From: Allosediminivita pacifica | GTDB lineage: Bacteria; Pseudomonadota; Alphaproteobacteria; Rhodobacterales; Rhodobacteraceae | DNA length: 64,000 nt | NCBI RefSeq assembly: GCF_003054175.1 | Contig: NZ_QBKN01000006.1 | Span: 1-64,000 of the forward strand | Reading direction: 5' to 3' | Shown here: in pieces, positions 1-64,000 of the stretch | Layout of the letters: each line of letters begins with the position of its first letter | Position numbering within the stretch: the stretch's first letter is position 1 | Notes under the pieces: generated by a model | What the model saw: the letters and a program-made list of their open reading frames with translations, nothing else | What the model was told of the DNA's origin: nothing | Databases searched by the model: none | Program-made: the position numbers and the translations under genes

Positions 1-321
1 ACATCAGGTCTCGTGCCAAGCTGGTCTCCATCGCAGATACCAGCTTGAATCACGCCTTCCGGTCGGCGTGAAACCCTTTTGTCAACACGGCCTAGGTTGC
101 TCTCACGGCTGAATGTCCTTTTCGCGATCAAATTTCGTAAACTCCTCTCAACAATTTCTCGTCTCGCCGGGATCGGGTGCCGCAGGGGCAACAATTGGAG
201 AGGTTGACGTTACGTCTTTTTGTCTTCCGCTGTATGCGCAGACTGTCAGACCTTACGTCACCGTCACGCCCTTCGAGTGACACAATGTTCGTGCACGCCA
301 AGGCGCCACGGAGTTTTCGAT
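1..321. other. Gene-free left edge with one inverted repeat
   Basis: I see no convincing gene here. A perfect 9-bp inverted repeat (CAAGCTGGT at 17-25, ACCAGCTTG at 39-47) lies near the window edge; it may be the hairpin of a gene outside the window, but no T-run follows. The rest is the leader of the exported protein that starts at 322. An open frame extends upstream to 220, but its first 34 codons (many Cys, Arg and His) do not look like protein, and a normal signal peptide begins at 322. Confidence 0.5.
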
Positions 322-900
322 ATGTTCAGTAAGATCCTCACAGCCGTCGCTGCACTCGCCCTCTCGACCGCGGCCGCCGGCGCCGCGACCCTCAACGAAG
401 CCGATTTCGGCGAGTTCGGCGATACCTACGACTCGCCCACGAATTTCAGCGGGTACAGCACCATCATCGGCAGCTCCAACGGGTCGGAGGATTTCGAGTA
501 CTTCTGGTTCGACAGTCTTCAGGGCGGAAGCAGTCTCGACTTCACGCTGACCAACGCTGGCAGCGGATCGAACATGCTGATCCGGCTTTCCGCGACGCCT
601 TTCACCATGGCCGAATGGGACTGGACCATCCAGGACGACGAATTCGACGCCGAGAACATGGAAGGGCGTGAACTCTACGCCAACCAGTGGGCCTCCGAAG
701 ACAGCTATTCCTTCCTCGTCCCCGAGGATTACGACGGGCCGGTCTACGGTTTCGCCCGCTTCTACAGCACCAACTCGCCCTCGAGCTTTACCGTCAATGC
801 CAATGTCTCCGCCGTGCCGCTGCCGGGCGCCTTGGGGCTCATGCTTGCAGGGCTCGGTGCCATCGGCGTGGTCACCCGCGTGCGTCGCAAGGCCGCCTGA
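322..900 (+). CDS. VPLPA-CTERM-type sorting domain protein
   Basis: A predicted exported protein of 192 aa. Residues 1-20 are a signal peptide (a lysine, a hydrophobic run rich in Ala and Leu, then AAAGA). The middle is acidic and rich in Gly, Ser, Asp and aromatic residues, as in secreted or surface proteins. The C-terminus has VPLPG near residue 165, a hydrophobic helix and a final basic RVRRK cluster. This three-part tail is the VPLPA version of the PEP-CTERM/exosortase sorting signal common in Rhodobacterales, so the protein is probably processed by an exosortase and displayed or released. I do not recognise the central domain and no exosortase gene is in this window. The ATG at 322 is chosen because it directly begins the signal peptide. 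Confidence 0.75.
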   Translation: MFSKILTAVAALALSTAAAGAATLNEADFGEFGDTYDSPTNFSGYSTIIGSSNGSEDFEYFWFDSLQGGSSLDFTLTNAGSGSNMLIRLSATPFTMAEWDWTIQDDEFDAENMEGRELYANQWASEDSYSFLVPEDYDGPVYGFARFYSTNSPSSFTVNANVSAVPLPGALGLMLAGLGAIGVVTRVRRKAA

Positions 901-918
901 TCTTCCGAACCGGACCGC

Positions 919-953
919 AAAAAAAAGGGCGCGCTCCCGGGTGGAGCGCACCC
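919..953 (-). terminator. Rho-independent terminator of the MFS gene
   Basis: Read on the minus strand, an 11-bp stem (one G-T pair) with a 5-base loop spans 927-953 and is followed by eight T residues. It lies 20 bases after the stop codon of the MFS transporter gene. Confidence 0.85.
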
Positions 954-972
954 TCGTCGCAACTGGTCGGGA

Positions 973-2160
973 TCACCCGACTGTCACGGAGCTGCCGACC
1001 GGGCGTTGCATTCTCAGCGCCCCCAGCCCGATCAGTGCAAGAAGCGCTGCCGCCAGCGGCACGGCTGCCACGCCGAACCCAAGCCCGATCACCGCGCCTC
1101 CCACGGCCGCGCCGACGGCGTTGCCTAGGTTGAAGGCCGCGATGTTCATCGAAGCGGCCAGGCTCGGTGCATCCTCGGCGGCCCGCATCGCGCGCATCTG
1201 CAGGGCGGGCACGCAGGCAAAGGCCGATGCCGACCACGCGAGCGTGCCGAGTATCGTCCCTGGAATAGACCCAACCATCAGAGGCAGCGCCAGCGAGGTC
1301 ACGGCCAGGGCAGCCATGGCCTGCATGGCACCGTGGCGTAGGGACCGGTCGGCGAGCTTGCCGCCAAGCCAGTTGCCCAGTGTCAGCCCGACACCGATCA
1401 GCACGAGCAACAGCGTCACGAAACGGGGGCCGGCTCCGGCCACCTCTTCGAGGAAGGGCGCGATATAGGTGTAGACCGCGAAGAACCCGCTCGCGAAAAG
1501 TACGGTGGCGGCCAGCGTCACGAGCATCTGGGGCCGCAGCAGCGTTGCCAGTTCACGGCGCACCTCGGCGCGGCGGCCCGGCTCTCCCTCGGGGAGGGCA
1601 AACGCCAGCGCGGTGAAGGCGATGATCCCGAGGCCCACGGTAACGGCAAAGGCCGCGCGCCATCCGATCGTCTCGCCCATCCAGGACGATGCGGGCACCC
1701 CGCCGATATTGGCGATGCTTGTCCCCATGAACATGATCGCCAGTGCGCTGGCGCGTTTCTCGGGCGGCACCACGCTTGTGGCCGCCACGGCGCCGAAGCC
1801 GAAGAATGCGCCTTGGCAGAGGCTGGTGATCAGGCGTCCGGCCATGAGCGACCAGTATTCGGGTGCGACCGTCGAGACGAGGTTGCCGATGATGTAGATC
1901 GCCATGGCGATCAGCAGCGCGCGCTTCTGTCCGAAGCGGGCAAGGTAGAGCGTCATGAAGGGAGCGCTGATCATGACGCCCACGGCGTAGGCGGTGACCA
2001 GCTGCCCGGCGGCCGGGATCGAGACGTCGACGCCCTCGGCGATCGCGGGGAGGAGCCCCATGGGGGCGAACTCCGTGGTTCCGATGCCGAACGCACCAAG
2101 GCCGATGGCGAGCAACGCAAAGCGCCGTGTAGGGGCAGGCGAGGGGGCTCCTCCGGGCAT
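973..2160 (-). CDS. MFS transporter, drug/arabinose-efflux (DHA1) type
   Basis: Predicted 12-helix inner-membrane proton antiporter of 395 aa, a normal length for the major facilitator superfamily. The first helix contains GIGTTEF followed by MGLLP, typical of the AraJ/YdhP-like DHA1 group that exports sugars or drugs. Alternating hydrophobic segments continue to the end and a conserved loop GKLADRSLRHG follows the eighth helix. The frame stays open far upstream, but the ATG at 2160 is used because it is followed by a short basic tail and then helix 1. The gene is followed by a strong terminator and is transcribed towards the exported protein gene. The substrate cannot be told from sequence. 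Confidence 0.82.
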   Translation of the reverse strand: MPGGAPSPAPTRRFALLAIGLGAFGIGTTEFAPMGLLPAIAEGVDVSIPAAGQLVTAYAVGVMISAPFMTLYLARFGQKRALLIAMAIYIIGNLVSTVAPEYWSLMAGRLITSLCQGAFFGFGAVAATSVVPPEKRASALAIMFMGTSIANIGGVPASSWMGETIGWRAAFAVTVGLGIIAFTALAFALPEGEPGRRAEVRRELATLLRPQMLVTLAATVLFASGFFAVYTYIAPFLEEVAGAGPRFVTLLLVLIGVGLTLGNWLGGKLADRSLRHGAMQAMAALAVTSLALPLMVGSIPGTILGTLAWSASAFACVPALQMRAMRAAEDAPSLAASMNIAAFNLGNAVGAAVGGAVIGLGFGVAAVPLAAALLALIGLGALRMQRPVGSSVTVG

Positions 2161-2600
2161 ATGGGGTCTCCTGGGATGGGGTGGTCGCGCGGCGGCCTTT
2201 TCGGCGCTTCCGCGCGAGCCTTTCCCATCCGACCTAGCCCTCGGGTCGTCCGTCCTGAATGGCGTTCGGATCACTGTCGCCCATGAGCCGCCTTCATGAA
2301 TCGGGCTGTTCATCGCCACGCGCTGAGGTCTGACGAGCACTGTGCTGATTGCGGTTCCTCGCGGCCACGCCACCTCCCGGTAAACACTTCGGAGTTCTGG
2401 CAGCGGCCTCTCTATCCTGAAGGAAACGCGAAGGGCGGGACGCGCATTTTGCGCATCCCGCCCGGGACAATCCTACCAAAGGGTTAACTCTTCTCTGTAA
2501 CCCATTGATTTATATACGCTGAAGATGTGTCCCGGCCCGGGACATGCCCGGGCCGGGACATGCCCGGGACGTCCCGGCCCGGGAGGCCTCCGGATCGCGA
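2161..2600. other. Intergenic region rich in hairpins and repeats
   Basis: This 440-base stretch lies between the RNA helicase stop and the MFS start, both on the minus strand. It holds a 14-bp hairpin with one mismatch at 2434-2463 (GGGCGGGACGCGCA arm) and the composite repeat element at 2498-2584. No coding potential is convincing. The promoter of the MFS gene must lie in the half nearer 2161. Confidence 0.5.
2498..2584 (-). repeat. Composite dispersed element, copy 1 (palindromes plus AT motif)
   Basis: A perfect palindrome TGTCCCGGCCCGGGACA (2528-2544) is followed by three more overlapping CCCGGG-type palindromes to 2584. Towards lower coordinates comes the AT-rich motif TATATAAATCAATGGGTTA (minus strand, 2516-2498). 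The same order, palindrome then AT motif, occurs after lldD at 6334-6380. In gene direction this copy directly follows the RNA helicase, so it may act in transcript termination or 3'-end stability. Confidence 0.65.
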
Positions 2601-3875
2601 TCAGGCCGCCCGGCGTGACCGGCGGCGGCGCGCTTGGCCGCCCGGTTTGCCTGCCGACTGGGGCTTGCCTTGGCCCTGACCGCGCCCGCGGCCACGACCG
2701 CCTCCGCCACCACCGCGGCGGCCCGGCTTTTCGGCCTCCGAAGCCGCCGGACGGCTGCCCGAGGCGACGGGGATATCGATCTTCATCAGCTTCTCGATCT
2801 GGCCGAGCAGGCCGACCTCTTCGGGCGAGCAGAGCGAGATCGCCTCACCCTCGCGCCCGGCCCGCGCCGTCCGCCCGATCCGGTGCACATAGTTGTCCGG
2901 GGTCTCGGGCAGGTCGTGGTTGATCACGTAGGCCACGCCCGGAATGTCGATTCCCCGCGCCGCCACGTCCGTGGCCACGAGGATGGTCGTCGTCCCGTCG
3001 CGGAAGGCCTTGATCGCCCGGTCGCGCTGACCCTGGCTCTTGTTGCCGTGGATCGAGGCGGCGTTGTAGCCGTCCGCCACGAGGCTCTTCATGAGCTTCT
3101 CGCAGCCGTGCTTGGTCCGCCCAAAGACCAGGGTGAGCGCGTCGCGATCCGCAGAGAGGATCTCGCGAAGCTTGTCGCCCTTGCGGTTCCTGTCGAGGAA
3201 GTGGACCGACTGGGTGATCTTGTCCGCCGCCTTGCCCGGAGGCGAGACCTGCACCCGCTTCGGGTTGTTCAGGTAGGCACGCGACAGCTCTTCCATCTGC
3301 TTCGGCATGGTGGCCGAGAACAGCATGGTCTGGCGCGGCGTGCCGAGCGCCGGCGCAATCTTGCGCAGCGCGTGGATGAAGCCGAGATCCAGCATCTGGT
3401 CCGCCTCGTCCAGCACCAGGTGCTGCACGGTGCTCAGATCCACGGCGCCCCGGTCCATAAGGTCCATCAGGCGGCCGGGCGTCGCCACCAGGATATCGGT
3501 GCCGCGGCTGAGGAAATTGATCTGGCGGTTGATGCTCTGGCCGCCGACGACGGTGCCGATGCGCAGGTGGGTGTCACCCATCAGGCCACGCAGGCTCTCG
3601 GCGATCTGGTTCACCAGTTCGCGGGTCGGGGCGAGCACCAGTGCCTTAACCGACTTGGGCGCGGGTTTGCCCTGCCGGCTCAGCAGATGGTCGATGAGAG
3701 GCAGGCCGAAGGCCAGCGTCTTGCCGGTGCCGGTCTGTGCCAGCCCGAGAATGTCGTGCCCGTCGAGCGCGAGCGGGATCGCTTCGTTCTGGATCGGGGT
3801 GGGTTCGTTGAAGCCCGCCTTCTGGAGGGCGGTATTGAGGGTCGGCGCGAGGCCGAGCATGTCGAAATCGAACAA
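2601..3875 (-). CDS. rhlE: DEAD-box ATP-dependent RNA helicase, RhlE type
   Basis: Predicted cytosolic RNA helicase of 424 aa that unwinds structured RNA, probably in ribosome assembly or mRNA decay. Motifs in order: Q motif (FNEPTPIQ, 22-29), Walker A AQTGTGKT (46-53), PTREL, TPGR, DEAD (156-159), SAT, and HRIGRTARAG in the second RecA domain. The tail is rich in Gly and Arg (an RGG-like RNA-binding end). I place the start at TTG 3875, giving MFDFDML, because a strong AAAGGAAG ribosome site lies 4-6 bases upstream and relatives begin in the same way; the in-frame ATG at 3860 is the alternative. The composite repeat follows the stop. Confidence 0.92.
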   Translation of the reverse strand: MFDFDMLGLAPTLNTALQKAGFNEPTPIQNEAIPLALDGHDILGLAQTGTGKTLAFGLPLIDHLLSRQGKPAPKSVKALVLAPTRELVNQIAESLRGLMGDTHLRIGTVVGGQSINRQINFLSRGTDILVATPGRLMDLMDRGAVDLSTVQHLVLDEADQMLDLGFIHALRKIAPALGTPRQTMLFSATMPKQMEELSRAYLNNPKRVQVSPPGKAADKITQSVHFLDRNRKGDKLREILSADRDALTLVFGRTKHGCEKLMKSLVADGYNAASIHGNKSQGQRDRAIKAFRDGTTTILVATDVAARGIDIPGVAYVINHDLPETPDNYVHRIGRTARAGREGEAISLCSPEEVGLLGQIEKLMKIDIPVASGSRPAASEAEKPGRRGGGGGGRGRGRGQGQGKPQSAGKPGGQARRRRSRRAA

Positions 3876-4141
3876 GTTGCTTCCTTTGCAGCCGCGAGGG
3901 CACACATGCCGGCGGCAGATCGCGTGGTCCCGCCAAAGGGCGCGACGCGCGAGAGGGTGCAGCGCGGCCTCGGGATACACGGGCGTGTCCCGCGTTTCCG
4001 GCCGTCGCTTCAGAACCCTGCGTGATGGGGAACCGGGATGGGTGCGCTGTGGGCGTCTTCTCGCCCTGCCTGCTCACGCGGCGGCGCAGCGTCCTGCCTC
4101 ATATGCGTCGTGGCGGGTGCCCTGTCAAGCTTGCGCCGCCG

Positions 4142-4909
4142 TCAGCCCAGGATCACGTCCAGAAGCATCATCAGGATGAGCCCGAAGATCAGCCCGCGTG
4201 TGGCCCTGTCCTGGTGTCCGTGACGGTGGGTTTCCGGGATGATCTCGTGACTGATGATGTAGAGCATGGCGCCCGCCGCAAAGCTGAGCCCCAGTGGTAG
4301 CGCGAAGGCCGACACCTGCACCGCCGCGACGCCGATGACGCCGCCGATGGGCTCGACCAGTCCCGTCAGTGTCGCGATCCAGACCGACCGCAGCCTGCCG
4401 TAGCCCTGGCCGCGCAGCGCCACAGCCACGGCGAGCCCTTCGGGCGCGTTCTGCAGGCCGATCCCGGTGGCCAGCGACATGCCGTTGGTCACGTCCCCGC
4501 CCCCGAAGCCGACGCCGACGGCCATGCCTTCGGGAAAGTTGTGGATCGTGATCGCCATCACGAAGAGCCAGATCTTCGGCAGGGCCCCGGGGTCCGAGCC
4601 TTCGGGGCCCGAGACGAAGTGTTCGTGCGGGATGCGGGCATTGAGCGCCGCGACCATCCAGGCGCCGAGCGCGATGCCGAGCCCCGCGACCAGTGCGGCC
4701 GCGGTGGTGCTGCCATAGATTTCTTCGCCGCGGGCGACCCCGGGAAGGATGAGCGAGAAGAACGAGGCCGAGATCATCACGCCGGCTGCAAAGCCCAGAA
4801 GCGTGTCGCGGTTCGATCGCGAGATCGTCCGACCGAAGGCCACGGGAAGCGCGCCCACCGCGGTCATCATACCGGCGCAGAGGCTGGCAAGAAGGCCCCA
4901 GAGAATCAT
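4142..4909 (-). CDS. ZIP family divalent metal transporter (ZupT-like)
   Basis: Predicted inner-membrane importer of zinc or other divalent metals, 255 aa with eight hydrophobic segments. The family signature is present: HNFPEGMAVG in helix 4 and QNAPEGLAVA in helix 5, which supply the metal-binding His, Asn and Glu, plus ISHEIIPETHRHGH near the end. A metal-binding-type loop (IPHEHF) lies between helices 3 and 4. The frame is open far upstream, but that part has no membrane character. Translation is placed at ATG 4909 with GAGG upstream; GTG 4915 is an alternative. No metal regulator sits beside it. Confidence 0.87.
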   Translation of the reverse strand: MILWGLLASLCAGMMTAVGALPVAFGRTISRSNRDTLLGFAAGVMISASFFSLILPGVARGEEIYGSTTAAALVAGLGIALGAWMVAALNARIPHEHFVSGPEGSDPGALPKIWLFVMAITIHNFPEGMAVGVGFGGGDVTNGMSLATGIGLQNAPEGLAVAVALRGQGYGRLRSVWIATLTGLVEPIGGVIGVAAVQVSAFALPLGLSFAAGAMLYIISHEIIPETHRHGHQDRATRGLIFGLILMMLLDVILG

Positions 4910-5134
4910 GCCCACGTCCTCGGCGGGCCGAAACTGTTGCGATCGAGTGCGTATCTTGCGGCCATGAGAGCTCCTTTGCGCCGGATGCCATCGCCATTGG
5001 AACAAGGTTGCAACCCGGAAACCGCGCCACGCGGCGCTTTGTCCGGCAGCCGCACATTGCGCGTCCCGCACCCCATCGGTAAGAAAACCTAACCAATCCT
5101 GACGAAACGCCGGCCCCAAGGTGGAGAACACGCC

Positions 5135-6301
5135 ATGCCCGTCATCACCGAGATCGAAGACCTCAAGCGCATCTATCGCCGTCGGGTGCCCAAGATGTTC
5201 TACGATTACTGCGAGTCCGGGAGCTGGTCGGAGCAGACGTTTCGCGAGAATGTCAGCGATTTCGACAAGCTCTATTTCCGGCAGCGCGTCGCCAGGGACA
5301 TGGCGGGGCGCAACACGCGGACGCAGATGCTGGGCGAGAATGTGGCGATGCCGGTGGGGCTGGCGCCGGTGGGGCTGACGGGGATGCAGCATGCCGACGG
5401 CGAGATCCACGCGGCGCGGGCGGCGGAGAAGTTCGGCGTGCCCTTCTGCCTCTCGACTCTGTCGATCTGCTCTATCGAAGACGTGGCGGCGCACACGAGC
5501 AAGCCCTTCTACATGCAGGTCTACACGCTCACCGACGACGACTTCATGCAGCGGCTCTTCGACCGGGCGAAGGCGGCGGGGTGTTCGGCGGCGGTGGTCA
5601 CGGTGGACCTGCAGATCATGGGGCAGCGCCACAAGGACATCAAGAACGGCATGTCGGCGCCGCCGAAGCTGACGCCGAAGAGCGTGGCCAACCTCGCCAC
5701 CAAGGTGGGCTGGGGCCTGGGCATGCTGCAGACCAAGCGGCGGGCCTTCGGCAACGTGATCGGGCACGCCAAGGGGGTGACCGATCCCTCGTCGCTGACC
5801 ACCTGGACGGCCGAGGCCTTCGACCAGTCGCTCGACTGGGACCGCATCCGGCAGTTCCGGAAGATGTGGGACGGCAAGCTCATCATCAAGGGGATCATGG
5901 ACCCGCGCGACGCGCTCGAGGCGGTCAATGTGGGGGCCGATGCCATCGTGGTGTCGAACCACGGCGGGCGGCAGCTCGACGGGACGATCAGCTCGATCCG
6001 GGCGCTGGAGAAGGTGGTCGACGCGGTGGGCGACAAGATCGAGGTCCACCTCGACAGCGGCATCCGGTCGGGGCAGGACGTGCTGCGGGCGGTGGCGATG
6101 GGGGCCAAGTCCACCTGGATCGGGCGGGCCTTCGTCTACGGCCTCGGCGCCATGGGAGAGAAGGGCGTGACCCGCGCGCTGGAGGTCATCCAGAAGGAGA
6201 TGGAGACCACCATGGGGCTCTGCGGGGTGACCGACGTCAAGGATGTGGACCGGGATATCCTGATGGTGCCCAAGGGCTTTTCGGGCGACTGGGCCGAGTG
6301 A
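5135..6301 (+). CDS. lldD: L-lactate dehydrogenase, FMN-dependent (LldD family)
   Basis: Oxidises L-lactate to pyruvate and passes electrons to the respiratory chain; a peripheral membrane flavoprotein. The 388-aa protein has the full alpha-hydroxy-acid dehydrogenase TIM barrel. Visible motifs are FYDYCESGSW near the N-terminus, the YMQVYTL strand, and SNHGGRQLDG with the catalytic His at about residue 276. GIRSGQD and a final FMN phosphate site (IGRAFVYGL) follow. No lactate permease or regulator adjoins it, so the exact 2-hydroxy acid is an inference; LldD is the closest match. The composite palindrome element follows the stop. Confidence 0.92.
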   Translation: MPVITEIEDLKRIYRRRVPKMFYDYCESGSWSEQTFRENVSDFDKLYFRQRVARDMAGRNTRTQMLGENVAMPVGLAPVGLTGMQHADGEIHAARAAEKFGVPFCLSTLSICSIEDVAAHTSKPFYMQVYTLTDDDFMQRLFDRAKAAGCSAAVVTVDLQIMGQRHKDIKNGMSAPPKLTPKSVANLATKVGWGLGMLQTKRRAFGNVIGHAKGVTDPSSLTTWTAEAFDQSLDWDRIRQFRKMWDGKLIIKGIMDPRDALEAVNVGADAIVVSNHGGRQLDGTISSIRALEKVVDAVGDKIEVHLDSGIRSGQDVLRAVAMGAKSTWIGRAFVYGLGAMGEKGVTRALEVIQKEMETTMGLCGVTDVKDVDRDILMVPKGFSGDWAE

Positions 6302-6333
6302 TCCGGGACGTCCTCGCCGGGACGTCGCGGGGG

Positions 6334-6380
6334 TGTCCCGGGCCGGGACGTCTTTGTCCTCTATATAAATCAATGAGTTA
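6334..6380 (+). repeat. Composite dispersed element, copy 2
   Basis: The palindrome TGTCCCGGGCCGGGAC with a T-rich tail (6334-6355) is followed by TATATAAATCAATGAGTTA (6362-6380). Order and orientation relative to the upstream gene match copy 1. It begins 33 bases after the lldD stop and could end that transcript. Confidence 0.65.
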
Positions 6381-6441
6381 AATATTCGAATTAACCTCGT
6401 CGCAAGATTGTCCCGCAGGGACAGGGGCGCGGGCGGTCCGT

Positions 6442-6930
6442 CTAGGGCTCGGACACCGGCCCCCGGTCGCGGAGCGCTTCGCGGAAGGTGAAGGCCTCGG
6501 GCGAGGGGCCGTGGGCGTGCAGCGCCTCGATCCGGGCGACGCCCTCGGCCCAGGTCGGGCGGTCCTTGCGGCGGTGCCTCCAGAGCACGTAGGGTGGCCA
6601 TCGGGGCTCCACGAACCACTTGCGCCCCTGCGCCATGGCACGGGCATGCAGGCCGCCGTAGATCCAGTCATGGGCCGAGGCCGCATCGCGCCAGAGCGAG
6701 AGCGTCGAGGGGGCCCAACCGTCGCCATTGTCCTGCCAGAACCCGGGATAGACCTGCGGCCCCCAGCTTTCGGGGCCCTCGGGTTCGTCCGGATAGCCCG
6801 ACCGCGCGATCAGCCCCGGCGCCGCATCGACGCGCGCAAAGACCGGATCGTTCAGCGCATGGAAGCCGTCGTTGGCCGGGTCCTCGGATGGCCTGGCGAA
6901 CTGGCCGAAGGTGTAGAGGGCGAGGGGCAT
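6442..6930 (-). CDS. DUF3291 domain-containing protein
   Basis: A 162-aa soluble protein. The start LALYTFGQFARP and the pattern of Trp-rich segments (STLSLWRDAASAHDWIY, WFVEPRWPPYVLWRH) match the DUF3291 family, predicted to form a ferredoxin-like alpha/beta barrel related to antibiotic-biosynthesis monooxygenases. No cofactor or catalytic residue can be assigned and the function is unknown. The ATG at 6930 is chosen because homologous sequence starts there; the open frame reaches 6987. It stands alone between the lldD repeat element and a low-GC gene. Confidence 0.75.
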   Translation of the reverse strand: MPLALYTFGQFARPSEDPANDGFHALNDPVFARVDAAPGLIARSGYPDEPEGPESWGPQVYPGFWQDNGDGWAPSTLSLWRDAASAHDWIYGGLHARAMAQGRKWFVEPRWPPYVLWRHRRKDRPTWAEGVARIEALHAHGPSPEAFTFREALRDRGPVSEP

Positions 6931-7120
6931 GGGCGGGATTTGGCAGGGCGGTGTGTCGGGTGCGTTTGGGGAGGGGCGGCGTTTCAAGCTTTGCAGACTT
7001 GAGCGTTGTCGGCAAAGCTGAAGTTAGTAGCGGATGCCGAAAAAGGTAGCTTAGAGTCCACATTGGCTGATGCTACGGACAACACCATGTTCGCAATGCG
7101 CTCGGTGTAGTTCGAGACGC

Positions 7121-7777
7121 TCAAAGCTGTTTTTGGAGACCAGCCGATTTCTGAGTTGTCATTCGAAATCCCTTGAACTCCGCACGAGCAGTTTGAAAGC
7201 TGATGCCCTCGGATTTCAATTCAGATGAGAGTTGTTCGGCATGTGAAGTTTGATATCTTGCGCCAAGAATAACCTCTTTTAGGGGGGTTGTCTCGTTGAA
7301 ATCCGTGAAGAAGTTATTGCCCTCACGAATGCAATTCTTTAATGGGCGAACCAGCCGAAACTCTTTCTCGTAAGACCATTCACTATGCTTTGTCCGCAAT
7401 AATTTTTGGACTAAGATCTTCATGGATGCTCTGGAGTGGTCGACATCCATCGTGGGCTTGATCCGATTTTCTACGTAGTCAATCTTAAACAGAAGCCGCT
7501 CAGGGATCTCAAAGCCCAATGCGACGCCTTTGTGGGAATCCGCGTAGTGAGCCCACATTAGTGGCTGAGACCAATTGCTTGAGAAAGAAATTATTCCATT
7601 GTCCTCAGTGACAATTTTTCGAAACTCTTTGGCCCAAGCTCGTACACTCTTCTCACCCAGATCAAGCGAAAGATACTCAAATGGATCATTCAATTCGTCA
7701 ATCGGCGATACTTTGAGGCGCCGCTTGGACAAAGCTTCAAGCCCCCATTTGGCGGGATAGAATTTATAGACGCGCAT
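7121..7777 (-). CDS. DUF2971 family protein, low GC
   Basis: A 218-aa protein matching DUF2971: it opens with VYKFYPAKWGLEALSKRRL, then NDPFEY, then a central FSSNWSQPLMWAHYADSHKG and a WSYEKEFR motif. The family is found scattered in bacteria, often in accessory regions near defence or mobile genes; its biochemical role is unknown. Composition differs sharply from the neighbours: the line 7261-7320 is 45 percent GC and codons such as AAA, ATT and TTA are common. That suggests recent acquisition. The start at 7777 is an ATG with little recognisable ribosome site. It faces a tandem-repeat array on its upstream side. Confidence 0.75.
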   Translation of the reverse strand: MRVYKFYPAKWGLEALSKRRLKVSPIDELNDPFEYLSLDLGEKSVRAWAKEFRKIVTEDNGIISFSSNWSQPLMWAHYADSHKGVALGFEIPERLLFKIDYVENRIKPTMDVDHSRASMKILVQKLLRTKHSEWSYEKEFRLVRPLKNCIREGNNFFTDFNETTPLKEVILGARYQTSHAEQLSSELKSEGISFQTARAEFKGFRMTTQKSAGLQKQL

Positions 7778-7969
7778 GTGGTCTGTCTAATGCCGATTGC
7801 TGGGCAGGGCAACACAGTCGGCTCGCTGCGGATATTGGTGGCGCCCGGACGAAGAGTAACTACGTCCGTAATCCGGGCGGTTGATCAGCCCGCCGCATCT
7901 GGTAGCGCAAAGAAGTCTGGAACGACGCCCGAGTGCGAAGCCCCCTGCGCGGGATCAAGGGCCGCAGGC

Positions 7970-8873
7970 CCGCCGCGCATCGCAGCCGCGCCCCCACGCG
8001 GCGGCGATTTGGGGACGCTGGGTGCTTCGTGTTGGGGTCTTTCGGAGTTGCTGAGATAAAGCGCGCGGATCAGCGGGTTGGATCGCCACCGCGCGCGGCT
8101 GCGATGCGCGGCTTCGCGCCTTGGATCGGGCGGCGGTGCAGTGCTGGCCGCTCTGCCTTTTGAGTGTGCAGCCCAAGCGCGGAGACGAGGCTCGCCGCGC
8201 ATTGTCATGCTGGAAGCATGCCTCCGGCATGACCGCGCTCCCACGCGGCGGTGATTTGGTGAAGCTAGGCGCGTCGTGTCGGGGTCTTTCGGGGTTGCCG
8301 GGATAGAGCGCGGGGATCGACGGTCGGGATCGCCACCGCGCGCGGCTGCGCTGCGCGGCTTTACGCTTTGGTTCGGGCCGCGGTTCAGTGCTGGCCGCTC
8401 TACCTTCCGAGTGTGCAGCCCAAGCGCGGAGACGAGGCGCGCCGCGCATCGTCATGCTGAAAGCATGCCTCCGGCATGACCGCGCCCCCACGCGGCGGCG
8501 ATTTGGCTGAGGCTGGGTGCGTCGTGTCGAGGTCTTTCGGGTTTGCCGGGATAAAGCGCGCGGATCAGCGGGCAGGATCGCCACCGCGCGCGGCTGCGCT
8601 GCGCGGCTTTACGCTTTGGTTCGGGCCGCGGTTCAGTGCTGGCCGCTCTGCCTTCCGAGTGTGCAGCCCAAGCGCGGAGACGAGGCGCGCCGCGCATCGT
8701 CATGCTGAAAGCATGCCTCCGGCATGACCGCGCCCCCACGCGGCGGCGATTTGGCTGAGGCTGGGTGCGTCGTGTCGAGGTCTTTCGGGTTTGCCGGGAT
8801 AAAGCGCGCGGATCAGCGGGCAGGATCGCCACCGCGCGCGGCTGCGATGCGCGGCTTTGCGCTTTGGATCGGG
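7970..8873. repeat. Tandem array of a ~247-bp unit, about 3.6 copies
   Basis: The same block recurs with anchors (CACGCGG) at 7995, 8242, 8489 and 8737, giving periods of 247, 247 and 248 bases. The last two periods are nearly identical while the first is more diverged and lacks a segment. Units 2-4 carry a short hairpin CATGCC-TCC-GGCATG at the junction. The array ends inside the fourth unit near 8873. Head-to-tail copies without spacers exclude a CRISPR array. Confidence 0.85.
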
Positions 8874-8969
8874 GGAGAAGGATTCCCAAAGAGGCTGGTT
8901 GGTCGCCCGACCAGATCGCCGGAGCGGCGGCAGGGAGGCGAGGCGGGCGTGACTTTGTCGGCGCTTCAC

Positions 8970-9000
8970 AAAAAATGGTGCCGCCCCCGGGGCGGCACCA
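8970..9000 (-). terminator. Rho-independent terminator of the ompW-like gene
   Basis: On the minus strand a 12-bp GC-rich perfect stem with a one-base nominal loop (8976-9000) is followed by a run of six T residues. It lies about 50 bases after the stop of the OmpW-family gene. Confidence 0.85.
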
Positions 9001-9052
9001 GTGGGAATGGACGGACTCTGTGGGGTCAATGCCGCCCCGTCCCGAGCGGCGC

Positions 9053-9667
9053 TCAGAAACGGTGAACGAAGGAGGCGCCGATCGCGACCGGATTGATCTC
9101 GGCGGTGCCGATGGAGTCTCCGTTCAGCTTCGCGTCGGTTTCGATGTTCATGTAACGGACGTTCAGGCGCAGGGAGTCGCGGTCGGAGATCGCCCAATCC
9201 GCGCCGACGGTGGCGGCAAAGCCGAAGCTGTCCTCCAACTCCAGATCGCCAAGGTCTGTCTCTTCGTCGAAGAAGGTGGTGTAGTTCAGGCCGGCGCCGA
9301 AGAATGGCGTGATCTTGGTCTGCGTCGGGACATGGTAGACCAGCGACACGGTGGGCGGCAGGTGCCTGGTCGAGCCGATCTTGGAGCCGCCGAGGGAAAT
9401 ATCATGCTCGAAAGGCGTCGCGGCCAGGAGCTCGATGCCGAGGTTGTCGCGGATGAAGTATTCGCCGGTCAGCGACAGCTGCGTGTCGTCGTCGACCTCG
9501 GCGTCCGCGCCGGCGAGGGTGCCGCTGTCGTCCTGCGGGGAGACCTTGATGACCCCGATGCCGAGGGTCCAGTCCCCCTGGGATTGCGCCATGGCAGGCC
9601 CAGCGAGAGCGGTGGAAAGCGCGCCCACCAGGAGAGGGGAGCCGAGGCTGAGGTTTACGAGCTTCAT
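9053..9667 (-). CDS. OmpW family outer membrane protein
   Basis: Predicted small eight-stranded outer-membrane beta-barrel of 204 aa that lets small hydrophobic molecules through. A signal peptide ends in AMAQS near residue 27. Family features follow: an early WTLGIGVIKVSP strand, YFIRDNLGIELLAATPFEHDI, LPPTVSLVYHVP, FFGAGLNYTTFF and the C-terminal barrel strand ending in Phe (ASFVHRF). The ATG at 9667 begins the signal peptide and has AAGGAAGGG upstream. It is a single-gene unit with its own terminator. The substrate is unknown. Confidence 0.88.
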   Translation of the reverse strand: MKLVNLSLGSPLLVGALSTALAGPAMAQSQGDWTLGIGVIKVSPQDDSGTLAGADAEVDDDTQLSLTGEYFIRDNLGIELLAATPFEHDISLGGSKIGSTRHLPPTVSLVYHVPTQTKITPFFGAGLNYTTFFDEETDLGDLELEDSFGFAATVGADWAISDRDSLRLNVRYMNIETDAKLNGDSIGTAEINPVAIGASFVHRF

Positions 9668-9926
9668 GGGAGTGGTCCCTTCCTTCTTCGTTGTGACGGG
9701 AAGGTGGCACAGAGGGACGGCCCGGAAACTGATCCAGGCCAAAGGGGGGCGCGCTTTCCGTTTGAAATCAAAGGATAAAACGCATGGCCGCCATGCGTTT
9801 GGCGCAAGGGGGAGATGGGTCGGCGATGCGCGCGGGGGCGCTGCGGACGCGGGCCCGGGTGATGTGTTGCCGTGCAATTGGCGTCGGCCTGCGGAACGAA
9901 GCGGGCGGCTTGCGCCGCCCCTTGCC

Positions 9927-10718
9927 TCAGACTCGGTGGGCGCCCTCGGCGAGGCCCTTCACGAAGTCCAGCACCTGCGCGACCGGCTTGCCGGCGGCGA
10001 TCTCGCTCACGATGGCGGAGCCCACGACGCAGCCGTCGGCGACGCCCGCGATCTCGGCCGCGGCATCCGGCGTGCGGATGCCGAAGCCCACGATGACGGG
10101 CAGGTCGGTCTGGGACTTGATGCGCGTGACCTCGGGGGCGACGTCGGTGGACTGGGCCGCGGCCGAGCCGGTGATGCCGGTGATCGAGACGTAGTAGACG
10201 AAACCGGAGGTGTTCTCGAGTACCTTGGGCAGGCGCTTGTCGTCGGTGGTGGGCGTGGCGAGGCGGATGAAGTTCAGACCGGCCTTGTGGGCGGGGATGC
10301 AGAGCTCGTCATCCTCTTCGGGGGGAAGGTCCACCACGATGAGCCCGTCGATGCCGGCCTCGGTCGCGTCCTTGAGGAAGGTCTCGACCCCGCGGTTGTA
10401 GATGGGGTTGTAGTAGCCCATGAGCACGATGGGCGTGTCGACGTCCTCCTCGCGGAAGCGGCGCACCATCTGGAGCGTCTTCTCCAGCGTCTGGCCGCCT
10501 TCGAGCGCGCGCTGGCCGGCGAGCTGGATGGTGGGGCCGTCGGCCATGGGGTCGGTGAAGGGCACGCCCAGCTCGATCACGTCGACACCGGCGGAGGGCA
10601 GCCCCTTCATCACTTGAAGCGAGGTTTCGAGGTCTGGGTCGCCCGCCATGATGTAGGCGACGAAGGCCTTGCGCCCCTGGCTGCGCAGGCTTTCGAATTT
10701 GGTGTCGATGCGGGTCAT
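9927..10718 (-). CDS. trpA: Tryptophan synthase alpha subunit
   Basis: Cleaves indole-3-glycerol phosphate to indole and glyceraldehyde 3-phosphate, passing indole to the beta subunit. At 263 aa the TIM barrel is full length. The catalytic pair is visible as Glu49 ([11 protein letters not shown]) and Asp60 (MADGP). YYNPIY, the LPPEE loop and [11 protein letters not shown] with the phosphate site also match the family. A GGAGG site precedes the ATG at 10718. The partner trpB is not adjacent in this window, so the gene is either a lone trpA or lies at the end of a rearranged trp operon. Confidence 0.95.
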
Positions 10719-10861
10719 TGGGTCCTCCGGCTGATTGGTGATCCCTTGCCGGATGGGCGGGGGAAAATCAATGGCATGGCTGCGCGGGGCGGGCAGATGC
10801 GGGCTTGACGGCGGCGCGTGGAGCGCCAGCCTCTGCGGCAGCACAGATGGAGGAGACGGAG

Positions 10862-11752
10862 ATGCGCATTTTCTTTACCGGCGGTTCGGGCAAGGCCGGG
10901 CAGCACGTGGCGCCCTGGCTGGCGGCGCAAGGGCACGATGTTCTGAATGCCGACCTGAAGCCGCTGGGGGCCGAAGGCGTGACCGACCTGATCACCGACC
11001 TGACCGACCCGGGGCAGGTCTGGAGCGCGATGACGTCGTTCATCGGGCTGGACGAGTTCGAGACCGGGCCCGCGGCTCCGGGGTTCGATGCGGTGGTGCA
11101 TTTCGCGGCGATCCCGCGGGTGGGGATCGTGCCGGATCCGGAGACCTACCGCATCAACACGCTGTCGACCTACAACGTGCTCGAGGCGGCGACGAAGCTG
11201 GGCATCCGCAAGGTGATCTTCGCCTCGTCCGAGACGACCTACGGGATCTGCTTTGCCAAGGGCGAGCGCAAGCCCGAGTACTTGCCGGTGGACGAAGAGC
11301 ACCCGACGGTGCCCGAGGATGCCTATGCCATGTCGAAGGTCGCCAACGAGGTGACGGGGCGCAGCTTCCAGCGGCGCACGGGCGCAGACATCTACGGGCT
11401 GCGGATCAACAACGTGATCGAACCGCATGAATACGAACGCGATTTCCCGGCCTACGTGAAGGACCCGGGGCTGCGGCGGCGCAATATTTTTGCCTATATC
11501 GACGTGCGCGATCTTGGCCTGATGGTGGACTGCGCTTTGAAGACCGACGGGCTGGGCTACGAGGTGTTCAACGTGTCGAACGATGACCTGTCGGTGGGGG
11601 CGAGCAACGCCGAGGTGCGCAAGCGGTTCTACCAGGGCGTGCCGGTCAAGCACGAGATGGGCGCGCAAGAGACCTTCTATTCCAACCGCAAGGCGCGCGA
11701 GATGCTGGGCTTTGCGCCGCAGCACAGCTGGCGCGACGTGCTGTCGGGCTAG
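10862..11752 (+). CDS. NAD-dependent epimerase/dehydratase (extended SDR)
   Basis: Predicted soluble nucleotide-sugar or sugar-acid modifying oxidoreductase of 296 aa. The Rossmann motif is TGGSGKAG (6-13), then HFAAIPRVG, the active-site serine region ASSETTYG and the catalytic pair in YAMSK. The sequence between ([19 protein letters not shown]) is typical of the extended SDR class. GGAGGAGACGGAG precedes the ATG at 10862. It overlaps the end of the opposing DUF2461 gene by four bases (tail to tail). The substrate is unknown. Confidence 0.85.
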
Positions 11753-12399
11753 GTGCCGGCGAGGACCGTGGCGAGCCAATGCTGCAGCGGCGCGAGGGCG
11801 GTGAAGGCCCGTTCCAGCGCGGCCCGCGGGTCGTTGCGGAGCGCTGCGTCGAGATTGTCCTGCCAGGCGACGAGACCCTTGCGGCGCAGCAGGGCCTCGC
11901 GCGGGTGCTCGGCGCTGTAGGGCGCCGGAACCCGCGCCAGTGCCGGGGCGTCGAGGCGCCAGCCGGCGCCTTCGAGCAGCTTGGCAAGGCGGCTGCCGCC
12001 GGGGGCTGCGACCGCACGGTGGTATGCGGCGAGGACCTCTGCGGTGAACTCCATCACGCCGGCGCCGGCGGTGGCGTAATCCGGCGAGAGCCCGAAGAAC
12101 CAGCCGCGCCCGTCGGGATGGGTCCAGAGCAGGTGCAGGTGGGTGTTGTAGGGGCGCTTGTCCTCGGAAAAGCGCATGTCGCGATGAGGGCGGAAGAGCT
12201 TGCCGCGCGTCCTGCTGCCGCCAAGGCGGGCGAGGCGGGGCGCGAGATCGGCCAGCAGCTTTTCGGCCGGGCGCTTGAGATCGCTGTCGTAGCGGGCCTT
12301 GTGGGCCTGGAACCAGTCGCGGTCGTTGTTCGTCGCCAGTTCGCTGAGAAAGGCGCGGGTGTCGTCATAAAAATGGGTCAGGTCGATGGCTTCCGCCAT
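11749..12399 (-). CDS. DUF2461 / TIGR02453 family protein
   Basis: A 216-aa soluble protein of unknown function. Family hallmarks are the N-terminal FLSELATNNDRDWFQAHKARYD, the FRPHRDMRFSEDKRPYNTH segment with paired Arg, His and Asp, and the GWFFGLSPD strand. These three blocks make the family call firm, although no reaction is known. The stop codons of this gene and the facing epimerase overlap by four bases. Confidence 0.85.
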   Translation of the reverse strand: MAEAIDLTHFYDDTRAFLSELATNNDRDWFQAHKARYDSDLKRPAEKLLADLAPRLARLGGSRTRGKLFRPHRDMRFSEDKRPYNTHLHLLWTHPDGRGWFFGLSPDYATAGAGVMEFTAEVLAAYHRAVAAPGGSRLAKLLEGAGWRLDAPALARVPAPYSAEHPREALLRRKGLVAWQDNLDAALRNDPRAALERAFTALAPLQHWLATVLAGT

Positions 12400-12509
12400 G
12401 GACGCCTCCAGCGCCGCCCTGCGAGAAATCGCTCACAGGATAACACGCCACGGTGTGCGCCGGTTCGCATTTCTTGCGGTGCCCCAAGGACTGCACTAAG
12501 CGATAGCTC

Positions 12510-13142
12510 ATGTTTCAGCGTTGCTGCTTCCTTTTTCTTGCGATGATGGCGGCCGCCCCGGCCGGGGCGCATCCGCATGTCTTCGTGGACAGCGACCTGC
12601 ACCTGATCCTGAACGACAGCGGCGAGGTCACCGGGGTCGATGTCACCTGGACCTACGACGACTTCTTTACCCTGCTGATCCTCGAGGACATGGGGCTCGA
12701 TCCCGACGGGGACGGGGTGCTGACCGACGAGGAACTGGAGCAACTTCACGGCTTCGACCTGGTGGAGTGGCCACCGGGATTCGAGGGTGATCTCTACGTG
12801 CACCGCGATGGCGAGAAGGTCGAGCTTGCGCGCCCGACCCCCACGGCGATCGCGGTCGAGGACGGGCGGATCGTGGCCTCTCATCATCGTCCGATCCCGG
12901 AGGTCCCGGCGCAGGACATGCTGCTGGAGCAGTACGATCCGACCTATTACGTGGCCTATACGCTGACCGACGTGAGCGTGGAGGGGCCCTGCCGCTCCGA
13001 GATCACGCCGGCGACGCCGGGCGAGGCCGACAAGGCGCTGGCAGAATCGCTGAACACCGCCTCGGAGGACATGTTCCAGACCATCGAACTTGGCGTGCAT
13101 TTCGCGGCGGAGGTACGACTCGCGTGCGAACCGCGCTCCTGA
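12510..13142 (+). CDS. DUF1007 family periplasmic protein, partner of NicO exporter
   Basis: A 210-aa exported protein: residues 1-20 form a signal peptide ending in GAHPHVFVD, the start usually seen in DUF1007 proteins. The segment [14 protein letters not shown] resembles an EF-hand-like acidic loop, and PTYYVAYTL is a conserved strand. DUF1007 proteins are regularly encoded next to NicO/RcnA-type nickel/cobalt permeases, as here, where the next gene overlaps by 19 bases. That suggests a periplasmic accessory or metal-binding part of the exporter; the actual role is unproven. Confidence 0.83.
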
Positions 13143-14077
13143 TCGCGGCGCTGGCGGTCGTCGCGGCCGCGGTCTGGCTCTGGGGTTTCGGCGGCGACGA
13201 CCGGCTGGCCGTCTGGGCGGCAAGCGGCCAGCGCGAGGCGCAGACGGCGATGGCACAGGGGCTGCGGGCGCTGCGCGCGGGCGAGCCGGGGGCGCTGGCG
13301 GCGCTGCTGGGTGTCTGTTTTGGCTACGGGTTCTTCCACGCGGCGGGGCCGGGACACGGCAAGATCCTGATCGGAGGTTACGGTGTGGCGCGGCAGGTCA
13401 CGCTCTGGCGGTTGTCGGCGCTGGCGGTGGCCTCGAGCCTTGCGCAGGCCGCGGCGGCGGTGCTGCTGGTCTACGGGGCGCTCTGGCTGCTGGGCTGGGG
13501 CCGGACCGAGATGGAGGGCGCGGCGGAGCGCTGGATGGCGCCGGCCTCTTACGGGGCGATTGCGCTGATCGGGGTCTGGCTGGCGCTGCGGGGCCTGCGC
13601 GCGCTTTGGCGGGCCCGGCGGGCCGGGGCGCACGATCATCACCATCACGACCATGGCGATCACGCCCACGGGCATCACGATCATGACCACGGTCACGATC
13701 ATGGCGCGGTCTGCGCCACCTGCGGACACGCGCACGGGCCAAGCCTGGAGCAGGCCGAGAACGTGCATTCGCTGCGTGACGCTCTGGCGGTGATCGGCGC
13801 GGTGGCGATCCGCCCCTGCACCGGCGCGCTGTTCCTGCTGATCCTGACCTGGCGCATGGGGCTGGATCTTGCCGGCATCCTCGGGGCCTTTGCCATGGGG
13901 CTGGGCACGGCCACGGTGACGGTCGTCGTCGGAGTGGCCGCGGTCACGCTGCGCCAGGGCGCGCTCACGCGGCTCGCCGCGGGTCCGGGGGCTGCCTGGT
14001 CGCTTGCCGCCATCGAGATGCTGGCGGGGAGTGTCATTGCGGTGATTGCCGGCGAGTTTCTGCTGCGCGCCATCTGA
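13124..14077 (+). CDS. NicO/RcnA family nickel/cobalt exporter
   Basis: Predicted inner-membrane permease of 317 aa that exports Ni2+ or Co2+. Six or more hydrophobic segments are visible, with the family motif [18 protein letters not shown] in the second and [10 protein letters not shown] in a later one. Between helices 4 and 5 is a cytoplasmic or periplasmic loop of about 37 residues that is mostly His, Asp and Gly and contains a CATCGHAHG site, a likely metal sensor or buffer. Translation starts at GTG 13124, within the end of the DUF1007 gene, with GGAGG upstream, so the two are translationally coupled. Confidence 0.88.
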
Positions 14078-14119
14078 TCGAAGATTGCCCTGCGCGCGGG
14101 GCCGTGCCAAAGCCGCCGC

Positions 14120-15490
14120 ATGGCACAGATGCACACCATGACACGGGGCGCGCATGCGCGCGCGATCCTGAGCCTCGGCCTGCCGCTTGTCGGCGGGCAC
14201 GTGGCGCAGTTCGCCATCGGCCTGACCGACACGGTCATGATGGGCTGGTACGGTGTGCCGGAGCTTGCTGCGCTGGTGCTGGCGCAGTCGCTGTTCATGA
14301 CGCTGTTCCTGTTCGGATCGGGCTTTGCCTGGGCGGTCATGCCGATGGTGGCCGATTTCGCCGCGCGCGGGGACGAGGTGATGATCCGCCGGTCGACGCG
14401 CATGGGCCTGTGGCTGTCGATCCTGTTCTTCGTCGTCGTGATGCCGCTGATGTGGTGGTCGGCGCCGATCCTGCGCGCCATCGGGCAGGAGCCGGGAGTC
14501 GCGGCCAATGCCCAGCTTTACCTGCGGGTGGCGGGCTGGGGCATGCTGCCGGCGCTGGGTGTCATGGTGCTGAAGAACTACCTCGCGGGCCTCGAGCACA
14601 CGCGGGTGGTCTTCTGGGTGACGGTGGCGGCGGCGGTGGCCAATGCGCTGGCCAACTACGTGCTGATCTTCGGGCATCTGGGCTTTCCGGAACTGGGGAT
14701 CACCGGGGCGGCGCTGGCCTCGCTCGTGTCGCACGGGACGATGCTGGTGCTGGTGGCGGCCTATGCCTTGCGCAAGCTGCCCGATCACCAGCTGTTCGTG
14801 CGCTTCTGGAAGCCCGACTGGGAGATGTTCGGCAGCGTGTTCCGGCTGGGCCTGCCCATCGGGGTGACGACGCTGGCCGAAGTGGCGCTGTTTGCGGCGA
14901 CGGCGGTCATGGTGGGCTGGCTGGGCACGGTGCCGCTGGCCGCGCATGGCATCGCGCTGCAGATCGCGACGGCGAGCTTCATGGTGCATCTTGGCCTTTC
15001 CAATGCGGCGACGGTGCGGGCCTCCAACGCGCAGGCCAAGGGCGACGCGCCGCGGCTGGAGCGCGGCGCCTCGGTCACGGTGATGCTGTCGCTGGGCGTG
15101 GTGGCTCTGGCGACGGTGGTGTTCCTGACGGTGCCGAACGTGCTCATGGGGCTCTTCGTGGCGCCCGACGATCCGGACCGGGCGGCGATCCTGTCGGTGG
15201 GTGCGGCGCTGCTGGCCTTTGCGGCGCTGTTCCAGCTCGTGGACGCGATGCAGGTGATCCACCTGGGCGTGCTGCGCGGCTTGCAGGACACGCGGGTGCC
15301 GATGATCATGGCGGCGGTGGCCTACTGGGGCGTGGGGCTGCCGGCGGCCTGGCTGTTCGGGTTTCCGCTGGGCTATGGTGCGCCGGGGGTCTGGTTCGGA
15401 CTGGTGCTGGGCCTTGGGGTCGCGGCTGTGCTGCTGGGCTGGCGGTTCTGGCGGCACGCGCTGCCGGAGCAGAGGGCTGTGGCGGGCTGA
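14120..15490 (+). CDS. MATE family multidrug efflux transporter (NorM-like)
   Basis: Predicted 12-helix inner-membrane cation/drug antiporter of 456 aa, the usual family length. The first helices contain LSLGLPLVGGHVAQF and GLTDTVMMGWYG, and the second half repeats the pattern with FRLGLPIGVTTLAEV and VMVGWLGTVPLAAHGIA, the internal duplication typical of MATE proteins. VLRGLQDTRVPM near the end is also conserved. Two close ATG codons (14120, 14138) are possible starts; the first is used. It lies 42 bases after the metal-exporter gene and might be cotranscribed with it. Confidence 0.9.
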   Translation: MAQMHTMTRGAHARAILSLGLPLVGGHVAQFAIGLTDTVMMGWYGVPELAALVLAQSLFMTLFLFGSGFAWAVMPMVADFAARGDEVMIRRSTRMGLWLSILFFVVVMPLMWWSAPILRAIGQEPGVAANAQLYLRVAGWGMLPALGVMVLKNYLAGLEHTRVVFWVTVAAAVANALANYVLIFGHLGFPELGITGAALASLVSHGTMLVLVAAYALRKLPDHQLFVRFWKPDWEMFGSVFRLGLPIGVTTLAEVALFAATAVMVGWLGTVPLAAHGIALQIATASFMVHLGLSNAATVRASNAQAKGDAPRLERGASVTVMLSLGVVALATVVFLTVPNVLMGLFVAPDDPDRAAILSVGAALLAFAALFQLVDAMQVIHLGVLRGLQDTRVPMIMAAVAYWGVGLPAAWLFGFPLGYGAPGVWFGLVLGLGVAAVLLGWRFWRHALPEQRAVAG

Positions 15491-15561
15491 GGCCGCGCCC
15501 GCTTGCGCCTTGCGGCGCGGGCCCCTAGAAGCGGCGCCAGCATTGGCCAAGGAGCGAGAAC

Positions 15562-16659
15562 ATGGGCTTTCGGATGGGGATCGTGGGGCTGCCCAACGTG
15601 GGCAAGTCGACGCTGTTCAACGCGCTGACGCGGACTGCCTCGGCGCAGGCCGCGAACTTTCCCTTCTGCACCATCGAGCCCAACGTGGGCGAGGTGGCCG
15701 TTCCCGACACGCGGCTGGACAAGCTCGCGGGGATCGCGAAGTCCAAGCAGATCATCCCGACGCGCATGACCTTCGTGGACATCGCGGGTCTCGTGAAGGG
15801 TGCGTCCAAGGGCGAGGGGCTGGGCAACCAGTTCCTGGCCAACATCCGCGAGGTCGATGCCATCGCCCACGTGCTGCGCTGCTTCGAGGATGACGACGTG
15901 ACTCACGTCGACGGCCGCGTGGACCCGGTGTCGGATGCCGAGACCATCGAGACCGAGCTTATCATCGCGGACATGGAGAGCCTCGAGAAGCGGCTTCAGA
16001 ACATCGTCCGCAAGGTGAAGGGCGGCGACAAGGAGGCGATCCAGCAGGAGCGCCTGATGAAGGATGCGCTGGCGGTGCTGGAAGAGGGCAAGCCCGCGCG
16101 CATGGTCGAGGTGGCCGAGGATGACCAGAAGGCCTGGCGGATGCTGCAACTGTTGAGCTCCAAGCCTGTGCTCTACGTCTGCAACGTGAACGAGGCGGAC
16201 GCCGCCACCGGCAACGCGCTGTCCGAGAAGGTCGCCGCCATGGCGGCGGAGCAGGGCAACGGCCACGTCGTGATCTCGGCCCAGATCGAGGAAGAGATCA
16301 GCCAGCTCGACGCCGAGGAAGCCGCCGAGTTCCTGGAGGAGCTGGGGCTGGAAGAGGCCGGGCTCGACCGGCTTATCAAGGCGGGCTACGACCTGCTGCA
16401 CCTCGAGACCTATTTCACCGTGGGCCCCAAGGAGGCGCGCGCCTGGACGATCAAGACCGGCACGCAGGCGCCGCAGGCGGCGGGCGTGATCCACGGTGAC
16501 TTCGAGAAGGGCTTTATCCGGGCCGAGACGATTTCCTACGACGACTTCATCGCCCACAACGGCGAGCAGGGTGCCAAGGACGCGGGCCGGATGCGCGCCG
16601 AGGGCAAGTCCTATACCGTGAAGGACGGCGACGTCCTGCACTTCCTCTTCAACAACTGA
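15562..16659 (+). CDS. ychF: Redox-regulated P-loop ATPase YchF/OLA1
   Basis: A 365-aa Obg-family protein that prefers ATP over GTP and binds ribosomes; involved in stress and translation control. Motifs: Walker [10 protein letters not shown] (9-17), switch [11 protein letters not shown], Walker [14 protein letters not shown], and NVNEAD where GTPases would have NKxD, which is what defines the ATP-specific YchF type. A coiled-coil domain occupies the middle and the C-terminus is the TGS domain ([14 protein letters not shown]-like to the end). GGAGCGAGAAC precedes the ATG. Length and motifs are complete. Confidence 0.97.
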
Positions 16660-16669
16660 TGCACCCGCG

Positions 16670-18112
16670 TCACTGCCGCTGAAGCGGCAGCGGCGCGGTC
16701 ATGCCGCTTTCCTCGAGATCCCAGCGGGCGGACCAGTCCGCGCCTTTGCGTGACAGGATCAGGTAGTTGCGTTCGGCCACGTAGCGGTGCGGCTGGCCGG
16801 GCAGGGTGCGGATGGCGATGGGGTGGCCCTGAAGCGGGTCTTCGCCCAGCCACGACAGCGCGCCGAGGAACCGCGCCCAGGCCTTTGGCGGCGCGCGGTG
16901 CGCCACGCCCGAAGCCACGAGCTGGTTCAGGACATCGCCATTGCCGAGGTCCATGACCGCGCGGGTGGCAAGGTGGATCTCGCCCGACAGGACCGTCACG
17001 GCCTGGCCGTCATTGCGGGCCATGTCGCGCACCAGCCGCAGCATCCGCCGCCATTCGCCGCGATGGGCGCGGCTTTGCCACTGGTCGCGCAGGTCGTCCT
17101 CGTATTCCTGCATCTTGGGGATCGCGACCATGACGGCTTCGAGCAGCGACAGGCGGGGGCCGAGGAGCGGCACGCTCGACAGGATCATCGCGTGGCCTTC
17201 GCGGGGGCGGGTGGCCTCGAGTTCCATCATCTTCCAGCCGCCGGGGCCCATGACGGCGCGCCTGTTGCGTTCGCCGCGCAGGTCGGGGGCGATGATCGGC
17301 AGGCCGGGGGCCTCGACGCGCCAGCCGAGGTGGGTGCCGGTGGGATCGGCGAAGCGTCCGGGCAGGTCGCCGTCGGCGCAGGCGTGCTGGAAGGTCAGGA
17401 AGGCCTCGCGCGCGGCGGCGAAGAGCGTCTGGCCCACGGCGGAATTCGTGCGCCGTCCGGGCAGGGACCCCCAGCCGTCGCAGATGTCGTGGTCGTCCCA
17501 CTGCATGAGCGAGGGCACGCGCGCGGCGATCCAGGCGAATTCGGGCGAGGCATCGAGCGTCGCGTAGCGTTCGAGGAAGCGTTCGCGCAGGTGCGTGGTG
17601 AGCGAGGCGAGTTCCTGCGGGCTCGGGTCATCGGGCACCTCGTCGGGCCAGTCGTCGCTGAGCGCGTGGCCGCGGGTGACCTCGTCGGCATAGACCTGGT
17701 CGCCACCATGCAGCAGGAGCGAGAAGGGCGCGCGGCGGTGTTCCTCGCGCAGGCGGGCCCACATGGCGTTGCGCTCGGAGCCTTCGCGGTCGAGGTCGCC
17801 GATTTCCTCGCCGTTGCAGGAGACATAGGCGAGGCGCAGGTCGCCGGTGAGGTCGGCGGCAACCTCGTAGGTGGTGCCGTCCCATGTGTAGCTTGCCGCG
17901 CGGTCGGCGGGCAGGGTGAAGCGCGCGCGCCAGACGGTGACATCGGTATAGTGGGCGAGCGGTTCGGGGGCTGTGGGCTCGGCCTCGGTCTCGACCGGGG
18001 GCGGGGTGTCGCCCTTGGGCGCGATGAACAGCGCCGCGAGGTGCAGGGTCGCGTCGGTGATGTCGTCGAGGATCAGAACCGGGCCGACCGGGCGGGAAAG
18101 CGAGACTGTCAT
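16670..18112 (-). CDS. PhoD-like alkaline phosphatase D family phosphoesterase
   Basis: A 480-aa predicted phosphodiesterase/phosphatase of the calcineurin-like PhoD superfamily. Metal-site motifs are visible: LRLAYVSCNG, LLHGGDQVYADE, QWDDHDICDGWGS and LSGEIHLATRA. There is no Tat or Sec signal peptide, so unlike Bacillus PhoD it is probably cytosolic. The first 80 residues look like a beta-sandwich extension. The start at ATG 18112 lacks a strong ribosome site, so it could begin at an upstream codon. The gene ends ten bases from ychF, in convergent order. Confidence 0.85.
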   Translation of the reverse strand: MTVSLSRPVGPVLILDDITDATLHLAALFIAPKGDTPPPVETEAEPTAPEPLAHYTDVTVWRARFTLPADRAASYTWDGTTYEVAADLTGDLRLAYVSCNGEEIGDLDREGSERNAMWARLREEHRRAPFSLLLHGGDQVYADEVTRGHALSDDWPDEVPDDPSPQELASLTTHLRERFLERYATLDASPEFAWIAARVPSLMQWDDHDICDGWGSLPGRRTNSAVGQTLFAAAREAFLTFQHACADGDLPGRFADPTGTHLGWRVEAPGLPIIAPDLRGERNRRAVMGPGGWKMMELEATRPREGHAMILSSVPLLGPRLSLLEAVMVAIPKMQEYEDDLRDQWQSRAHRGEWRRMLRLVRDMARNDGQAVTVLSGEIHLATRAVMDLGNGDVLNQLVASGVAHRAPPKAWARFLGALSWLGEDPLQGHPIAIRTLPGQPHRYVAERNYLILSRKGADWSARWDLEESGMTAPLPLQRQ

Positions 18113-18268
18113 GACCGGGGAAGTAGCTGCGCCGGGTGAGCGGGCAATTCGGGATCTGAGGGGATCGGCGGGTTTTGGCATGGTCGCATAGAGTTGCGTG
18201 CGCCAGCTGCGGGAGGCTTGTGCATCTGCACAGTTTTCGCGCAGCGGCCCGCCGCATACGTGATTGGT

Positions 18269-18289
18269 GTGCCCCGGTATACAGGGCAC
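18269..18289. promoter_or_regulatory. Inverted repeat upstream of the SDR gene
   Basis: GTGCCC and GGGCAC arms separated by nine bases containing GTATAC lie 22 bases before the SDR start codon. It could be a repressor site or a leader hairpin; no regulator is known. Confidence 0.3.
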
Positions 18290-18310
18290 GGTAACTATCG
18301 GAGATATCTC

Positions 18311-19074
18311 ATGGATTTCGAGAACAAGGTCGTCCTGATCACCGGTGCCGCCGGTGGCATCGGCATCGCCGCCGCGCGCAAGTTCGCGGCAGAGGGCGCG
18401 AACTTGCGCTGGTGGACCTGAGCCGCGAGGCGCTGGAAAAGGCGGCGTCCGATCTCGACGGGGCGCTTCTGGTCGCGGCGGATGTCTCGAAGGAAGAGGA
18501 CGTGAAGGCCTATGTCGACCAGACGGTCGAGGCCTTTGGCCGGATCGATGTCTTCGTGAACAACGCCGGGATCAACGGCGACTTCAAGCCCATCACCGAA
18601 CAGACACGCGAGAACTATGCCAAGGTGCTGGACATCAACGTGATCGGCGTGGCGCTCGGGCTGAAGTACGTCGTGGCGCAGATGCAGAAGCAGGGCAGCG
18701 GCGCCATCGTCAACACCGCGTCGAACGGCGGTCTTCTGGGCGCGCCCGGCATGAGCGCCTACGTCGCCTCGAAGCACGCGGTGCTTGGCATCAACAAGTC
18801 CGTGGCGCTGGAAGTGGCCGGTGACAACATCCGGGTGAACGCGGTCTGCCCCTCGGGTGTCGATACGCAGATGATGCGGTCGATCGAGGCCAACGCCATG
18901 AAGGGTCGCGAAGAAGAGGCGCGCAAGCAGTTCGAGAGCTCGGTGCCGCTGGGCCGCTATGCCGAGGCCGACGAGATCGCGGACCTGATGCTGTTCCTGG
19001 CGAGCGACAAGGCGAGCTTCATTACCGGCGCCTACTACCGCATCGACGGGGGCGGCGGCGCGACGTCGGTCTGA
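18311..19074 (+). pseudogene. SDR family oxidoreductase, interrupted by a one-base frameshift
   Basis: The gene starts at ATG 18311 with the Rossmann motif TGAAGGIGIAAA and runs in one phase through KFAAEGAN; it then meets a TGA at 18419. The remainder continues in another phase from about 18404 to 19074 with DLSREALEKA, VNNAGI, the catalytic YVASK and a normal C-terminus (ITGAYYRIDGGGG). One missing base at about 18401-18405 (expected GAN-LALVDLS) restores a 254-aa classical short-chain dehydrogenase. All catalytic parts are otherwise intact and no other decay is seen, so a sequencing error or a very recent mutation are both possible. The substrate is unknown. Confidence 0.85.
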
Positions 19075-19089
19075 TCCCCCTCACCCTAG

Positions 19090-19112
19090 CCCTCTCCCCC
19101 GAGGGGAGAGGG
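19090..19112. other. Strong hairpin in a convergent 3' region
   Basis: CCCTCTCCCC and GGGGAGAGGG pair perfectly around a CGA loop between the 3' ends of the SDR gene and the GAPDH gene. There is no T-run on either side, so it may block exonucleases or be a small dispersed repeat rather than a classical terminator. Confidence 0.5.
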
Positions 19113-19136
19113 GACCTGTTGCGCGTGTGGCAGATC

Positions 19137-20114
19137 TCAGCTCGTCATCCGACGGGCCATGTCGCGCATGCGGGCGGAGAAGCCCCATTCGTTGTCGTAC
19201 CAGCCGAAGATGCGCGCCTGGTCGCCGGTGACACGGGTTTCGTGCGGGGCGAGGACGAGGCTTTCGGGGCGGCCGCGCAGGTCGGTCGAGACCGTGGGGT
19301 CCTCGGTAAGGCCGATCACGGCGCTGTCGTTCGCCATCTCGCGCAGGGCCTGCGCCATGTCGGCGGGCGGTGCCTTGAGGCGCACGGTGAGGTCCACGGC
19401 GGAAACCGAGATCGTGGGCACCCGCACGGCCGCGCCGGTGACGCGGCCGGCGAGGTCGGGCAGGACGCGGTCGATGAGCTTCATGGCGCTGGTGGTGGTG
19501 GGCACCATCGAGACCGCCCCGGCGCGCGAGCGCACCAGCGTGTCGCCGCGCGGCGCGTCGACCATGGGCTGGCTGCCGGTGTAGCAGTGGATCGTGGTCA
19601 TGTGGCCGGTCAGGATGCCGAAGCGGCTCTCCAGCTCGCGCAGCAGCGGGGCCAGCGCGTTGGTGGTGCACGACGCGTTCGAGACGATCCGCGCCGCGCC
19701 CATCTGGTCTTCGTTGGCGCCCATGACGCAGGTCACGTCGGCGCCCTCGCAGGGGCGGGAGACCAGCACGCGGGTGGCGCCCGCGTCGAGGGTGCGCAGG
19801 GCGTCGTCGCGCGTTTTTACCTTGCCGGTGCATTCCATGAGCAGATCGGTGGCGCCGAGGTTCAGGGCGCCCGGGTCGGCGATCTGGGTAAGGGGGATGA
19901 CGCGGCCGGACACGTGCAGGGCGCCGTCGCGGGCCTCGGCCCGCTGCGGCAGGGGCCCGTAGACGCTGTCGTAGTTCAGCAGGTAGGCGCAGGTTTCCGG
20001 CGGGGCGATGTCGTTGATGCGGGTGATCGTGATGTCATCCGCATGTGGGTCGGTGAGGACCTGGCGCAGGATGGTCCGGCCGATGCGGCCGAACCCGTTG
20101 ATGGCGATGCGCAT
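19137..20114 (-). CDS. gap: Glyceraldehyde-3-phosphate dehydrogenase, type I
   Basis: Catalyses NAD-dependent oxidation of glyceraldehyde 3-phosphate in central carbon metabolism; 325 aa. Visible are the Rossmann start INGFGRIGR, the RINDIAPPET region following the second beta strand (Asn-Asp, which favours NAD), SNASCTTN with catalytic Cys149, the HCYTGSQ segment with the catalytic His, and WYDNEWGFSARM at the end. It is somewhat divergent from housekeeping GapA (for example VPTTTSAMK and STDLRGRPES), so an auxiliary GAPDH or an erythrose-4-phosphate dehydrogenase role is possible. GGAAAGGGG precedes the ATG. Confidence 0.88.
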   Translation of the reverse strand: MRIAINGFGRIGRTILRQVLTDPHADDITITRINDIAPPETCAYLLNYDSVYGPLPQRAEARDGALHVSGRVIPLTQIADPGALNLGATDLLMECTGKVKTRDDALRTLDAGATRVLVSRPCEGADVTCVMGANEDQMGAARIVSNASCTTNALAPLLRELESRFGILTGHMTTIHCYTGSQPMVDAPRGDTLVRSRAGAVSMVPTTTSAMKLIDRVLPDLAGRVTGAAVRVPTISVSAVDLTVRLKAPPADMAQALREMANDSAVIGLTEDPTVSTDLRGRPESLVLAPHETRVTGDQARIFGWYDNEWGFSARMRDMARRMTS

Positions 20115-20202
20115 GGCGCGCCCCTTTCCGCAAGCTGGCGCCGGGGCGGGGCCCCGGTTTCGCGCGCAACCTTGCCCGGAACGGCGCGGGCTTCAAGCGG
20201 CG

Positions 20203-21069
20203 TCAGGCGACGTTCTCGAGCCGCACATCGGGGGTGACGCCAAGCGCATGGCAGACGTCGCGGGTGAGCTCGGGGCGGTTGAGGGTGTAGAAGTGGAGCT
20301 TGTCCACGCCGCCCTCGATCAGTTCCGAGCACAACTCGGTGCAGATGGCGGTGGCCAGCAGGTCCGAGCGGCCGTCGCGTTCGGCCTTCTCGAAGGCGTC
20401 GATCACCCATGCCGGGATCTTGGTGCCGCAGCTTTCGGCGAAGCGGCGGGCGCCCTTCCAGTTCTCGATCGGCAGGATGCCGGGCACGATGGGCTTGTCG
20501 ATGCCGGCCTTCACGCAGGCGTCGCGGAAGCGGAAGAAGGTGTCCGCCTCGAAGAAGAACTGGGTCAGCGCCTCGGTCGCGCCGGCGTCGAGCTTGCGCT
20601 TGAGCCAGTCGATGTCGGCGGCGCCATCGGCGGCCTCGGGATGGACGTCGGGGTAGGCGCCGACGCGGATGTTGAAGTCGCCCTCGGAGGCCAGCGATTC
20701 GATGAGCTCGACGCTGTTGGCGTAGCCTTCGGGGTGGGGCGTGAAGCCGTCCGCGCCCTTCGGCGGGTCGCCACGCAGGGCGACGATATCCTTCACGCCG
20801 GCATCGGCGAAGCCGCGCACGATCTCGCGCGTCTCTTCCTTGGTGGCCTCGACGCAGGTGAGGTGGGCGGCGGTGCGCAGGCCCGAATGCTTGTGCAGCG
20901 TGGCCACCACGTCGCGGGTCAGGTCCCGCGTGGTGCCGCCGGCCCCGTAGGTCACCGAGACGAAGCGCGGGTTGAGCGGCGCAAGCACCTGCACCGTGTC
21001 CCACAGGCGGAAGGTGCCTTCGATGTTCTTGGGCGGGAAGAATTCGAGCGAGATCTCGGGGCGGCGCAT
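20203..21069 (-). CDS. metF: 5,10-methylenetetrahydrofolate reductase
   Basis: Reduces methylene-THF to methyl-THF, the methyl donor for methionine synthesis, using FAD. The 288-aa protein is a full-length MetF TIM barrel: SLEFFPPK with the catalytic Glu at the N-terminus, VSVTYGAGGTTRD, LTCVEATKEE, ALRGDPPKG, VGAYPDVHPEA, LTQFFFEAD and FYTLNRPELT. AGGAG lies nine bases before ATG 21069. It is divergent from a LysR regulator of MetR type across a 90-base gap that contains a MetR-like operator, the classical metF/metR arrangement. Confidence 0.95.
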   Translation of the reverse strand: MRRPEISLEFFPPKNIEGTFRLWDTVQVLAPLNPRFVSVTYGAGGTTRDLTRDVVATLHKHSGLRTAAHLTCVEATKEETREIVRGFADAGVKDIVALRGDPPKGADGFTPHPEGYANSVELIESLASEGDFNIRVGAYPDVHPEAADGAADIDWLKRKLDAGATEALTQFFFEADTFFRFRDACVKAGIDKPIVPGILPIENWKGARRFAESCGTKIPAWVIDAFEKAERDGRSDLLATAICTELCSELIEGGVDKLHFYTLNRPELTRDVCHALGVTPDVRLENVA

Positions 21070-21118
21070 ATGGCAGGCTCCTGTTGGTGTCTCGCCTCTT
21101 GTCGCATGCGCAGCATTG

Positions 21119-21131
21119 TGAGACAAACTCA
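21119..21131. promoter_or_regulatory. MetR-type operator between metF and its regulator
   Basis: The palindrome TGAG-N5-CTCA fits the spacing of the MetR binding site (TGAA-N5-TTCA in enterobacteria). It sits about 50 bases from metF and 28 bases from the regulator start, suitable for controlling both. A second TCTCA at 21136-21140 extends the symmetry. Confidence 0.55.
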
Positions 21132-21159
21132 TAAATCTCAAGACCAATATGAGCGCAGC

Positions 21160-22065
21160 ATGCATATCGAGTTCCGCCACCTGCGGACCATCAAGGCGAT
21201 CCACGATCACGGGGGGCTGGCCAAGGCGGCCGATGCCCTCAACATCACGCAATCGGCGCTGAGCCACCAGATCAAGGGGCTGGAGGACCAGGCGGGCGTC
21301 GAGCTTTTCGTGCGGCGATCGAAGCCCATGAAGCTGTCGCCCGCGGGGCAGAGGCTTTTGCGGCTGGCCGAGCAGGTGCTGCCGCAGGTCGAGGCGCTGG
21401 CCGAGGAATTCTCGGGCCTGCGCAGCGGGCAGACCGGGCGCATGCACATCGCCATCGAATGCCACGCCTGCTTCGAGTGGCTGTTCCCGGTGCTGGAAAG
21501 TTTCCGGAAAAGCTGGGGTGACGTGGACGTGGACATCCGGCCCGGCCTTGCCTTCGACGCGCTGCCCGCGCTCATGAAGGAGGAAGTCGACGTGGTGATC
21601 TCGTCGGACCCCGAGGACCTGCCGGGCGTGACCTTCACGCCGCTCTTCGAATACAGCCCCGTCTTCGTGGCGGCTTCGACCCATCCGCTGGCGCAGAAGC
21701 CCTGGATCGACGCAGCGGATTTCCGGGGGCAGACGCTCATCACCTACCCGGTAGAGCGCTCACGGCTCGACATCTTCAGCCAGCTTCTGACACCCGCAAA
21801 GGTGGAACCGGCGGCGATCCGGCAGGTGGAACTGACGGCGGTGATCCTGCTGCTGGTGGCCTCGAACCGGGGCGTGGCGGTACTGCCCGACTGGGTGGTG
21901 CGCGAGGTGAAGTACAATTCCGACTACGTCACCCGCCCGCTGACCGAAACCGGGCTCACGCGACGGCTCTACGCGGCCTCGCGCACGGGGGACCTGGAAA
22001 AGCCCTTCATGCGCGACCTGATCCGGCTCGCGGGAGAGGAAGCCCGCCGCCTTCAGGCCGCGTGA
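21160..22065 (+). CDS. LysR family regulator, MetR-like
   Basis: A 301-aa transcription factor. Residues 3-62 form the LysR winged helix-turn-helix (RHLRTIKAIHDHGGLAKAAD, then TQSALSHQIKGLE), followed by the substrate-binding domain. The N-terminal MHIEFRHLRTI and the co-effector domain segment HIAIECHACFEWLFP resemble MetR, which senses homocysteine. Divergent orientation to metF and the operator between them support control of methionine synthesis. Start ATG 21160 follows AGCGCAGC, a weak ribosome site. Confidence 0.85.
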   Translation: MHIEFRHLRTIKAIHDHGGLAKAADALNITQSALSHQIKGLEDQAGVELFVRRSKPMKLSPAGQRLLRLAEQVLPQVEALAEEFSGLRSGQTGRMHIAIECHACFEWLFPVLESFRKSWGDVDVDIRPGLAFDALPALMKEEVDVVISSDPEDLPGVTFTPLFEYSPVFVAASTHPLAQKPWIDAADFRGQTLITYPVERSRLDIFSQLLTPAKVEPAAIRQVELTAVILLLVASNRGVAVLPDWVVREVKYNSDYVTRPLTETGLTRRLYAASRTGDLEKPFMRDLIRLAGEEARRLQAA

Positions 22066-22084
22066 GGGAACTGTCGATGAACGA

Positions 22085-22106
22085 GGGGGCGGGGCGATCC
22101 GCCCCC
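22085..22106 (-). terminator. Possible terminator hairpin after the cold-shock gene
   Basis: An 8-bp GC-only stem (GGGGGCGG with CCGCCCCC) lies between the 3' ends of the LysR regulator and the cold-shock gene. Neither side has a clear T-run, so termination is only a guess. Confidence 0.3.
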
Positions 22107-22117
22107 GCGGCGCCCGC

Positions 22118-22324
22118 TCAGAGGGCGCGCAGGTCCGAGGCCATCATGCGGCCGTCGCGGCCTTCCTTGAGCTCGTAGGCCACCTTCATGTTGTCGGCGA
22201 GCCCCGTCATCCCCGAGCGTTCGACGGCCGAGATGTGCACGAACACGTCCTTGCCGCCTTCCTCGGGCGCGATGAACCCGTAACCCTTCGTGGTATTGAA
22301 CCATTTCACGGTGCCGTTCGGCAT
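22118..22324 (-). CDS. Cold-shock domain protein, CspA family
   Basis: A 68-aa single OB-fold protein that binds single-stranded RNA or DNA. RNP1 (KGYGFI) and RNP2 (VFVHIS) are intact. The start NGTVKWFNTTKGYGFIAPEEGGKDVFVH is typical of the alphaproteobacterial CspA group. AAAGGAG lies ten bases upstream of ATG 22324, and the 207-base divergent leader shared with the next gene is long enough for temperature-responsive control, which I cannot demonstrate. An upstream ATG at 22357 would add eleven residues not seen in the family. Confidence 0.93.
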   Translation of the reverse strand: MPNGTVKWFNTTKGYGFIAPEEGGKDVFVHISAVERSGMTGLADNMKVAYELKEGRDGRMMASDLRAL

Positions 22325-22532
22325 GTTCCCCGTGCTCCTTTCCCAGTCTCGCTTCACCCCGCGCGGGGCATCCTCCTGTCACCTCCGAAAGCACTGGGCG
22401 GGCGGGCAGGCCCGGTCCAAGCCACGAATGTCACGCCTTTCATTGGGAACAATGGCGCTGCAAAAAACAAGATTGCATCGATGGGGCGCCTGCGATTCGG
22501 CGCTTATTTGTTCGTGAAGGAGACGAGAGGCC

Positions 22533-22844
22533 ATGATCATCTACGGGTTGAAGACCTGCGACACTTGCCGCAAGGCGCGCAAGGCGCTGCCGGAGGCCGA
22601 TTTCGTCGACATCCGCGAGGCAGGCCTGCCCGAGGGGCTGCCGGAGCGCGCGCAGAAGCGATTCGGAGACAAGATCCTGAACACGCGCTCGACCACCTGG
22701 AGGGGGCTGTCGGAGGACGAACGGGCGGGCGATCCGCTGACGCTGATCGCGGCGCATCCGGCGCTGATGAAGCGCCCGCTGATCGTCGATGGCGACGAGA
22801 TGCACCTGGGCTGGGACAAGACGGTTCAGGCGGCGCTGACCTGA
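22533..22844 (+). CDS. ArsC/Spx family thioredoxin-fold protein (YffB-like)
   Basis: A 103-aa protein of the arsenate-reductase-related family. It has a CxxC at Cys9 and Cys12 (LKTCDTCRKA), RSTTWRGLS in the middle and IAAHPALMKRPLIVDG near the end. The CxxC and the short length fit the YffB/Spx-like group, many of whose members are glutathione-dependent reductases rather than true arsenate reductases. No ars genes are nearby. It overlaps the 3' end of the DoxX gene by 19 bases. Confidence 0.85.
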   Translation: MIIYGLKTCDTCRKARKALPEADFVDIREAGLPEGLPERAQKRFGDKILNTRSTTWRGLSEDERAGDPLTLIAAHPALMKRPLIVDGDEMHLGWDKTVQAALT

Positions 22845-23392
22845 GGAGCCGGGCGGCGGAAGAGCAGCGCGTCGAGCGACAGCCAGCCGCCGCCCTTCAG
22901 CACCAGCGTGACCATTGCCAGCATCCAGAAGGCGCGCTGGTCGAGGATCAGCCCGTCCGGAAGGCCGTCGAACCAGGCCCCCAGGGTGCCCTCGTGGGCG
23001 ATGCCGCCGTGGCCGTAGAGATCCGTGAGGCTCTGCACCACGACGAAGCCGATCATGGCAAGCGCGGCGAGCCGGGTCAGAAGCCCCAGAACGATGAGCG
23101 TGGGCAACACGAACTCGGCCAGCGTGCCCGCGACCACGACGGCCCAGTGGAGGGGGCCGAGCTGCGAGACATCGTAACCTGCGGCCTCCATGGCGCGGGG
23201 AAATATCTGCGCGTAGGCGCCGAGCGAGGGCTGGAATATCCCCAGCGGCCCGTCGCCGAGCTTGGTTGCCGCCGCGCGCCAGAAGTAGACAAGCAGCGTT
23301 CCCGCAAAGACGAGGCGCGCGAGCAGCGGCAGGAGGCCCGCGGTCCTGGTTTCGAGCGGCTCCCCGAGGCGGGCGTAGCGGGCGATCGTCAT
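22826..23392 (-). CDS. bufD: DoxX family membrane protein of the bufferin operon
   Basis: A 188-aa inner-membrane protein with four predicted helices (about 20-40, 82-103, 105-123 and 150-170). The pattern LVFAGTLLVYFWRAA...LGPLHW, then LAEFVLPTLIVLGLLTRLAAL, is typical of DoxX. The ATG overlaps the stop of the preceding DUF2063 gene as ATGA, so translation is coupled. In gold- and copper-induced operons of this type the DoxX member is the last gene (called gigT or bufD); its role, perhaps quinone-linked redox or membrane support, is not established. Confidence 0.83.
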   Translation of the reverse strand: MTIARYARLGEPLETRTAGLLPLLARLVFAGTLLVYFWRAAATKLGDGPLGIFQPSLGAYAQIFPRAMEAAGYDVSQLGPLHWAVVVAGTLAEFVLPTLIVLGLLTRLAALAMIGFVVVQSLTDLYGHGGIAHEGTLGAWFDGLPDGLILDQRAFWMLAMVTLVLKGGGWLSLDALLFRRPAPQVSAA

Positions 23393-24222
23393 CGGCGTGT
23401 CTCCTTGGGGGCGGCCAGCGCGCCCTCGCGCAGCAGCAGGGTCAGGGTTTCGGCGGCATCCGCGTCGGCTGCGGCGATGGCGGCACCGAGCGGGGCGCTT
23501 TCGGCGAAGGCTGCCACCATGGCGGCGCCGCCGGGGGGTAGCAGGTGCGCGTCCGGGTCGAAGCCGGGGCGGGTGATCAGCACGTCCTCAGCCCGCGCAG
23601 CGGGGCGGGGGCTGCCGGGCTGCATGGCGAAACGGTAGACCGAAAACACCGGCCAGGCGGATCGCAACAGCGCGGCGGCGGGTACGAGCGACAGGCAGGT
23701 ATCCTCGTGCAGCCCCGCCAGCGTCTCGGGCCCAATCGGCGTGGCGTCGGCGGCGTGGTAGGCGTGGCGCAGGGCCAGCTCCAGCCGCGCCACGTCGGGC
23801 AGGTAGCCGAGGCGGCCGGGGGGCAGCCGCGTGGCGAGGAACTCCGGGAAGCCCGCGCCGTAGCGCTGCATGACGGGGGCGGCGGGGTGATGTTCCTGCA
23901 GGAAAGCCCGCGCGAGCCCGTCGAAGTTCGCGGGTCCAAGCAACCGCGCCACCGCGGGGAAGCCGCTCTCCAGCGCCTCGCGCAGGCCCACGGCCACGTT
24001 GTTGCGGTAGACGTCGAAACGCCGCCCGGCGGGCCGCCCCGCGCCGTCGGTCAGACCCGGCGGCACGCCGGACCCGGACGCCAGCCGCGCGCGGAAGGCC
24101 CGCTCGGAGGGCGACAGGCCCCCTGCTTCTTCTTGGTCCAAATATTCCGGGGGAGCCGCCCGCAGGGCGGTGGGGGCAGAGCCCCCTTCTTCCGTCAGGG
24201 GCAGGCGCGCGTCCGAACTCAT
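23389..24222 (-). CDS. bufC: DUF2063 (BufC/HvfC-like) partner of the MNIO enzyme
   Basis: A 277-aa soluble protein. The family signature is [30 protein letters not shown], followed by [22 protein letters not shown] and [19 protein letters not shown], all present. In characterised systems it binds the peptide precursor and helps the DUF692 enzyme. The start ATG 24222 overlaps the bufB stop as ATGA. The first 45 residues are unusual: instead of starting at the ARLASG segment they contain a stretch translated from a dispersed noncoding repeat (24126-24186) inserted in frame. The core domain is intact. Confidence 0.85.
24126..24186 (+). repeat. Dispersed repeat inside the 5' end of bufC
   Basis: The pattern is CTTCTTCTTGG, then AAATATTCC, a G-run, CCGCAGG and GGGGCAGAGCCCC. 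The last part forms a small hairpin. A second copy lies at 45677-45736 and a fragment at 48859-48880. Here it lies within the coding frame of bufC on the other strand. Confidence 0.6.
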
Positions 24223-25067
24223 GCGGGCACCCGGGCAAGCGCCCCTGCGGCGCGCAGGGCCTCGGCGCGCAGGACGGGCCAGTCGGGCACGTCGGTATCC
24301 CACTCGATCAAGAGCGGCCGGACGCCGCCGCGGTAGAGCACCCGGTCCAGAAGCGCCCAGACCGGATCGGCGACCTCGCGGCCGTGGCTGTCGATCAGCA
24401 GGGGGGCGCCGTGATCGTCGTGATCCTCGTCGTGCCCGCCGAGGTGGATCTCGCCGACGCGGTCGAGCGGGAAGGCGTCGATGTAGGCCTGCGGCGCGTA
24501 GCCGAGGTTGGTCGCCGAGACGAAGACGTTGTTCACGTCGAGCAGCAGCCTGCAGCCGGTGCGGCGGGCCACTTCTGAGAGGAAGGCGGGTTCCTCCCAG
24601 GTGCTTTCGGCGAAGGCGAGGTAGCTCGAGGGGTTCTCGAGCAGCATCTGGCGGCCGAGGGCCTCCTGCACCTGCTCCACGTGTTCACAGACGCGCGCCA
24701 GCGTGGCGTCGGTATAGGGCAGGGGCAGCAGGTCGTTGAGGAAAACGCCTTCGTGCGTCGACCAGGCGAGGTGCTCGGAAAAACTTGCCGGGGACAGCCA
24801 GCCCACGAGGTGCTTCAGCCGGGCGAGGTGGTCGGGGTCGAGCGGCTCGGGGCCCCCGATCGACAGGCCCACGCCGTGCACCGAGATCGGGAAGCGTTCG
24901 GCCAGCGCGCGGAGCTGCGCCAGCGGGCGGCCGCCGTCGCCCATGTAGTTCTCGGCGTGGATCTCGAGCCAGCCGACCGGGGCGGGGTCGTCCATGAGGT
25001 CGGCGAAATGGCGCGACTTGAAGCCGACGCCGGGCAGGGATGGCAGGGGGGATGCGTGATCGAACAT
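24219..25067 (-). CDS. bufB: DUF692/MNIO peptide-modifying oxidase
   Basis: A 282-aa TIM-barrel enzyme of the multinuclear non-heme iron oxidase (MNIO) family, which oxidises cysteines in precursor peptides. Metal-binding segments visible: [10 protein letters not shown] (33-42), [10 protein letters not shown], the SEHLAW motif, [27 protein letters not shown] and [11 protein letters not shown]. All expected His, Asp, Asn and Glu residues seem present. The gene follows the precursor bufA after a strong hairpin and overlaps bufC. By analogy it converts central cysteines of the precursor to thiooxazole-type rings; this is inference from family knowledge. Confidence 0.9.
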
Positions 25068-25088
25068 CGCGGGCGGTCCTCGCTTGGG

Positions 25089-25117
25089 GCCGGGCGGCGC
25101 GAAAGGCGCCGCCCGGC
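25089..25117 (-). other. Perfect 12-bp hairpin between bufA and bufB
   Basis: GCCGGGCGGCGC pairs fully with GCGCCGCCCGGC around a five-base loop, directly after the bufA stop (on the minus strand). There is no T-run. Such structures between a precursor or binding protein and its downstream genes often stabilise the upstream transcript, giving excess precursor. Confidence 0.65.
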
Positions 25118-25124
25118 GTCGGTG

Positions 25125-25445
25125 TCAGCCCTGCTCGGGCAGGTCGCGGTCGAGCGCCTCGAGGCTGCCCATGCGGTCGGAGCCGTCGGCCATCTGCGGC
25201 AGCTCGATGTCCATGCAGGTGCCTTCGTCGACCAGCGTCCAGGCGTTGCCCTGGTAGTCGACGGTGGAGGTGCCGGCGCATGTTGTGCCGGGACCGGCGG
25301 CGCAGTCGTTCTCGCCGGCGAGGCTGACGCCGTAGCATTTCTCCTGCGCCTGGGCGCTGGCGGGGGTGGCGTGACCGGCCAGCGCGGCGGCAACGGCACC
25401 GAGGATCGCGGCGGTCTTGAAGGGCGTGGAGGGCTTGGCGGACAT
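25125..25445 (-). CDS. bufA: DUF2282 bufferin-type RiPP precursor, exported
   Basis: A 106-aa small exported protein. A Sec signal peptide spans residues 1-31, ending in ATPASA. The mature part has four cysteines (37, 48, 56 and 77) in the order [22 protein letters not shown] and DEGTC, as in DUF2282 precursors of copper-binding bufferins and the gold-induced GigP. The C-terminal 25 residues are acidic and more variable. As first gene of the bufA-bufB-bufC-bufD operon it is the likely substrate of BufB. The mature product is expected to act in the periplasm as a metal buffer. Confidence 0.88.
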
Positions 25446-25533
25446 GGATCGTCCCTTTCGGTGTCATGGACTTTAGAGGTGACCGGGGCGGGTGCCTCCG
25501 GATGTCCCCAAGCCTGCGGTGACGCGGCGTCCC

Positions 25534-25566
25534 GAGCCACTCACGTGGGCGTGGCTCACACGTGTG
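25534..25566. promoter_or_regulatory. Inverted repeats upstream of bufA
   Basis: GAGCCAC (25534-25540) and GTGGCTC (25551-25557) are perfect arms ten bases apart, and a perfect CACACGTGTG palindrome adjoins at 25557-25566. They lie about 90-120 bases upstream of the bufA start in an otherwise empty 250-base gap. One or both may be an operator of the metal-responsive regulator. Confidence 0.4.
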
Positions 25567-25632
25567 TCAGCCTGTCGCAGGTATTCGGAAACGCAGATGA
25601 CTTCTCAAGTATCTGAAAACCTGAGTTTCGCG

Positions 25633-25663
25633 CAAAAGAAAACGCCCCGCCGGGGGCGGGGCG
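25633..25663 (-). terminator. Rho-independent terminator of thrS
   Basis: A nine-bp GC stem (CGCCCCGCC with GGCGGGGCG) is followed on the minus strand by TTTTCTTTTG, 35 bases after the thrS stop. Confidence 0.88.
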
Positions 25664-25697
25664 CTGTCAGAATGTTACCGATCCGGGGGCCGGATTG

Positions 25698-27644
25698 TTA
25701 CAGGTGGTCCGGCGGCGTGGCCTCTTCGGCAAGCGTGCTCACGATCTCGGCAAGGGGCGCGACCTGCGTCTGCTTCTCACCGAGACGGCGGACGGTCACG
25801 GTACGCTCCTCGACCTCGCGGTGTCCGATGGCCAGGATGACCGGCACCTTGCCGACCGAATGCTCGCGGACCTTGTAGTTGATCTTCTCGTTGCGGATGT
25901 CGGCCTCGGCGCGGATGCCGGCCTTGCGCAGTTCCGAGACGACCTCGTGCACGTAATCGTCGGCGTCGGAGGTGATCGAAGCAACCACGACCTGCCGCGG
26001 GGCGATCCAGAAGGGGAGCTTGCCCGAGTGTTCCTCGATCAGGATGCCGATGAAACGCTCGAAGCTGCCCAGCGTGGCGCGGTGCAGCATGACGGGGCGG
26101 TGCTTGGCGCCGTCGCGGCCGATATAGGTCGAATCCAGCCTTTCGGGCAGGACGAAATCCACCTGCAGCGTGCCGCACTGCCAGTCGCGGCCGATGGCGT
26201 CGGTCAGCACGAACTCGAGCTTGGGGCCGTAGAAGGCGCCTTCACCGGGGTTCATCTCGACGTCGTTGGTGATCTTGCGCGTGGCGTCGAGCAGCGCCTT
26301 TTCGGCCTTGTCCCAGATCTCGTCCGAGCCGGCGCGCACGTCGGGGCGGTCGGAGAACTTGATGCGGAAGGTCGGGAAGCCGAGGTCGCGGTAGATCGAG
26401 GAGAGGAATCCGATGAACTTCTCGGTTTCCTCCGCGATCTGGTCCTCTTCGCAGAAGATGTGGGCGTCGTCTTGCGTGAAGCCGCGCACGCGCATGATGC
26501 CGTGCAGCGCGCCCGAGGGCTCGTAGCGGTTGCACGAGCCGAACTCGGCCATGCGCAGGGGAAGGTCCCGGTAGCTTTTCAGGCCCTGGTTGAAGATCTG
26601 CACGTGGCAGGGGCAGTTCATGGGCTTGAGCGCGTTGACGGCCTTTTCCCGGGCATGTTCCTCGTCCACTTCGACGATGAACATGTTGTCCTGGTATTTC
26701 TCCCAGTGGCCCGACGCCTCCCAGAGCTTGCGGTCGACGACCTGCGGCGTGTTCACCTCGACGTAGCCGCCGGCCTGCTGCTGGCGACGCATGTAGTCCT
26801 GCAGCGTGGTGTAGATGGTCCAGCCGTTGGGGTGCCAGAAGACCTGCCCCGGCGCTTCTTCCTGCATGTGGAAGAGGTCCATCTCGCGGCCGAGACGGCG
26901 GTGGTCGCGCTTGGCGGCCTCCTCGAGGAAGTTCAGGTGCGCCTTGAGGTCCTCGCGGTTCTTGAAGGCCACGCCCTGCACGCGCTGGAGCATGGGGCGC
27001 GAGGTGTCGCCGAACCAGTAGGCGCCCGAGACGCCCATGAGCTTGAAGGCGTCGGCCGGAAGCTGGCCGGTGTGCTGGAGGTGCGGACCGCGGCAGAGGT
27101 CCTGCCAGTCGCCGTGCCAGTACATGCGGATCGGCGCGTCCTCGGGGATGCGGTCGATGAGCTCGACCTTGAAGGGCTCGCCCGTCTCCTGGTAGTGCGC
27201 GATGGCGCGGTCACGGTCCCAGATCTCGGTGCGGACGGGATCGCGCGCGGCGATGATCTGCTTCATCTTCGCCTCGATCTGACCGAGGTCTTCGGGGGTG
27301 AAGGGCTCCTGCCGGTCGAAGTCGTAGAACCAGCCCTTTTCGGTCACGGGACCGATGGTGACCTTGGTGTCGGGCCAGATCTCCTGCACGGCGCGGGCCA
27401 TGACGTGGGCGAAGTCGTGTCGGATCAGTTCGAGCGCCTGCGCGTCGTCCTGCATGGTGTGAATGGCGATCTGCGCATCATGCTCGATCGGCCACTGGAG
27501 ATCCCAGTGGGCGCCGTCGACGCTGGCCGAGATGGCCTTTTTCGAGAGCGATTTGGAAATGGAGGCGGCGACCTTGGCGGGCGTGACGCCGGCCTCGTAG
27601 TCGCGTGCATTGCCATCGGGGAAAGTCAGGGAAATCGGGGCCAT
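25698..27644 (-). CDS. thrS: Threonyl-tRNA synthetase
   Basis: Charges tRNA-Thr; essential cytosolic class II synthetase of 648 aa, the usual length. Domains in order: TGS (1-60), the editing domain (about 60-240, with [10 protein letters not shown]), then the catalytic core with MNCPCH (zinc Cys), the class II motif 2 region ([28 protein letters not shown]) and motif 3 ([19 protein letters not shown]), and the anticodon-binding domain. It has its own terminator and is divergent from an MFS gene. No T-box or leader peptide is obvious. Confidence 0.98.
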
Positions 27645-27806
27645 CGGCCTTGTCTCCTCGTCGGTTTGGCGCCCACGGAACGCCCGGTTGCGGGTTATGT
27701 CGTCTGCGCTATGTGCTTCTGTCGTCCGGGGGTGTCAAGCTGCGCCGCGGCGGTGCGGCCGCCCCCTGTGACAATTCCCACGCCAGCCAGAGGAGCCAGC
27801 GGGACG

Positions 27807-29069
27807 ATGACAGAGCAGAGCGCGGAGCAGGCCGTCTATGCCGGACTGACCGAGACCGGAGACGAGGCTAGCCCGGCGGAGGCGCGCAACGCGCTGAGGC
27901 ATGTGACATCGCTGGGCATGACCAAGGTGGCGGACGGTCTGATCGATCCCAAGCTGGTGCTGAGCTGGCTTTCGGGGGCGCTGGGCGCGCCGGCGGCGGT
28001 GACGGGTCTTCTGGTGCCGATCCGCGAGGCGGGGGCGCTGCTGCCGCAGATGCTGCTGGCGCCGGTGGTCATGTCCATGAAGCGGCGCAAGTGGGTCTGG
28101 GCCGCGGGCGCGCTGTGGCAGGGGATCGCGGCGGGCGCCATGGTACTGGCCGGGCTGACGCTGTCGGGGGCTGTGGCGGGCGTGGCGCTTTGCCTTGCGC
28201 TGGCAGTGCTGGCGGTGGCGCGGTCGGCGGCCTCGGTCAGCTTCAAGGACATCCTCGGGCGGACGGTCGCCAAGACGCGGCGCGGATCGGTCACGGGCAC
28301 GGCGTCCTCGGTGCCGAGTGCCGCGGTGGTCGTCTTTGCGCTGTTGCTGATGTCGGGGCTCTTGCAGGACAAGGGGCCGCTGCTGGCGGCGATCGGGCTG
28401 GCGGCGGTGCTCTGGATCGGCGCGGCGCTGGTGTTTTCCACGCTGGAGGAGCCCGAGGCGGAGCCGCAGGCGCGGTTGGGCATCGACCTGACCCCCTGGC
28501 GCGAGGACCCGCAGTTCCGGCTGTTCGTGACCGTGCGCGGGTTGCTCACGGTGACGGCGCTGGCGCCGCCCTATTTCGTGCTGCTGGGCGGCGGGGCCGA
28601 GGCGCTGCAGGGGCTCGGCGCGCTGGTGCTGGCCTCGTCCGCGGCCTCCTTCGTGAGCGCCTATGTCTGGGGGCGGTTGGCGGACCGGTCGTCGCGCACG
28701 GTGCTGTCGCTTTCGGGCGTCTTCGGCGCGGTCTTTGCCGGGCTTGCCGTGGTGGCAGAGGCGCTGGGCTGGACCGAGGCGGGCTGGGTCGCGCCGGCGA
28801 TCCTGTTCGGTTTCATGATGAGCTACCACGGCGTGCGGCAGGGGCGGTCGACCTATCTTGTCGACATGGCCCCGACCGAGACGAGGGCGAGCTACACGGC
28901 GCTGGCCAACACGCTGATCGGGGTGTTGCTGCTTGTGACCGGTGCCTTCGGCGGCGCGCTGGCGCTGGCGGGGCCGATGGCGGCGCTGGCAGGTTTCGCG
29001 GTGCTGAGTGCCGCGGGCGCGGTTCTTGCGCTGCGGCTGCGCGAGGTGGAGGTGAGCGAGGAGCGCTGA
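27807..29069 (+). CDS. MFS transporter
   Basis: A 420-aa predicted membrane protein with about 12 hydrophobic segments. An N-terminal cytosolic part of some 40 residues precedes helix 1 and contains RNALRHVTSLGMTKVADGLIDPK. A VWGRLADRSSRTVLSL loop after helix 8 matches the MFS loop pattern and TRASYTALANTLIG lies near the end. AGAGGAG lies ten bases before the ATG. The substrate is unknown; the gene is divergent from thrS and followed by a DNA glycosylase gene with a 58-base gap. Confidence 0.8.
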   Translation: MTEQSAEQAVYAGLTETGDEASPAEARNALRHVTSLGMTKVADGLIDPKLVLSWLSGALGAPAAVTGLLVPIREAGALLPQMLLAPVVMSMKRRKWVWAAGALWQGIAAGAMVLAGLTLSGAVAGVALCLALAVLAVARSAASVSFKDILGRTVAKTRRGSVTGTASSVPSAAVVVFALLLMSGLLQDKGPLLAAIGLAAVLWIGAALVFSTLEEPEAEPQARLGIDLTPWREDPQFRLFVTVRGLLTVTALAPPYFVLLGGGAEALQGLGALVLASSAASFVSAYVWGRLADRSSRTVLSLSGVFGAVFAGLAVVAEALGWTEAGWVAPAILFGFMMSYHGVRQGRSTYLVDMAPTETRASYTALANTLIGVLLLVTGAFGGALALAGPMAALAGFAVLSAAGAVLALRLREVEVSEER

Positions 29070-29127
29070 CTTCCCTCGGGGCAGGCCTTTGTGCATGATC
29101 CCGCCGCGATTTGCGGAGGGTGGGATC

Positions 29128-29796
29128 ATGCGACGATTCGAGGACATCCTGGACGAGGCGGCCGCGCGTCACGGCGGGCGCGAGGCGGTGCTTGCCGATA
29201 TCGCCGAGCCGAAGTCGGCGGAGGAGATCGCGACCGTGCCAGATGATCGCTGGCTGGCCGAGGTGGCGCGGGGGATCTTTCGCGCGGGGCTGAGCTGGGA
29301 TGTGGTCGAGACCAAGTGGGATGGGATCGAGGCGGCCTTTGACGGGTTCGATACGGGCAAGGTCGCGGGCATGAGCGAGGATCGCTTCGACAGGCTGCTG
29401 GCGGACAGCCGGGTGATCCGCAGCGGGGCCAAGATCGCGGCGATCCGGGACAATGCCGTCTTCATCCGCGAGGTGTCCGAGGCGCATGGCAGTTTCGGCG
29501 CGCGGGTGGCCGAGTGGCCGGGCGAGGAGTTCGCGGATCTCTTGCAGTGGATGCGCAAGGAGGGCGCGCGGCTGGGCGGCAATACCGGCGCGATGGTGAT
29601 GCGCACCATGGGCAAGGACGGCTACATGCTGTCGCGGGACGTGGTGGCGCGGCTGGTCGAGGAAGGGGTGATCGAGGGGCCGCCCAAGTCGAAGCACGCG
29701 CTCACGATGGTGCAGGCGGCGTTCAACATGTGGCAGGGGGAATCGGGGCTGAGCCTGACCGCGATCAGCAAGGTGCTGGCCCGCAGCATGGGCTGA
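29128..29796 (+). CDS. DNA-3-methyladenine glycosylase I-like protein
   Basis: A 222-aa protein resembling the Tag family, which removes 3-methyladenine from alkylated DNA. The helix-hairpin-helix-like segment IFRAGLSWDVVETKWDGIEAAFDGFD and the LLADSRVIRSGAKIAAIRDNA block match. It has no cysteine, so the zinc snap of E. coli Tag is absent, and it is longer than E. coli Tag at 187 aa. This is the common Rhodobacterales variant; whether it excises the same base is unproven. GGAGGGTGGGATC precedes the ATG at 29128. Confidence 0.72.
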   Translation: MRRFEDILDEAAARHGGREAVLADIAEPKSAEEIATVPDDRWLAEVARGIFRAGLSWDVVETKWDGIEAAFDGFDTGKVAGMSEDRFDRLLADSRVIRSGAKIAAIRDNAVFIREVSEAHGSFGARVAEWPGEEFADLLQWMRKEGARLGGNTGAMVMRTMGKDGYMLSRDVVARLVEEGVIEGPPKSKHALTMVQAAFNMWQGESGLSLTAISKVLARSMG

Positions 29797-29921
29797 GGCC
29801 GGCGGGACGCCGCTCGCGCGCGAGACGCGCATCGCCCCGCCCGCCGTCCCGCAGGGGCGACGGACTGCTTGGACTCGCGCGATGCTGCCCTATGGTGGGG
29901 CTCGCAACGAAAGGAGGGCCG

Positions 29922-30659
29922 ATGGCCGAGATTGCGCGGATCGACGGGCCGCGGGGCAACCCGCTGGCCTATGCCTATACCGAGGGGCAGGGCCCCTGCG
30001 TGGTGTTCCTGTCGGGCTACCGATCGGACATGGAAGGCACCAAGGCGGTGCACCTGGAGGCCTGGGCGCAGGCGCAGGGCCGCGCCTTCCTGCGGCTAGA
30101 CTACTCGGGGCACGGCCAGTCGGGCGGCGTCTTCGAGGAGGGCTGCATCGGTGACTGGGCCGCGGACGCCGAGGTGGTGATCCGGCATGTGACCTCGGGG
30201 CCGGTGGTGCTCGTGGGGTCCTCCATGGGCGGCTGGATCGCCTGCCTGCTGTCGCAGCGGCTGGAGCTTGCGGGCTTTGTGGGCATCGCCGCCGCACCGG
30301 ATTTCACCGAGGACAGTTTCTGGGCGGGCTTTTCGCTGGCCGAGCGGCAGAAGGTGATGGAGGAGGGGCGGCTCTTGCGGCCCTCGGCCTTCGAGGACCC
30401 CTATGTCGTCACCCGCAAGCTGATCGAGGATGGGCGCGAGAACCTTGTGCTGCGGGCGCCGTTGCCAATGCCGTGGAAAGTGCGGCTGATGCAGGGCACC
30501 GAGGACGAGGCGGTGACGCGCGAGACCGCGCTGAAGCTGCTCGATCACATCGAGGGCGAGAATGTGCAGCTGACCTTCGTGCGCGGCGCCGATCACCGGT
30601 TTTCCAGCCCGCACTGCCTGGCGCTGATCGAGACCATGCTGTTGGAAGTGCTGGGGTGA
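29922..30659 (+). CDS. Alpha/beta hydrolase
   Basis: A 245-aa predicted soluble hydrolase. The oxyanion region is FLSGYRSDMEGTKA, followed by LDYSGHGQSGG, and the nucleophile elbow is VGSSMGGW with Ser as nucleophile; the late His is in ADHRFS. This Ser-Asp-His set is complete. AAGGAGG precedes the ATG at 29922. It is followed by the histidine phosphatase gene, whose GTG overlaps its stop (GTGA), so the two form an operon with the next hydrolase. The substrate is unknown. Confidence 0.85.
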   Translation: MAEIARIDGPRGNPLAYAYTEGQGPCVVFLSGYRSDMEGTKAVHLEAWAQAQGRAFLRLDYSGHGQSGGVFEEGCIGDWAADAEVVIRHVTSGPVVLVGSSMGGWIACLLSQRLELAGFVGIAAAPDFTEDSFWAGFSLAERQKVMEEGRLLRPSAFEDPYVVTRKLIEDGRENLVLRAPLPMPWKVRLMQGTEDEAVTRETALKLLDHIEGENVQLTFVRGADHRFSSPHCLALIETMLLEVLG

Positions 30660-31246
30660 GGCGGCTCTTCTACGTCACCCACGGGGACGTGGAGATGGAC
30701 CCGGCCACGCCGGTTCCGGACTGGGGGCTTTCGGTCCGCGGCCGGGCCCGGCACGAGGCCTTCGCGGCGCGGCTGGGGCCGGTCGCTGCGGTCTTTTGCA
30801 GCGAGGAGCGGAAGGCGCGCGACGGGGCGGAGATCCTGTGCCGCGGTCGCGGGCTGGTGCCGAAGGCGGTGCAAGCCCTGCACGAGAACGACCGCTCGGC
30901 CACGGGGTATCTGCCGCCCGAGGAATTCGAGCGCGTGGCGGATGCCTTCTTTGCCCGTCCCGAGGAGAGCGTGCGCGGCTGGGAGCGTGCGGTCGATGCG
31001 CAGGGGCGCGTGGTCGGCGCGTTGCGGCAGATCGCTGAGGAGGTGCCAGGAGGGGACGTCGCCGTGGTGGCCCATGGCGGGGTCGGCGCGCTGTTTCGGG
31101 CGCATCTGCTGGGCTCCGGGATCGACCGGAGCCACGACCAGCCGCAGGGGCGCGGCGGCGGGCACGTGATCGAGGTGGCGCTGCCGGATTGGACCTTGCT
31201 GCGGGACTGGACGGCGCTGGAGGACTGGCCGGAGATGGCGGAATGA
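30656..31246 (+). CDS. Histidine phosphatase family protein, variant THG motif
   Basis: A 196-aa protein of the phosphoglycerate-mutase-like superfamily. The N-terminal motif, usually RHG, is THG (LFYVTHGDVEM), so the phosphate-binding Arg is replaced by Thr while the catalytic His remains. The distal VVAHGGVGALF carries the second His. The middle segment AVFCSEERKARDGAEIL and LHENDRSATGYLPPEEFE fit the family. Start GTG 30656 overlaps the previous stop. The Arg loss may change activity; related Rhodobacterales proteins have similar THx variants. Confidence 0.8.
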   Translation: MRRLFYVTHGDVEMDPATPVPDWGLSVRGRARHEAFAARLGPVAAVFCSEERKARDGAEILCRGRGLVPKAVQALHENDRSATGYLPPEEFERVADAFFARPEESVRGWERAVDAQGRVVGALRQIAEEVPGGDVAVVAHGGVGALFRAHLLGSGIDRSHDQPQGRGGGHVIEVALPDWTLLRDWTALEDWPEMAE

Positions 31247-32208
31247 AACTCTTGCTCGGGGCGATGATCGTCCTGCTGGTGCTCGCGGGCGCCGGTGTCG
31301 CCTGGACGCTGCGGTCACCGGAACTGGCCGCGGGACACTTCGATGAGGAGCGGCTCGCCGGGGGCGTATCGGACTACCTCGACCAGCAGGAGGCGCGCTT
31401 CGGGGACATCGTGCGGGGCGTGGAGAAGCGGGTGCTCTGGGCCGAGGCGCCGGAGGTGCGCACCGGCTGGGCCGTGGTCTACGTGCACGGTTTCTCGGCC
31501 AGTTCGGAAGAGACGCGACCACTGCCCGACAGGCTGGCGGCGCGGTTGAGCGCGAACCTCGTCTTCACGCGGCTTGCCGGGCACGGGCGCAGCGGGGCGG
31601 CGATGGCCGAGGGCAGCGCCGGGGCCTGGATGGATGACATGGCCGAGGCGCTGGCGGTGGGGCGTGCCGTGGGCGACCGCGTGCTTCTGGTCGGGACCTC
31701 GACGGGCGGTACGCTGGCAGCGCTGGCGATGCACCGGCCGATGGCCGAGGGCGTGGCGGGCGTGGTGATGCTGTCGCCCAACTTTCGCATCGCGAACCCG
31801 GCAGCGCCGCTTCTACGGGCGCCCTTCGTGTCGGCCTGGCTGCCGTTGGTGATGGGAGATCAACGGGGGTTCGATCCGCAGAACGCCGAGCACGCGCGCT
31901 ACTGGACCGAGCTTTACCCCAGCCGGGCGGTGCTGCCGATGGCCGAGGTAGTCGCGGCGGCGCGCGGACTGTCGCATGGCGCGGTGGATGTGCCGGCGTT
32001 CTTTGCCTTCGATCCGCGCGACAGCGTCGTGGATCACGCCGAGACCCGCCGGGTGGCCGCGGCCTGGGGCGGGCCCGCAGAGGTGGTGGAGGTCACGCTG
32101 GGGCCGGGGGACGACCCTGACCGCCATGTGATCGCGGGCGATATCCTGTCGCCGTCGACGACAGAGACTCTGGCGGAGCGGATCGCGGAGTGGACGGAGG
32201 GGCTCTAG
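31243..32208 (+). CDS. Membrane-anchored alpha/beta hydrolase
   Basis: A 321-aa hydrolase with an N-terminal hydrophobic anchor at residues 1-24. The core has YVHGFSASSEE (oxyanion), TRLAGHGRSG, and the elbow VGTSTGGTLA with Ser nucleophile; the predicted acid and His are in FAFDPRDSVVDH and GDDPDRHV. The ATG overlaps the previous stop (ATGA). It is therefore the third gene of a tightly coupled operon (hydrolase, phosphatase, hydrolase). Likely periplasmic-side esterase or lipase; substrate unknown. Confidence 0.83.
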   Translation: MKLLLGAMIVLLVLAGAGVAWTLRSPELAAGHFDEERLAGGVSDYLDQQEARFGDIVRGVEKRVLWAEAPEVRTGWAVVYVHGFSASSEETRPLPDRLAARLSANLVFTRLAGHGRSGAAMAEGSAGAWMDDMAEALAVGRAVGDRVLLVGTSTGGTLAALAMHRPMAEGVAGVVMLSPNFRIANPAAPLLRAPFVSAWLPLVMGDQRGFDPQNAEHARYWTELYPSRAVLPMAEVVAAARGLSHGAVDVPAFFAFDPRDSVVDHAETRRVAAAWGGPAEVVEVTLGPGDDPDRHVIAGDILSPSTTETLAERIAEWTEGL

Positions 32209-33386
32209 GCCGTGGTCCGGCGCCGCCGGGAGAGGCCCACGCCGAGCGCCATGACGAAGGGCGCGGTGAGGGCCACGCCCGAGGCCACGTGGAGCACCGC
32301 CTGGAAGTCCTGCCACTGGGCGATGAGGCCCGCGGCAGGACCCGCGAGGATTCCGCTGATCATCATGCAGTTCCAGTAGGTTGCGGTGGCCGCTGCCGGT
32401 CGGCCCGTGGCGAAGGACTGCACGTAACTGATGCCGAGTCCCGCGAAGAGGCCGAAATAGAGCCCCTCGAGCGCGGCGCCCGCGACCATCTGCGGGAAGG
32501 TCTCGACCGCGGCCATGACCTGGATCGTGGCCACGGCCAGCAGCGCGGTGGCCAGCAGGGACCGCTTGATCCCGAAGCGTGAGATCAGCACCGGTGTGGA
32601 GAATATGGCGAAGACCTCGATGAAGGTCTTTACGCTGAAGGCGAGGCCGGGCGCGTATCCGGGCAGGCCGACCTCGCGCACATAGAAGATCGGCAGCGCG
32701 GCAAGGCAGAGCGCGTGGGCGCAGGCGAGGCAGAAGATGAAGGCCGCGGCCATGCGCAGGTCGAAGGCCATGCCGACGGGGCTTGCGCCCTGCACGGGGC
32801 CGGGGGCATCGGCGCGCACGTCGTGCGGCAGGACGCGCCACCAGAGCACGAGCCAGACCAGCGCCACCAGCGCGCTGAGGCGGAAGACCATGAGCGGGCC
32901 GAAGGCGTCGGCCACGAGGAAGGCGCCGGCCGGGCCGACCATCCAGGCGGTCGACATCGTGGCGCGCATGTAGGCGTTGAAACGGTCGCGCGGGACGGTG
33001 TGGCGTTCGGCCATGCTGCCTCCGAGGCTGAACATGGTCGAGGCCGCGCTGGCGCTGAAGCCGAAGCAGAAGGCACCGATCGTGAGCGCCGTGGCGAGGG
33101 CCGGGATCAGCGAGAGCACGGTCGCCGCCGTGAGGAAGCAGGCGGCGGAGAAGCCAACCATGGGAAAGACCTGCGCGCCGCCGTCGATGCGGCGGGCGAG
33201 CAGACGGTTGGTGGCGACTGTCGTGCCTACCATCATCGCGGAGTAGACGCTGAGCATCCAGGGCGGCTGGCCGAGAGCCTCGACGAGGAAGAAGCCCATG
33301 AAGGGGATGATCATCGCGCCGCAGGCGGTCCCCGTGAACTGAAGAAACAGGAAGGGGACGAGCGGGCGGAGGGAGGCGGAACGCAT
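32205..33386 (-). CDS. MFS transporter, sugar efflux (SetA-like) type
   Basis: A 393-aa predicted membrane protein with about 12 helices. The early FTGTACGAMIIPFMGFFLVEALGQPPW, GTTVATNRLLARRID and RDRFNAYMRATMSTAWMVGPAGAFLVADAFG match the SetA/SetB group of sugar efflux permeases. It is transcribed away from the next hydrolase; its stop overlaps that of the coupled hydrolase operon by four bases. A perfect palindrome of LacI type lies eight bases before the start codon, so its expression is probably controlled by a sugar repressor. Confidence 0.82.
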   Translation of the reverse strand: MRSASLRPLVPFLFLQFTGTACGAMIIPFMGFFLVEALGQPPWMLSVYSAMMVGTTVATNRLLARRIDGGAQVFPMVGFSAACFLTAATVLSLIPALATALTIGAFCFGFSASAASTMFSLGGSMAERHTVPRDRFNAYMRATMSTAWMVGPAGAFLVADAFGPLMVFRLSALVALVWLVLWWRVLPHDVRADAPGPVQGASPVGMAFDLRMAAAFIFCLACAHALCLAALPIFYVREVGLPGYAPGLAFSVKTFIEVFAIFSTPVLISRFGIKRSLLATALLAVATIQVMAAVETFPQMVAGAALEGLYFGLFAGLGISYVQSFATGRPAAATATYWNCMMISGILAGPAAGLIAQWQDFQAVLHVASGVALTAPFVMALGVGLSRRRRTTA

Positions 33387-33393
33387 GACGGGT

Positions 33394-33405
33394 GTTACCG
33401 GTAAC
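33394..33405. promoter_or_regulatory. LacI/GntR-type palindrome before the SetA-like gene
   Basis: GTTACCGGTAAC is a perfect 12-bp palindrome with a central CG, matching the core of LacI-family gluconate-repressor operators (ATGTTACCGGTAACAT in enterobacteria). It sits eight bases from the ATG of the transporter gene, so a bound repressor would block expression. No LacI-family gene is in the window. Confidence 0.5.
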
Positions 33406-33618
33406 TGAGGACCCTTGCCGCCTCGCACGGCTGTGCGGGGGCCGCAACTGTCACGACCGGGGCGAGCGCGGGGTTCCGCCGCTCCGGCCCGCGGCGGGTT
33501 TCCCCTCCGTCGAAGGCTCTGGTAGGGCGCATCCGAATGATGGCATTGATGTGGCGGGGCAGACGGGCGCTTGATTGCGGAGGCCGGCGGCCCTGTCGTT
33601 TGGAGGGTGACTGGGACG

Positions 33619-34329
33619 ATGCGGGACGCGGTGGTCTTTCTGCCAGGGTTGATGTGCGATGCGCGGCTTTTCGGGCCGCAAATCGCCGATCTGTCGCGCG
33701 AGGGGCCGGTGATGGTCGCACCGCCGATCACCGGCGAGCGGATCGAGGAGATGGCCTCGTCCCTGCTGGACGTGCTGCCGCGCCGCGCGGCGCTGGTGGG
33801 GCACGGGCTTGGGGCCGCTGTCGCGATCGAGATCCTGCGCCGGGCCCCGGACCGGGTGAACCGCGTGGCGCTGATGGGGATCTCGCCGCTGGGCGAAACG
33901 CCGCATGAGGCCGCCGACCGCGATCCGCAGATCATCCGCGTGCGGTCCGGGCGGCTGAACGACGTGATCCGCGAGCAGATCGCGGCGGCGGGCCTCGCGC
34001 CGCGGCCGCACCGGGGAGAGATCATCGGGCTTCTGGCCGAGATGGCGGCGGGACTCGGGCCCGAGGTTTACGTTCGGCAGTCGCGGGCGCTTCAGCGGCG
34101 GCGGGATCCCCAGACCACGCTGGGCCGGATCGCGGTTCCCGCGCTGGTGCTCTGCGGGGAGCATGATGCCCTCTGTCCGGTCGAACGCCACAGGCTGATG
34201 GCCGACCTGATCGAGAGGGCGGGGCTCGAGGTGATCGAGGGTGCGGGGCACTACCCGATGCTCGAATCTCCGGACGAGGTCTCGGATGCGCTGCGCGACT
34301 GGCTGGAAGCGCCGGCGGGGGCGCGCTGA
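33619..34329 (+). CDS. Alpha/beta hydrolase-fold protein lacking the nucleophile
   Basis: A 236-aa protein of alpha/beta hydrolase fold: VVFLPGLMCDARLF (oxyanion region) and a late GAGHYPMLESPDEV with His. The nucleophile elbow is VGHGLGAAVA, so the usual Ser (GHSLG) is Gly. Without a nucleophile the protein probably is not a serine hydrolase; it could bind a ligand, act as a lyase, or be decaying. The rest of the fold and an LCGEHDALCP acid site are intact. GGAGGG is upstream of ATG 33619. Confidence 0.78.
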   Translation: MRDAVVFLPGLMCDARLFGPQIADLSREGPVMVAPPITGERIEEMASSLLDVLPRRAALVGHGLGAAVAIEILRRAPDRVNRVALMGISPLGETPHEAADRDPQIIRVRSGRLNDVIREQIAAAGLAPRPHRGEIIGLLAEMAAGLGPEVYVRQSRALQRRRDPQTTLGRIAVPALVLCGEHDALCPVERHRLMADLIERAGLEVIEGAGHYPMLESPDEVSDALRDWLEAPAGAR

Positions 34330-34375
34330 TCCTGCGGCATTGACCGGGGCGGGCGCGCTCTCTATGTCCCGTCCG

Positions 34376-34750
34376 GCGCGGAGGGCCGGACGGCCGCTGC
34401 GGTGCAAGCCGCGGAGGAAAGTCCGGACTCACCGAAGTACCGGTGCCGGGTAACGCCCGGGCAGGGCAACCTGACGGAGAGCGCCACAGAAAACAGACTG
34501 CCTCCGGCCTGGCCGGGGGTGAGGGTGAAACGGTGGAGTAAGAGCCCACCGGGGCCCTGGCAACAGGGTCCGCATGGCAAGCCCCACCGGGAGCAATGCC
34601 GAATAGGGGTCTCGCGCGCCGCAAGGCGCAGGGCAGCTTCGGCCCGAGAGATCCGGGTTGGCAGCAGGAGCCGGCGGGCAACCGTCGGCCTCAGATGAAT
34701 GGTCGTCGCCCCGCAAGGGGTACAGAATCCGGCTTACAGGCCCTCCGCGC
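34376..34750 (+). ncRNA. rnpB: RNase P RNA, bacterial type A
   Basis: The catalytic RNA that matures tRNA 5' ends, about 375 nt. The first and last segments pair as helix P1 (GCGCGGAGGGCC at 34376-34387 with GGCCCTCCGCGC at 34739-34750). The conserved GAGGAAAGTCCGGACTC is at 34414-34430, with CCACAGAAAACA, GGTGAAACGGTGGAGTAAGA and the 3' conserved ACAGAATCCGGCTTACA in the expected order. Boundaries are set by the P1 ends and may be off by a few bases. It lies upstream of rpmG, so the two may share local transcription. Confidence 0.95.
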
Positions 34751-34792
34751 ATTTTCGGGCCAGTGATCGGGACAAGGGGGCCCGAATCCGCC

Positions 34793-34820
34793 TTGACATC
34801 GCATTGATGACTTGTAGAAG
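34793..34820 (+). promoter_or_regulatory. Sigma-70-like promoter for rpmG
   Basis: TTGACA at 34793-34798 and TAGAAG at 34815-34820 are 16 bases apart and 64 bases before the rpmG start codon. This looks like a housekeeping promoter in a region that is otherwise noncoding. Confidence 0.5.
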
Positions 34821-34883
34821 GCGGGTTCCACGAGATTTCTACGGGTGAGCCGCATTCCGGCGCCCCCGGTGCAGGAGACGACA

Positions 34884-35051
34884 ATGGCGAAGCCGACGAC
34901 GATCAAGATCCGCCTGAACTCGACCGCGGGCACGGGTCATTTCTACGTGACCAAGAAGAACGCGCGCACGATGACCGAGAAGATGACCATCCGGAAGTTC
35001 GACCCGGTCGCGCGCAAGCACGTCGAATACAAAGAAGGCAAGATCAAGTAA
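34884..35051 (+). CDS. rpmG: 50S ribosomal protein L33
   Basis: A 55-aa basic ribosomal protein with the typical start [18 protein letters not shown] and [27 protein letters not shown]. It has no zinc-binding CxxC pairs, so it is the zinc-independent form. CAGGAG lies seven bases before the ATG at 34884, and a terminator follows. Position after rnpB is typical of alphaproteobacteria. Confidence 0.97.
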
Positions 35052-35080
35052 GACCGGAGTTTCCGGTCTGCTGATCGAGT

Positions 35081-35111
35081 GGCCGCGCGGGGCATCCCGG
35101 CGCGGCCTTTT
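35081..35111 (+). terminator. Rho-independent terminator after rpmG
   Basis: An eight-bp GC stem (GGCCGCGC with GCGCGGCC) is followed by a short T-run (TTTT) 30 bases after the rpmG stop. A smaller hairpin (AGACCGGA with TCCGGTCT) precedes it at 35051-35069. Confidence 0.75.
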
Positions 35112-35179
35112 GCATTGATGTGGCGCGGAATGGTCTTCCGTGCATTGCGTCCGGGCCCAGACGACCTACGTTGGACGAC

Positions 35180-35683
35180 ATGACGGACACGACGACACTT
35201 CGAACGGCCACGAGCGACGACATCGACGCGATCGATACGCTGATCCAGCGCAGCTACATGACCCTTCTCAAGGACGACTATCCGCCCTCGGTGCTTGTCA
35301 CCGCGGTGCCGGTGATGGCGCATGCCGAGCCGGAACTGGTCGAGGCGGGACGGTTCTTCCTGGCCGAAAGCGACGGCCGGATCACGACAGCCGGCGGCTG
35401 GTCCGAGGAGCCGCCCGGCGGAATGGCGGCGGTGCCGCATGTGGCCCACGTGCGCCACATCGCGACCGACCCGGCGATGGTGCATCTCGGGGGCGGCCGG
35501 GCCGTGATGACGCGGCTGATGGAAGAGGCGCGCGCCGCGGGCATGCTGCAACTTCAGGGTCTGGCCGCGCAGAGCGCCGTTGGCTTCTACGAGAAGTTCG
35601 GGTTCTCGCCCGAGGCGGAGACGCTGGTGGAACTGGCGGGTGGCATCCGCTTTCCTGCGGTTCTGATGGGCGCCGATCTCTGA
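35180..35683 (+). CDS. GNAT family N-acetyltransferase
   Basis: A 167-aa acetyl-CoA-dependent acetyltransferase of unknown substrate. GNAT motifs are visible: TTLRTATSDDIDAIDTLI at the start, AHVRHIATDPAMVHLGGGRAVMTRLMEEA (acetyl-CoA loop), and SAVGFYEKFGFS near the end. The ATG at 35180 follows TTGGACGAC, a weak ribosome site. A terminator follows at 35711. The open frame continues upstream to 35120 but gains only a nonconserved tail. Confidence 0.85.
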   Translation: MTDTTTLRTATSDDIDAIDTLIQRSYMTLLKDDYPPSVLVTAVPVMAHAEPELVEAGRFFLAESDGRITTAGGWSEEPPGGMAAVPHVAHVRHIATDPAMVHLGGGRAVMTRLMEEARAAGMLQLQGLAAQSAVGFYEKFGFSPEAETLVELAGGIRFPAVLMGADL

Positions 35684-35710
35684 CCGCGGCGCGATCATGC
35701 AAGGCGAGGT

Positions 35711-35737
35711 GGCCGGTCCGGAGGGGCCGGCCTTTTT
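35711..35737 (+). terminator. Rho-independent terminator after the acetyltransferase
   Basis: A nine-bp stem with one G-T pair (GGCCGGTCC with GGGCCGGCC) followed by TTTTT lies 28 bases after the stop. Confidence 0.8.
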
Positions 35738-35800
35738 CGTGTCGGCACGAGGTTCGACCTTGGTCGGGCCTCTGTGCATGACGCTAATTGGCGTGCCATG

Positions 35801-35832
35801 AAAAAAGGGCCGGTCCTTTCGGACCGGTCCTT
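35801..35832 (-). terminator. Rho-independent terminator after the Bax-inhibitor-1 gene
   Basis: On the minus strand a 12-bp stem with one mismatch and a GAAA loop is followed by six T residues. It lies 31 bases after the stop of the YbhL-like gene. Confidence 0.85.
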
Positions 35833-35862
35833 CGTCTTGTCTGTCGACGCCTGCGGCGCAGA

Positions 35863-36645
35863 TTACTCGCGGTTGCCGAGCAGCTGCAGCAGGAACATGA
35901 ACATGTTGATGAAGTCGAGGTAGAGGCTCAGCGCGCCCATGATGGCAGCCTTGCCCAGCCATTCCTTATCGCCGTGCGCGGCCATCTCGAGGTAGGTGCT
36001 CTTGATCTTCTGCGTGTCATAGGCGGTGAGGCCGGCGAAGATCAGGACGCCGAGGATCGAGATCGCGAACTGCATCGCGGCGGACGCGACGAAGATGTTG
36101 ATGATCGAGGCGACGATCAGGCCGATCACGCCCATGATGAGGAAGGAGCCCCAGCCGGAGATGTCCTTCTTGGTCATGTAGCCCCAGAGGGACAGGCCGG
36201 CGAAGGCGATCGAGGTGACCAGGAAGACCTGGATGATCGAGTAGCCGGTGAAGACCAGGAAGATCGAGCTGAGCGACAGGCCCATCACGGTCGCGAAGAC
36301 GTAGAAGACCAGCTGCGCGGTGGCAGCGGACATGCGGTTGATCCCGGCGCTGAACGCAAACACGAAGATCAGCGGCGCGAACATGATCACCCACTTGAGC
36401 GGCGACAGGTAGATCGCCGAACCGAACTGCGTCAGGTAGGTGTTCGCGCTGATCTGCGCAACGGCGCCCGACGGATCGGTCGTTGTGGCAAGACCGGAGA
36501 TGGCCCATGCCGCAAGGAAGGTGATGAACGTGCCCACGGACATGGTGCCGTAGACCTTGTTCATGTGGGCGCGCAAACCCTCGTCAATCTGGGCGGTGCG
36601 TGCGCCGGAGACGCCTGCCGCCCGGATCGTGTTGTAGTCAGCCAT
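35863..36645 (-). CDS. Bax inhibitor-1 / YccA family membrane protein
   Basis: A 260-aa inner-membrane protein with seven predicted helices, of the BI-1/TMBIM family (some members leak Ca2+). Characteristic segments: HMNKVYGTMSVGTFITFLAAW, PLIFVFAFSAGINRMS, the SSIFLVFTGYSIIQVFLVTS segment and the late AGLTAYDTQKIK with the conserved Asp, followed by AIMGALSLYLDFINMFMFLLQLL. GGAGGCTTCA precedes the ATG at 36645. Single-gene unit with its own terminator. Confidence 0.93.
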   Translation of the reverse strand: MADYNTIRAAGVSGARTAQIDEGLRAHMNKVYGTMSVGTFITFLAAWAISGLATTTDPSGAVAQISANTYLTQFGSAIYLSPLKWVIMFAPLIFVFAFSAGINRMSAATAQLVFYVFATVMGLSLSSIFLVFTGYSIIQVFLVTSIAFAGLSLWGYMTKKDISGWGSFLIMGVIGLIVASIINIFVASAAMQFAISILGVLIFAGLTAYDTQKIKSTYLEMAAHGDKEWLGKAAIMGALSLYLDFINMFMFLLQLLGNRE

Positions 36646-36764
36646 TGAAGCCTCCGAGATGAACCCTGATGTCGCCCGCAAAGCGGGCATATTTTGTGTT
36701 CTGGATATTGGCAGAGCGGGCCCGGGTTTCAAGGAAATCCGGCCCCGCCCAAGGAAATGTTATT

Positions 36765-36974
36765 TCAGAGTTTCCAATGATCCGGCGCGTCCCAGGGCGC
36801 CCGGGCGGCTTCGCGACGGGCCTCGGCCTCGGTGACGCCGATGTCCTCGAGCAGGTGGGGGTCGAGCTGGGACAGCGCGGTGCGCTGCCGGTGGAGGCTG
36901 TGCCAGCGGCGCAGGAGCGCGGAGAGGCCGGGCCGGGGGCGGTGCAGCGTGGGTAGGAAGAGGGCACGGATCAT
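36765..36974 (-). CDS. Small DUF1127 (YjiS-like) protein
   Basis: A 69-aa basic protein. The C-terminal half LSQLDPHLLEDIGVTEAEARREAARAPW is the DUF1127 motif common in alphaproteobacteria, often abundant and linked to small-RNA-regulated or phosphate/carbon metabolism genes. AAGGAC lies just upstream of ATG 36974; a GTG at 36989 is an alternative start. It is divergent from a LysR regulator across 125 bases, so that regulator may control it. Confidence 0.85.
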   Translation of the reverse strand: MIRALFLPTLHRPRPGLSALLRRWHSLHRQRTALSQLDPHLLEDIGVTEAEARREAARAPWDAPDHWKL

Positions 36975-37099
36975 GATGAGGTCCTTCACAGAAATTGATG
37001 GTTGATGCTTCCAGTTCGTTATTCCTTGATGAATGTGGCGGGTCGTGCTTGATTAGGGAAACGAATGTTCTTGACGCACTCCATCACGAGGATTGAACG

Positions 37100-37978
37100 A
37101 TGCGGAACCTCGACATTGCCACACTGCGCTCCTTCATGGCCGTGGCCGACGCGGGCGGCGTCACGCGCGCCGCGGGCTTCCTGAACCTCACGCAGTCGGC
37201 GGTCTCGATGCAGATCAAGCGGCTTGAGGAAATGCTGGGCCTGTCGCTGCTGGACCGTTCGCGGCGCGGGATCACCGTGACGCCCGAGGGCGAGCAGCTT
37301 CTGAAGTACGCGCGACGCATGATCGAGCTGAATGACGAGGCCTATGCCCGGCTCACGCAGGTGGACTGGGAAGGCGAGGTGGTGCTGGGCGTGCCGCACG
37401 ACATCGTCTATCCGGTGATCCCGCGTGTCATGAAGCGCATGCGCTGCGAGTTTCCGCGCGTGCGGCTGCAACTGCTGAGCTCCTATACCTCGGGGCTGAA
37501 GGAGAAATTCGCGAGGGGCGAGGTGGACGTGATCCTGACGACGGAAACGGCGCCGGACCCGGAGGCCGAGGCGCTGCTGGAGATGCCGCTGCGCTGGTAC
37601 GGGGCGCAGGGCGGCACGGCCTGGAAGTCGCGGCCGCTGCGCATCGCCTTTTCCCGGCATTGCGGGTTCCGGGCGGTGGCGGCGGGGCTGATGGACGCCG
37701 GGGGCATGGACTGGGAGCTTGCGGTGGATTCGGAGAGCGACCGGACGATCGAGGTGTCGGTTTCGGCCGACCTGGCGGTCACGCCGATGCTCGAGGGTCA
37801 TGCGCCCGCGCATTTCGAGATGATCCCGCCCGGCACGCTGCCCGACCTCGGGTTGCAGAAGATCGCGCTTTATTCCGGATCGGCCCGGCCGCAGATCGTC
37901 GAGCCGCTGGTCGAGTTCCTGCGGTCCGAGTTTTGCTGCCTGGGCGGGGCTCAGGTGCGGGAGATCGCGGCGGAGTAA
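37100..37978 (+). CDS. LysR family transcriptional regulator
   Basis: A 292-aa regulator. Residues 5-63 form the winged HTH (TLRSFMAVADAGGVTRAAG, then TQSAVSMQIKRLEEML), followed by an effector-binding domain (VVLGVPHDIVYPVIPRVMKRM). The gene is divergent from the DUF1127 gene; no metabolic gene adjoins in the same operon. The target cannot be assigned. Confidence 0.87.
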   Translation: MRNLDIATLRSFMAVADAGGVTRAAGFLNLTQSAVSMQIKRLEEMLGLSLLDRSRRGITVTPEGEQLLKYARRMIELNDEAYARLTQVDWEGEVVLGVPHDIVYPVIPRVMKRMRCEFPRVRLQLLSSYTSGLKEKFARGEVDVILTTETAPDPEAEALLEMPLRWYGAQGGTAWKSRPLRIAFSRHCGFRAVAAGLMDAGGMDWELAVDSESDRTIEVSVSADLAVTPMLEGHAPAHFEMIPPGTLPDLGLQKIALYSGSARPQIVEPLVEFLRSEFCCLGGAQVREIAAE

Positions 37979-37981
37979 AGC

Positions 37982-38947
37982 TCAGGCCGGCAGGGTGATG
38001 ACGATCTTGCCGGTGGACCTGCGGGTGCGAAGCAGTTCGAGCCCCTCCTCGGCGCGGTCGAGCGGCAGGACGTGGCTGATCTGCGGCTTCAGGCGGCCCT
38101 CGGCGTGCCAGTCCATGAGCGTGGCGAGAGACCCGGTCAGGATGTCGGGGCGGAACTGCAGGAACCCGCCCCAGTAGAGGCCGAGCACCGAGAGATTCTT
38201 GACCATGAGGTGGTTGGCCCGGATCTGCGGGATGTCGCCGCTGGCAAAGCCGATGGTGATCAGGCGACCCTCGGGGTTGCAGGCGCGGAAGGCGGCCTCG
38301 AACTGGGCTCCGCCGACCGGATCGTAGACCACATCGGCGCCGCCGAGCGACTTGACCTCTGTGCGCAGATCGGCGGTTTCCGCGTCGAGCAGGTGGTCGG
38401 CACCGGCGCGTCGGGCGGCCTCGAGCTTGTCGGCGCCGCCGGCGCAGGCGATGACCCGGGCGCCCATCAGCTTGCCGATTTCGACCGCAGTGAGCCCGAC
38501 GCCGCCCGCCGCGCCGAGCACCAGAAGCGTTTCGCCCGGCTGCAGGCGCGCGCGGTGGTCGAGCGCGAGATGGCTGGTGCCGTAGGCGATCTGGAAGCCC
38601 GCGGCAGTCACGTCGTCCATGGTGTCGGGGATCCCCACCGCTCGGCTGGCGTCGAAACACCCGTATTCCGCCAGCCCGTCGCGCCCGCCGAAGACGGCGA
38701 CGCGGTCGCCGACGGCAAACCCGGTCACCTCCGGCCCGAGCGCATCCACCGTGCCGGCCACTTCCATGCCGGGGATGAAGGGGGGCTCGGGGGTGTCCTG
38801 GTAGGTCCCGCGGATCATGAGGAGATCGGCAAAGTTCAGCCCGCAGGCGACGATCCGCAGGCGAATCTGTCCGGAACCGGGGGAGGGGGCCGGGTGTTCC
38901 GTCAAGGTTGGAGAGAGGCCATGGTCATGCAAAACGAACGCTCTCAT
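37982..38947 (-). CDS. NADPH:quinone reductase-like zinc-independent oxidoreductase
   Basis: A 321-aa medium-chain dehydrogenase. The GroES-like N-terminal domain includes GLNFADLLMIRGTYQ and PFIPGMEVAGTV. The Rossmann motif is LGAAGGVGLTAVEIGKLMGARV. It has no structural or catalytic zinc cysteines, so it belongs with the Qor-type quinone reductases. GAGAGAGC precedes the ATG. Its end is three bases from the end of the LysR gene, convergently. Confidence 0.87.
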   Translation of the reverse strand: MRAFVLHDHGLSPTLTEHPAPSPGSGQIRLRIVACGLNFADLLMIRGTYQDTPEPPFIPGMEVAGTVDALGPEVTGFAVGDRVAVFGGRDGLAEYGCFDASRAVGIPDTMDDVTAAGFQIAYGTSHLALDHRARLQPGETLLVLGAAGGVGLTAVEIGKLMGARVIACAGGADKLEAARRAGADHLLDAETADLRTEVKSLGGADVVYDPVGGAQFEAAFRACNPEGRLITIGFASGDIPQIRANHLMVKNLSVLGLYWGGFLQFRPDILTGSLATLMDWHAEGRLKPQISHVLPLDRAEEGLELLRTRRSTGKIVITLPA

Positions 38948-39058
38948 ATGCTCTCTCCTTCTTCGTCGCTGGCAGGAAGGCGCGTCCGGACGATCAAACG
39001 TCGCAAAAGTGACGTAAGGTCGCGTTCCGTCAACCTGCTGTTAAGTCCCATAAATCTA

Positions 39059-39114
39059 CAACCTTTTCGGGAGCCTCGTTAACTAAGCTCATCGAATGGT
39101 ATTCGAAAAGGTTG
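39059..39114. promoter_or_regulatory. Perfect 11-bp inverted repeat upstream of the XRE regulator
   Basis: CAACCTTTTCG at 39059-39069 and CGAAAAGGTTG at 39104-39114 are exact reverse complements separated by 34 bases. They lie 125 bases before the XRE gene, in an AT-rich gap. The two half-sites fit dimer binding with looping or a large stem-loop. Confidence 0.45.
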
Positions 39115-39238
39115 ATTTCTTCAGCAGAGGCGAGGTAATGAGTTCCAGCTTCTGTATGACGCCGAAACATGTGGGGATGTGTATGTCGTCGTTGACGCAG
39201 GGCGTGTGGGAATTGTTCGCAAAGTGGATAGAAAAGAC

Positions 39239-39622
39239 ATGGCGCATCCGGTTGACGTACATGTGGGCAAAAGAATCCGGCATCGCCGGTGGCTCGTGGG
39301 TATGACCCAACAACAACTGGCCGAGAAGGTCGGTATCAAGTTTCAACAGATCCAGAAGTACGAGACGGGTGCTAACCGCGTCAGTGCTTCCCGGCTCTGG
39401 GACATCGCCGACGCGCTCGACGTGCCGGTGAGCTTCTTCTTCGAAGGTCTGGACGCGGCTGAGCAGCATCAGGATGTTGCCGAGAGCAAGTCGGACAAGG
39501 TTCCGGCAGACATTCTCGGCGACAAGGAAGCGCTCGACCTCGTGCGGTCCTACTACGCGATCCCCGAAAACCAGCGCCGTCGCCTGTTCGAACTGGCGCG
39601 GGTCCTGTCGGACGTCGCTTGA
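39239..39622 (+). CDS. Small XRE family transcriptional regulator
   Basis: A 127-aa DNA-binding protein. Residues 8-63 are a lambda-repressor-type HTH: GKRIRHRRWLVGMTQQQLAEKVGIK, FQQIQKYETGANRVSASRLWDIADAL. The start MAHPVDVHVGKRIRHRRW is what I recall for relatives in Rhodobacterales. ATG 39239 is used for that reason although its ribosome site is weak; another in-frame ATG at 39179 would add 20 residues without family support. The C-terminal half contains a short helix. Target genes are unknown. Confidence 0.9.
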   Translation: MAHPVDVHVGKRIRHRRWLVGMTQQQLAEKVGIKFQQIQKYETGANRVSASRLWDIADALDVPVSFFFEGLDAAEQHQDVAESKSDKVPADILGDKEALDLVRSYYAIPENQRRRLFELARVLSDVA

Positions 39623-39671
39623 GCCTTTGCCGTCGCTGCGTTAGCGCAAGAGGCGCAGCGCAGGAGACGGC

Positions 39672-40475
39672 ATGGACATTTCGCAGAAAGAACGGGCAGA
39701 GCTGCTCGGAACCGCGGCCGCATTGGCGGACGCGGCCGGTGTGGCTATTCTGCCTTATTTTCGTTCCGGGGGCCTGACCGCGGCCAACAAGGCCGGGCAG
39801 GGCTTCGACCCGGTGACGGAGGCGGATCGCGCGGCCGAACGGGCCATGCGCGAGATCCTGGCCGAGCGTCGCCCCGACGATGCCATCCTGGGCGAGGAGT
39901 ACGGCCGGGAAGAGGGCACCAGCGGGTTGACCTGGGTTCTCGACCCCATCGACGGGACGCGCGGGTTCCTCTCCGGCACGCCCACCTGGGGCGTGCTGAT
40001 CGCCGTGGGCGGGACCGAAGGGCCCGTCCTCGGCGTGATCGACCAGCCCTATACGCGCGAGCGGTTCACCGGCGGCCTTGGTGTCGCCGAGTGGACCGGG
40101 CCGCACGGGGGCGGGACGCTTGCAACGCGCGGCACCACGACGCTCGACGACGCGATCCTTTTCACCACCTTTCCCGAGGTCGGCAGTGCCGAGGAGCGCG
40201 CGGCCTTCGACCGGGTCGCGGCCGAGGTCAAGCTGACGCGCTACGGCATGGATTGCTACGCCTATGCGCTGCTTGCTGCCGGGCAGATCGACATCGTGGT
40301 CGAGGCCGGGCTGCACCCCTACGATATCCAGGGGCCGCAGGCAGTGATCGAGGCCGCGGGCGGGATCGTCACGGACTGGACCGGCGGGCCGGCACACATG
40401 GGCGGGCGCGTCGTCGCGGCGGCCAACGCCGACCTGCACGCCCGCGCGCTTGCCCAGCTGCAGGACGCTCAGTAG
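39672..40475 (+). CDS. hisN: Histidinol-phosphatase (inositol monophosphatase family)
   Basis: A 267-aa Mg2+-dependent phosphatase. Family motifs: PVTEADRAAER, GEEYG at 74-78 (metal ligands), DPIDGTRGFLSG at 91-102, and the late YDIQGPQAVIEAAGG. In alphaproteobacteria this subgroup performs the histidinol-phosphate dephosphorylation in histidine synthesis. No other his genes adjoin, so an inositol-phosphate or 3'-phosphoadenosine role is possible. GGAGACGGC precedes the ATG. Confidence 0.87.
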   Translation: MDISQKERAELLGTAAALADAAGVAILPYFRSGGLTAANKAGQGFDPVTEADRAAERAMREILAERRPDDAILGEEYGREEGTSGLTWVLDPIDGTRGFLSGTPTWGVLIAVGGTEGPVLGVIDQPYTRERFTGGLGVAEWTGPHGGGTLATRGTTTLDDAILFTTFPEVGSAEERAAFDRVAAEVKLTRYGMDCYAYALLAAGQIDIVVEAGLHPYDIQGPQAVIEAAGGIVTDWTGGPAHMGGRVVAAANADLHARALAQLQDAQ

Positions 40476-40546
40476 CCGCCGCTGCCTTTTTTCGTTTCAG
40501 TTAAGACGGGCTCTGCTAGTCCTGTGGGATCAGAGCGAAGGGAACC

Positions 40547-41905
40547 ATGACCGAAATTCTGATCCGCAACGCCTACAGCATCGTCACGATGAACGAGATC
40601 GGCGAGGAACTTGGCGAGACCGATATCCTTGTCCGCGACGGTGTCATCGAAGAGGTCGGGCCGGGGCTGCGGACCGCCGGCGAGGTGATCGACGCCTCGG
40701 GCTGCGTGGTGACGCCGGGGCTGGTCAACACGCATCACCACCTGTTCCAGACCCTCACCCGGGCGGTGCCGGGGGCGCAGGATGCGCTTCTGTTCGGCTG
40801 GCTGCGGCGGCTCTACCCGATCTGGGGCGAATACGGGCCGGAGGAGATGTACATCTCGGCCCTGACGGGGCTGGCGGAGTTGGCGCTGTCGGGCTGTTCG
40901 CTGAGTTCCGACCACCTCTATGTCTACCCAAACGGGGCGCGGTTGGACGATACCATCGCGGCGGCGCTGGACCTCGGGATGCGGTTCCACCCGACGCGCG
41001 GCGCCATGAGCATCGGTGAGAGCGATGGGGGCCTGCCGCCGGATGCGCTGGTCGAGGACGAGGACCTGATTCTCGACGACTGCATCCGGGTCATCGACGC
41101 CTTTCACGACCCCTCGGAAGGGGCCATGATCCGCGTGGGCGTGGCGCCCTGTTCACCGTTTTCGGTGAGCCGGGAGCTGATGCGCGATTCCGCGCTGCTG
41201 GCGCGCGAGAAGGGGGTGATGCTGCACACCCACCTGGCCGAGAACGCGGAGGACGTGGCCTACTCGCTGGAGAAATTCGGCTGCCGCCCGGGGGAATACG
41301 CCGAGGATCTGGGCTGGACAGGACCCGATGTCTGGCACGCGCATTGCGTGAAGCTTGACGAGAGCGAGATCGGGCTCTTTGCCTCGACCCGCACCGGCGT
41401 TGCGCATTGTCCCTGTTCGAACTGCCGGCTCGGCAGCGGCATCGCGCCGGTGCGGGCGATGCGGGACGCGGGCGTCAACGTGGGGCTGGGCGTCGACGGG
41501 TCGGCCAGCAACGACGGCAGCAATCTGATCGAGGAGGCGCGGCAGGCCATGCTGATGCAGCGGGTCGCGAATGGCGCCGATGCCATGAGTGCGCGCGAGG
41601 CGCTGTGGATCGCGACGCGGGGCGGGGCCGAGGTGCTGGGGCGCGACGATCTGGGCCGGATCGACGTGGGCCAGCGCGCCGACATCGCGCTCTGGGACGT
41701 GAACGGGCTCGAGAGCGCCGGAAGCTGGGACCCGGCGGCCCTACCACTGGCGGGCCCGCGCCGGGTGCGTCATCTGCTGGTCGAGGGGCGGCAGGTGGTC
41801 CGTGACGGCAGCCTTGTCACCGTGGATCTGGGGCGCCTTGTTCAGGAGCAGGGGCGGATCGTGTCGCGGCTGCTCGAGAACGCGCCAAGGCGGCGGGCGC
41901 GATGA
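40547..41905 (+). CDS. 8-oxoguanine deaminase-type amidohydrolase
   Basis: A 452-aa metal-dependent aminohydrolase that probably deaminates 8-oxoguanine or a related purine. It has the HHH metal site (VNTHHHLFQTLTR), the LHTHLAEN motif with His and Glu, HAHCVKLDESE, AHCPCSNCRLGSG and the GVDGSASNDGSN metal Asp. This arrangement is that of the hydroxyatrazine/8-oxoguanine branch of the family. It is followed by a CAP protein with ATGA overlap; a guanine deaminase is encoded on the other strand further on. Confidence 0.85.
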   Translation: MTEILIRNAYSIVTMNEIGEELGETDILVRDGVIEEVGPGLRTAGEVIDASGCVVTPGLVNTHHHLFQTLTRAVPGAQDALLFGWLRRLYPIWGEYGPEEMYISALTGLAELALSGCSLSSDHLYVYPNGARLDDTIAAALDLGMRFHPTRGAMSIGESDGGLPPDALVEDEDLILDDCIRVIDAFHDPSEGAMIRVGVAPCSPFSVSRELMRDSALLAREKGVMLHTHLAENAEDVAYSLEKFGCRPGEYAEDLGWTGPDVWHAHCVKLDESEIGLFASTRTGVAHCPCSNCRLGSGIAPVRAMRDAGVNVGLGVDGSASNDGSNLIEEARQAMLMQRVANGADAMSAREALWIATRGGAEVLGRDDLGRIDVGQRADIALWDVNGLESAGSWDPAALPLAGPRRVRHLLVEGRQVVRDGSLVTVDLGRLVQEQGRIVSRLLENAPRRRAR

Positions 41906-42309
41906 GGGGGCTGGTTCTGGCGCTGTGCCTCGTGGCCGCCCCGGCGGCGGCCTGGGAGCCGTTGAACACCTACCGCGAAGGGCAGGGTCTGGCGCCGCTC
42001 GAACGCGCGCCTGCGCTCGAGGAGATGGCCGCGCGCCACGCCAGTGACATGGCGGAGAAGGGCTATTTCGACCATGTCTCACCCGACGGGCGCGGGCTGA
42101 CCGAAAGAGCGCGGGCCGTGGGCTACCGCTACTGCAATCTGGCCGAGAACATCGCGCTGGGTCAGCGCAGCCCCGGCGAGGTCTTTGCCTCCTGGCGCAA
42201 CTCGACCCCGCACCGTGAGAACATGCGGCTCGCCGAGGTGACCGAATACGGGCTGGCCCGTGCGCAGGGCGATTACTGGGTGCTGGTGCTGGGGCGTCCG
42301 GGCTGCTGA
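41902..42309 (+). CDS. CAP-domain (SCP/PR1-like) secreted protein
   Basis: A 135-aa protein of which 1-17 are a signal peptide (LALCLVAAPAAAW). The rest is a single CAP domain: LNTYREGQGLAPLERAPALEEMAARHASDMAEKGYFDHVSPDG, LAENIALGQRSPGEVFASWRNSTPHRENM with the conserved His and Glu. Function of bacterial CAP proteins is mostly unknown. The start overlaps the previous stop (ATGA), and the gene ends inside the opposing guanine deaminase by 37 bases. Confidence 0.87.
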   Translation: MRGLVLALCLVAAPAAAWEPLNTYREGQGLAPLERAPALEEMAARHASDMAEKGYFDHVSPDGRGLTERARAVGYRYCNLAENIALGQRSPGEVFASWRNSTPHRENMRLAEVTEYGLARAQGDYWVLVLGRPGC

Positions 42310-43589
42310 ACCGCGTGGCCGGCCAAGTAGGTGGCCGCGATGGCGCGGTCGTCGCCCATCATGATGGTCGGAAAGATCGCCTCCCAGATGTCGCTGGCGC
42401 GCTCCGCCCGCTGCGCGATGGCGGGGGTGGAGGCGAGGTCAAGCACGATGAAATCCGCCTCGCGCCCGGGCTCCAGGTTGCCGATCCGGTCATTCATTCG
42501 CATGGCGCGGGCCGATCCTTCGGTGGCGAGCCACAGTAGCTCTGACGGGTGCAGCGCGCGGCCACGTAGCTGCCCGATCTCGTAAGCCGCGGCCATGCTG
42601 CGCAGCATGGAAAACGACGACCCGCCGCCGGTGTCGGTGGCAAGGCCCACGGTGTTTCCCTCGGCCAGCAGCCCCGGCATGTCGAAAAGCCCCGAGCCGA
42701 TGAAGGTGTTCGAGGTGGGACAGTGGACCAGCGCGGCGCCGGTTTCGCGCAGGCGGTCGCGTTCGCGCGGTTCCAGGTGGATCGCGTGGCCGTAAAGCCC
42801 GTTCCTGCCGAGAAGCCCGTGGGCCTGGTAGGTGTCGAGGTAATCGCGCGCCTGCGGGTAGAGCGATTTCACCCAGTCGATCTCGTCCGTCTGCTCGCTG
42901 AGGTGGGTCTGCATCAGGCAGTCGGGGTTCTCGGCCCAGAGCGCACCGAGCGCGCTCAGCTGTTCCGGCGTCGAGGTGGGCGAGAAGCGCGGCGTGATGA
43001 CGTAGCGGGCCCGCCCGCGCCGGTGCCAGCGCTGCAGCAGGTCGCGGCTTTGGTCGTAGGCGGCCTGCGCGGTGTCGCGCAGCCCCTCGGGGGCGGTGTC
43101 GCGGTCCATGCAGGTCCTGCCGCCCGCCACGCGCATGCCGCGCAGCTCGGCGGCCTCGAAGAAGGTCTCCACCGAGGCGGGGTGGATCGTGCAAAACGAA
43201 CAGACCGTGGTGGTGCCATTGGACAGCAGCAGGTCGAGATAGCGGCCTGCCACGTCGGCGGCATAGGCTGGATCGTCGAAGCGCATTTCCTCGGGGAAGG
43301 TATAGGCGTTCAGCCAGTCGATCAGCCGCTTGCCCCAGCTCGCGATGATGCCGGTCTGCGGGTAATGCGCGTGGGCATCGACGAAGCCCGCCATCAGCAG
43401 CCCGTCGCCGTGATCCGTTACCGGCGCATCCGGGTGCGCGGCGCGCAGATCGTCGGCGGCCCCCGTGGCGGCGATCCTGCCGTCCTCGACCAGCACCGCG
43501 CCGCGGCGCTCATGGCGTGCGGCGCCCGGCCCCTCGTGGCAGGGATCCCCCGTGAAGGTCAGGGTCTGGCCCAGATGCAGCCCGTTCAT
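42273..43589 (-). CDS. guaD: Guanine deaminase
   Basis: Converts guanine to xanthine; a 438-aa zinc amidohydrolase. Family segments are GFVDAHAHYPQTGIIASWG, WLNAYTFPEEMRF, CSFCTIHPASVE, FSPTSTPEQLSALG, MQTHLSEQTDEIDWV, GHAIHLEPRERDRL, and GLATDTGGGSSFSML. All metal-binding His and Asp are present. GAGGAGCGGCG precedes the ATG at 43589. It is convergent with the CAP gene, overlapping by 37 bases. Confidence 0.92.
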   Translation of the reverse strand: MNGLHLGQTLTFTGDPCHEGPGAARHERRGAVLVEDGRIAATGAADDLRAAHPDAPVTDHGDGLLMAGFVDAHAHYPQTGIIASWGKRLIDWLNAYTFPEEMRFDDPAYAADVAGRYLDLLLSNGTTTVCSFCTIHPASVETFFEAAELRGMRVAGGRTCMDRDTAPEGLRDTAQAAYDQSRDLLQRWHRRGRARYVITPRFSPTSTPEQLSALGALWAENPDCLMQTHLSEQTDEIDWVKSLYPQARDYLDTYQAHGLLGRNGLYGHAIHLEPRERDRLRETGAALVHCPTSNTFIGSGLFDMPGLLAEGNTVGLATDTGGGSSFSMLRSMAAAYEIGQLRGRALHPSELLWLATEGSARAMRMNDRIGNLEPGREADFIVLDLASTPAIAQRAERASDIWEAIFPTIMMGDDRAIAATYLAGHAVQQPGRPSTSTQ

Positions 43590-43725
43590 CGCCGCTCCTC
43601 GTTCTAGAACCGCGCCAGAGTAAGTGCACCGCAGAAAAAGGTAAATCGCGCGCGCGCCCTGTTGCATCTCGCGACGCTGCTCTAGATTGCCGCGGACACA
43701 GACACGCCAGCGACGGAGGCGCCCC

Positions 43726-45114
43726 ATGTCCGATCAGACCGAGATCGTTCCCGAGGCCGAGGACGAGGACGCCTACGCGCTGGACCAGCGTGCCGTGGCG
43801 CGGATTCTCTACGCCGTCGACATCGAGGACCGCCAGCAGTTGCTCGAACTGCTGGAGCCGCTGCACGCGGCCGACATCGCCGACATGCTCGAGCAGATCA
43901 ACGCCTTCGACCGGATGCGGCTGGTCAAGCTGCTCGGCGACGAGTTCGACGGCGAGATCCTGTCGGAACTCGACGAAACGCTGCGCGAAGAGGTCATGCG
44001 CACGCTGAACCCGCAGGTTCTGGCCGAGGCGGTGCGCGAGCTCGACAGCGACGACGTGGTCGACCTGCTCGAGGACCTGGCCGAGCCACAGAAGGCCGCG
44101 ATCCTCGAGGTGCTCGAGGACAGCGACCGGGTGGCGGTGGAACAGTCGCTGACATACCCGGAATACTCCGCCGGCCGCCTGATGCAGCGCGAGGTGGTCA
44201 TGGCCCCCGAGCACTGGAACGTGGGCGAGGCGATCGACTACCTGCGCAACCGCCACGACCTGCCCGAGCAGTTCTACCACATCATGCTTGTGGACCCGAA
44301 GCTGCGGCCGGTGGCCAAGGTCGCGCTGGGCAAGCTCATGGCCTCGCGCCGAGAGGTGCTGCTCAGCGACATCACGTCCGACACCTTCGAGGTCATCCCG
44401 GCGACGCGCTACGAGGGCGACGTGGCCTATGCCTTCAACCAGTACCACCTGATCTCGGCCCCGGTTGTGGACGAGAACGAGCGCCTGGTGGGTGTCATAA
44501 CCATCGACGACGCCATGGCCGTGCTGGAAGAGGAAAACGAGGAGGACATCCTGCGCCTCGCCGGTGTGGACGAGGAAAGCCGGATCTCCGACACGGTGCT
44601 CAACACCACGCGGCGGCGCTTTCCGTGGCTCGCGGTGAACCTCGGCACGGCGGTGCTGGCCTCGCTGGTGATCTCGCTCTTCGAGGAGGCGATCCAGACG
44701 GTGGTGGCGCTGGCGGTGCTGATGCCGATCGTGGCCTCCATGGGTGGCAACGCGGGCACGCAATCGCTGACGGTGGCGGTGCGCGCCATCGCGACGCGCG
44801 ACCTGACCGGCTCCAACCTCTTCCGGGTGATCCGGCGCGAGGTGCTGGTGGGGGCGCTGAATGGCGTGGCCTTTGCCGCCATCATGGCGGTGGTCGGCCT
44901 CATCTGGTTCGGCTCTCCGCAGCTCGGGGCCGTGATCGCGGCGGCCATGGTGATCAACCTCGTGGTGGCGGGGCTCGCCGGGATCGCCATCCCTGTGGCA
45001 CTCGACAAGCTGGGCGTGGACCCGGCGCTGGCCTCGGGCACCTTCGTGACCACTGTGACGGACGTGGTGGGCTTCTTCGCCTTCCTCGGTCTTGCGGGCG
45101 CCGTCCTGCTGTGA
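43726..45114 (+). CDS. mgtE: Magnesium transporter MgtE
   Basis: A 462-aa Mg2+ channel. An N-domain of helical repeats (about 20-135), two CBS domains (about 140-260) that sense Mg2+, and a membrane part of five helices are visible. Conserved segments are LMQREVVMAPEHW (CBS), VVDENERLVGVITIDDAM, and MPIVASMGGNAGTQSLTVAVRAIA in the pore. The N-terminus is shorter than some relatives but complete. The ribosome site GACGGAGG is upstream of ATG 43726. The next gene overlaps its stop. Confidence 0.95.
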   Translation: MSDQTEIVPEAEDEDAYALDQRAVARILYAVDIEDRQQLLELLEPLHAADIADMLEQINAFDRMRLVKLLGDEFDGEILSELDETLREEVMRTLNPQVLAEAVRELDSDDVVDLLEDLAEPQKAAILEVLEDSDRVAVEQSLTYPEYSAGRLMQREVVMAPEHWNVGEAIDYLRNRHDLPEQFYHIMLVDPKLRPVAKVALGKLMASRREVLLSDITSDTFEVIPATRYEGDVAYAFNQYHLISAPVVDENERLVGVITIDDAMAVLEEENEEDILRLAGVDEESRISDTVLNTTRRRFPWLAVNLGTAVLASLVISLFEEAIQTVVALAVLMPIVASMGGNAGTQSLTVAVRAIATRDLTGSNLFRVIRREVLVGALNGVAFAAIMAVVGLIWFGSPQLGAVIAAAMVINLVVAGLAGIAIPVALDKLGVDPALASGTFVTTVTDVVGFFAFLGLAGAVLL

Positions 45115-45674
45115 GCGACCTCGCCTCCGAGAAATCCGCCGCCCGAAAGGCGGCCCTTGCCCGCCGCCGCGCCGCCTTCGAGGAGCAGGCCCCGGGCGCG
45201 GCGGGGCGGCTGAGCGAGGTGCTGGCCGGCTACCGCGGCGTGGCGCTTTCGGGCTACATGCCAATCCGGACCGAGATCGACCCGCGCCCCGCCATGGCCG
45301 AGGCGGCGGCCCACGGGCCTGTAGGCATTCCGGTGATCGAAGGCGAGGGCCTGCCCCTGCGTTTCGCCCGGTGGGAGCCGGACATGCCGCTGGTCGACGG
45401 GCCTTTCGGCGCGCGCGTGCCCGCCGTTGTCGAGGACCTGACTCCCGAGATCCTGATCGTGCCGCTGGTGGCCTTCACGCGCGCCGGCGGGCGGCTCGGG
45501 TACGGCGGCGGCTTCTACGACCGCACGCTGGAAAAGCTGCGCGCGGCCGGCGGCACGTTCGCCATCGGCTTCGCCTTCGCCGCGCAGGAAGCCGCGGAAT
45601 TGCCTGGCGAATCCACCGACCAGCCGCTCGACCTGATCGTGACCGAGACCGAGGTCATCACGCCGCGCCCCTGA
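45111..45674 (+). CDS. 5-formyltetrahydrofolate cyclo-ligase
   Basis: A 187-aa ATP-dependent enzyme converting 5-formyl-THF to methenyl-THF. Typical segments are KSAARKAALARRR, ALSGYMPIRTEIDPRP and VPLVAFTRAGGRLGYGGGFYDRTL, which carries the Mg-ATP and folate residues, then AIGFAFAAQE. The start is GTG 45111, overlapping the MgtE stop (GTGA). This coupling with mgtE is unusual but may just reflect packing. Confidence 0.9.
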   Translation: MSDLASEKSAARKAALARRRAAFEEQAPGAAGRLSEVLAGYRGVALSGYMPIRTEIDPRPAMAEAAAHGPVGIPVIEGEGLPLRFARWEPDMPLVDGPFGARVPAVVEDLTPEILIVPLVAFTRAGGRLGYGGGFYDRTLEKLRAAGGTFAIGFAFAAQEAAELPGESTDQPLDLIVTETEVITPRP

Positions 45675-45676
45675 GT

Positions 45677-45736
45677 TTCTTCTCGCCGGAAATACCTCGG
45701 GGTGAATTGGCCGCAGGCCAAGAGGGGCAGAGCCCC
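45677..45736 (+). repeat. Dispersed repeat, second copy
   Basis: TTTCTTCTCGCC, AAATACCTC, GGGGTGAATT, CCGCAGGCC and GGGGCAGAGCCCC occur in the same order as in the copy inside bufC. It sits in the convergent space between the cyclo-ligase and purD, where it could also act as a weak hairpin terminator. Confidence 0.6.
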
Positions 45737-45746
45737 TCCCGCAGCC

Positions 45747-47018
45747 TCACTCGGGGCCGAGCGCCCGCCAGCCGATATCGCGGCGGAAGACACCGCCGGG
45801 CCAGTCCACCGCCTCGGCCAGCGCGTAGGCCCGCGCACGGGCCTCTGACAGCGTGGCGCCCCGCGCGGTGGCGTTGAGCACGCGCCCCCCGGCCGAGACC
45901 ACCTTGCCGTCGCGCGTAGCCGTGCCCGCGTGGAACATCTGGTGGCTGCTGTCCTCGCTCAGCGCCTCGAGCCCGCCGATCACCTCGCCCTTCTCGTAGG
46001 CGCCGGGATAGCCCTTCGCGGCCAGCACCACGGTCATGGCGGCATCCTCGGACCAGTGCACTTGCGCCTCCGCCAGCCGCCCCTCGGCGCAGGCGTGGAT
46101 CAGGTCGAGCGCCTGCGCGCCCAGCCGCATCATCAGCACCTGGCATTCAGGGTCGCCGAAGCGGACGTTGTACTCCACGAGTCGGGGCTGTCCGTCCTCG
46201 ATCATCAGCCCGACGTAGAGCACGCCGGAATAGGGCGTACCGCGGCGGACCATCTCGGCCATTGTGGGGCGGACGATCTGATCGAGCGCCTTGGCGGTGA
46301 CGGCCTCGTCCATGATGGGTGCCGGGGAATAGGCGCCCATGCCGCCGGTGTTGGGGCCGGTGTCGCCCTCGCCGATGCGCTTGTGGTCCTGCGCGGTGCC
46401 GATGGGCAGCACTGTCTCGCCGTCGACCAGCACGAAGAAGGACGCTTCCTCGCCGCTCATGAATTCCTCGATCACCACCTCGGCACCCGCGCCGCCGAAG
46501 GCACCGGCGAACATCTCGTCGACGGCGGCCTCGGCCTGCGCATGGGTTTCGGCGACGACCACGCCCTTGCCTGCGGCGAGGCCGTCGGCCTTGACCACGA
46601 TGGGCGCGCCCATGGCGCGGATGTGGGCCTTGGCGCTTTCGACATCGGTGAAGTGGCCGTAACCGGCGGTGGGCGCGTCGACGGCGGCGCAGATCTCCTT
46701 GGTGAAGGCCTTGGAGCTTTCCAGCCGGGCGGCGGCGGCCGAGGGGCCGAAGACCGAGAAGCCCGCGTCGCGCAGCCGGTCGGCGACGCCCGCGGCGAGC
46801 GGGGCCTCGGGCCCGACGATGATCAGGTCGATGGCGTTGTCGCCGGCGAATTCGGCCACGGCGCCGCCGTCCTCGATGTCGAGATTGGCGCATTCGGCGA
46901 TCTGGGCGATGCCGGCATTGCCCGGCGCGACGATCAGCTTGTCGCACTTGGGATTCTGAAGCGCGGCCCAGGCCAGCGCGTGCTCGCGCCCGCCGGCGCC
47001 GAGGATGAGGATGTTCAT
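45747..47018 (-). CDS. purD: Phosphoribosylamine-glycine ligase
   Basis: Second step of purine synthesis, 423 aa, ATP-grasp fold. Motifs: LILGAGGREHALAWA at the N-terminus, SSKAFTKEI, VVKADGLAAGKGVVVA (ATP binding), IEEFMSGEEASFFVLVDG, GDTGPNTGGMGAYSPAP, YVGLMIEDGQPRLVEYNVRFGDPE (metal ligands) and the C-terminal domain. GGAGGCCCGTCC precedes ATG 47018. It is divergent from xseA across 147 bases. Confidence 0.97.
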   Translation of the reverse strand: MNILILGAGGREHALAWAALQNPKCDKLIVAPGNAGIAQIAECANLDIEDGGAVAEFAGDNAIDLIIVGPEAPLAAGVADRLRDAGFSVFGPSAAAARLESSKAFTKEICAAVDAPTAGYGHFTDVESAKAHIRAMGAPIVVKADGLAAGKGVVVAETHAQAEAAVDEMFAGAFGGAGAEVVIEEFMSGEEASFFVLVDGETVLPIGTAQDHKRIGEGDTGPNTGGMGAYSPAPIMDEAVTAKALDQIVRPTMAEMVRRGTPYSGVLYVGLMIEDGQPRLVEYNVRFGDPECQVLMMRLGAQALDLIHACAEGRLAEAQVHWSEDAAMTVVLAAKGYPGAYEKGEVIGGLEALSEDSSHQMFHAGTATRDGKVVSAGGRVLNATARGATLSEARARAYALAEAVDWPGGVFRRDIGWRALGPE

Positions 47019-47165
47019 GGACGGGCCTCCTTTGGCCCGGGTCTCTAAGATGCCGCGGGGGCATGGGCAAGCCGAACCCGCGCGCGGCGGGCCGCACGGG
47101 GCGGGAATGCGGTTTTCCCCGCGCCGGGCGGGCGCTAGGATCGCGGGGCAGGCAGGAGAGGTGAC

Positions 47166-48716
47166 ATGGACCTGATCGACGAAGGCCCCGGCGGCGCCCC
47201 GGACAACGCACCCGAGCTGAGCGTCTCCGAGATCTCGGGCGCGGTGAAGCGGGTGATCGAGGGCGAGTTCGCCTATGTCCGCGTGCGCGGCGAGGTGGGG
47301 CGCGTGTCGCGGCCCCGGTCGGGGCACGTCTACATGGATCTCAAGGACGACCGATCGGTCCTGGCCGGGGTCATGTGGAAGGGTGTCGCCGCCCGCCAGC
47401 AGACCCAGCCCGAAGAGGGCATGGAGGTCGTCGCGACCGGACGGCTGACCACATTCCCGGGCCAGTCGCGCTACCAGATCGTGATCGAGGACATCCGGCC
47501 CGCGGGGCTTGGCGCGCTCATGGCCATGCTGGAGAAGCGCAAGGCGGCGCTGGCGGCCGAGGGGCTGTTCGCACCCGAACGCAAGAAGCCGCTGCCCTTC
47601 CTGCCGGAGGTGATCGGTGTGGTGACCTCGCCCTCGGGGGCGGTGATCCGCGACATCCTGCACCGGCTACGGGACCGGTTTCCGCGCAAGGTGCTGATCT
47701 GGCCGGTGGCGGTGCAGGGGGCCTCCTGCGCGCCCGAGGTGGCCCGTGCCATCGCGGGCTTCAACCAGCTGACGCCGGGGGGCGCGCTGCCGCGGCCCGA
47801 CCTGCTGATCGTGGCGCGGGGCGGCGGCTCGGTCGAGGATCTCTGGGGGTTCAACGAGGAGGTCGTGGCGCGGGCCGCCGCGGCTTCGGAGATCCCGCTG
47901 ATCTCGGCGGTGGGGCACGAGACGGACACCACGCTGATCGACTTCGTGTCGGACCAGCGGGCGCCCACGCCCACGGCGGCGGCGGAGCTTGCGGTGCCGG
48001 TGCGGCTGGAGCTGCTGGGCCGCGTGGACGAGGCGCAGGCGCGGATGAGCCGCGCCATGGGCCTCCGGGTCGAGACGCGGGGCCAGCGGTTGCGCGATTT
48101 GGCCCGAGCCATGCCGCGTCCGGGTGAGTTGCTGGACGGGCCACGGCAGCGGCTGGACGTGCTGGGCGAGCGCCTGCCGCAGACGCTTGTGCGGGGGGTG
48201 GAACGCCGCCGCGCGCTGCTCTCGGAGGCGGCGGGCAGCCTGCGGCCCTCGCTGCTGCGCCGGGCCATCGCGGTCGAGGGCGCACGTCTGAAGGACCGGG
48301 CGGGACGCACGGGGCCTGCCCTGAGCCGGCTTGTGGCGGGCAAGCGCGCGGCGCTGGACCAGCGCGCGGCGCGGCTGAGCTCGCGTGCCGTAACGCGCGA
48401 GATCGCCACGGGACAGGAGCGCCTGTCGGTGCTGTCGCGGCGGTTCGAGGCCGTGCTGTCGGCGGGGCCGCAGGCCGCGCGGCAGCGGCTCGAGGCGCAG
48501 GGGCGGATGCTGGAGACGCTGAGCTACAAGGGCACGCTGGAGCGCGGCTACGCTGTGGTGCGCGGCGAGGGCGGCGTGGTGACCACCAAGGCCGCGGCGC
48601 AGGAGGCGGTGGGGCTCGAGATCGAGTTCAGCGATGGCCGCCTGAAGCTGGGTGGCGGACGGGCACCGAAGGCGCGCAAGCCGGAGCAGGGGCCGGATCA
48701 GGGCAGCCTGTTCTGA
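47166..48716 (+). CDS. xseA: Exodeoxyribonuclease VII large subunit
   Basis: Degrades single-stranded DNA in repair; 516 aa. An OB-fold N-domain (about 15-115) with GEVGRVSRPRSGHVYMDLKD is followed by the catalytic domain with ALAAEGLFAPERKKPLPFLPEVIGVVTSPSGAVIRDIL, then GGGSVEDLWGFNEE and SAVGHETDTTLIDFVSD, and a long coiled coil. All are family hallmarks. GGAGAGGTGAC precedes ATG 47166. Confidence 0.96.
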   Translation: MDLIDEGPGGAPDNAPELSVSEISGAVKRVIEGEFAYVRVRGEVGRVSRPRSGHVYMDLKDDRSVLAGVMWKGVAARQQTQPEEGMEVVATGRLTTFPGQSRYQIVIEDIRPAGLGALMAMLEKRKAALAAEGLFAPERKKPLPFLPEVIGVVTSPSGAVIRDILHRLRDRFPRKVLIWPVAVQGASCAPEVARAIAGFNQLTPGGALPRPDLLIVARGGGSVEDLWGFNEEVVARAAAASEIPLISAVGHETDTTLIDFVSDQRAPTPTAAAELAVPVRLELLGRVDEAQARMSRAMGLRVETRGQRLRDLARAMPRPGELLDGPRQRLDVLGERLPQTLVRGVERRRALLSEAAGSLRPSLLRRAIAVEGARLKDRAGRTGPALSRLVAGKRAALDQRAARLSSRAVTREIATGQERLSVLSRRFEAVLSAGPQAARQRLEAQGRMLETLSYKGTLERGYAVVRGEGGVVTTKAAAQEAVGLEIEFSDGRLKLGGGRAPKARKPEQGPDQGSLF

Positions 48717-48858
48717 TTTTTGGCGCGTGATCCGGCGGAGCGCGCCTTGCGGCGCGCGCTGTGTGAGCCGGCGCCGGCCTGCGGCCTTTGCCAGCGGCGC
48801 CCTTGGCGGGCGTGTCGCGTCAGGGCGGACGTCCCGCGCGGGGCGGGCGGCGGCGCGT

Positions 48859-48880
48859 GAGTATTTTTGCCAAGAAGAAG
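48859..48880 (-). repeat. Fragment of the dispersed repeat
   Basis: On the minus strand, CTTCTTCTTGGC followed by AAAAATACTC matches the first part of the copies at 24126 and 45677. The rest of the unit is absent, so this is a truncated copy. Confidence 0.5.
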
Positions 48881-48916
48881 CTGCTGGCGCGCGCCCGGTT
48901 CAGATCCGGTCGGGGT

Positions 48917-49318
48917 TCAGACGCCGACCTCGGGGCCGAGGCACATCATGGGTTCGTCGTCCTGGTTGGCCTCGTAGAGCGTAGTGTTTTGGGGGTCACT
49001 CTCGAAGACGGCACGCAGGTTGCTGCCCTCGCGGAAGAAGCTCCAGCATTGCGGGCTGGGGTTGTCCTCGTAGACGAAGCAAATCTCGCCCGCCTCCTCG
49101 TACCAGAAGCCCTCCTTGCAGTTGCCATCCAGGAAGGACCAGCGGACACGGCGGTCGGGGAAGTATTTCTCGACGCCGTAGGCCTCGCCGTTCTGGCCGA
49201 AGTAGAGCGTCTTGCCGGTCACGTAGCTCTCGAACTCGGCCGCCGACATGGGTTCGGCGGCGGGCAGGGCGGTCGCGGTGAGGGCTGCAGCGAGAAGCGC
49301 GGGGATGAGGCGTGTCAT
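48917..49318 (-). CDS. Hypothetical exported protein
   Basis: A 133-aa exported protein. Residues 1-21 are a signal peptide (LIPALLAAALTATALPAAEP). The mature part is rich in aromatic and acidic residues and has four cysteines (GNCKEG, EICFVYED, PQCWSFF and MMCLGPE), probably disulfide-bonded. I recognise no domain for certain; the pattern TLYFGQNGEAYGVEKYFPDRRVRWSFLDGNCKEG is reminiscent of small periplasmic proteins of Rhodobacterales. ATG 49318 opens the signal peptide. Confidence 0.75.
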   Translation of the reverse strand: MTRLIPALLAAALTATALPAAEPMSAAEFESYVTGKTLYFGQNGEAYGVEKYFPDRRVRWSFLDGNCKEGFWYEEAGEICFVYEDNPSPQCWSFFREGSNLRAVFESDPQNTTLYEANQDDEPMMCLGPEVGV

Positions 49319-49546
49319 GGGGGCAGTCTGCCAGAGGCGCGTCGGGCGGGGAAGAGGTCGCCCGGTCGCGGGGCGGGTGACGGGCGGCGATGATCTTGCA
49401 TCCGGCTTGGCCCGGCGGCGCCCCCCTGGCGGGCCGGAGGCTCTTTGAGGTCTTTTCATGCGATTCTTGCTCGCGGCTGACTTCGCCGCCGCCTTTCCTT
49501 CCGCACGGGCAGGGGTTAGGTGAAAGGGAAAAGGGGAAATCTGCCC

Positions 49547-50824
49547 ATGTCCTTTTTCGGCAAGCTCAAGACACGGCTTTTCAAATCCTCGGCGAAGCTC
49601 GACCAGGGGCTCGATGCGCTCGTCTCGGAGGGTGAGGGGGAATCCGATGCGCCGCAGGTGCCGCCGCCGGCTGACCCGGCGCCCGACACGCCGCCCCGCG
49701 AGGCGCCCGAGCGCGAGACGCCGCCGTCTCCCGACGCGCCTGTGAAGGTGCCGCAGCCGGCCGAGCCGGACCTGCCGACGCCCGGCGCGCCGCAGCCGGG
49801 GCCCGACACCTCGCCACCCGTCGATCCTCAGCCCGAGCGCCCCTCGGAGATGCCGGGGCCGGCGCCCATGGGGCTGCCGCCGATCGGCGATTCCGTGCCC
49901 GAAGGTGCGCCGCCCGAGGCACCCGAGAGCCGTGGGCCGGGTCTGTTCGGGCGTCTCATGGGACGCGGGGCGGGCGAGGGTCCGGTGGCGCGCCGAGTGC
50001 TCGACGACGACATGCTGGAGGAGCTCGAGGAGCTGCTGATCGCCTCGGACATGGGGGTAGAGACGGCGCTGCGGGTGAGTGCCAACATCGCCGAGGGCCG
50101 CTACGGGCGCCGGGTTTCGGCGCGCGAGATCAAGGAGCTGCTGGCGCAGGAGATCGCGCGGATCATGGAGCCGGTGGCCAGGCCGCTGCCGCTTTACCCC
50201 TCGAAGCCGCAGGTTGTGCTGGTGGTGGGCGTCAACGGGTCGGGCAAGACCACAACCATCGGCAAGCTGGCAAGCCAGTTCCGGGAGGCCGGCAAGTCGG
50301 TGGTGGTTGCCGCGGGCGATACCTTCCGCGCCGCCGCCGTGGAGCAGCTGCAGGTCTGGGGCGAGCGCGCGGGCGTGCCGGTGATGACCGCACCCGAGGG
50401 CAGCGATCCGGCGAGCCTTGCCTTCGAGGCGCTGACCAAGGCGCAGGCCGAGGGCGCGGACCTGCTGATGATCGACACGGCCGGGCGGTTGCAGAACCGC
50501 GCCGACCTCATGGAGGAACTGGCCAAGATCGTGCGGGTGATCCGCAAGAAGGACCCCGACGCGCCGCACAACACGCTGCTGGTGCTGGATGCCACCACCG
50601 GTCAGAACGCGCTGAACCAGGTCGAGACCTTCCGCAAGCTCGCCGATGTTTCGGGGCTGGTGATGACCAAGCTGGACGGGACCGCCAAGGGCGGCGTGCT
50701 GGTGGCGCTGGCGGACCGCTTCGGACTGCCGATCCACGCCATCGGGGTAGGCGAGCAGATCGACGATCTTGCCCCCTTCGACCCCGAGGAGTTCGCGGCG
50801 GCGCTGACGGGGCTCGACCCTTGA
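49547..50824 (+). CDS. ftsY: Signal recognition particle receptor FtsY
   Basis: GTPase receptor for SRP at the inner membrane; 425 aa. After a basic start (FFGKLKTRLFKSS) comes a proline- and acid-rich stretch (about 30-130), a feature of alphaproteobacterial FtsY, then the NG domain: LEELEELLIASDMGVETALRV, GVNGSGKTTTIGKLA (G1), AAGDTFRAAAVEQL, IDTAGRLQN, TKLDGTAKGGVLVAL. GGGAAAAGGGG is upstream of ATG 49547. Confidence 0.97.
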   Translation: MSFFGKLKTRLFKSSAKLDQGLDALVSEGEGESDAPQVPPPADPAPDTPPREAPERETPPSPDAPVKVPQPAEPDLPTPGAPQPGPDTSPPVDPQPERPSEMPGPAPMGLPPIGDSVPEGAPPEAPESRGPGLFGRLMGRGAGEGPVARRVLDDDMLEELEELLIASDMGVETALRVSANIAEGRYGRRVSAREIKELLAQEIARIMEPVARPLPLYPSKPQVVLVVGVNGSGKTTTIGKLASQFREAGKSVVVAAGDTFRAAAVEQLQVWGERAGVPVMTAPEGSDPASLAFEALTKAQAEGADLLMIDTAGRLQNRADLMEELAKIVRVIRKKDPDAPHNTLLVLDATTGQNALNQVETFRKLADVSGLVMTKLDGTAKGGVLVALADRFGLPIHAIGVGEQIDDLAPFDPEEFAAALTGLDP

Positions 50825-50829
50825 GCCGA

Positions 50830-51312
50830 TCAGTCCGTGCCGAGCAGGCGTTCGGCCTGGCGCAGGAGCAGCAGCACGAAGAGCACGATGCCGGTGGCCA
50901 TGGCGGCCAGCGGCATCTGTCCCGCGCCGCAGCCGAGGCCCACGGCGCCCACCAGCCAGAGCGAGGCGCCGGTGGTGATGTTCTTGACCTTGCCGTTGGA
51001 GGTGAAGATCAGCCCCGCGGCGAGGAAGGCGACGCCCGCGGTCACCGCCTCGATCATGCGAAGGGGGTCGTTGCGCTGTTCGGAGGAGCCGCCGAAGTCC
51101 ATCGCGGCGAGTTCGAGCCCGAGGATCACGAAGAGGCAGGCGGCAACCGACACGAGGATATGGGTGCGCAGGCCTGCGGGTTTCTCGGAGTATTCGCGTT
51201 CGATCCCGACGGCCGCGGCGAGCACCACCGCCGCCGCGAGCCGGGTGAAGGCAACCGGGGCCGGGACGGCGGAAAAGGTGGTGGTGAGTTCGTCCGCGAT
51301 CTGCTCGAGCAT
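50830..51312 (-). CDS. MgtC/SapB family membrane protein
   Basis: A 160-aa inner-membrane protein with four or five helices. The signature is AAVVLAAAVGIEREYSEKPAGLRTHILVSVAACLF and AVTAGVAFLAAGLIF, ending with TTGASLWLVGAVGLGCGAG. MgtC helps growth at low Mg2+ by acting on the ATP synthase; this short version lacks the C-terminal ACT-like domain. The end is six bases from ftsY. Confidence 0.87.
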   Translation of the reverse strand: MLEQIADELTTTFSAVPAPVAFTRLAAAVVLAAAVGIEREYSEKPAGLRTHILVSVAACLFVILGLELAAMDFGGSSEQRNDPLRMIEAVTAGVAFLAAGLIFTSNGKVKNITTGASLWLVGAVGLGCGAGQMPLAAMATGIVLFVLLLLRQAERLLGTD

Positions 51313-51383
51313 CTGTCTTCTCCTCTAGCCTGTCTGGCGAAAGACGCCCGTGGGCGCGTAGGTTCCATGGTGCGGGGGTACGC

Positions 51384-52286
51384 ATGAGCGACTGGCTCCT
51401 GTCCCTCGAGGGGACGGCGGCGGGGCACAACCTCGCGCTGTTCCTCGCGCTGATGGCGGCCTTCCTGCACGCGGTCTTCGGGGCCTTGCAGAAGGGTCGG
51501 CACGATCCTTGGCTGTCGCGGGGCGCGATCGACGGGGCCTACGGACTTATGGCGGCACCGGTGGCGCTGTTCGTGGTGCCCTGGCCCGAGCCGCACATGT
51601 GGGTGATCTTCGCGGGCGCCTTCGTCATCCACACGGCCTACAAGTTCCTTCAGGCGCTGGCCTACACGCGGGGGGCCTACACTGTGGTCTACCCGGTGGT
51701 GCGTGGCACGGGACCGCTGTTCGCGGTGATCGGCGCCTGGCTGATCTTCGGCGAGGTCTTCGCGCCGCTGCAGTGGCTGGGCGTGGCGGTGCTGCTGTCG
51801 GGGATCTTCGGGCTGGCGGTCTACAACCTGATCTTCCTCGTGAAGGACCGCGATACGCTGCCCGCGGCGCTGGCCTTCGGGGTTGCGACGGGGCTTTTCG
51901 TGGCGCTCTACACCACCTATGACGCCTACGGGATCCGGGCGACGGCAAACCCCTTCACCTTCCTCGCGTGGTTCTTCTTCATCGACGGCTGGCTGATGCC
52001 CGTGATCGCGGCGTTCCGCTGGCGCAAGATGGCCGAGCCTCCGGCGCTGGGACCGCTGCTGAAGCGGGGCTTCGTCGGCGGGATCGTGGCGTTCTTCAGC
52101 TTTGGCTCGATCATGCTGGCCACGCGGCTCGACAAGGTGGGCGAGGCGGCGGTGCTGCGCGAGACATCCACCGTCTTCGCGGCGCTGATCGGGGTGCTGG
52201 TGTTGAAGGAAACCGTGGGGCCGCGGCGGATCGCGCTGATGACGCTGATTGCCCTCGGGGCGGTGATCGTTGAGTTCGGCGGCTGA
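51384..52286 (+). CDS. EamA/DMT family transporter
   Basis: A 300-aa predicted inner-membrane metabolite exporter with ten helices and an internal repeat (EamA type). Segments include ALMAAFLHAVFGALQKG, YTVVYPVVRGTGPLFAVIGAWLIFGE (end of the first repeat) and EAAVLRETSTVFAALIGVLVLKE (second repeat), both with the GxxxxxE pattern. Translation starts at ATG 51384. It is divergent from the MgtC gene and followed by yciB. Substrate unknown. Confidence 0.83.
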   Translation: MSDWLLSLEGTAAGHNLALFLALMAAFLHAVFGALQKGRHDPWLSRGAIDGAYGLMAAPVALFVVPWPEPHMWVIFAGAFVIHTAYKFLQALAYTRGAYTVVYPVVRGTGPLFAVIGAWLIFGEVFAPLQWLGVAVLLSGIFGLAVYNLIFLVKDRDTLPAALAFGVATGLFVALYTTYDAYGIRATANPFTFLAWFFFIDGWLMPVIAAFRWRKMAEPPALGPLLKRGFVGGIVAFFSFGSIMLATRLDKVGEAAVLRETSTVFAALIGVLVLKETVGPRRIALMTLIALGAVIVEFGG

Positions 52287-52330
52287 GCCGCCTATCTGAA
52301 ACCGGGATCTCCCGGAGAGAAGGACAGACC

Positions 52331-52933
52331 ATGGCTGGCGAGACGCGCCCCAAATACCTCAAGCCGCTGTTGGAATACGGCCCCATCCTGGGGTTCTTCG
52401 TGGCCTATCTTCTGCTGAAGGACCGCGTCTTCACCATCGGGGGGACCGACTACGAGGGCTTCATCGTGGTTACGGCCGGGTTCATCCCGGTCTTCCTGAT
52501 CTGCATGGGCCTGCTGTGGAAGCTGACCGGGCACCTGAGCAAGATGCAGGTGGTGACGGCGGTGCTGATCGTGGTCTTCGGCGGGCTGTCTGTCTGGCTG
52601 AATGACGAGCGGTTCTTCAAGATGAAGCCGACGCTGATCTACCTGATCTTCGGGGGTGCGCTGGCCGTGGGGCTGCTTCGGGGCGAGAGCTACCTGAGGC
52701 TGGTCATGGAGGAGCTGGTGCCGCTGCAGGAGGAGGGCTGGATGTTGCTGACCAAGCGGGTCATGGCCTTTTTCCTCGGGCTGGCGGTGCTGAACGAGGT
52801 GATCTGGCGGACCATGAGCACCGAGAGCTGGGTCTGGTTCAAGACCTTCGGGCTGACCGCCGCGATCTTTGTCTTTTTCCTCACCCAAGGCGGGTTGTTC
52901 CGCCGCTACGGGATGGAGGAAGACAAGGGCTGA
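52331..52933 (+). CDS. yciB: Inner membrane-spanning protein YciB (septation protein A)
   Basis: A 200-aa membrane protein with five or six helices, involved in cell envelope and division. The start KYLKPLLEYGPILGFFVAYLLLKDRVFTIGG, MKPTLIYLIFGGALAVGLL, and the WMLLTKRVMAFFLGLAVLNEVIWR motif are typical. GGAGAGAAGG is upstream of ATG 52331. A palindromic terminator-like element follows. Confidence 0.93.
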   Translation: MAGETRPKYLKPLLEYGPILGFFVAYLLLKDRVFTIGGTDYEGFIVVTAGFIPVFLICMGLLWKLTGHLSKMQVVTAVLIVVFGGLSVWLNDERFFKMKPTLIYLIFGGALAVGLLRGESYLRLVMEELVPLQEEGWMLLTKRVMAFFLGLAVLNEVIWRTMSTESWVWFKTFGLTAAIFVFFLTQGGLFRRYGMEEDKG

Positions 52934-52939
52934 TAAGGG

Positions 52940-52956
52940 TGTCCCGGGCCGGGACA
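52940..52956 (+). repeat. Composite element palindrome, copy 3
   Basis: TGTCCCGGGCCGGGACA followed directly by TTTT, seven bases after the yciB stop. It is the same palindrome as after the RNA helicase and lldD but lacks the AT motif. Its stem plus T-run could end the yciB transcript. Confidence 0.65.
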
Positions 52957-53215
52957 TTTTCCCGAGTGAGCAATATCAAAGGCTTATCTCTCGCCATTAA
53001 CCGGGTTTTAAGGGTTTGGCCGCTTGGGGTCGGGTTTTACCCGGGCCAATTCAGACGGATTTGAGGCGTTTTCCGAAGCGTGGTCCCGCAATATCGCGAA
53101 GGCCGCAAAACGTGGCGTCGCGTCGCTTTCGAGACAGGCGGTTCCCGTATAGGTAGTTCTGGGATATGACTTAACGTATTCCGGTATTCGGCCAAAGCGG
53201 GAGCAGCAGGATTTA

Positions 53216-54703
53216 TTGGAACTAAGCGCCGGAAATTCTGTCTGGCCCAAGTGGCTTTCGCTGATCGTGGCGGGTCTGAGCGCGGCCGTGCTGATTGTCG
53301 GCTGGGGGGCGGGTGTCGACGCCTTCACGCGGATCCGTCCGGATTTCGCGGCCATGGTGCCGAGCACGACCCTCTGTTTCATGCTGCTTTCCGCCGGCAT
53401 TTACGCGCACGCGACCGGCCGGGACCGGACATGGCCGAGACTGTGCGCCGGGTTTGCCGGAGGCATCGCCGCCGTAAACCTGATCCTGGCCAGCTTCCAA
53501 ATCGGCGTGCAACTCGACAACCTGGTCGTCCCCTCAATGGCTGCAGACGACGGCATGGCCTTTGCCACCTCGGGTTCGGTGCTGCTTGCCGCCTACAGCC
53601 TGTTTGCGCTGACGCGGAAGGACGGAGAGGCGCCAGCGTTTCAGTGGACGGCGACGCTGGGTCTGCTGGCCGCGCTGGTTGCGCTGGTGGGCTATGCCTT
53701 CGACACCCGCGCGCTTTACGACGTCTTCGTCTTTACCGCCATGGCGCTGCACACGGCGGTCCTGTTCGTCTTCGTGTTCGCCGCGCTCCTGCTTCTTGCG
53801 CCGGGTCGGAGCTGGGTCGCCATCCTGGTCGGCCGCGGGCCCGGCAGTGTGGGGGCGCGGCGTCTTCTGCCGCTGGTGGCGCTGGCGCCGGTCGCCCTGT
53901 GTTTCGTCGCGCTGCAACTGACGGACGTGGGGCTTTTCAACGCGAACTTCCGGCTCAGCCTGCTTGCCATCGTGATGATGGCGATCGCCACATGGGCGGT
54001 TTTGAGAAACGGTCACCTCATGAACGAGGCCGATCGCGACCGGGCCCAGCTTGTGCAGGACCTGAGACAGACGAGCGCCGAGCGGGCGCTTCTGCTCAAG
54101 GAGCTCTACCACCGGGTCAAGAACAACCTGCAGCAGATCAATGCCATGCTGCGGATCGAGGCGCGGAAGTTCGATGATCCGCAGCTGACCGAGTCGTTTC
54201 GGGCCGTGTCGGACAGGGTGGCAGCCCTTGGCACGGTGCATCAGCTTCTGATCTCGTCACCGACTCCATCGGAAGTGGAGGTGAAGGAATTCCTCGAGGT
54301 GCTCTGCAAGGGCGTCGCGGTCAGCAACAGTCTCGAGCGTCGCGGGATCGAGCTGATCGTCGAAGCGGACGATGGCCGCGCCCATATCGAGGTCGCGATC
54401 TCGATGGGGCTGCTCGTGAACGAGCTGGTCATGAACGCGATCAAGCATGCTTTCGCCGACGGTCCCGGCAGGATTGTCGTCAGCTATGAAAACCGTCCCG
54501 ACTGCCTGATGCTTGTCGTGTCCGACACCGGCGCCGGAACAAGTGATCCGGCGCAGGTCTTCGAAACCAAGGGGACCGGGAGCCTGATCATTCGGAGCAT
54601 GGTCTCGCAGCTGAAGGCCGACATGCAGGTCAGAAACTCCGGCGGCCTTGTCGTGGAAGTGCGAATTCCCCCGGATATCAACGAAATGGACCGCTATGAA
54701 TAA
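53216..54703 (+). CDS. HWE/HisKA_2-type sensor histidine kinase
   Basis: A 495-aa membrane sensor kinase. Residues 10-270 hold about seven predicted helices, a large membrane sensor with no recognised ligand domain. The kinase part has the H-box LLKELYHRVKNNLQQINAMLRIEAR (phospho-His), N-box NELVMNAIKHAF, and SDTGAG. This is the HisKA_2 group, common in alphaproteobacterial stress signalling. Translation is best placed at TTG 53216, which has GCAGGA upstream; no ATG is suitably near. The next gene, a receiver protein, overlaps by eight bases. Confidence 0.85.
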   Translation: MELSAGNSVWPKWLSLIVAGLSAAVLIVGWGAGVDAFTRIRPDFAAMVPSTTLCFMLLSAGIYAHATGRDRTWPRLCAGFAGGIAAVNLILASFQIGVQLDNLVVPSMAADDGMAFATSGSVLLAAYSLFALTRKDGEAPAFQWTATLGLLAALVALVGYAFDTRALYDVFVFTAMALHTAVLFVFVFAALLLLAPGRSWVAILVGRGPGSVGARRLLPLVALAPVALCFVALQLTDVGLFNANFRLSLLAIVMMAIATWAVLRNGHLMNEADRDRAQLVQDLRQTSAERALLLKELYHRVKNNLQQINAMLRIEARKFDDPQLTESFRAVSDRVAALGTVHQLLISSPTPSEVEVKEFLEVLCKGVAVSNSLERRGIELIVEADDGRAHIEVAISMGLLVNELVMNAIKHAFADGPGRIVVSYENRPDCLMLVVSDTGAGTSDPAQVFETKGTGSLIIRSMVSQLKADMQVRNSGGLVVEVRIPPDINEMDRYE

Positions 54704-55058
54704 CGTCAATATCGTCATCGTCGAGGACGATGTCCTGATTGCAGAGGATCTCCGCGCCATGTGCGAGGAATTCGACGCCAACGTGGTCGGAATGGCCCAT
54801 TCGGTCGAAGAGGCCTTTGACGTTATCGAAAATTCGGATGCGCAATATGTCCTCATGGACGTGCGGCTGGGCGGAAAACGCGACGGTGTCGATGTGGCGC
54901 AGTGGGTTTATGACGTGAAGCCGGACATGAAGCTGGTCTTCATCACGGGGTCGAACGAGCCGCCGACCATCGAGCGTATCCACCAGGACCATCCCTTCCG
55001 GATCCTGATCAAGCCGATCCAGCCCGAACAGCTTCGCGAAGCGCTGACGGCCAAGTGA
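54696..55058 (+). CDS. Stand-alone response regulator receiver protein
   Basis: A 120-aa CheY-like single receiver domain with no output domain. The acidic pocket is VEDDVLIAED (Asp11, Asp12), the phosphorylation site Asp55 in VLMDVRLGG, a Thr in FITGS, and Lys in ILIKPIQP. It overlaps the kinase gene, so it is almost certainly its phosphoryl partner. Single receivers with HWE kinases often pass the phosphoryl group to another protein, or tune the general stress response. Confidence 0.88.
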   Translation: MNNVNIVIVEDDVLIAEDLRAMCEEFDANVVGMAHSVEEAFDVIENSDAQYVLMDVRLGGKRDGVDVAQWVYDVKPDMKLVFITGSNEPPTIERIHQDHPFRILIKPIQPEQLREALTAK

Positions 55059-55083
55059 CGCCTTGCGTCCCTGTCCTGCGGGA

Positions 55084-55767
55084 TCAGCCCTCGGGTTCGA
55101 AGAACTCGGGGACCTGACGGGCGATTTCGGGCAGGTCGCTCAGCACGCCGCGCAGGTGCTGGCGCATGGCGGATGAGGCGGCGTCGGGATCGCGCGCCTC
55201 GATGGCGGCGAGTACGGCGCGGTGCTGGTCCACCAGCCGTTCGGTGGGCAGGTAGCGCGTCGAGAGAAAGCGCACCCGGTCCATCTGGCCCTTCACCTCT
55301 TCCACGATGCGCCAGGCAAAGGTCTTGTCGGCGGCCTGGGCGAGCGTGTGGTGGAAGGCTTCGTCCAGACGGATGAAGGCGGCGGCGTCGCCGTCGACGC
55401 CCGCCTGCTGCTCGATCAGATCGGCCAGGCGCTCGGTGGTGCCGGGGGCGGGGTCCTCGGCTACGAGGCGGGCGATGTCGGCCTCGATGGCCTCGCGCAC
55501 GAAACGGGCGTCGGTGACGCCGCGGATCGAGATGCGCCGCACGAGGGTGCCGCGCTGGGGCAGGACCTGCACGAGGCCGGCGTCGGCCAGCCGGAAGAAG
55601 GCTTCGCGGACGGGCTGGCGGGAGACCTCGTAGTGGCGGGCAATCTCGGTTTCCGAGATGCGGGTGCCCGGCGTGATCTGGCCCGAAATGATGCGGTCGC
55701 GCATGTGCTTGTAGACCTGCGGTCCGAGGGCACCTTCGGAGAGGTTGAGGCCGGGCTGGAGAGGCAT
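55084..55767 (-). CDS. GntR family (FCD domain) transcriptional regulator
   Basis: A 227-aa regulator. Residues 15-80 form a winged HTH (QVYKHMRDRIISGQITPGTRISETEIARHYEVSRQPVREAFF), followed by the FCD ligand domain (DARFVREAIEADIARLV, DEAFHHTLAQAADKTF). The FCD subgroup often senses sugar acids. It is downstream of uxuA and carries an operator-like motif 13 bases before its start that recurs before dctP, so it probably represses itself and the whole TRAP/uxuA operon. ATG 55767 follows GGAGAGGC. Confidence 0.88.
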   Translation of the reverse strand: MPLQPGLNLSEGALGPQVYKHMRDRIISGQITPGTRISETEIARHYEVSRQPVREAFFRLADAGLVQVLPQRGTLVRRISIRGVTDARFVREAIEADIARLVAEDPAPGTTERLADLIEQQAGVDGDAAAFIRLDEAFHHTLAQAADKTFAWRIVEEVKGQMDRVRFLSTRYLPTERLVDQHRAVLAAIEARDPDAASSAMRQHLRGVLSDLPEIARQVPEFFEPEG

Positions 55768-55779
55768 CTGGTCAGGGCT

Positions 55780-55794
55780 ACTAGTATTCAAGTT
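55780..55794. promoter_or_regulatory. Operator-like motif before the GntR gene
   Basis: ACTAGTATTCAAGTT lies 13 bases upstream of the GntR start. Its core, CTTGAATACTAG on the other strand, resembles the palindromic sites of FadR-group regulators. A nearly identical motif precedes dctP (59991-60005). Confidence 0.6.
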
Positions 55795-55877
55795 TGCGGG
55801 TTTCCCCTGTCTAGCTGCGATCCCGTGACGTGCCAAGGAGTATCCACGGCGGGTCGAGGCGCTGCAAGTTGCCATGG

Positions 55878-57083
55878 TCATGCCTCTCTGCGGGCGAGGC
55901 CGAGGGCAAGGCCGCGGATTTCGGCCAAGCCCCGCATGCGGCCCACAAGCGGATAGCCCGCCTGGGCGCCACGGTCGTGATCCTCGAGCATCTCGCGACC
56001 GTGGTCCGGGCGCATGGGGATCTGGTGGTCCGCGCGGCCCTCGGTGCGGCGGCGGGTCTCTTCCTCCAGAACGGCGGCGACCAGATCGGCCATGTCCACG
56101 TCGCCATCGAGGTGGTCGGATTCGTGGAAGCTGCCGGTGAGGGCGGGTGTTTCGCGCCGCACGTTGCGCAGGTGCAGGAAGGAGACGCGGTGGCCGAGGC
56201 GCCGCATGAGGCCGGGCACATCGGCGTCGCCGCGTGCGCCGAGTGAGCCGGAGCAGAGCGTGATGCCGTTGGCGGGGCTGTCGACGGCCTCGGTCAGGAA
56301 GCGGTAGTCCGCCTCGGTTGACATGATGCGCGGCAGGCCGAGCAGCGGGAAGGGCGGATCGTCGGGATGGCAGCAGAGGCGGAGGCCCAGCTCTTCGGCC
56401 AGTGGTACGACTTCCTGCAGAAAGGCGGCGAGGTTGTCGCGCAGGTCGTCGGCGGTGAGGCCGTCGTATTCCGCGAGCCGCTCGCGGATCTGCGCGGGGC
56501 CGGGGGCCGCTCCTTCGCCGGGAAGGCCCGAGAGGACCGCCTGACCGATGCCGTCCAGCCGCTCGGCGTCGGTCTCGGCGCGGCGCTCTGCCACCGCGCG
56601 GGCGGTGGCGTCGTCCCAGCCGTCCTGCGCGCCGGGGCGTTCCAGCACGAAAGCATCGAACAGGGCAAAGTCGATGTGGTCGTAGCGCATGCAGGCCGTG
56701 CCCTCGGGTGTGGGCGCGGCAAGCTGCGTGCGGGTCCAGTCGAGCACGGGCATGAAGTTGTAGCACACCGTGCGGATGCCGGCGGCGGCGATGTTGCGGA
56801 GGCTTTCGCGGTAGGCGGCGATGTGGTCGGCGCATGGGCCGCGCCGCTGCTTGATCGCCTCGGTCACCGGGAGACTCTCGACCACCTCCCAGGCAAGGCC
56901 CGAGGGGCTGCCGCAGGCCAGGGTGGCGACCTCGGCCTGGCGGAGGGCGATCTCCTCGGGCGTCCAGACCTGCCCGGGCGGGACGTGGTGCAAGGCGGTC
57001 ACGATGCCCTCGACCCCGCACTGGCGGATTTCGTCGATGGTGGTTCTGTCGGACGGGCCGAACCAGCGCCAGGTCTGTCTCAT
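55878..57083 (-). CDS. uxuA: Mannonate dehydratase
   Basis: Converts D-mannonate to 2-keto-3-deoxy-D-gluconate in hexuronate catabolism; 401 aa, UxuA TIM-barrel family. Family segments: the N-terminal MRQTWRWFGPSDRTTIDEIRQCGVEGIVTALHHVP, CYNFMPVLDWTRT, CCHPDDPPFPLLGLPRI, ITLCSGSLGARGDADVPG, LHLRNVRRE and the late HQIPMRPDHGREMLEDH. These contain the metal-binding Cys and His residues. It lies between the TRAP permease gene and the GntR regulator in one direction, so it is the enzyme of this transport operon. Confidence 0.95.
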   Translation of the reverse strand: MRQTWRWFGPSDRTTIDEIRQCGVEGIVTALHHVPPGQVWTPEEIALRQAEVATLACGSPSGLAWEVVESLPVTEAIKQRRGPCADHIAAYRESLRNIAAAGIRTVCYNFMPVLDWTRTQLAAPTPEGTACMRYDHIDFALFDAFVLERPGAQDGWDDATARAVAERRAETDAERLDGIGQAVLSGLPGEGAAPGPAQIRERLAEYDGLTADDLRDNLAAFLQEVVPLAEELGLRLCCHPDDPPFPLLGLPRIMSTEADYRFLTEAVDSPANGITLCSGSLGARGDADVPGLMRRLGHRVSFLHLRNVRRETPALTGSFHESDHLDGDVDMADLVAAVLEEETRRRTEGRADHQIPMRPDHGREMLEDHDRGAQAGYPLVGRMRGLAEIRGLALGLARREA

Positions 57084-57096
57084 TGTCTTAAACCTT

Positions 57097-58377
57097 TCAG
57101 CCGAAGGCCCAGTTCGGGATGAAGAGCACCAGCTCGGGCAAGGCGAGCAGCAGGATCACCAGCCCCAGCACGGCGGCGAGGAAGGGCAGGGCTTCCCGCA
57201 CGTAGTCCTCGACCTTGCAGTCGAGGAGGCTGCAGACCGTGTACATGCAGACCCCCACCGGCGGGGTCATGGAGCCCAGCGTGACCAGCGTCATCATCAG
57301 GATGCCGAAGTGGACCGGGTCGAAGCCGACATTCTCGATGATCGGCACGAAGATGGGGGTGAGCAGGAGCACCAAGATGGTGCTTTCCAGGAACAGCCCC
57401 GCCACGAAGAGGAACAGGAGGATCGCCCCCACCACCAGCACAGGGTTCTGAAGCCCCTCGATCAGAAGCGCCGAGAGGTCCTGCGGCACGCGCAGGAAGG
57501 TGATGGCAAAGCCGATCATGCCGGACATGAGGATGATGAGCATGATCATCCCGATGTCCGAGACCGAGGCCGAGAAGGCCTCGCGCAGGCCGTCGAAGGA
57601 CAAGGCGCCGTGGGCGAACCGGCCCACGAGGATGGCATAGACCACGGCAAAGGCGCCGACCTCGGAAGGGGTGAAAAGCCCGCCGCGGATCGACACGATC
57701 AGCAGCACGGGGAACAGCAGTGCCCACTTGGCGTCCCAGGCTGTCCTCGCCAGCGCGGCGCGGGTGGGTTTCTTGGCCTCGGGGTTCACGTAGCCCCGCT
57801 TGCGCGCCACCAGCCAGGCGGTGACCATCAGCACGGTCATCATGAGAACGCCCGGCACGATGCCGGCAAGGAACAACCGCCCGATCGAGACCTCGCCCAC
57901 GAAGCCGTAGAGGATCAGACCGATGGACGGCGGAATGGTCGAGGTGATGAGCGACGACAACGCGATGACGGCGGCGGAAAATCCGCGGGCATAGCCCTCG
58001 CGCTCCATCTGCGGACCCAGCACGCGGCTCTCCATGGCGGCATCGGCCACGGCTGAGCCCGAGACGCCGCCCATGAGGGTCGAGAGGATGATGGAGACCT
58101 GCGCAAGGCCCCCCGCCATCCAGGCGACCGCGGTGCGCGAGAAGGCGAACAGCCGTTCGGTGATGCCGCTTTCGTTCATAAGGTGCCCGGCAAGCACGAA
58201 GAAGGGCACGGCCAGCAGCGGGAAGCTCTGCGAGACCGAGGCGACGCGTTGCACGCCGATCTGGATCGGCATGACGCCGTTGGTGGCAAAGAAGGTGAAG
58301 CCCGCGATGCCGATGGCGAAGGCGATGGGCAGCCCGGTCACCAGCAGGACAAGGAAGACGAGCGAAATCAGTCCCAT
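57097..58377 (-). CDS. TRAP transporter large permease, DctM
   Basis: A 426-aa inner-membrane protein with about 12 helices, the transport channel of a tripartite ATP-independent periplasmic importer. Segments: LPIAFAIGIAGFTFF, LMGGVSGSAVADAAM, ALSSLITSTIPPSIGLILYG, RGGLFTPSEVGAFAVVYAILVG, TPPVGVCMYTVCS. The start overlaps dctQ by ten bases. Together with dctQ and dctP it likely brings in a sugar acid for uxuA. Confidence 0.95.
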   Translation of the reverse strand: MGLISLVFLVLLVTGLPIAFAIGIAGFTFFATNGVMPIQIGVQRVASVSQSFPLLAVPFFVLAGHLMNESGITERLFAFSRTAVAWMAGGLAQVSIILSTLMGGVSGSAVADAAMESRVLGPQMEREGYARGFSAAVIALSSLITSTIPPSIGLILYGFVGEVSIGRLFLAGIVPGVLMMTVLMVTAWLVARKRGYVNPEAKKPTRAALARTAWDAKWALLFPVLLIVSIRGGLFTPSEVGAFAVVYAILVGRFAHGALSFDGLREAFSASVSDIGMIMLIILMSGMIGFAITFLRVPQDLSALLIEGLQNPVLVVGAILLFLFVAGLFLESTILVLLLTPIFVPIIENVGFDPVHFGILMMTLVTLGSMTPPVGVCMYTVCSLLDCKVEDYVREALPFLAAVLGLVILLLALPELVLFIPNWAFG

Positions 58378-58901
58378 GCGGTCTGTGCCTCTGATTTGGC
58401 GGGGGCCGGGGGCCCGTTGTCGGTGCGTGCGAAGACAAGCCGTTCGCCCGCCGGGTCGCGCAGGGCGCGGAGCGCGTTGGCGATGACGCAGATGCCGAGG
58501 TGGACCGAGCCCACCGGCACGGCGACGGTGACCAGCCAGTAGGGCAGCCCGCTATCGCCGAAGATCCGCGCCGTGTTCATCAGGGTCAGCTTCCAGCCCT
58601 GCCAGGCGAGCATCCCAAGAAAGACCAGCACCACCGCGGCAAGCGCCAGTTCGAGGCCGAGCCGCCCGCGACGCGGCAGGCGCGCGACGAGGAGATCGAC
58701 GCCAAGGTGCGCGTGCCGGCGCATGGCGCGGGCGGCGCCGACGAAGCAGAGCCAGATGAACAGCAGCTGTGCCATGTCCACCGACCAGATCAGCGGGTGA
58801 CCGGTGAAACGCATCACCGCCGCGACGAAGACAAGGCCGGTGATCACGGCGAGCAGTACCGCACCCAGCCAGAACTCGGCGCGATCGAGGATGTCGAGCA
58901 T
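58368..58901 (-). CDS. TRAP transporter small permease, DctQ
   Basis: A 177-aa membrane subunit with four helices (about 11-32, 46-65, 88-108 and 128-150). Typical DctQ segments are FVAAVMRFTGHPLIWSVDMAQLLFIWLCFVGAARAMRRHAHLGVDLL. It overlaps dctM at its end and is separated from dctP by 60 bases holding a perfect 11-bp hairpin. Confidence 0.9.
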   Translation of the reverse strand: MLDILDRAEFWLGAVLLAVITGLVFVAAVMRFTGHPLIWSVDMAQLLFIWLCFVGAARAMRRHAHLGVDLLVARLPRRGRLGLELALAAVVLVFLGMLAWQGWKLTLMNTARIFGDSGLPYWLVTVAVPVGSVHLGICVIANALRALRDPAGERLVFARTDNGPPAPAKSEAQTAWD

Positions 58902-58917
58902 GCGGGATACCTCCGGA

Positions 58918-58944
58918 AAGGGGCGCGCGACCGGCGCGCCCCTT
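58918..58944 (-). other. Perfect 11-bp hairpin between dctP and dctQ
   Basis: AAGGGGCGCGC pairs fully with GCGCGCCCCTT around a five-base loop, just after the dctP stop. No long T-run follows on the minus strand. In TRAP and ABC operons such hairpins keep binding-protein mRNA more abundant than permease mRNA. Confidence 0.6.
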
Positions 58945-58961
58945 CGGTCGGGTGGGGCGCC

Positions 58962-59942
58962 TTATTCGGCGTCGAGGATGGCCTGCACCTCGGCGTGCAG
59001 GTCGGCGAGGTCGAGCGTCTCGTAGACCGGCTGCGTCGCCTCGATGAAGGGCGTCTTGTCGATCTCGTTCACCGCGACGCCGGCCTCGCGCAGGTCGGAC
59101 TTGATCTGCTCCAGCACGTCCTGCGTGCCCTGCGAGGCGATCTCGCCCGCGGCCAGCGCCTCGTCGCGGACGAGGGTCTGCAGGTCCTCGGGCAGGCTGT
59201 CGAACCACTGGGCCGAGGTCACAAGCCCGGTGATCAGGTTGATGTGGCCGGTGAGGGTAACCGTGTCGATGACCTCTTCGAGCTTGGCGCCAACCACGGC
59301 GGGAAGCTGGGCTTCGGCCGCGTCGATGGCGTTCTGCTGGATCGCCGAGTAGACCTCGCCCCAGGGCAGCGGCGTGGGCGTGGCGCCCATGGCGCGGATG
59401 GTTTCGGTCCAGACCGGGGCGCCGGGGGTACGCATGCGCACGCCGGCCAGATCCTCGGGCGTGGTGACCTCGACGTTGGTCAGAAGGTTCCGCTGGCCCT
59501 GCCACCAGTTGAAGCTGAGCACCTGAAGGCCCGCGCTGTCGTGCAGGTCCTGGCCCCATTCCTCGAAGAGGTCCGAGGTCACGACCTTGCGGATGCCCTC
59601 GTATCCGTCGGCGAGGAAGGGCGCGCCGAGGATGGCGAACTCGGGCGTGAAAACGGCAAGCCGCCCGCCGTCGGTGACGATGGCCACCGGCGCCCCGGCG
59701 CGGGCCTGTTCCAGCACGTCCTCGTTCGAGCCGAGCTGCGAGTTGGGGTAGAGCGTGACCTCGATCCGTCCGTCGGACTTTTCCTCGAGGTTGGTCTCGA
59801 AGCTTTCGAGACCTTTGTAGAGCGGGTCGCTCTGGGCCAGCGCGGTGTTCACGTTGAGCTGGAATTCCTGCGCCTGTGCAGCCTGAGCCAGGCCCAGCAC
59901 AGCCAGAAGAGACGCGGCAGCCGCGGTTCTGATCTCTGTCAT
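58962..59942 (-). CDS. TRAP transporter substrate-binding protein, DctP
   Basis: A 326-aa periplasmic solute receptor. Residues 1-24 are a signal peptide (SLLAVLGLAQAAQAQE). The DctP fold is seen in LNVNTALAQSDPLYKGLESFE, IEVTLYPNSQLGSNEDVLEQ, LEDLAGVRMRTPGAPVW (arginine for carboxylate binding) and WGEVYSAIQQNAIDAAEAQL. GGGAGGACATC precedes ATG 59942. It is the first gene of the operon, with the shared operator motif 49 bases upstream. By context it binds a uronate or aldonate. Confidence 0.92.
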   Translation of the reverse strand: MTEIRTAAAASLLAVLGLAQAAQAQEFQLNVNTALAQSDPLYKGLESFETNLEEKSDGRIEVTLYPNSQLGSNEDVLEQARAGAPVAIVTDGGRLAVFTPEFAILGAPFLADGYEGIRKVVTSDLFEEWGQDLHDSAGLQVLSFNWWQGQRNLLTNVEVTTPEDLAGVRMRTPGAPVWTETIRAMGATPTPLPWGEVYSAIQQNAIDAAEAQLPAVVGAKLEEVIDTVTLTGHINLITGLVTSAQWFDSLPEDLQTLVRDEALAAGEIASQGTQDVLEQIKSDLREAGVAVNEIDKTPFIEATQPVYETLDLADLHAEVQAILDAE

Positions 59943-60284
59943 GATGTCCTCCCTTTGGCGCCCCTCCGGCGCTCTGAGAGAAGATTGCAGACTAGTATGC
60001 AAGTTGTCAATTGGGGATAAGAGAAGCTCTCTAGTGAGATAATTTTTTAATCGTATAAGGTGTTTATATCTCGAAATTAATGTTAATAATGAATCTTCGG
60101 GCTGTTTTGTCTCGTCTCGGTCGGGCTCCCGTTTCGCGCGAAGACGGCTCCGTGCGGTCGAGTCCTCGGGGCGTGGCTACCCTCTGCTTGCGCCCACGGG
60201 GGCGTGGCCTAGCATGGTCCGTGGCGGTCGCTGGATCGCGTGGCCCCTCCGATCGTCGGGCGGGCAGACTTCAGTGGAGGACAC
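59943..60284. other. AT-rich divergent control region
   Basis: This 342-base gap lies between dctP (leftward) and the Gfo/Idh dehydrogenase (rightward). It has the shared operator motif at 59991-60005 and an AT-rich block at 60030-60090, likely promoters. No gene is convincing. Confidence 0.6.
59991..60005. promoter_or_regulatory. Operator-like motif before dctP
   Basis: ACTAGTATGCAAGTT differs from the motif before the GntR gene by a single base. It sits 49 bases from the dctP start, a good place for repression of the TRAP/uxuA operon, and 279 bases from the dehydrogenase start. Confidence 0.62.
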
Positions 60285-61277
60285 ATGACCCGACAGTGCA
60301 GATGGGGCATCATGGCAACCGGCGGGATCGCCGACAAATTCGTCAGCGATCTGATGACGGCGGGCCTGCCCGTGGCGGCGGCGGGATCGCGGTCGGGCAG
60401 CAAGGCGCAGGCTTTTGCCGAGGCGCATGGCATCCCGGCGGCACACGGCAGCTACGAGGCGCTGGTCGGCGATCCGAATGTGGACGTGGTCTATGTGGCG
60501 ACGCCGCATCCCTTTCACCTCGAAGGGGCCCGGCTGGCGCTTGAAGCCGGCAAGCATGTCCTGATCGAGAAACCGCTGGCCATGAATGGCCGCCAGGCGC
60601 GCGAACTGGCGGAATTGGCCGAGGCGAAGGGCCTGTTCCTGATGGAGGCCATGTGGACGCGGTTCCTGCCGCACATGGTGCGTCTGCGCGAGATCATTGC
60701 CGAAGGGACCCTGGGGCAGATCCGCAGCCTTCGCGCCGACCATTCGCAGGCGTTGCCCGATGATCCGGGGCACCGGCTCAACGACAAGGCGCTGGGCGGT
60801 GGCGCGCTGCTGGATCTGGGCATCTACCCGGTGTCCTTTGCCTGGGACGTGCTGGGCGCGCCCGAGGAGGTGCACGCGGTGGGTCGCTTCAAGGAGACGG
60901 GCGCCGATGCCGGGGTCGAGATCGTCATGCGGCATGGCGGCGGGGCGCTGTCTCAGATGTCCTGCGCCAGCGATTTTGCCGGGCCGAATACCGCGCAGAT
61001 CGTCGGTGAGAAGGCGATCGTGGAGATCGACGCGGTCTGGTATACGCCCAGCCGTCTGCGGGTGGTGTCGCATGACGGCGCGGTGCTGGAAGAGTTCGAC
61101 ACGCGGCCCGAGGGGCGCGGCATGGAGTGCCAGGCGCTGGCGGTGCAGGAGGCCGTGCTTGGCGGACGGACCTCGGATCCGCGGATGAGGCCGGCGCAGA
61201 CCGTGCAGATCATGGAGACCATGGACCGGATCCGCGCCGAGATCGGGCTGAGTTACGAGGCGGACACGGCGGGCTGA
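60285..61277 (+). CDS. Gfo/Idh/MocA family NAD(P)-dependent oxidoreductase
   Basis: A 330-aa sugar (or sugar-acid) dehydrogenase. The nucleotide-binding start is WGIMATGGIADKFVSDL, then VYVATPHPFHLEGARLALEAGKHVLIEKPLAMN, whose EKP Lys is catalytic. The C-terminal GGGALLDLGIYPVSFAWDVLG has the active-site Asp and Tyr region. It is divergent from the TRAP operon and near its operator, so it may feed sugars or uronates into that pathway. TGGAGGACAC precedes ATG 60285. Confidence 0.88.
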   Translation: MTRQCRWGIMATGGIADKFVSDLMTAGLPVAAAGSRSGSKAQAFAEAHGIPAAHGSYEALVGDPNVDVVYVATPHPFHLEGARLALEAGKHVLIEKPLAMNGRQARELAELAEAKGLFLMEAMWTRFLPHMVRLREIIAEGTLGQIRSLRADHSQALPDDPGHRLNDKALGGGALLDLGIYPVSFAWDVLGAPEEVHAVGRFKETGADAGVEIVMRHGGGALSQMSCASDFAGPNTAQIVGEKAIVEIDAVWYTPSRLRVVSHDGAVLEEFDTRPEGRGMECQALAVQEAVLGGRTSDPRMRPAQTVQIMETMDRIRAEIGLSYEADTAG

Positions 61278-61292
61278 GAGCCCGCCGGTTGC

Positions 61293-61751
61293 TCAGACCC
61301 TGCGGTCGAGCTTGGTGCTGAGATGCACCAGGCTTTCGGAGCTGCGCACGCCCTTGGCCTCTCCGATGCGGTCGAGGGTTTCGTCCAGCTCCTCGGTCGT
61401 GTCGGCGGCCAGTTCCACGATGAAATCGACGCGCCCAGAGGTGGTGTGCACCGAGCGGACCTGCGGCAGGCTTTCGAGCCGAGCCAGCACGCCGGGGCCG
61501 CTGCGCGGCTCGACCGAGACCATGGCGGTGGCGCGGATCGGCGCGGAGAGCCGGGGCCCCGCACGCAGGGTGAAGCCGGAAATGACGCCGCGTGCCAGAA
61601 GGCGCTCGATGCGGGCCTGCACGGTGGTGCGTGCGAGCCCGAGCCGGCGGGCCAGTGTCGCGGCGGGCGCGCGCGCATCCTCGGCCAGCAGCGCCACGAG
61701 GCGGCGGTCGGTTTCGTCGATATGCGGGTTTGCGTCGTCGGATCGATTCAT
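61293..61751 (-). CDS. Lrp/AsnC family transcriptional regulator
   Basis: A 152-aa regulator. Residues 8-60 are an HTH (IDETDRRLVALLAEDARAPAATLARRLGLARTTVQARIERLL), followed by the RAM/ACT effector domain (RATAMVSVEPRSGPGVLARLESL). Lrp proteins respond to amino acids. It is divergent from a PLP decarboxylase gene over 85 bases, so it probably controls that gene in response to ornithine, lysine or a related amino acid. ATG 61751 is the chosen start. Confidence 0.88.
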   Translation of the reverse strand: MNRSDDANPHIDETDRRLVALLAEDARAPAATLARRLGLARTTVQARIERLLARGVISGFTLRAGPRLSAPIRATAMVSVEPRSGPGVLARLESLPQVRSVHTTSGRVDFIVELAADTTEELDETLDRIGEAKGVRSSESLVHLSTKLDRRV

Positions 61752-61836
61752 GCTGCGCTCAGATTGCCGCATCGGACCACGCGATGCGACGGAAAGTTCT
61801 GCCATGATTCCGGGAAAATCAAACCCGGAGGGCAGT

Positions 61837-62970
61837 ATGAGCAGGATCGAGGCATTCCATTCCAGCGCGGCGGCGTGGCTGACGGAGCACACGCCGGAGC
61901 GGCCGGTGATGTTCTTCGAGCCCGGCATCCTGCAGGCGACGGCGGCGCGGTTCCTGAAGGGCTTTCCGGGAATGGTGACCTACGCGGTCAAGGCCAACCC
62001 GGCGCCGGGGGTGCTCGACAACCTGCTGGCCGCGGGCGTGACGGGTTTCGATGTGGCCTCGCCCGACGAGATGGCGCTGGTGCGCGACCGAGCGCCCGAG
62101 GCGGCGCTGCATTACCACAACCCGGTGCGGACGCGGGCCGAGATCGCCGCAGGCCTCGACGCGGGCGTGACCTCGTGGTCGGTGGACCGTCACGGGGAGC
62201 TGGAGAAGCTGTCGGGGCTGCCAAAGGGCAGCGAGGTGGCGGTGCGCCTGAAGCTGGAGGTCGCGGGCGCGGCCTATGACTTCGGCGCGAAGTTCGGGGC
62301 CGGTCCCGAGCGCGCGGCGGATCTGCTGCGGCGGGTGGTCAAGATGGGCTTTACCCCTTCGCTGACCTTCCACCCCGGCACCCAGTGCGACAGCGCGATG
62401 CCGTGGCGGCGCTACATTCAGGCCGCGGCCGAGGTGGCGCAGACGGCAGGCGTGTCGCTGCACCGGCTGAACGTCGGCGGCGGGTTCGCGGCGCGGCGCG
62501 GCGCGGCTGTGCCGGACCTGGAGGGGGTTTTCGCGGCCATCGCGGAGGAGGTGGCCGCGCGGTTCGGGGCCGATGCACCGGCGCTGGTCTGCGAGCCGGG
62601 GCGCGGCATGGTGGCCGAATGCATGACGCTGGCGCTTCAGGTGAAGGCCGTGGAGGAGGAGGTCATTTTCCTGAACGACGGGCTTTACGGCTCGCTGGCG
62701 GAATGGCGCGACATCGCGGCCTCGGACCGGGTGAGCGTGGTGTCCCCGGAGGGGCTTCAGCGCGAGGCCGCGGTAAGGCGGCGCGTCGCCTTCGGGCCGA
62801 CCTGCGACAGTCTCGACGTGCTGCCCGAGCCGCTGCCGCTGCCCGCGGATCTGGCCGAGGGGGATTATCTGCTGTTTGCCGGGATGGGCGCCTATTCGGG
62901 CGCGCTTGCAACCGGTTTCAACGGATATGGCATGGCGCGCACGGTGACGCTCGGCCCCACTGGACAGTGA
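61837..62970 (+). CDS. Type III PLP-dependent decarboxylase (ornithine/lysine type)
   Basis: A 377-aa alanine-racemase-fold decarboxylase. VTYAVKANPAPGVLDNLLAAGVTGFDVASPDEM carries the PLP-binding Lys; SLTFHPGTQCDS, LHRLNVGGGFAAR (phosphate loop), VCEPGRGMVAECM and FGPTCDSLDVLPE with the catalytic Cys-Asp follow. This places it with ornithine or lysine decarboxylases that make putrescine or cadaverine. Exact amino acid is unclear. CCGGAGGGCAGT precedes the ATG. Confidence 0.88.
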   Translation: MSRIEAFHSSAAAWLTEHTPERPVMFFEPGILQATAARFLKGFPGMVTYAVKANPAPGVLDNLLAAGVTGFDVASPDEMALVRDRAPEAALHYHNPVRTRAEIAAGLDAGVTSWSVDRHGELEKLSGLPKGSEVAVRLKLEVAGAAYDFGAKFGAGPERAADLLRRVVKMGFTPSLTFHPGTQCDSAMPWRRYIQAAAEVAQTAGVSLHRLNVGGGFAARRGAAVPDLEGVFAAIAEEVAARFGADAPALVCEPGRGMVAECMTLALQVKAVEEEVIFLNDGLYGSLAEWRDIAASDRVSVVSPEGLQREAAVRRRVAFGPTCDSLDVLPEPLPLPADLAEGDYLLFAGMGAYSGALATGFNGYGMARTVTLGPTGQ

Positions 62971-63018
62971 CGCGCCAGAGGTTAGGCTGCCCCGGCGGAT
63001 CAGCAGGGGAGGCGCATC

Positions 63019-64000
63019 ATGGAAAAGTTCGGCAAGAGCCAGCCGGTGGCACGGGTCGAGGACCAGCGGTTCCTGACCGGGCACGGTCGTTACGTTGACG
63101 ACATCGCGCCCGAGGGATCGCTGCACGCGATCTTCTTTCGCGCCCCAGTGGCACATGGCGAGATCACCTCGCTCGACGTGAGCGAGGCGCGCGAGATGCC
63201 GGGCGTGCACATGGTGATGACGGCGGCCGATCTGGATGCCGCAGGGGTCAATACCGCGATGCCCGGTGCGCTTGCGCCGAATCGCGACGGCACGACGGGG
63301 GCCGCGCCGAAGCGGCCGGTGCTGGCCGAGAAGCGCGTGCGCTATGTCGGCGAGCCCATCGCCATGGTGGTGGCCGAGACGCTGCAGCAGGCGCGCGATG
63401 CCGCCGAGCTGATCGAGTGCGAGATCGAGGATCTTCCCGTCCACATGGAAGGTCTGCCGGGCGGCGAGCAGATCCACCCCGAGGCGCCCGAGAACCGGGC
63501 CTTCGATTTCGGCGTCGGCGACGAGGCGGCCACCGCCGAGGCGATCGAAAAGGCGCACAGCGTCGTGCGACTCGAGGTTGGCGACAACCGCATCCTGGTG
63601 AACTCCATGGAGCCGCGCGGCTGCTATGCCGAATGGGACGGCGATCGGATGCACCTGGCCTTCAACGGGCAGGGTGTCTGGGGGATGAAGGATTACCTGG
63701 TCAACGCCTTCGGCCTGCCGGCCGAGAAGGTCCGGGTGACCAACCCCGACGTGGGTGGCGGCTTCGGCATGAAGGCCGCGCCCTACAGTGAATACTATGC
63801 CGTTCCGGAGGCGGCGCGTGCGCTGGGCAAGCCGGTGCGCTGGATGTCGGACCGGACAGAGGCCATGCTGACCGACAACGCGGGCCGCGACCTCGTGACC
63901 ATGGCCGAGCTGGCCTTTGACGCCGATAACCGGATCACAGCCTACCGGGTGCACAACATCTGCAACCTCGGGGCCTACAACTCGCAGTTTGCGCAGTTCA
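63019..64000 (+). CDS. Xanthine dehydrogenase-family molybdenum subunit, partial at the window edge
   Basis: The first 327 codons of a large molybdopterin-binding subunit of the xanthine/aldehyde oxidase and CO-dehydrogenase family; the 3' part lies beyond the window. It starts with SQPVARVEDQRFLTGHGRYVDDI, then YVGEPIAMVVAE and PDVGGGFGMKAAPYSEYYAV, where GGGFG is the molybdenum-cofactor motif. No signal peptide is seen. GGGGAGGCGCATC precedes ATG 63019. The substrate (purine, aldehyde, CO or other) cannot be said without the rest and the partner subunits. Confidence 0.9.
   Translation, partial: MEKFGKSQPVARVEDQRFLTGHGRYVDDIAPEGSLHAIFFRAPVAHGEITSLDVSEAREMPGVHMVMTAADLDAAGVNTAMPGALAPNRDGTTGAAPKRPVLAEKRVRYVGEPIAMVVAETLQQARDAAELIECEIEDLPVHMEGLPGGEQIHPEAPENRAFDFGVGDEAATAEAIEKAHSVVRLEVGDNRILVNSMEPRGCYAEWDGDRMHLAFNGQGVWGMKDYLVNAFGLPAEKVRVTNPDVGGGFGMKAAPYSEYYAVPEAARALGKPVRWMSDRTEAMLTDNAGRDLVTMAELAFDADNRITAYRVHNICNLGAYNSQFAQF

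Follow-up and report, generated by a model that had tools for sequence, protein, structure and literature searches.

A local head-to-tail array of a dispersed palindromic intergenic element in Allosediminivita pacifica

Organization of the repeat locus

The window analyzed here is the whole stretch of 64,000 nucleotides at the start of contig NZ_QBKN01000006.1 of Allosediminivita pacifica. Within it, a head-to-tail array with a whole span of 7931 to 8873 lies between two co-directional genes on the minus strand, an OmpW-family gene (ompW, 9053 to 9667) and a DUF2971 gene (7121 to 7777). The array is located behind a terminator-like hairpin with a T-run (8976 to 9000, minus strand), which is placed to end the ompW transcript; no site of this type (hairpin plus T-run) occurs within the array, the one found being that outside it, at 9000 to 8976. 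The low GC content of the adjoining gene, pointed out in the original prediction, is real (45.7%, compared with 67.8% for the window). The same gene matches the PADLOC candidate defence model PDC-S31 (E value, 6e-31), and elsewhere in the window there is a bacterial class A RNase P RNA gene (34378 to 34752).

The original prediction described a 247-bp tandem repeat of four head-to-tail units, starting at position 7970 and ending in two nearly identical units. TRF recovered the repeat at 7986 to 8873 (period, 248 bp; 3.6 copies; 92% matches; score, 1482), a repeat search of the window gave copy spacings of 247, 248, and 248 bp, and the longest exact direct repeat between positions 7801 and 9050 was 196 bp long, compared with a maximum of 16 bp in 200 dinucleotide shuffles; together, these results confirm the four-unit, head-to-tail layout. 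Units 3 and 4 are identical at 214 of 217 aligned bases, and the three differences agree with the proposed recent duplication of the last two units, while units 2 and 3 are identical at 230 of 248 positions. The start has to be moved upstream, since the first element copy, with its 5' leader, begins at 7931. The period of 247 or 248 bp stands but does not describe a single unit, since each repeat unit is a composite of an element part (189 to 206 bp) and an inter-element part of ~42 bp. Because periods of 247 and 248 bp are not multiples of 3 and shift the reading frame, the array is not a repeated coding module, and a coding tandem repeat was rejected.

Anatomy of the element and its array copies

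Element boundaries and types were taken from an alignment in which the four array copies were set against 15 dispersed ones. The element is ~170 to 215 bp long. It has a 5' leader (GCGCGGAATCAAGG...) followed by a 5' arm; next come an inner stem containing GATTTGG and a loop containing ATAAA, and a 3' arm completes the element. The ATAAA of the loop and a TTGGC motif are conserved. Terminal inverted repeats are present as 20-bp arms, which are paired in 94.1% of cells over 49 copies. Copies are of type A (~188 to 190 bp) or type B (205 to 215 bp), the latter with a hairpin module (TCATGC...GCATGA) that splits the 5' arm. A free-standing REP was rejected for this module, as all of its 12 places in the A. 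pacifica genome are inside element copies (11 in copies detected by the covariance model described below and one in a degenerate copy on contig C2, recognized by eye).

All four array copies are oriented along the plus strand. W1 (7931 to 8119; 189 bp), placed by alignment with the 15 dispersed copies, is of type A, with a normal leader of its own and no hairpin module; its 5' arm (GCCGCGCATCGCAGCCGCGC, 7972 to 7991) and 3' arm (8093 to 8112), with 101 nt between them, are perfect, being 100% complementary. The other three copies are all of type B and have the shortened leader and the spacer in common: W2 (8162 to 8366; 205 bp; hairpin module at 8204 to 8233), W3 (8409 to 8614; 206 bp; module at 8451 to 8480), and W4 (8657 to 8862; 206 bp; module at 8699 to 8728), which is 99% identical to W3. 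The three pieces of inter-element DNA (8120 to 8161, 8367 to 8408, and 8615 to 8656; ~42 bp) are homologous to one another, and just 11 bp of this DNA is left 3' of W4 (TTTGGATCGGG, 8863 to 8873), after which similarity ends.

Dispersal in the genome and in the family

In the draft assembly of the A. pacifica genome (98 contigs, 4.85 Mb), a blastn search with the unit returned 36 matches. Two parts of the unit, of ~120 bp and ~50 bp, recur on many contigs, unlike most of the sequence that separates them. A covariance model built from 13 element copies gave 54 matches in the same genome, which represent 48 distinct places once 6 opposite-strand duplicates are removed and which include a second subfamily with compensatory changes. 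The model also matched 46 of 149 same-family genomes (A. pacifica counted in) and, in a class-level draw, 2 of 190 genomes, both from the same family; in these large draws at most 14 to 19 candidates were scored per genome, and misses therefore carry little weight. A search with an exact 24-base core pattern matched 64 stretches in named genomes, and the titles of all 64 name Rhodobacteraceae/roseobacter genera (including Roseovarius, Pseudooceanicola, Maritimibacter, and Marivita) or MAGs assigned to Rhodobacteraceae, Paracoccaceae, or Alphaproteobacteria. One genome (G150) has at least 40 close copies, and a plasmid comparison yielded 46 records, all from Pseudosulfitobacter or Salipiger, 3 of which cover 80% of the query. 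The search of the unit against the genome and its relatives, suggested as a check along with the original prediction, showed a point missed by that prediction: the unit belongs to a dispersed family, with 48 places in the genome and further copies family-wide.

Nothing in Rfam scored at or above the gathering score at the element, and a known RNA was rejected since the element is below that score throughout. CRISPR was likewise rejected, with just one sub-threshold chance Rfam match; that no RNA or CRISPR family of Rfam reached threshold is consistent with the statement in the original prediction that the unit has no spacers. A description of the element was not found in Rfam or in a literature search that covered work other than the original CIR paper, and this element, which is widespread in the mostly marine Rhodobacteraceae, is apparently uncatalogued.

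Genomic position and presence or absence at individual loci

Genomic position was tabulated for 66 copies at named loci, the remainder of 92 rows after the removal of 21 duplicates on the opposite strand and of 5 rows that were partial or cut at an end. None of the 66 copies overlaps an ORF by more than 60 nt, a count that, like the other position counts, is approximate because ORFs were called by a simple codon-usage script. Leaving out copies with an uncalled ORF on either side or with a shared gap, 49 gaps remained, of which 28 were convergent, 20 tandem, and 1 divergent; among 133 gaps of 50 bp or more that served as controls at the same loci, 20 were convergent, 71 tandem, and 42 divergent, indicating convergent enrichment versus the rest (Fisher P value = 6e-8). 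Where the flanking genes were co-directional, the strand of the copy was the same as that of the genes in 10 cases and opposite in 10. In an earlier set of 55 copies (in which L068 and L087 share a locus, as do L077 and L085), 4 overlapped a called ORF, the 45 copies with both neighbors called were in 27 convergent, 6 divergent, and 12 tandem gaps, and strand was the same in 6 cases and opposite in 6.

One orthologous gap is 345 bp long with the element in G150 and 82 bp long without it in the sister species G337. The flanks of this single empty site are too diverged for the element ends to be read, and a second empty-site query (L208) gave rearranged matches. A conserved locus at ompW was rejected, as 9 other ompW loci all lack the element. 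Visual inspection of the flanks of the 15 dispersed copies showed no target-site duplication.

Secondary structure and covariation

Covariation was evaluated with 49 of 59 aligned sequences, the type B copies of A. pacifica itself being left out. In these 49 copies from many genera, a long imperfect rod has 92.0% of its cells paired, a fraction that may be raised by the omission of ten sequences (near-duplicates, extra copies, and degenerate ends). In the rod, 15 of 31 pairs are changed on both sides (126 such cells), and its covariation is 0.223, compared with a shuffled mean of 0.068 and at most 0.046 in slid controls. The rod fits better than two self-folding inverted palindromes: folding into separate hairpins is weaker (86.1% paired; 102 cells; covariation, 0.177), with the last (c1/c2) hairpin only 70.1% paired, and at column 47, for which the folds compete, 48 of 49 sequences are paired in the rod, compared with 17 of 49 in the hairpin.

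On the aligned strand, A.C mismatches outnumber G.U pairs by 59 to 11 (42 to 11 without the worst pair); counted by sequence, A.C exceeds G.U in 33 of 49, with the reverse in 3 and ties in 13. Since an A.C mismatch here is a G.U pair on the other strand, this excess hints at selection on an RNA made from the complementary strand, and strand-biased mutation is another possible cause. Replication-time correction of imperfect palindromes can homogenise their arms. Quasi-palindrome correction, instead of selection, may therefore account for the covarying arms, and covariation alone is no proof of function.

Likeness to known repeat families

Set beside the literature, the element looks like known repeats in appearance and placement, but the full set of defining traits was found for no family. 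The Caulobacter CcrM-associated intergenic repeats (CIR) are likewise Alphaproteobacterial, intergenic, and longer than 100 bp, with inverted repeats and no conserved ORF, and many CIR copies have GANTC, the CcrM site, in their 5' hairpin (PMC2229807); in our 49-copy alignment, GANTC occurs in 27 leaders. In contrast, CIR is described as two arms plus a linker, at ~110 bp (same source), whereas the longer element studied here pairs end to end, and GANTC is found in none of the four array units. These differences set the element apart by description, and it is possible that it is a CIR subtype.

The palindromic repeats Br-REP1 and Br-REP2 of Bradyrhizobium are also Alphaproteobacterial, and Br-REP1 was originally identified, with three palindromes, where the 3'-UTRs of convergent genes overlap (PMC5082802). 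The Br-REP1 core given there is a 20-nt palindrome of other sequence, and no common core was noticed by inspection. The ERIC and NEMIS (Correia) MITEs are similar by description in being short intergenic palindromes with tens to hundreds of copies and with presence or absence among strains (PMC10969869 and PMC2229807), and their transcribed hairpins can be cut or change mRNA decay (PMC10969869). Unlike them, the element belongs to another host group, and the target duplication listed for them in PMC2229807 was not found here. BIME/REPIN sequences have inverted palindromes, an arrangement that the element appears to share, and have the extragenic location and the tandem clusters in common with it, and tandem units and complementary changes in REPs are described for BIME (PMC2817692); the element differs from them in its longer unit, its conserved loop motif, and the lack of a RAYT in its own genome. 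The comparison also took in PMC12306157 and PMC5107571.

Origin of the array and alternative explanations

We consider it most likely that the unit represents a single copy of an intergenic element of the Rhodobacteraceae that is palindromic, non-coding, and dispersed and that belongs to the same general kind as ERIC, CIR, Br-REP, BIME, or REPIN. As the unit is a dispersed, family-wide element, the array would be a site at which this widespread palindrome has been amplified locally, and the array itself is ordinary in mechanism. We infer that the element spread as a non-autonomous element and that it persists at the 3' ends of genes, where an insertion would do little damage; in a transcript, its long rod might serve to cap or process the ends of mRNAs. 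The array would have started from a type A copy with a type B copy downstream of it. Recombination or replication slippage within the core common to both could have produced A followed by (spacer plus B). Repeated duplication would then have followed, the last step presumably occurring between W3 and W4.

The covariation across genera, the 59-to-11 ratio of A.C to G.U, and the conserved loop ATAAA and TTGGC motifs are also what would be expected of a structured RNA family encoded on the complementary strand, acting in 3'-UTR processing or stability or in trans, with dispersal being secondary. However, copies show no strand preference relative to co-directional neighbors in either set, their loci are not conserved (as seen at ompW), and there is no Rfam match at the element, all of which make this alternative unlikely. 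A version that combines both aspects, in which a Rhodobacteraceae-wide candidate structured RNA at gene 3' ends, with a long rod and a conserved ATAAA/TTGGC loop on the complementary strand, serves to protect or process the ends of mRNAs and at the same time spreads and amplifies in tandem, strikes us as rather improbable. The element may act as an RNA or may be purely selfish DNA.

The inverted palindromic halves, extragenic placement, and tandem clusters also recall a REPIN/BIME moved by a RAYT transposase, which would have made a BIME-2-like tandem amplification of two inverted palindromes, and tandem units with complementary REP changes are described for BIME (PMC2817692). No mobilising enzyme was identified in a search that covered PF01797 (Y1_Tnp, RAYT), which had 0 matches in the A. 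pacifica genome, with 5 of 14 genomes positive in the control set. By comparison of the two genome lists, it occurs in 15 of 149 family genomes, 7 of which bear the element (4.6 expected by chance), and 39 of the 46 element-bearing genomes are without it; RAYT mobilisation was rejected on these grounds, and we regard it as very unlikely. If the array had been created in assembly from a single dispersed repeat, the near identity of W3 and W4 in a draft of 98 contigs would fit, but such an artefact hardly accounts for units that differ from one another (W1 is of type A, and W2 is 93% identical to W3), for the location of the array inside a 188-kb contig, or for the similar clusters in other assemblies, and we give it little credence.

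Roseobacter-group bacteria are abundant in the sea, and the palindromic intergenic element may be to them what ERIC or CIR is to other bacteria. At least two genomes each have tens of copies of it. It marks gene 3' ends, can mislead the prediction of noncoding RNAs and terminators, and offers sites at which recombination can duplicate DNA locally. Given the covariation and the bias of the mismatches toward one strand, the choice between selfish DNA and a working RNA becomes testable.

Other clusters of copies

Copies are also clustered at other places, with three on A. pacifica contig C24 and three in locus L141 of another assembly. The cluster on C24 (near 1260 to 1682 of the extracted locus) is a tandem one in which two of the three copies are shortened and the spacing is ~135 bp. 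On contig C1 (9643 to 9973 of the extracted locus), two copies, each from a different subfamily, lie directly next to each other in head-to-tail order, and a single base separates the two model matches.

Follow-up and report, generated by a model that had tools for sequence, protein, structure and literature searches.

The definition of bufferin gene clusters includes a set of core genes (PMC12452194), and the 5-thiooxazole has been described as the product of clusters that combine an MNIO with a DUF2063 protein (PMC13097082). In bufferin 1 of Caulobacter vibrioides, a four-cysteine DUF2282 precursor with a Sec signal is encoded together with an MNIO, a DUF2063 protein, and a DoxX protein (PMC12452194). 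The gig (gold-induced gene) operons of Cupriavidus metallidurans and Legionella are bufferin clusters too, and can be likened by description to the locus reported here (PMC12452194). The TglHI system differs from the bufferins in that it makes a different modification, which is placed on a C-terminal cysteine (PMC12452194).

The locus that we analyzed lies in a 64,000-nucleotide stretch of the genome of Allosediminivita pacifica (contig NZ_QBKN01000006.1, positions 1 to 64,000; hereafter the window). To our knowledge, no Buf1 member from the Rhodobacteraceae has been characterized experimentally. An earlier note on this DNA had claimed a bufferin-type operon of four genes in one direction at 22826-25445, and we found all four genes on the minus strand at these places: bufA (25125-25445), encoding a Buf1 (DUF2282) bufferin precursor of 106 residues; bufB (24219-25067), encoding an MNIO (DUF692) oxidase of 282 residues; bufC (23389-24222), encoding a DUF2063 partner protein of 277 residues counted from its ATGA start; and doxX (22826-23392), encoding a DoxX-family membrane protein of 188 residues. 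The note had also placed ATGA overlaps at 24219-24222 and 23389-23392 and cysteines at positions 37, 48, 56, and 77 of BufA, and direct reading agreed on every point. Profile searches accepted the products of bufA (PF10048, the DUF2282 profile; E=7.5e-24, 83.9 bits against a Pfam cut-off of 22.4) and bufB (PF05114, the DUF692 profile; E=1.2e-103, above the Pfam cut-off), as the note had anticipated, and likewise those of bufC (PF09836; E=6.1e-24, above the Pfam cut-off) and doxX (PF07681; E=9.5e-6, 26.6 bits against a cut-off of 23.6). The NCBIfam model MNIO_BufB also accepted BufB (372.9 bits, cut-off 310), and the NCBIfam HvfB model scored it under that model's cut-off. A Buf2 precursor (BufA2, with 6 or 12 cysteines) was ruled out, as BufA has four cysteines only and NF050166 gave it 17.7 bits against a cut-off of 60. 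MNIO and DUF2282 genes each occur once in the whole genome, and the buf operon is therefore its sole bufferin system.

The His, Glu, Asp, and Asn positions of BufB align with those of 3bww, TglH, and MbnB, and ten of its residues (His64, His99, Glu144, Asp177, Asn180, His208, His212, Asp226, His228, and Glu255) are invariant among 154 distinct BufB sequences of the family; by analogy with characterized relatives, some of these residues would bind iron. An AlphaFold2 model of BufC (mean pLDDT 86; low confidence for residues 1-30) matched TglI (8hci, 8hi7) and NGO1945 (3dee) over approximately 220-268 alignment columns, so that the predicted fold of BufC is that of the MNIO partner proteins.

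A BufB relative (E up to 1e-60) was present in 210 of 296 sampled family genomes, including those of Ruegeria, Pelagimonas, Thalassovita, Mameliella, Marivita, Roseovarius, and others, and the closest had 82% identity. A co-directional thrS gene lies just upstream in 77 of 80 loci, and 64 of the 80 have doxX after bufC, both counts being lower bounds because they depend on a crude gene finder. Because the same genes recur in the same order in approximately 170 loci, the structure of the operon is not due to chance, and by this criterion of gene order the buf operon is an old, fixed neighbor of thrS. Profiles, fold, and synteny all support the identity proposed in the note, and we conclude that this is a complete Buf1-type bufferin operon. 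That it is an ordinary Buf1 operon of the Rhodobacteraceae, inherited vertically, is an explanation that we hold, taken as a whole, to be highly probable.

Several features of individual loci were recorded alongside this survey. At its 3' end, doxX shares 19 nt (22826-22844) with a convergent small gene (22533-22844, plus strand), which we read as ArsC/Spx-like from its CxxC start; this small gene recurs near the buf operon in 15 relatives. One relative (L049) has two tandem bufA genes of differing sequence ahead of bufB. A Rhodobacteraceae-type buf operon with 82% BufB identity also occurs on a contig labeled Enemella evansiae (L156), by name an actinobacterium, and the assembly is probably mislabeled or mixed.

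Upstream of bufA we found a 35-bp tandem palindrome (25536-25570, minus strand) made up of two copies of TCACG-N4-CGTGA with centers 15 bp apart, which is a candidate buf operator. The copy in the window fits 22 of 25 consensus positions, and a pattern search of the whole genome allowing up to one mismatch returned the site upstream of bufA as the only match. Of 168 family loci, 161 (approximately 96%) reached a motif score of 17 of 25 or more (maximum for shuffled sequences, 16); the 168 include duplicates between collections and reduce to 133 when near-identical upstream regions are dropped. It lies mostly 100-140 bp upstream of bufA, and a weak TANNNT-like signal follows approximately 24 bp downstream of it. 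In 15 scorable loci from across the class, nearly all of them outside the family, the scores were 12-17, approximately the level of shuffled sequences. On the thrS side, a hairpin resembling an intrinsic terminator (25641-25665, minus strand; 11 pairs, 9 of them GC, then TTCTTTT) marks the end of thrS and separates the buf operon from it. The operon is probably transcribed from its own promoter, behind a tandem palindrome that is probably the operator of an activator; activation is preferred to repression because of the position of the motif. In this respect the locus is unlike that of C. vibrioides bufferin 1: it has a family-specific candidate operator and no sigma factor/NrsF pair adjoining the operon. 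No regulator gene recurred beside the operon in 80 loci. We tentatively propose, at somewhat less than even confidence, that the buf operon of the Rhodobacteraceae is under a dedicated, undescribed activator that would recognize the two 14-bp palindromes, unlike the sigma factor/NrsF control of other Buf1 operons.

The predicted pathway follows that of the characterized bufferins. BufA would be made with a Sec signal peptide (approximately residues 1-31), which we recognized by eye from Lys4 and Lys10, a hydrophobic stretch, and an ASA motif preceding Gln32, the presumed cleavage site; Ala31 is 99% conserved. In the cytoplasm, BufC (a DUF2063 domain with an RRE-like domain) would present BufA to the multi-iron oxidase BufB, which by analogy would turn the central Cys48 and Cys56 into 5-thiooxazoles. 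All 168 BufA sequences of relatives have four cysteines in the mature part, and the outer pair, Cys37 and Cys77, may form a disulfide once the peptide is exported. The mature peptide would then sequester excess copper in the periplasm, and DoxX would have an accessory role. The response to copper or gold is likewise one that would be expected from the bufferin family; it is unsupported by the local context, because the neighbors of the operon include neither a sigma factor/NrsF pair nor a recurrent regulator. A peptide that serves mainly against another stress (gold, mercury, oxidative, or sulfur) could be argued for, since bufferin operons include the gold-induced gig operons and since MerC fusions and DoxX suggest other stresses (PMC12452194), but the Buf1 products tested to date act in copper stress (PMC12452194), and we consider a main role other than copper unlikely, though it is the strongest of the alternatives.

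Two features of the proteins had been singled out in the note as unlike described members: the acidic tail of BufA and the N-terminus of BufC. Compared with C. vibrioides bufferin 1 by description rather than by alignment, the locus does have a longer acidic tail and a repeat-extended BufC, and the pair might mark a functionally distinct bufferin variant with altered substrate recognition or metal. The tail comprises 29 residues after Cys77, not the 25 reported in the note. In 168 family BufA sequences its median length is 27 residues and its median net acidic charge 4; Arg100, Asp101, and Pro103 are kept in 99-100%, and Gly93-Ser94-Leu95 in 91-97%, of 150 distinct sequences. Such conservation of the RDxP and GSL motifs suggests that the tail probably does something. 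It could be taken to favor a distinct variant, as could the greater length and acidity of the family tail relative to many alphaproteobacterial BufA proteins outside the family. The impression of a difference given in the note is understandable, but the tail is a clade trait found in essentially the whole family, and for this reason it is no evidence for a new variant; some relatives outside the family (L218, L211, and L227) also have a similar acidic tail.

The N-terminus of BufC is indeed altered. In an alignment with 29 relatives, BufC has an extra N-terminal stretch of approximately 35 residues that nearly all relatives lack. At the DNA level, 209 nt separate the bufB stop from the conserved YRNN motif, whereas 157 of 169 loci have 101-125 nt. 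Within this additional DNA is a single copy of a dispersed two-hairpin repeat (63 nt; 24125-24187, minus strand), which is read in frame as 20 residues of BufC. The longer start is best read as this repeat, inserted approximately 31 nt past the bufB stop and translated in frame, and so the BufC N-terminus too is no evidence for a new variant. In the model the extension is disordered, and it need not alter function. An in-frame TTG (Leu28; 24139-24141, minus strand) inside the repeat may serve as an alternative start. With the tail shared by the family and the extension accounted for by a repeat, a distinct variant appears decidedly improbable. Still less probable is an insertion that damaged or uncoupled bufC and left the operon decaying or low in BufC: the repeat does separate the conserved domain from the ATGA start, and the loop near residue 177 and the C-terminus are both shorter than in relatives, but the in-frame insertion leaves the bufC reading frame intact, the domain is complete and folds with high confidence in the model, bufA, bufB, and doxX are intact, and read-through is easy because at least two of the three sense frames are open in copies of the repeat.

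The repeat that extends BufC belongs to a family with at least 125 copies genome-wide, including those in the window at 24125-24187 (minus strand), 45675-45738 (minus strand), and 48822-48881 (plus strand). The window also carries an RNase P RNA of bacterial class A (34378-34752, plus strand). The repeat consists of a GGGGGC-TCT-GCCCCC hairpin and a second hairpin of variable sequence, followed by TCCCCCGGARTATTTNNRCCAAGAAGAAGC. A covariance model trained on 22 copies other than the one in bufC recovered the bufC copy at 76.7 bits (E=9e-18), and 43 of 61 family genomes contained copies with E up to 1e-5. Compensatory changes occur at all six pairs of helix 2 and exceed both shuffles and slid controls, although kinship among copies can inflate the shuffle control. 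The folding energy of the bufC copy was not unusual relative to shuffles (z=-0.4), and the structural claim for the repeat therefore rests on the covariation in helix 2.

We examined the genes flanking 30 copies, including the one in bufC, with gene calls that are rough. Thirteen copies lie between convergent genes and none between divergent genes, 24 have a gene pointing into the 5' side of the element, and no copy fell within a called gene. The bufC copy counts as outside genes here only because bufC, with a longest frame that overlaps bufB, went undetected by the gene finder. To the extent that rough gene calls allow, this distribution suggests a 3'-end or intercistronic element. Two known explanations were rejected. 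A REP element mobilized by a RAYT would involve a Y1 transposase, and PF01797 had no matches in the genome, with positive controls; a described Rfam family was also rejected, as the repeat had no match at gathering scores or up to E=1. We found no published description of the repeat among open-licence papers. Rickettsia palindromic elements are small dispersed hairpin repeats that are read within protein-coding frames. The enterobacterial RU repeats are also described as being read inside genes (PMC2759123). The bufC copy is likewise a small dispersed hairpin repeat in a coding frame; it differs from both in sequence and host, and also in that the other 29 copies examined all lie between called genes.

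The repeat was present at the same junction and in the same orientation in four relatives (L045, L046, L134, and L039), and degenerate look-alikes were spotted there by eye in two more (L079 and L139). In L045 and L134, bufC starts downstream of the repeat, and in L046, as in the window, the repeat is read through into bufC. An insertion hot spot at the junction need not be invoked, as approximately 3% of operons are affected (our own plus four, of 154 distinct), near the expectation for some 125 copies distributed among the gene ends of an estimated 4,500 genes. No second genome of Allosediminivita was found.

The operon itself is of an ordinary, known kind, and the features of this locus that most merit attention are its candidate operator and the family to which its repeat belongs. 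The apparent novelty in its proteins is a read-through repeat, which calls for caution when MNIO partner proteins are mined for new domains. In the Rhodobacteraceae, a major bacterial family, bufferins emerge as a trait that is common and vertically inherited, with a fixed address behind thrS, and the strongly conserved candidate operator makes what switches bufferins on a testable question.
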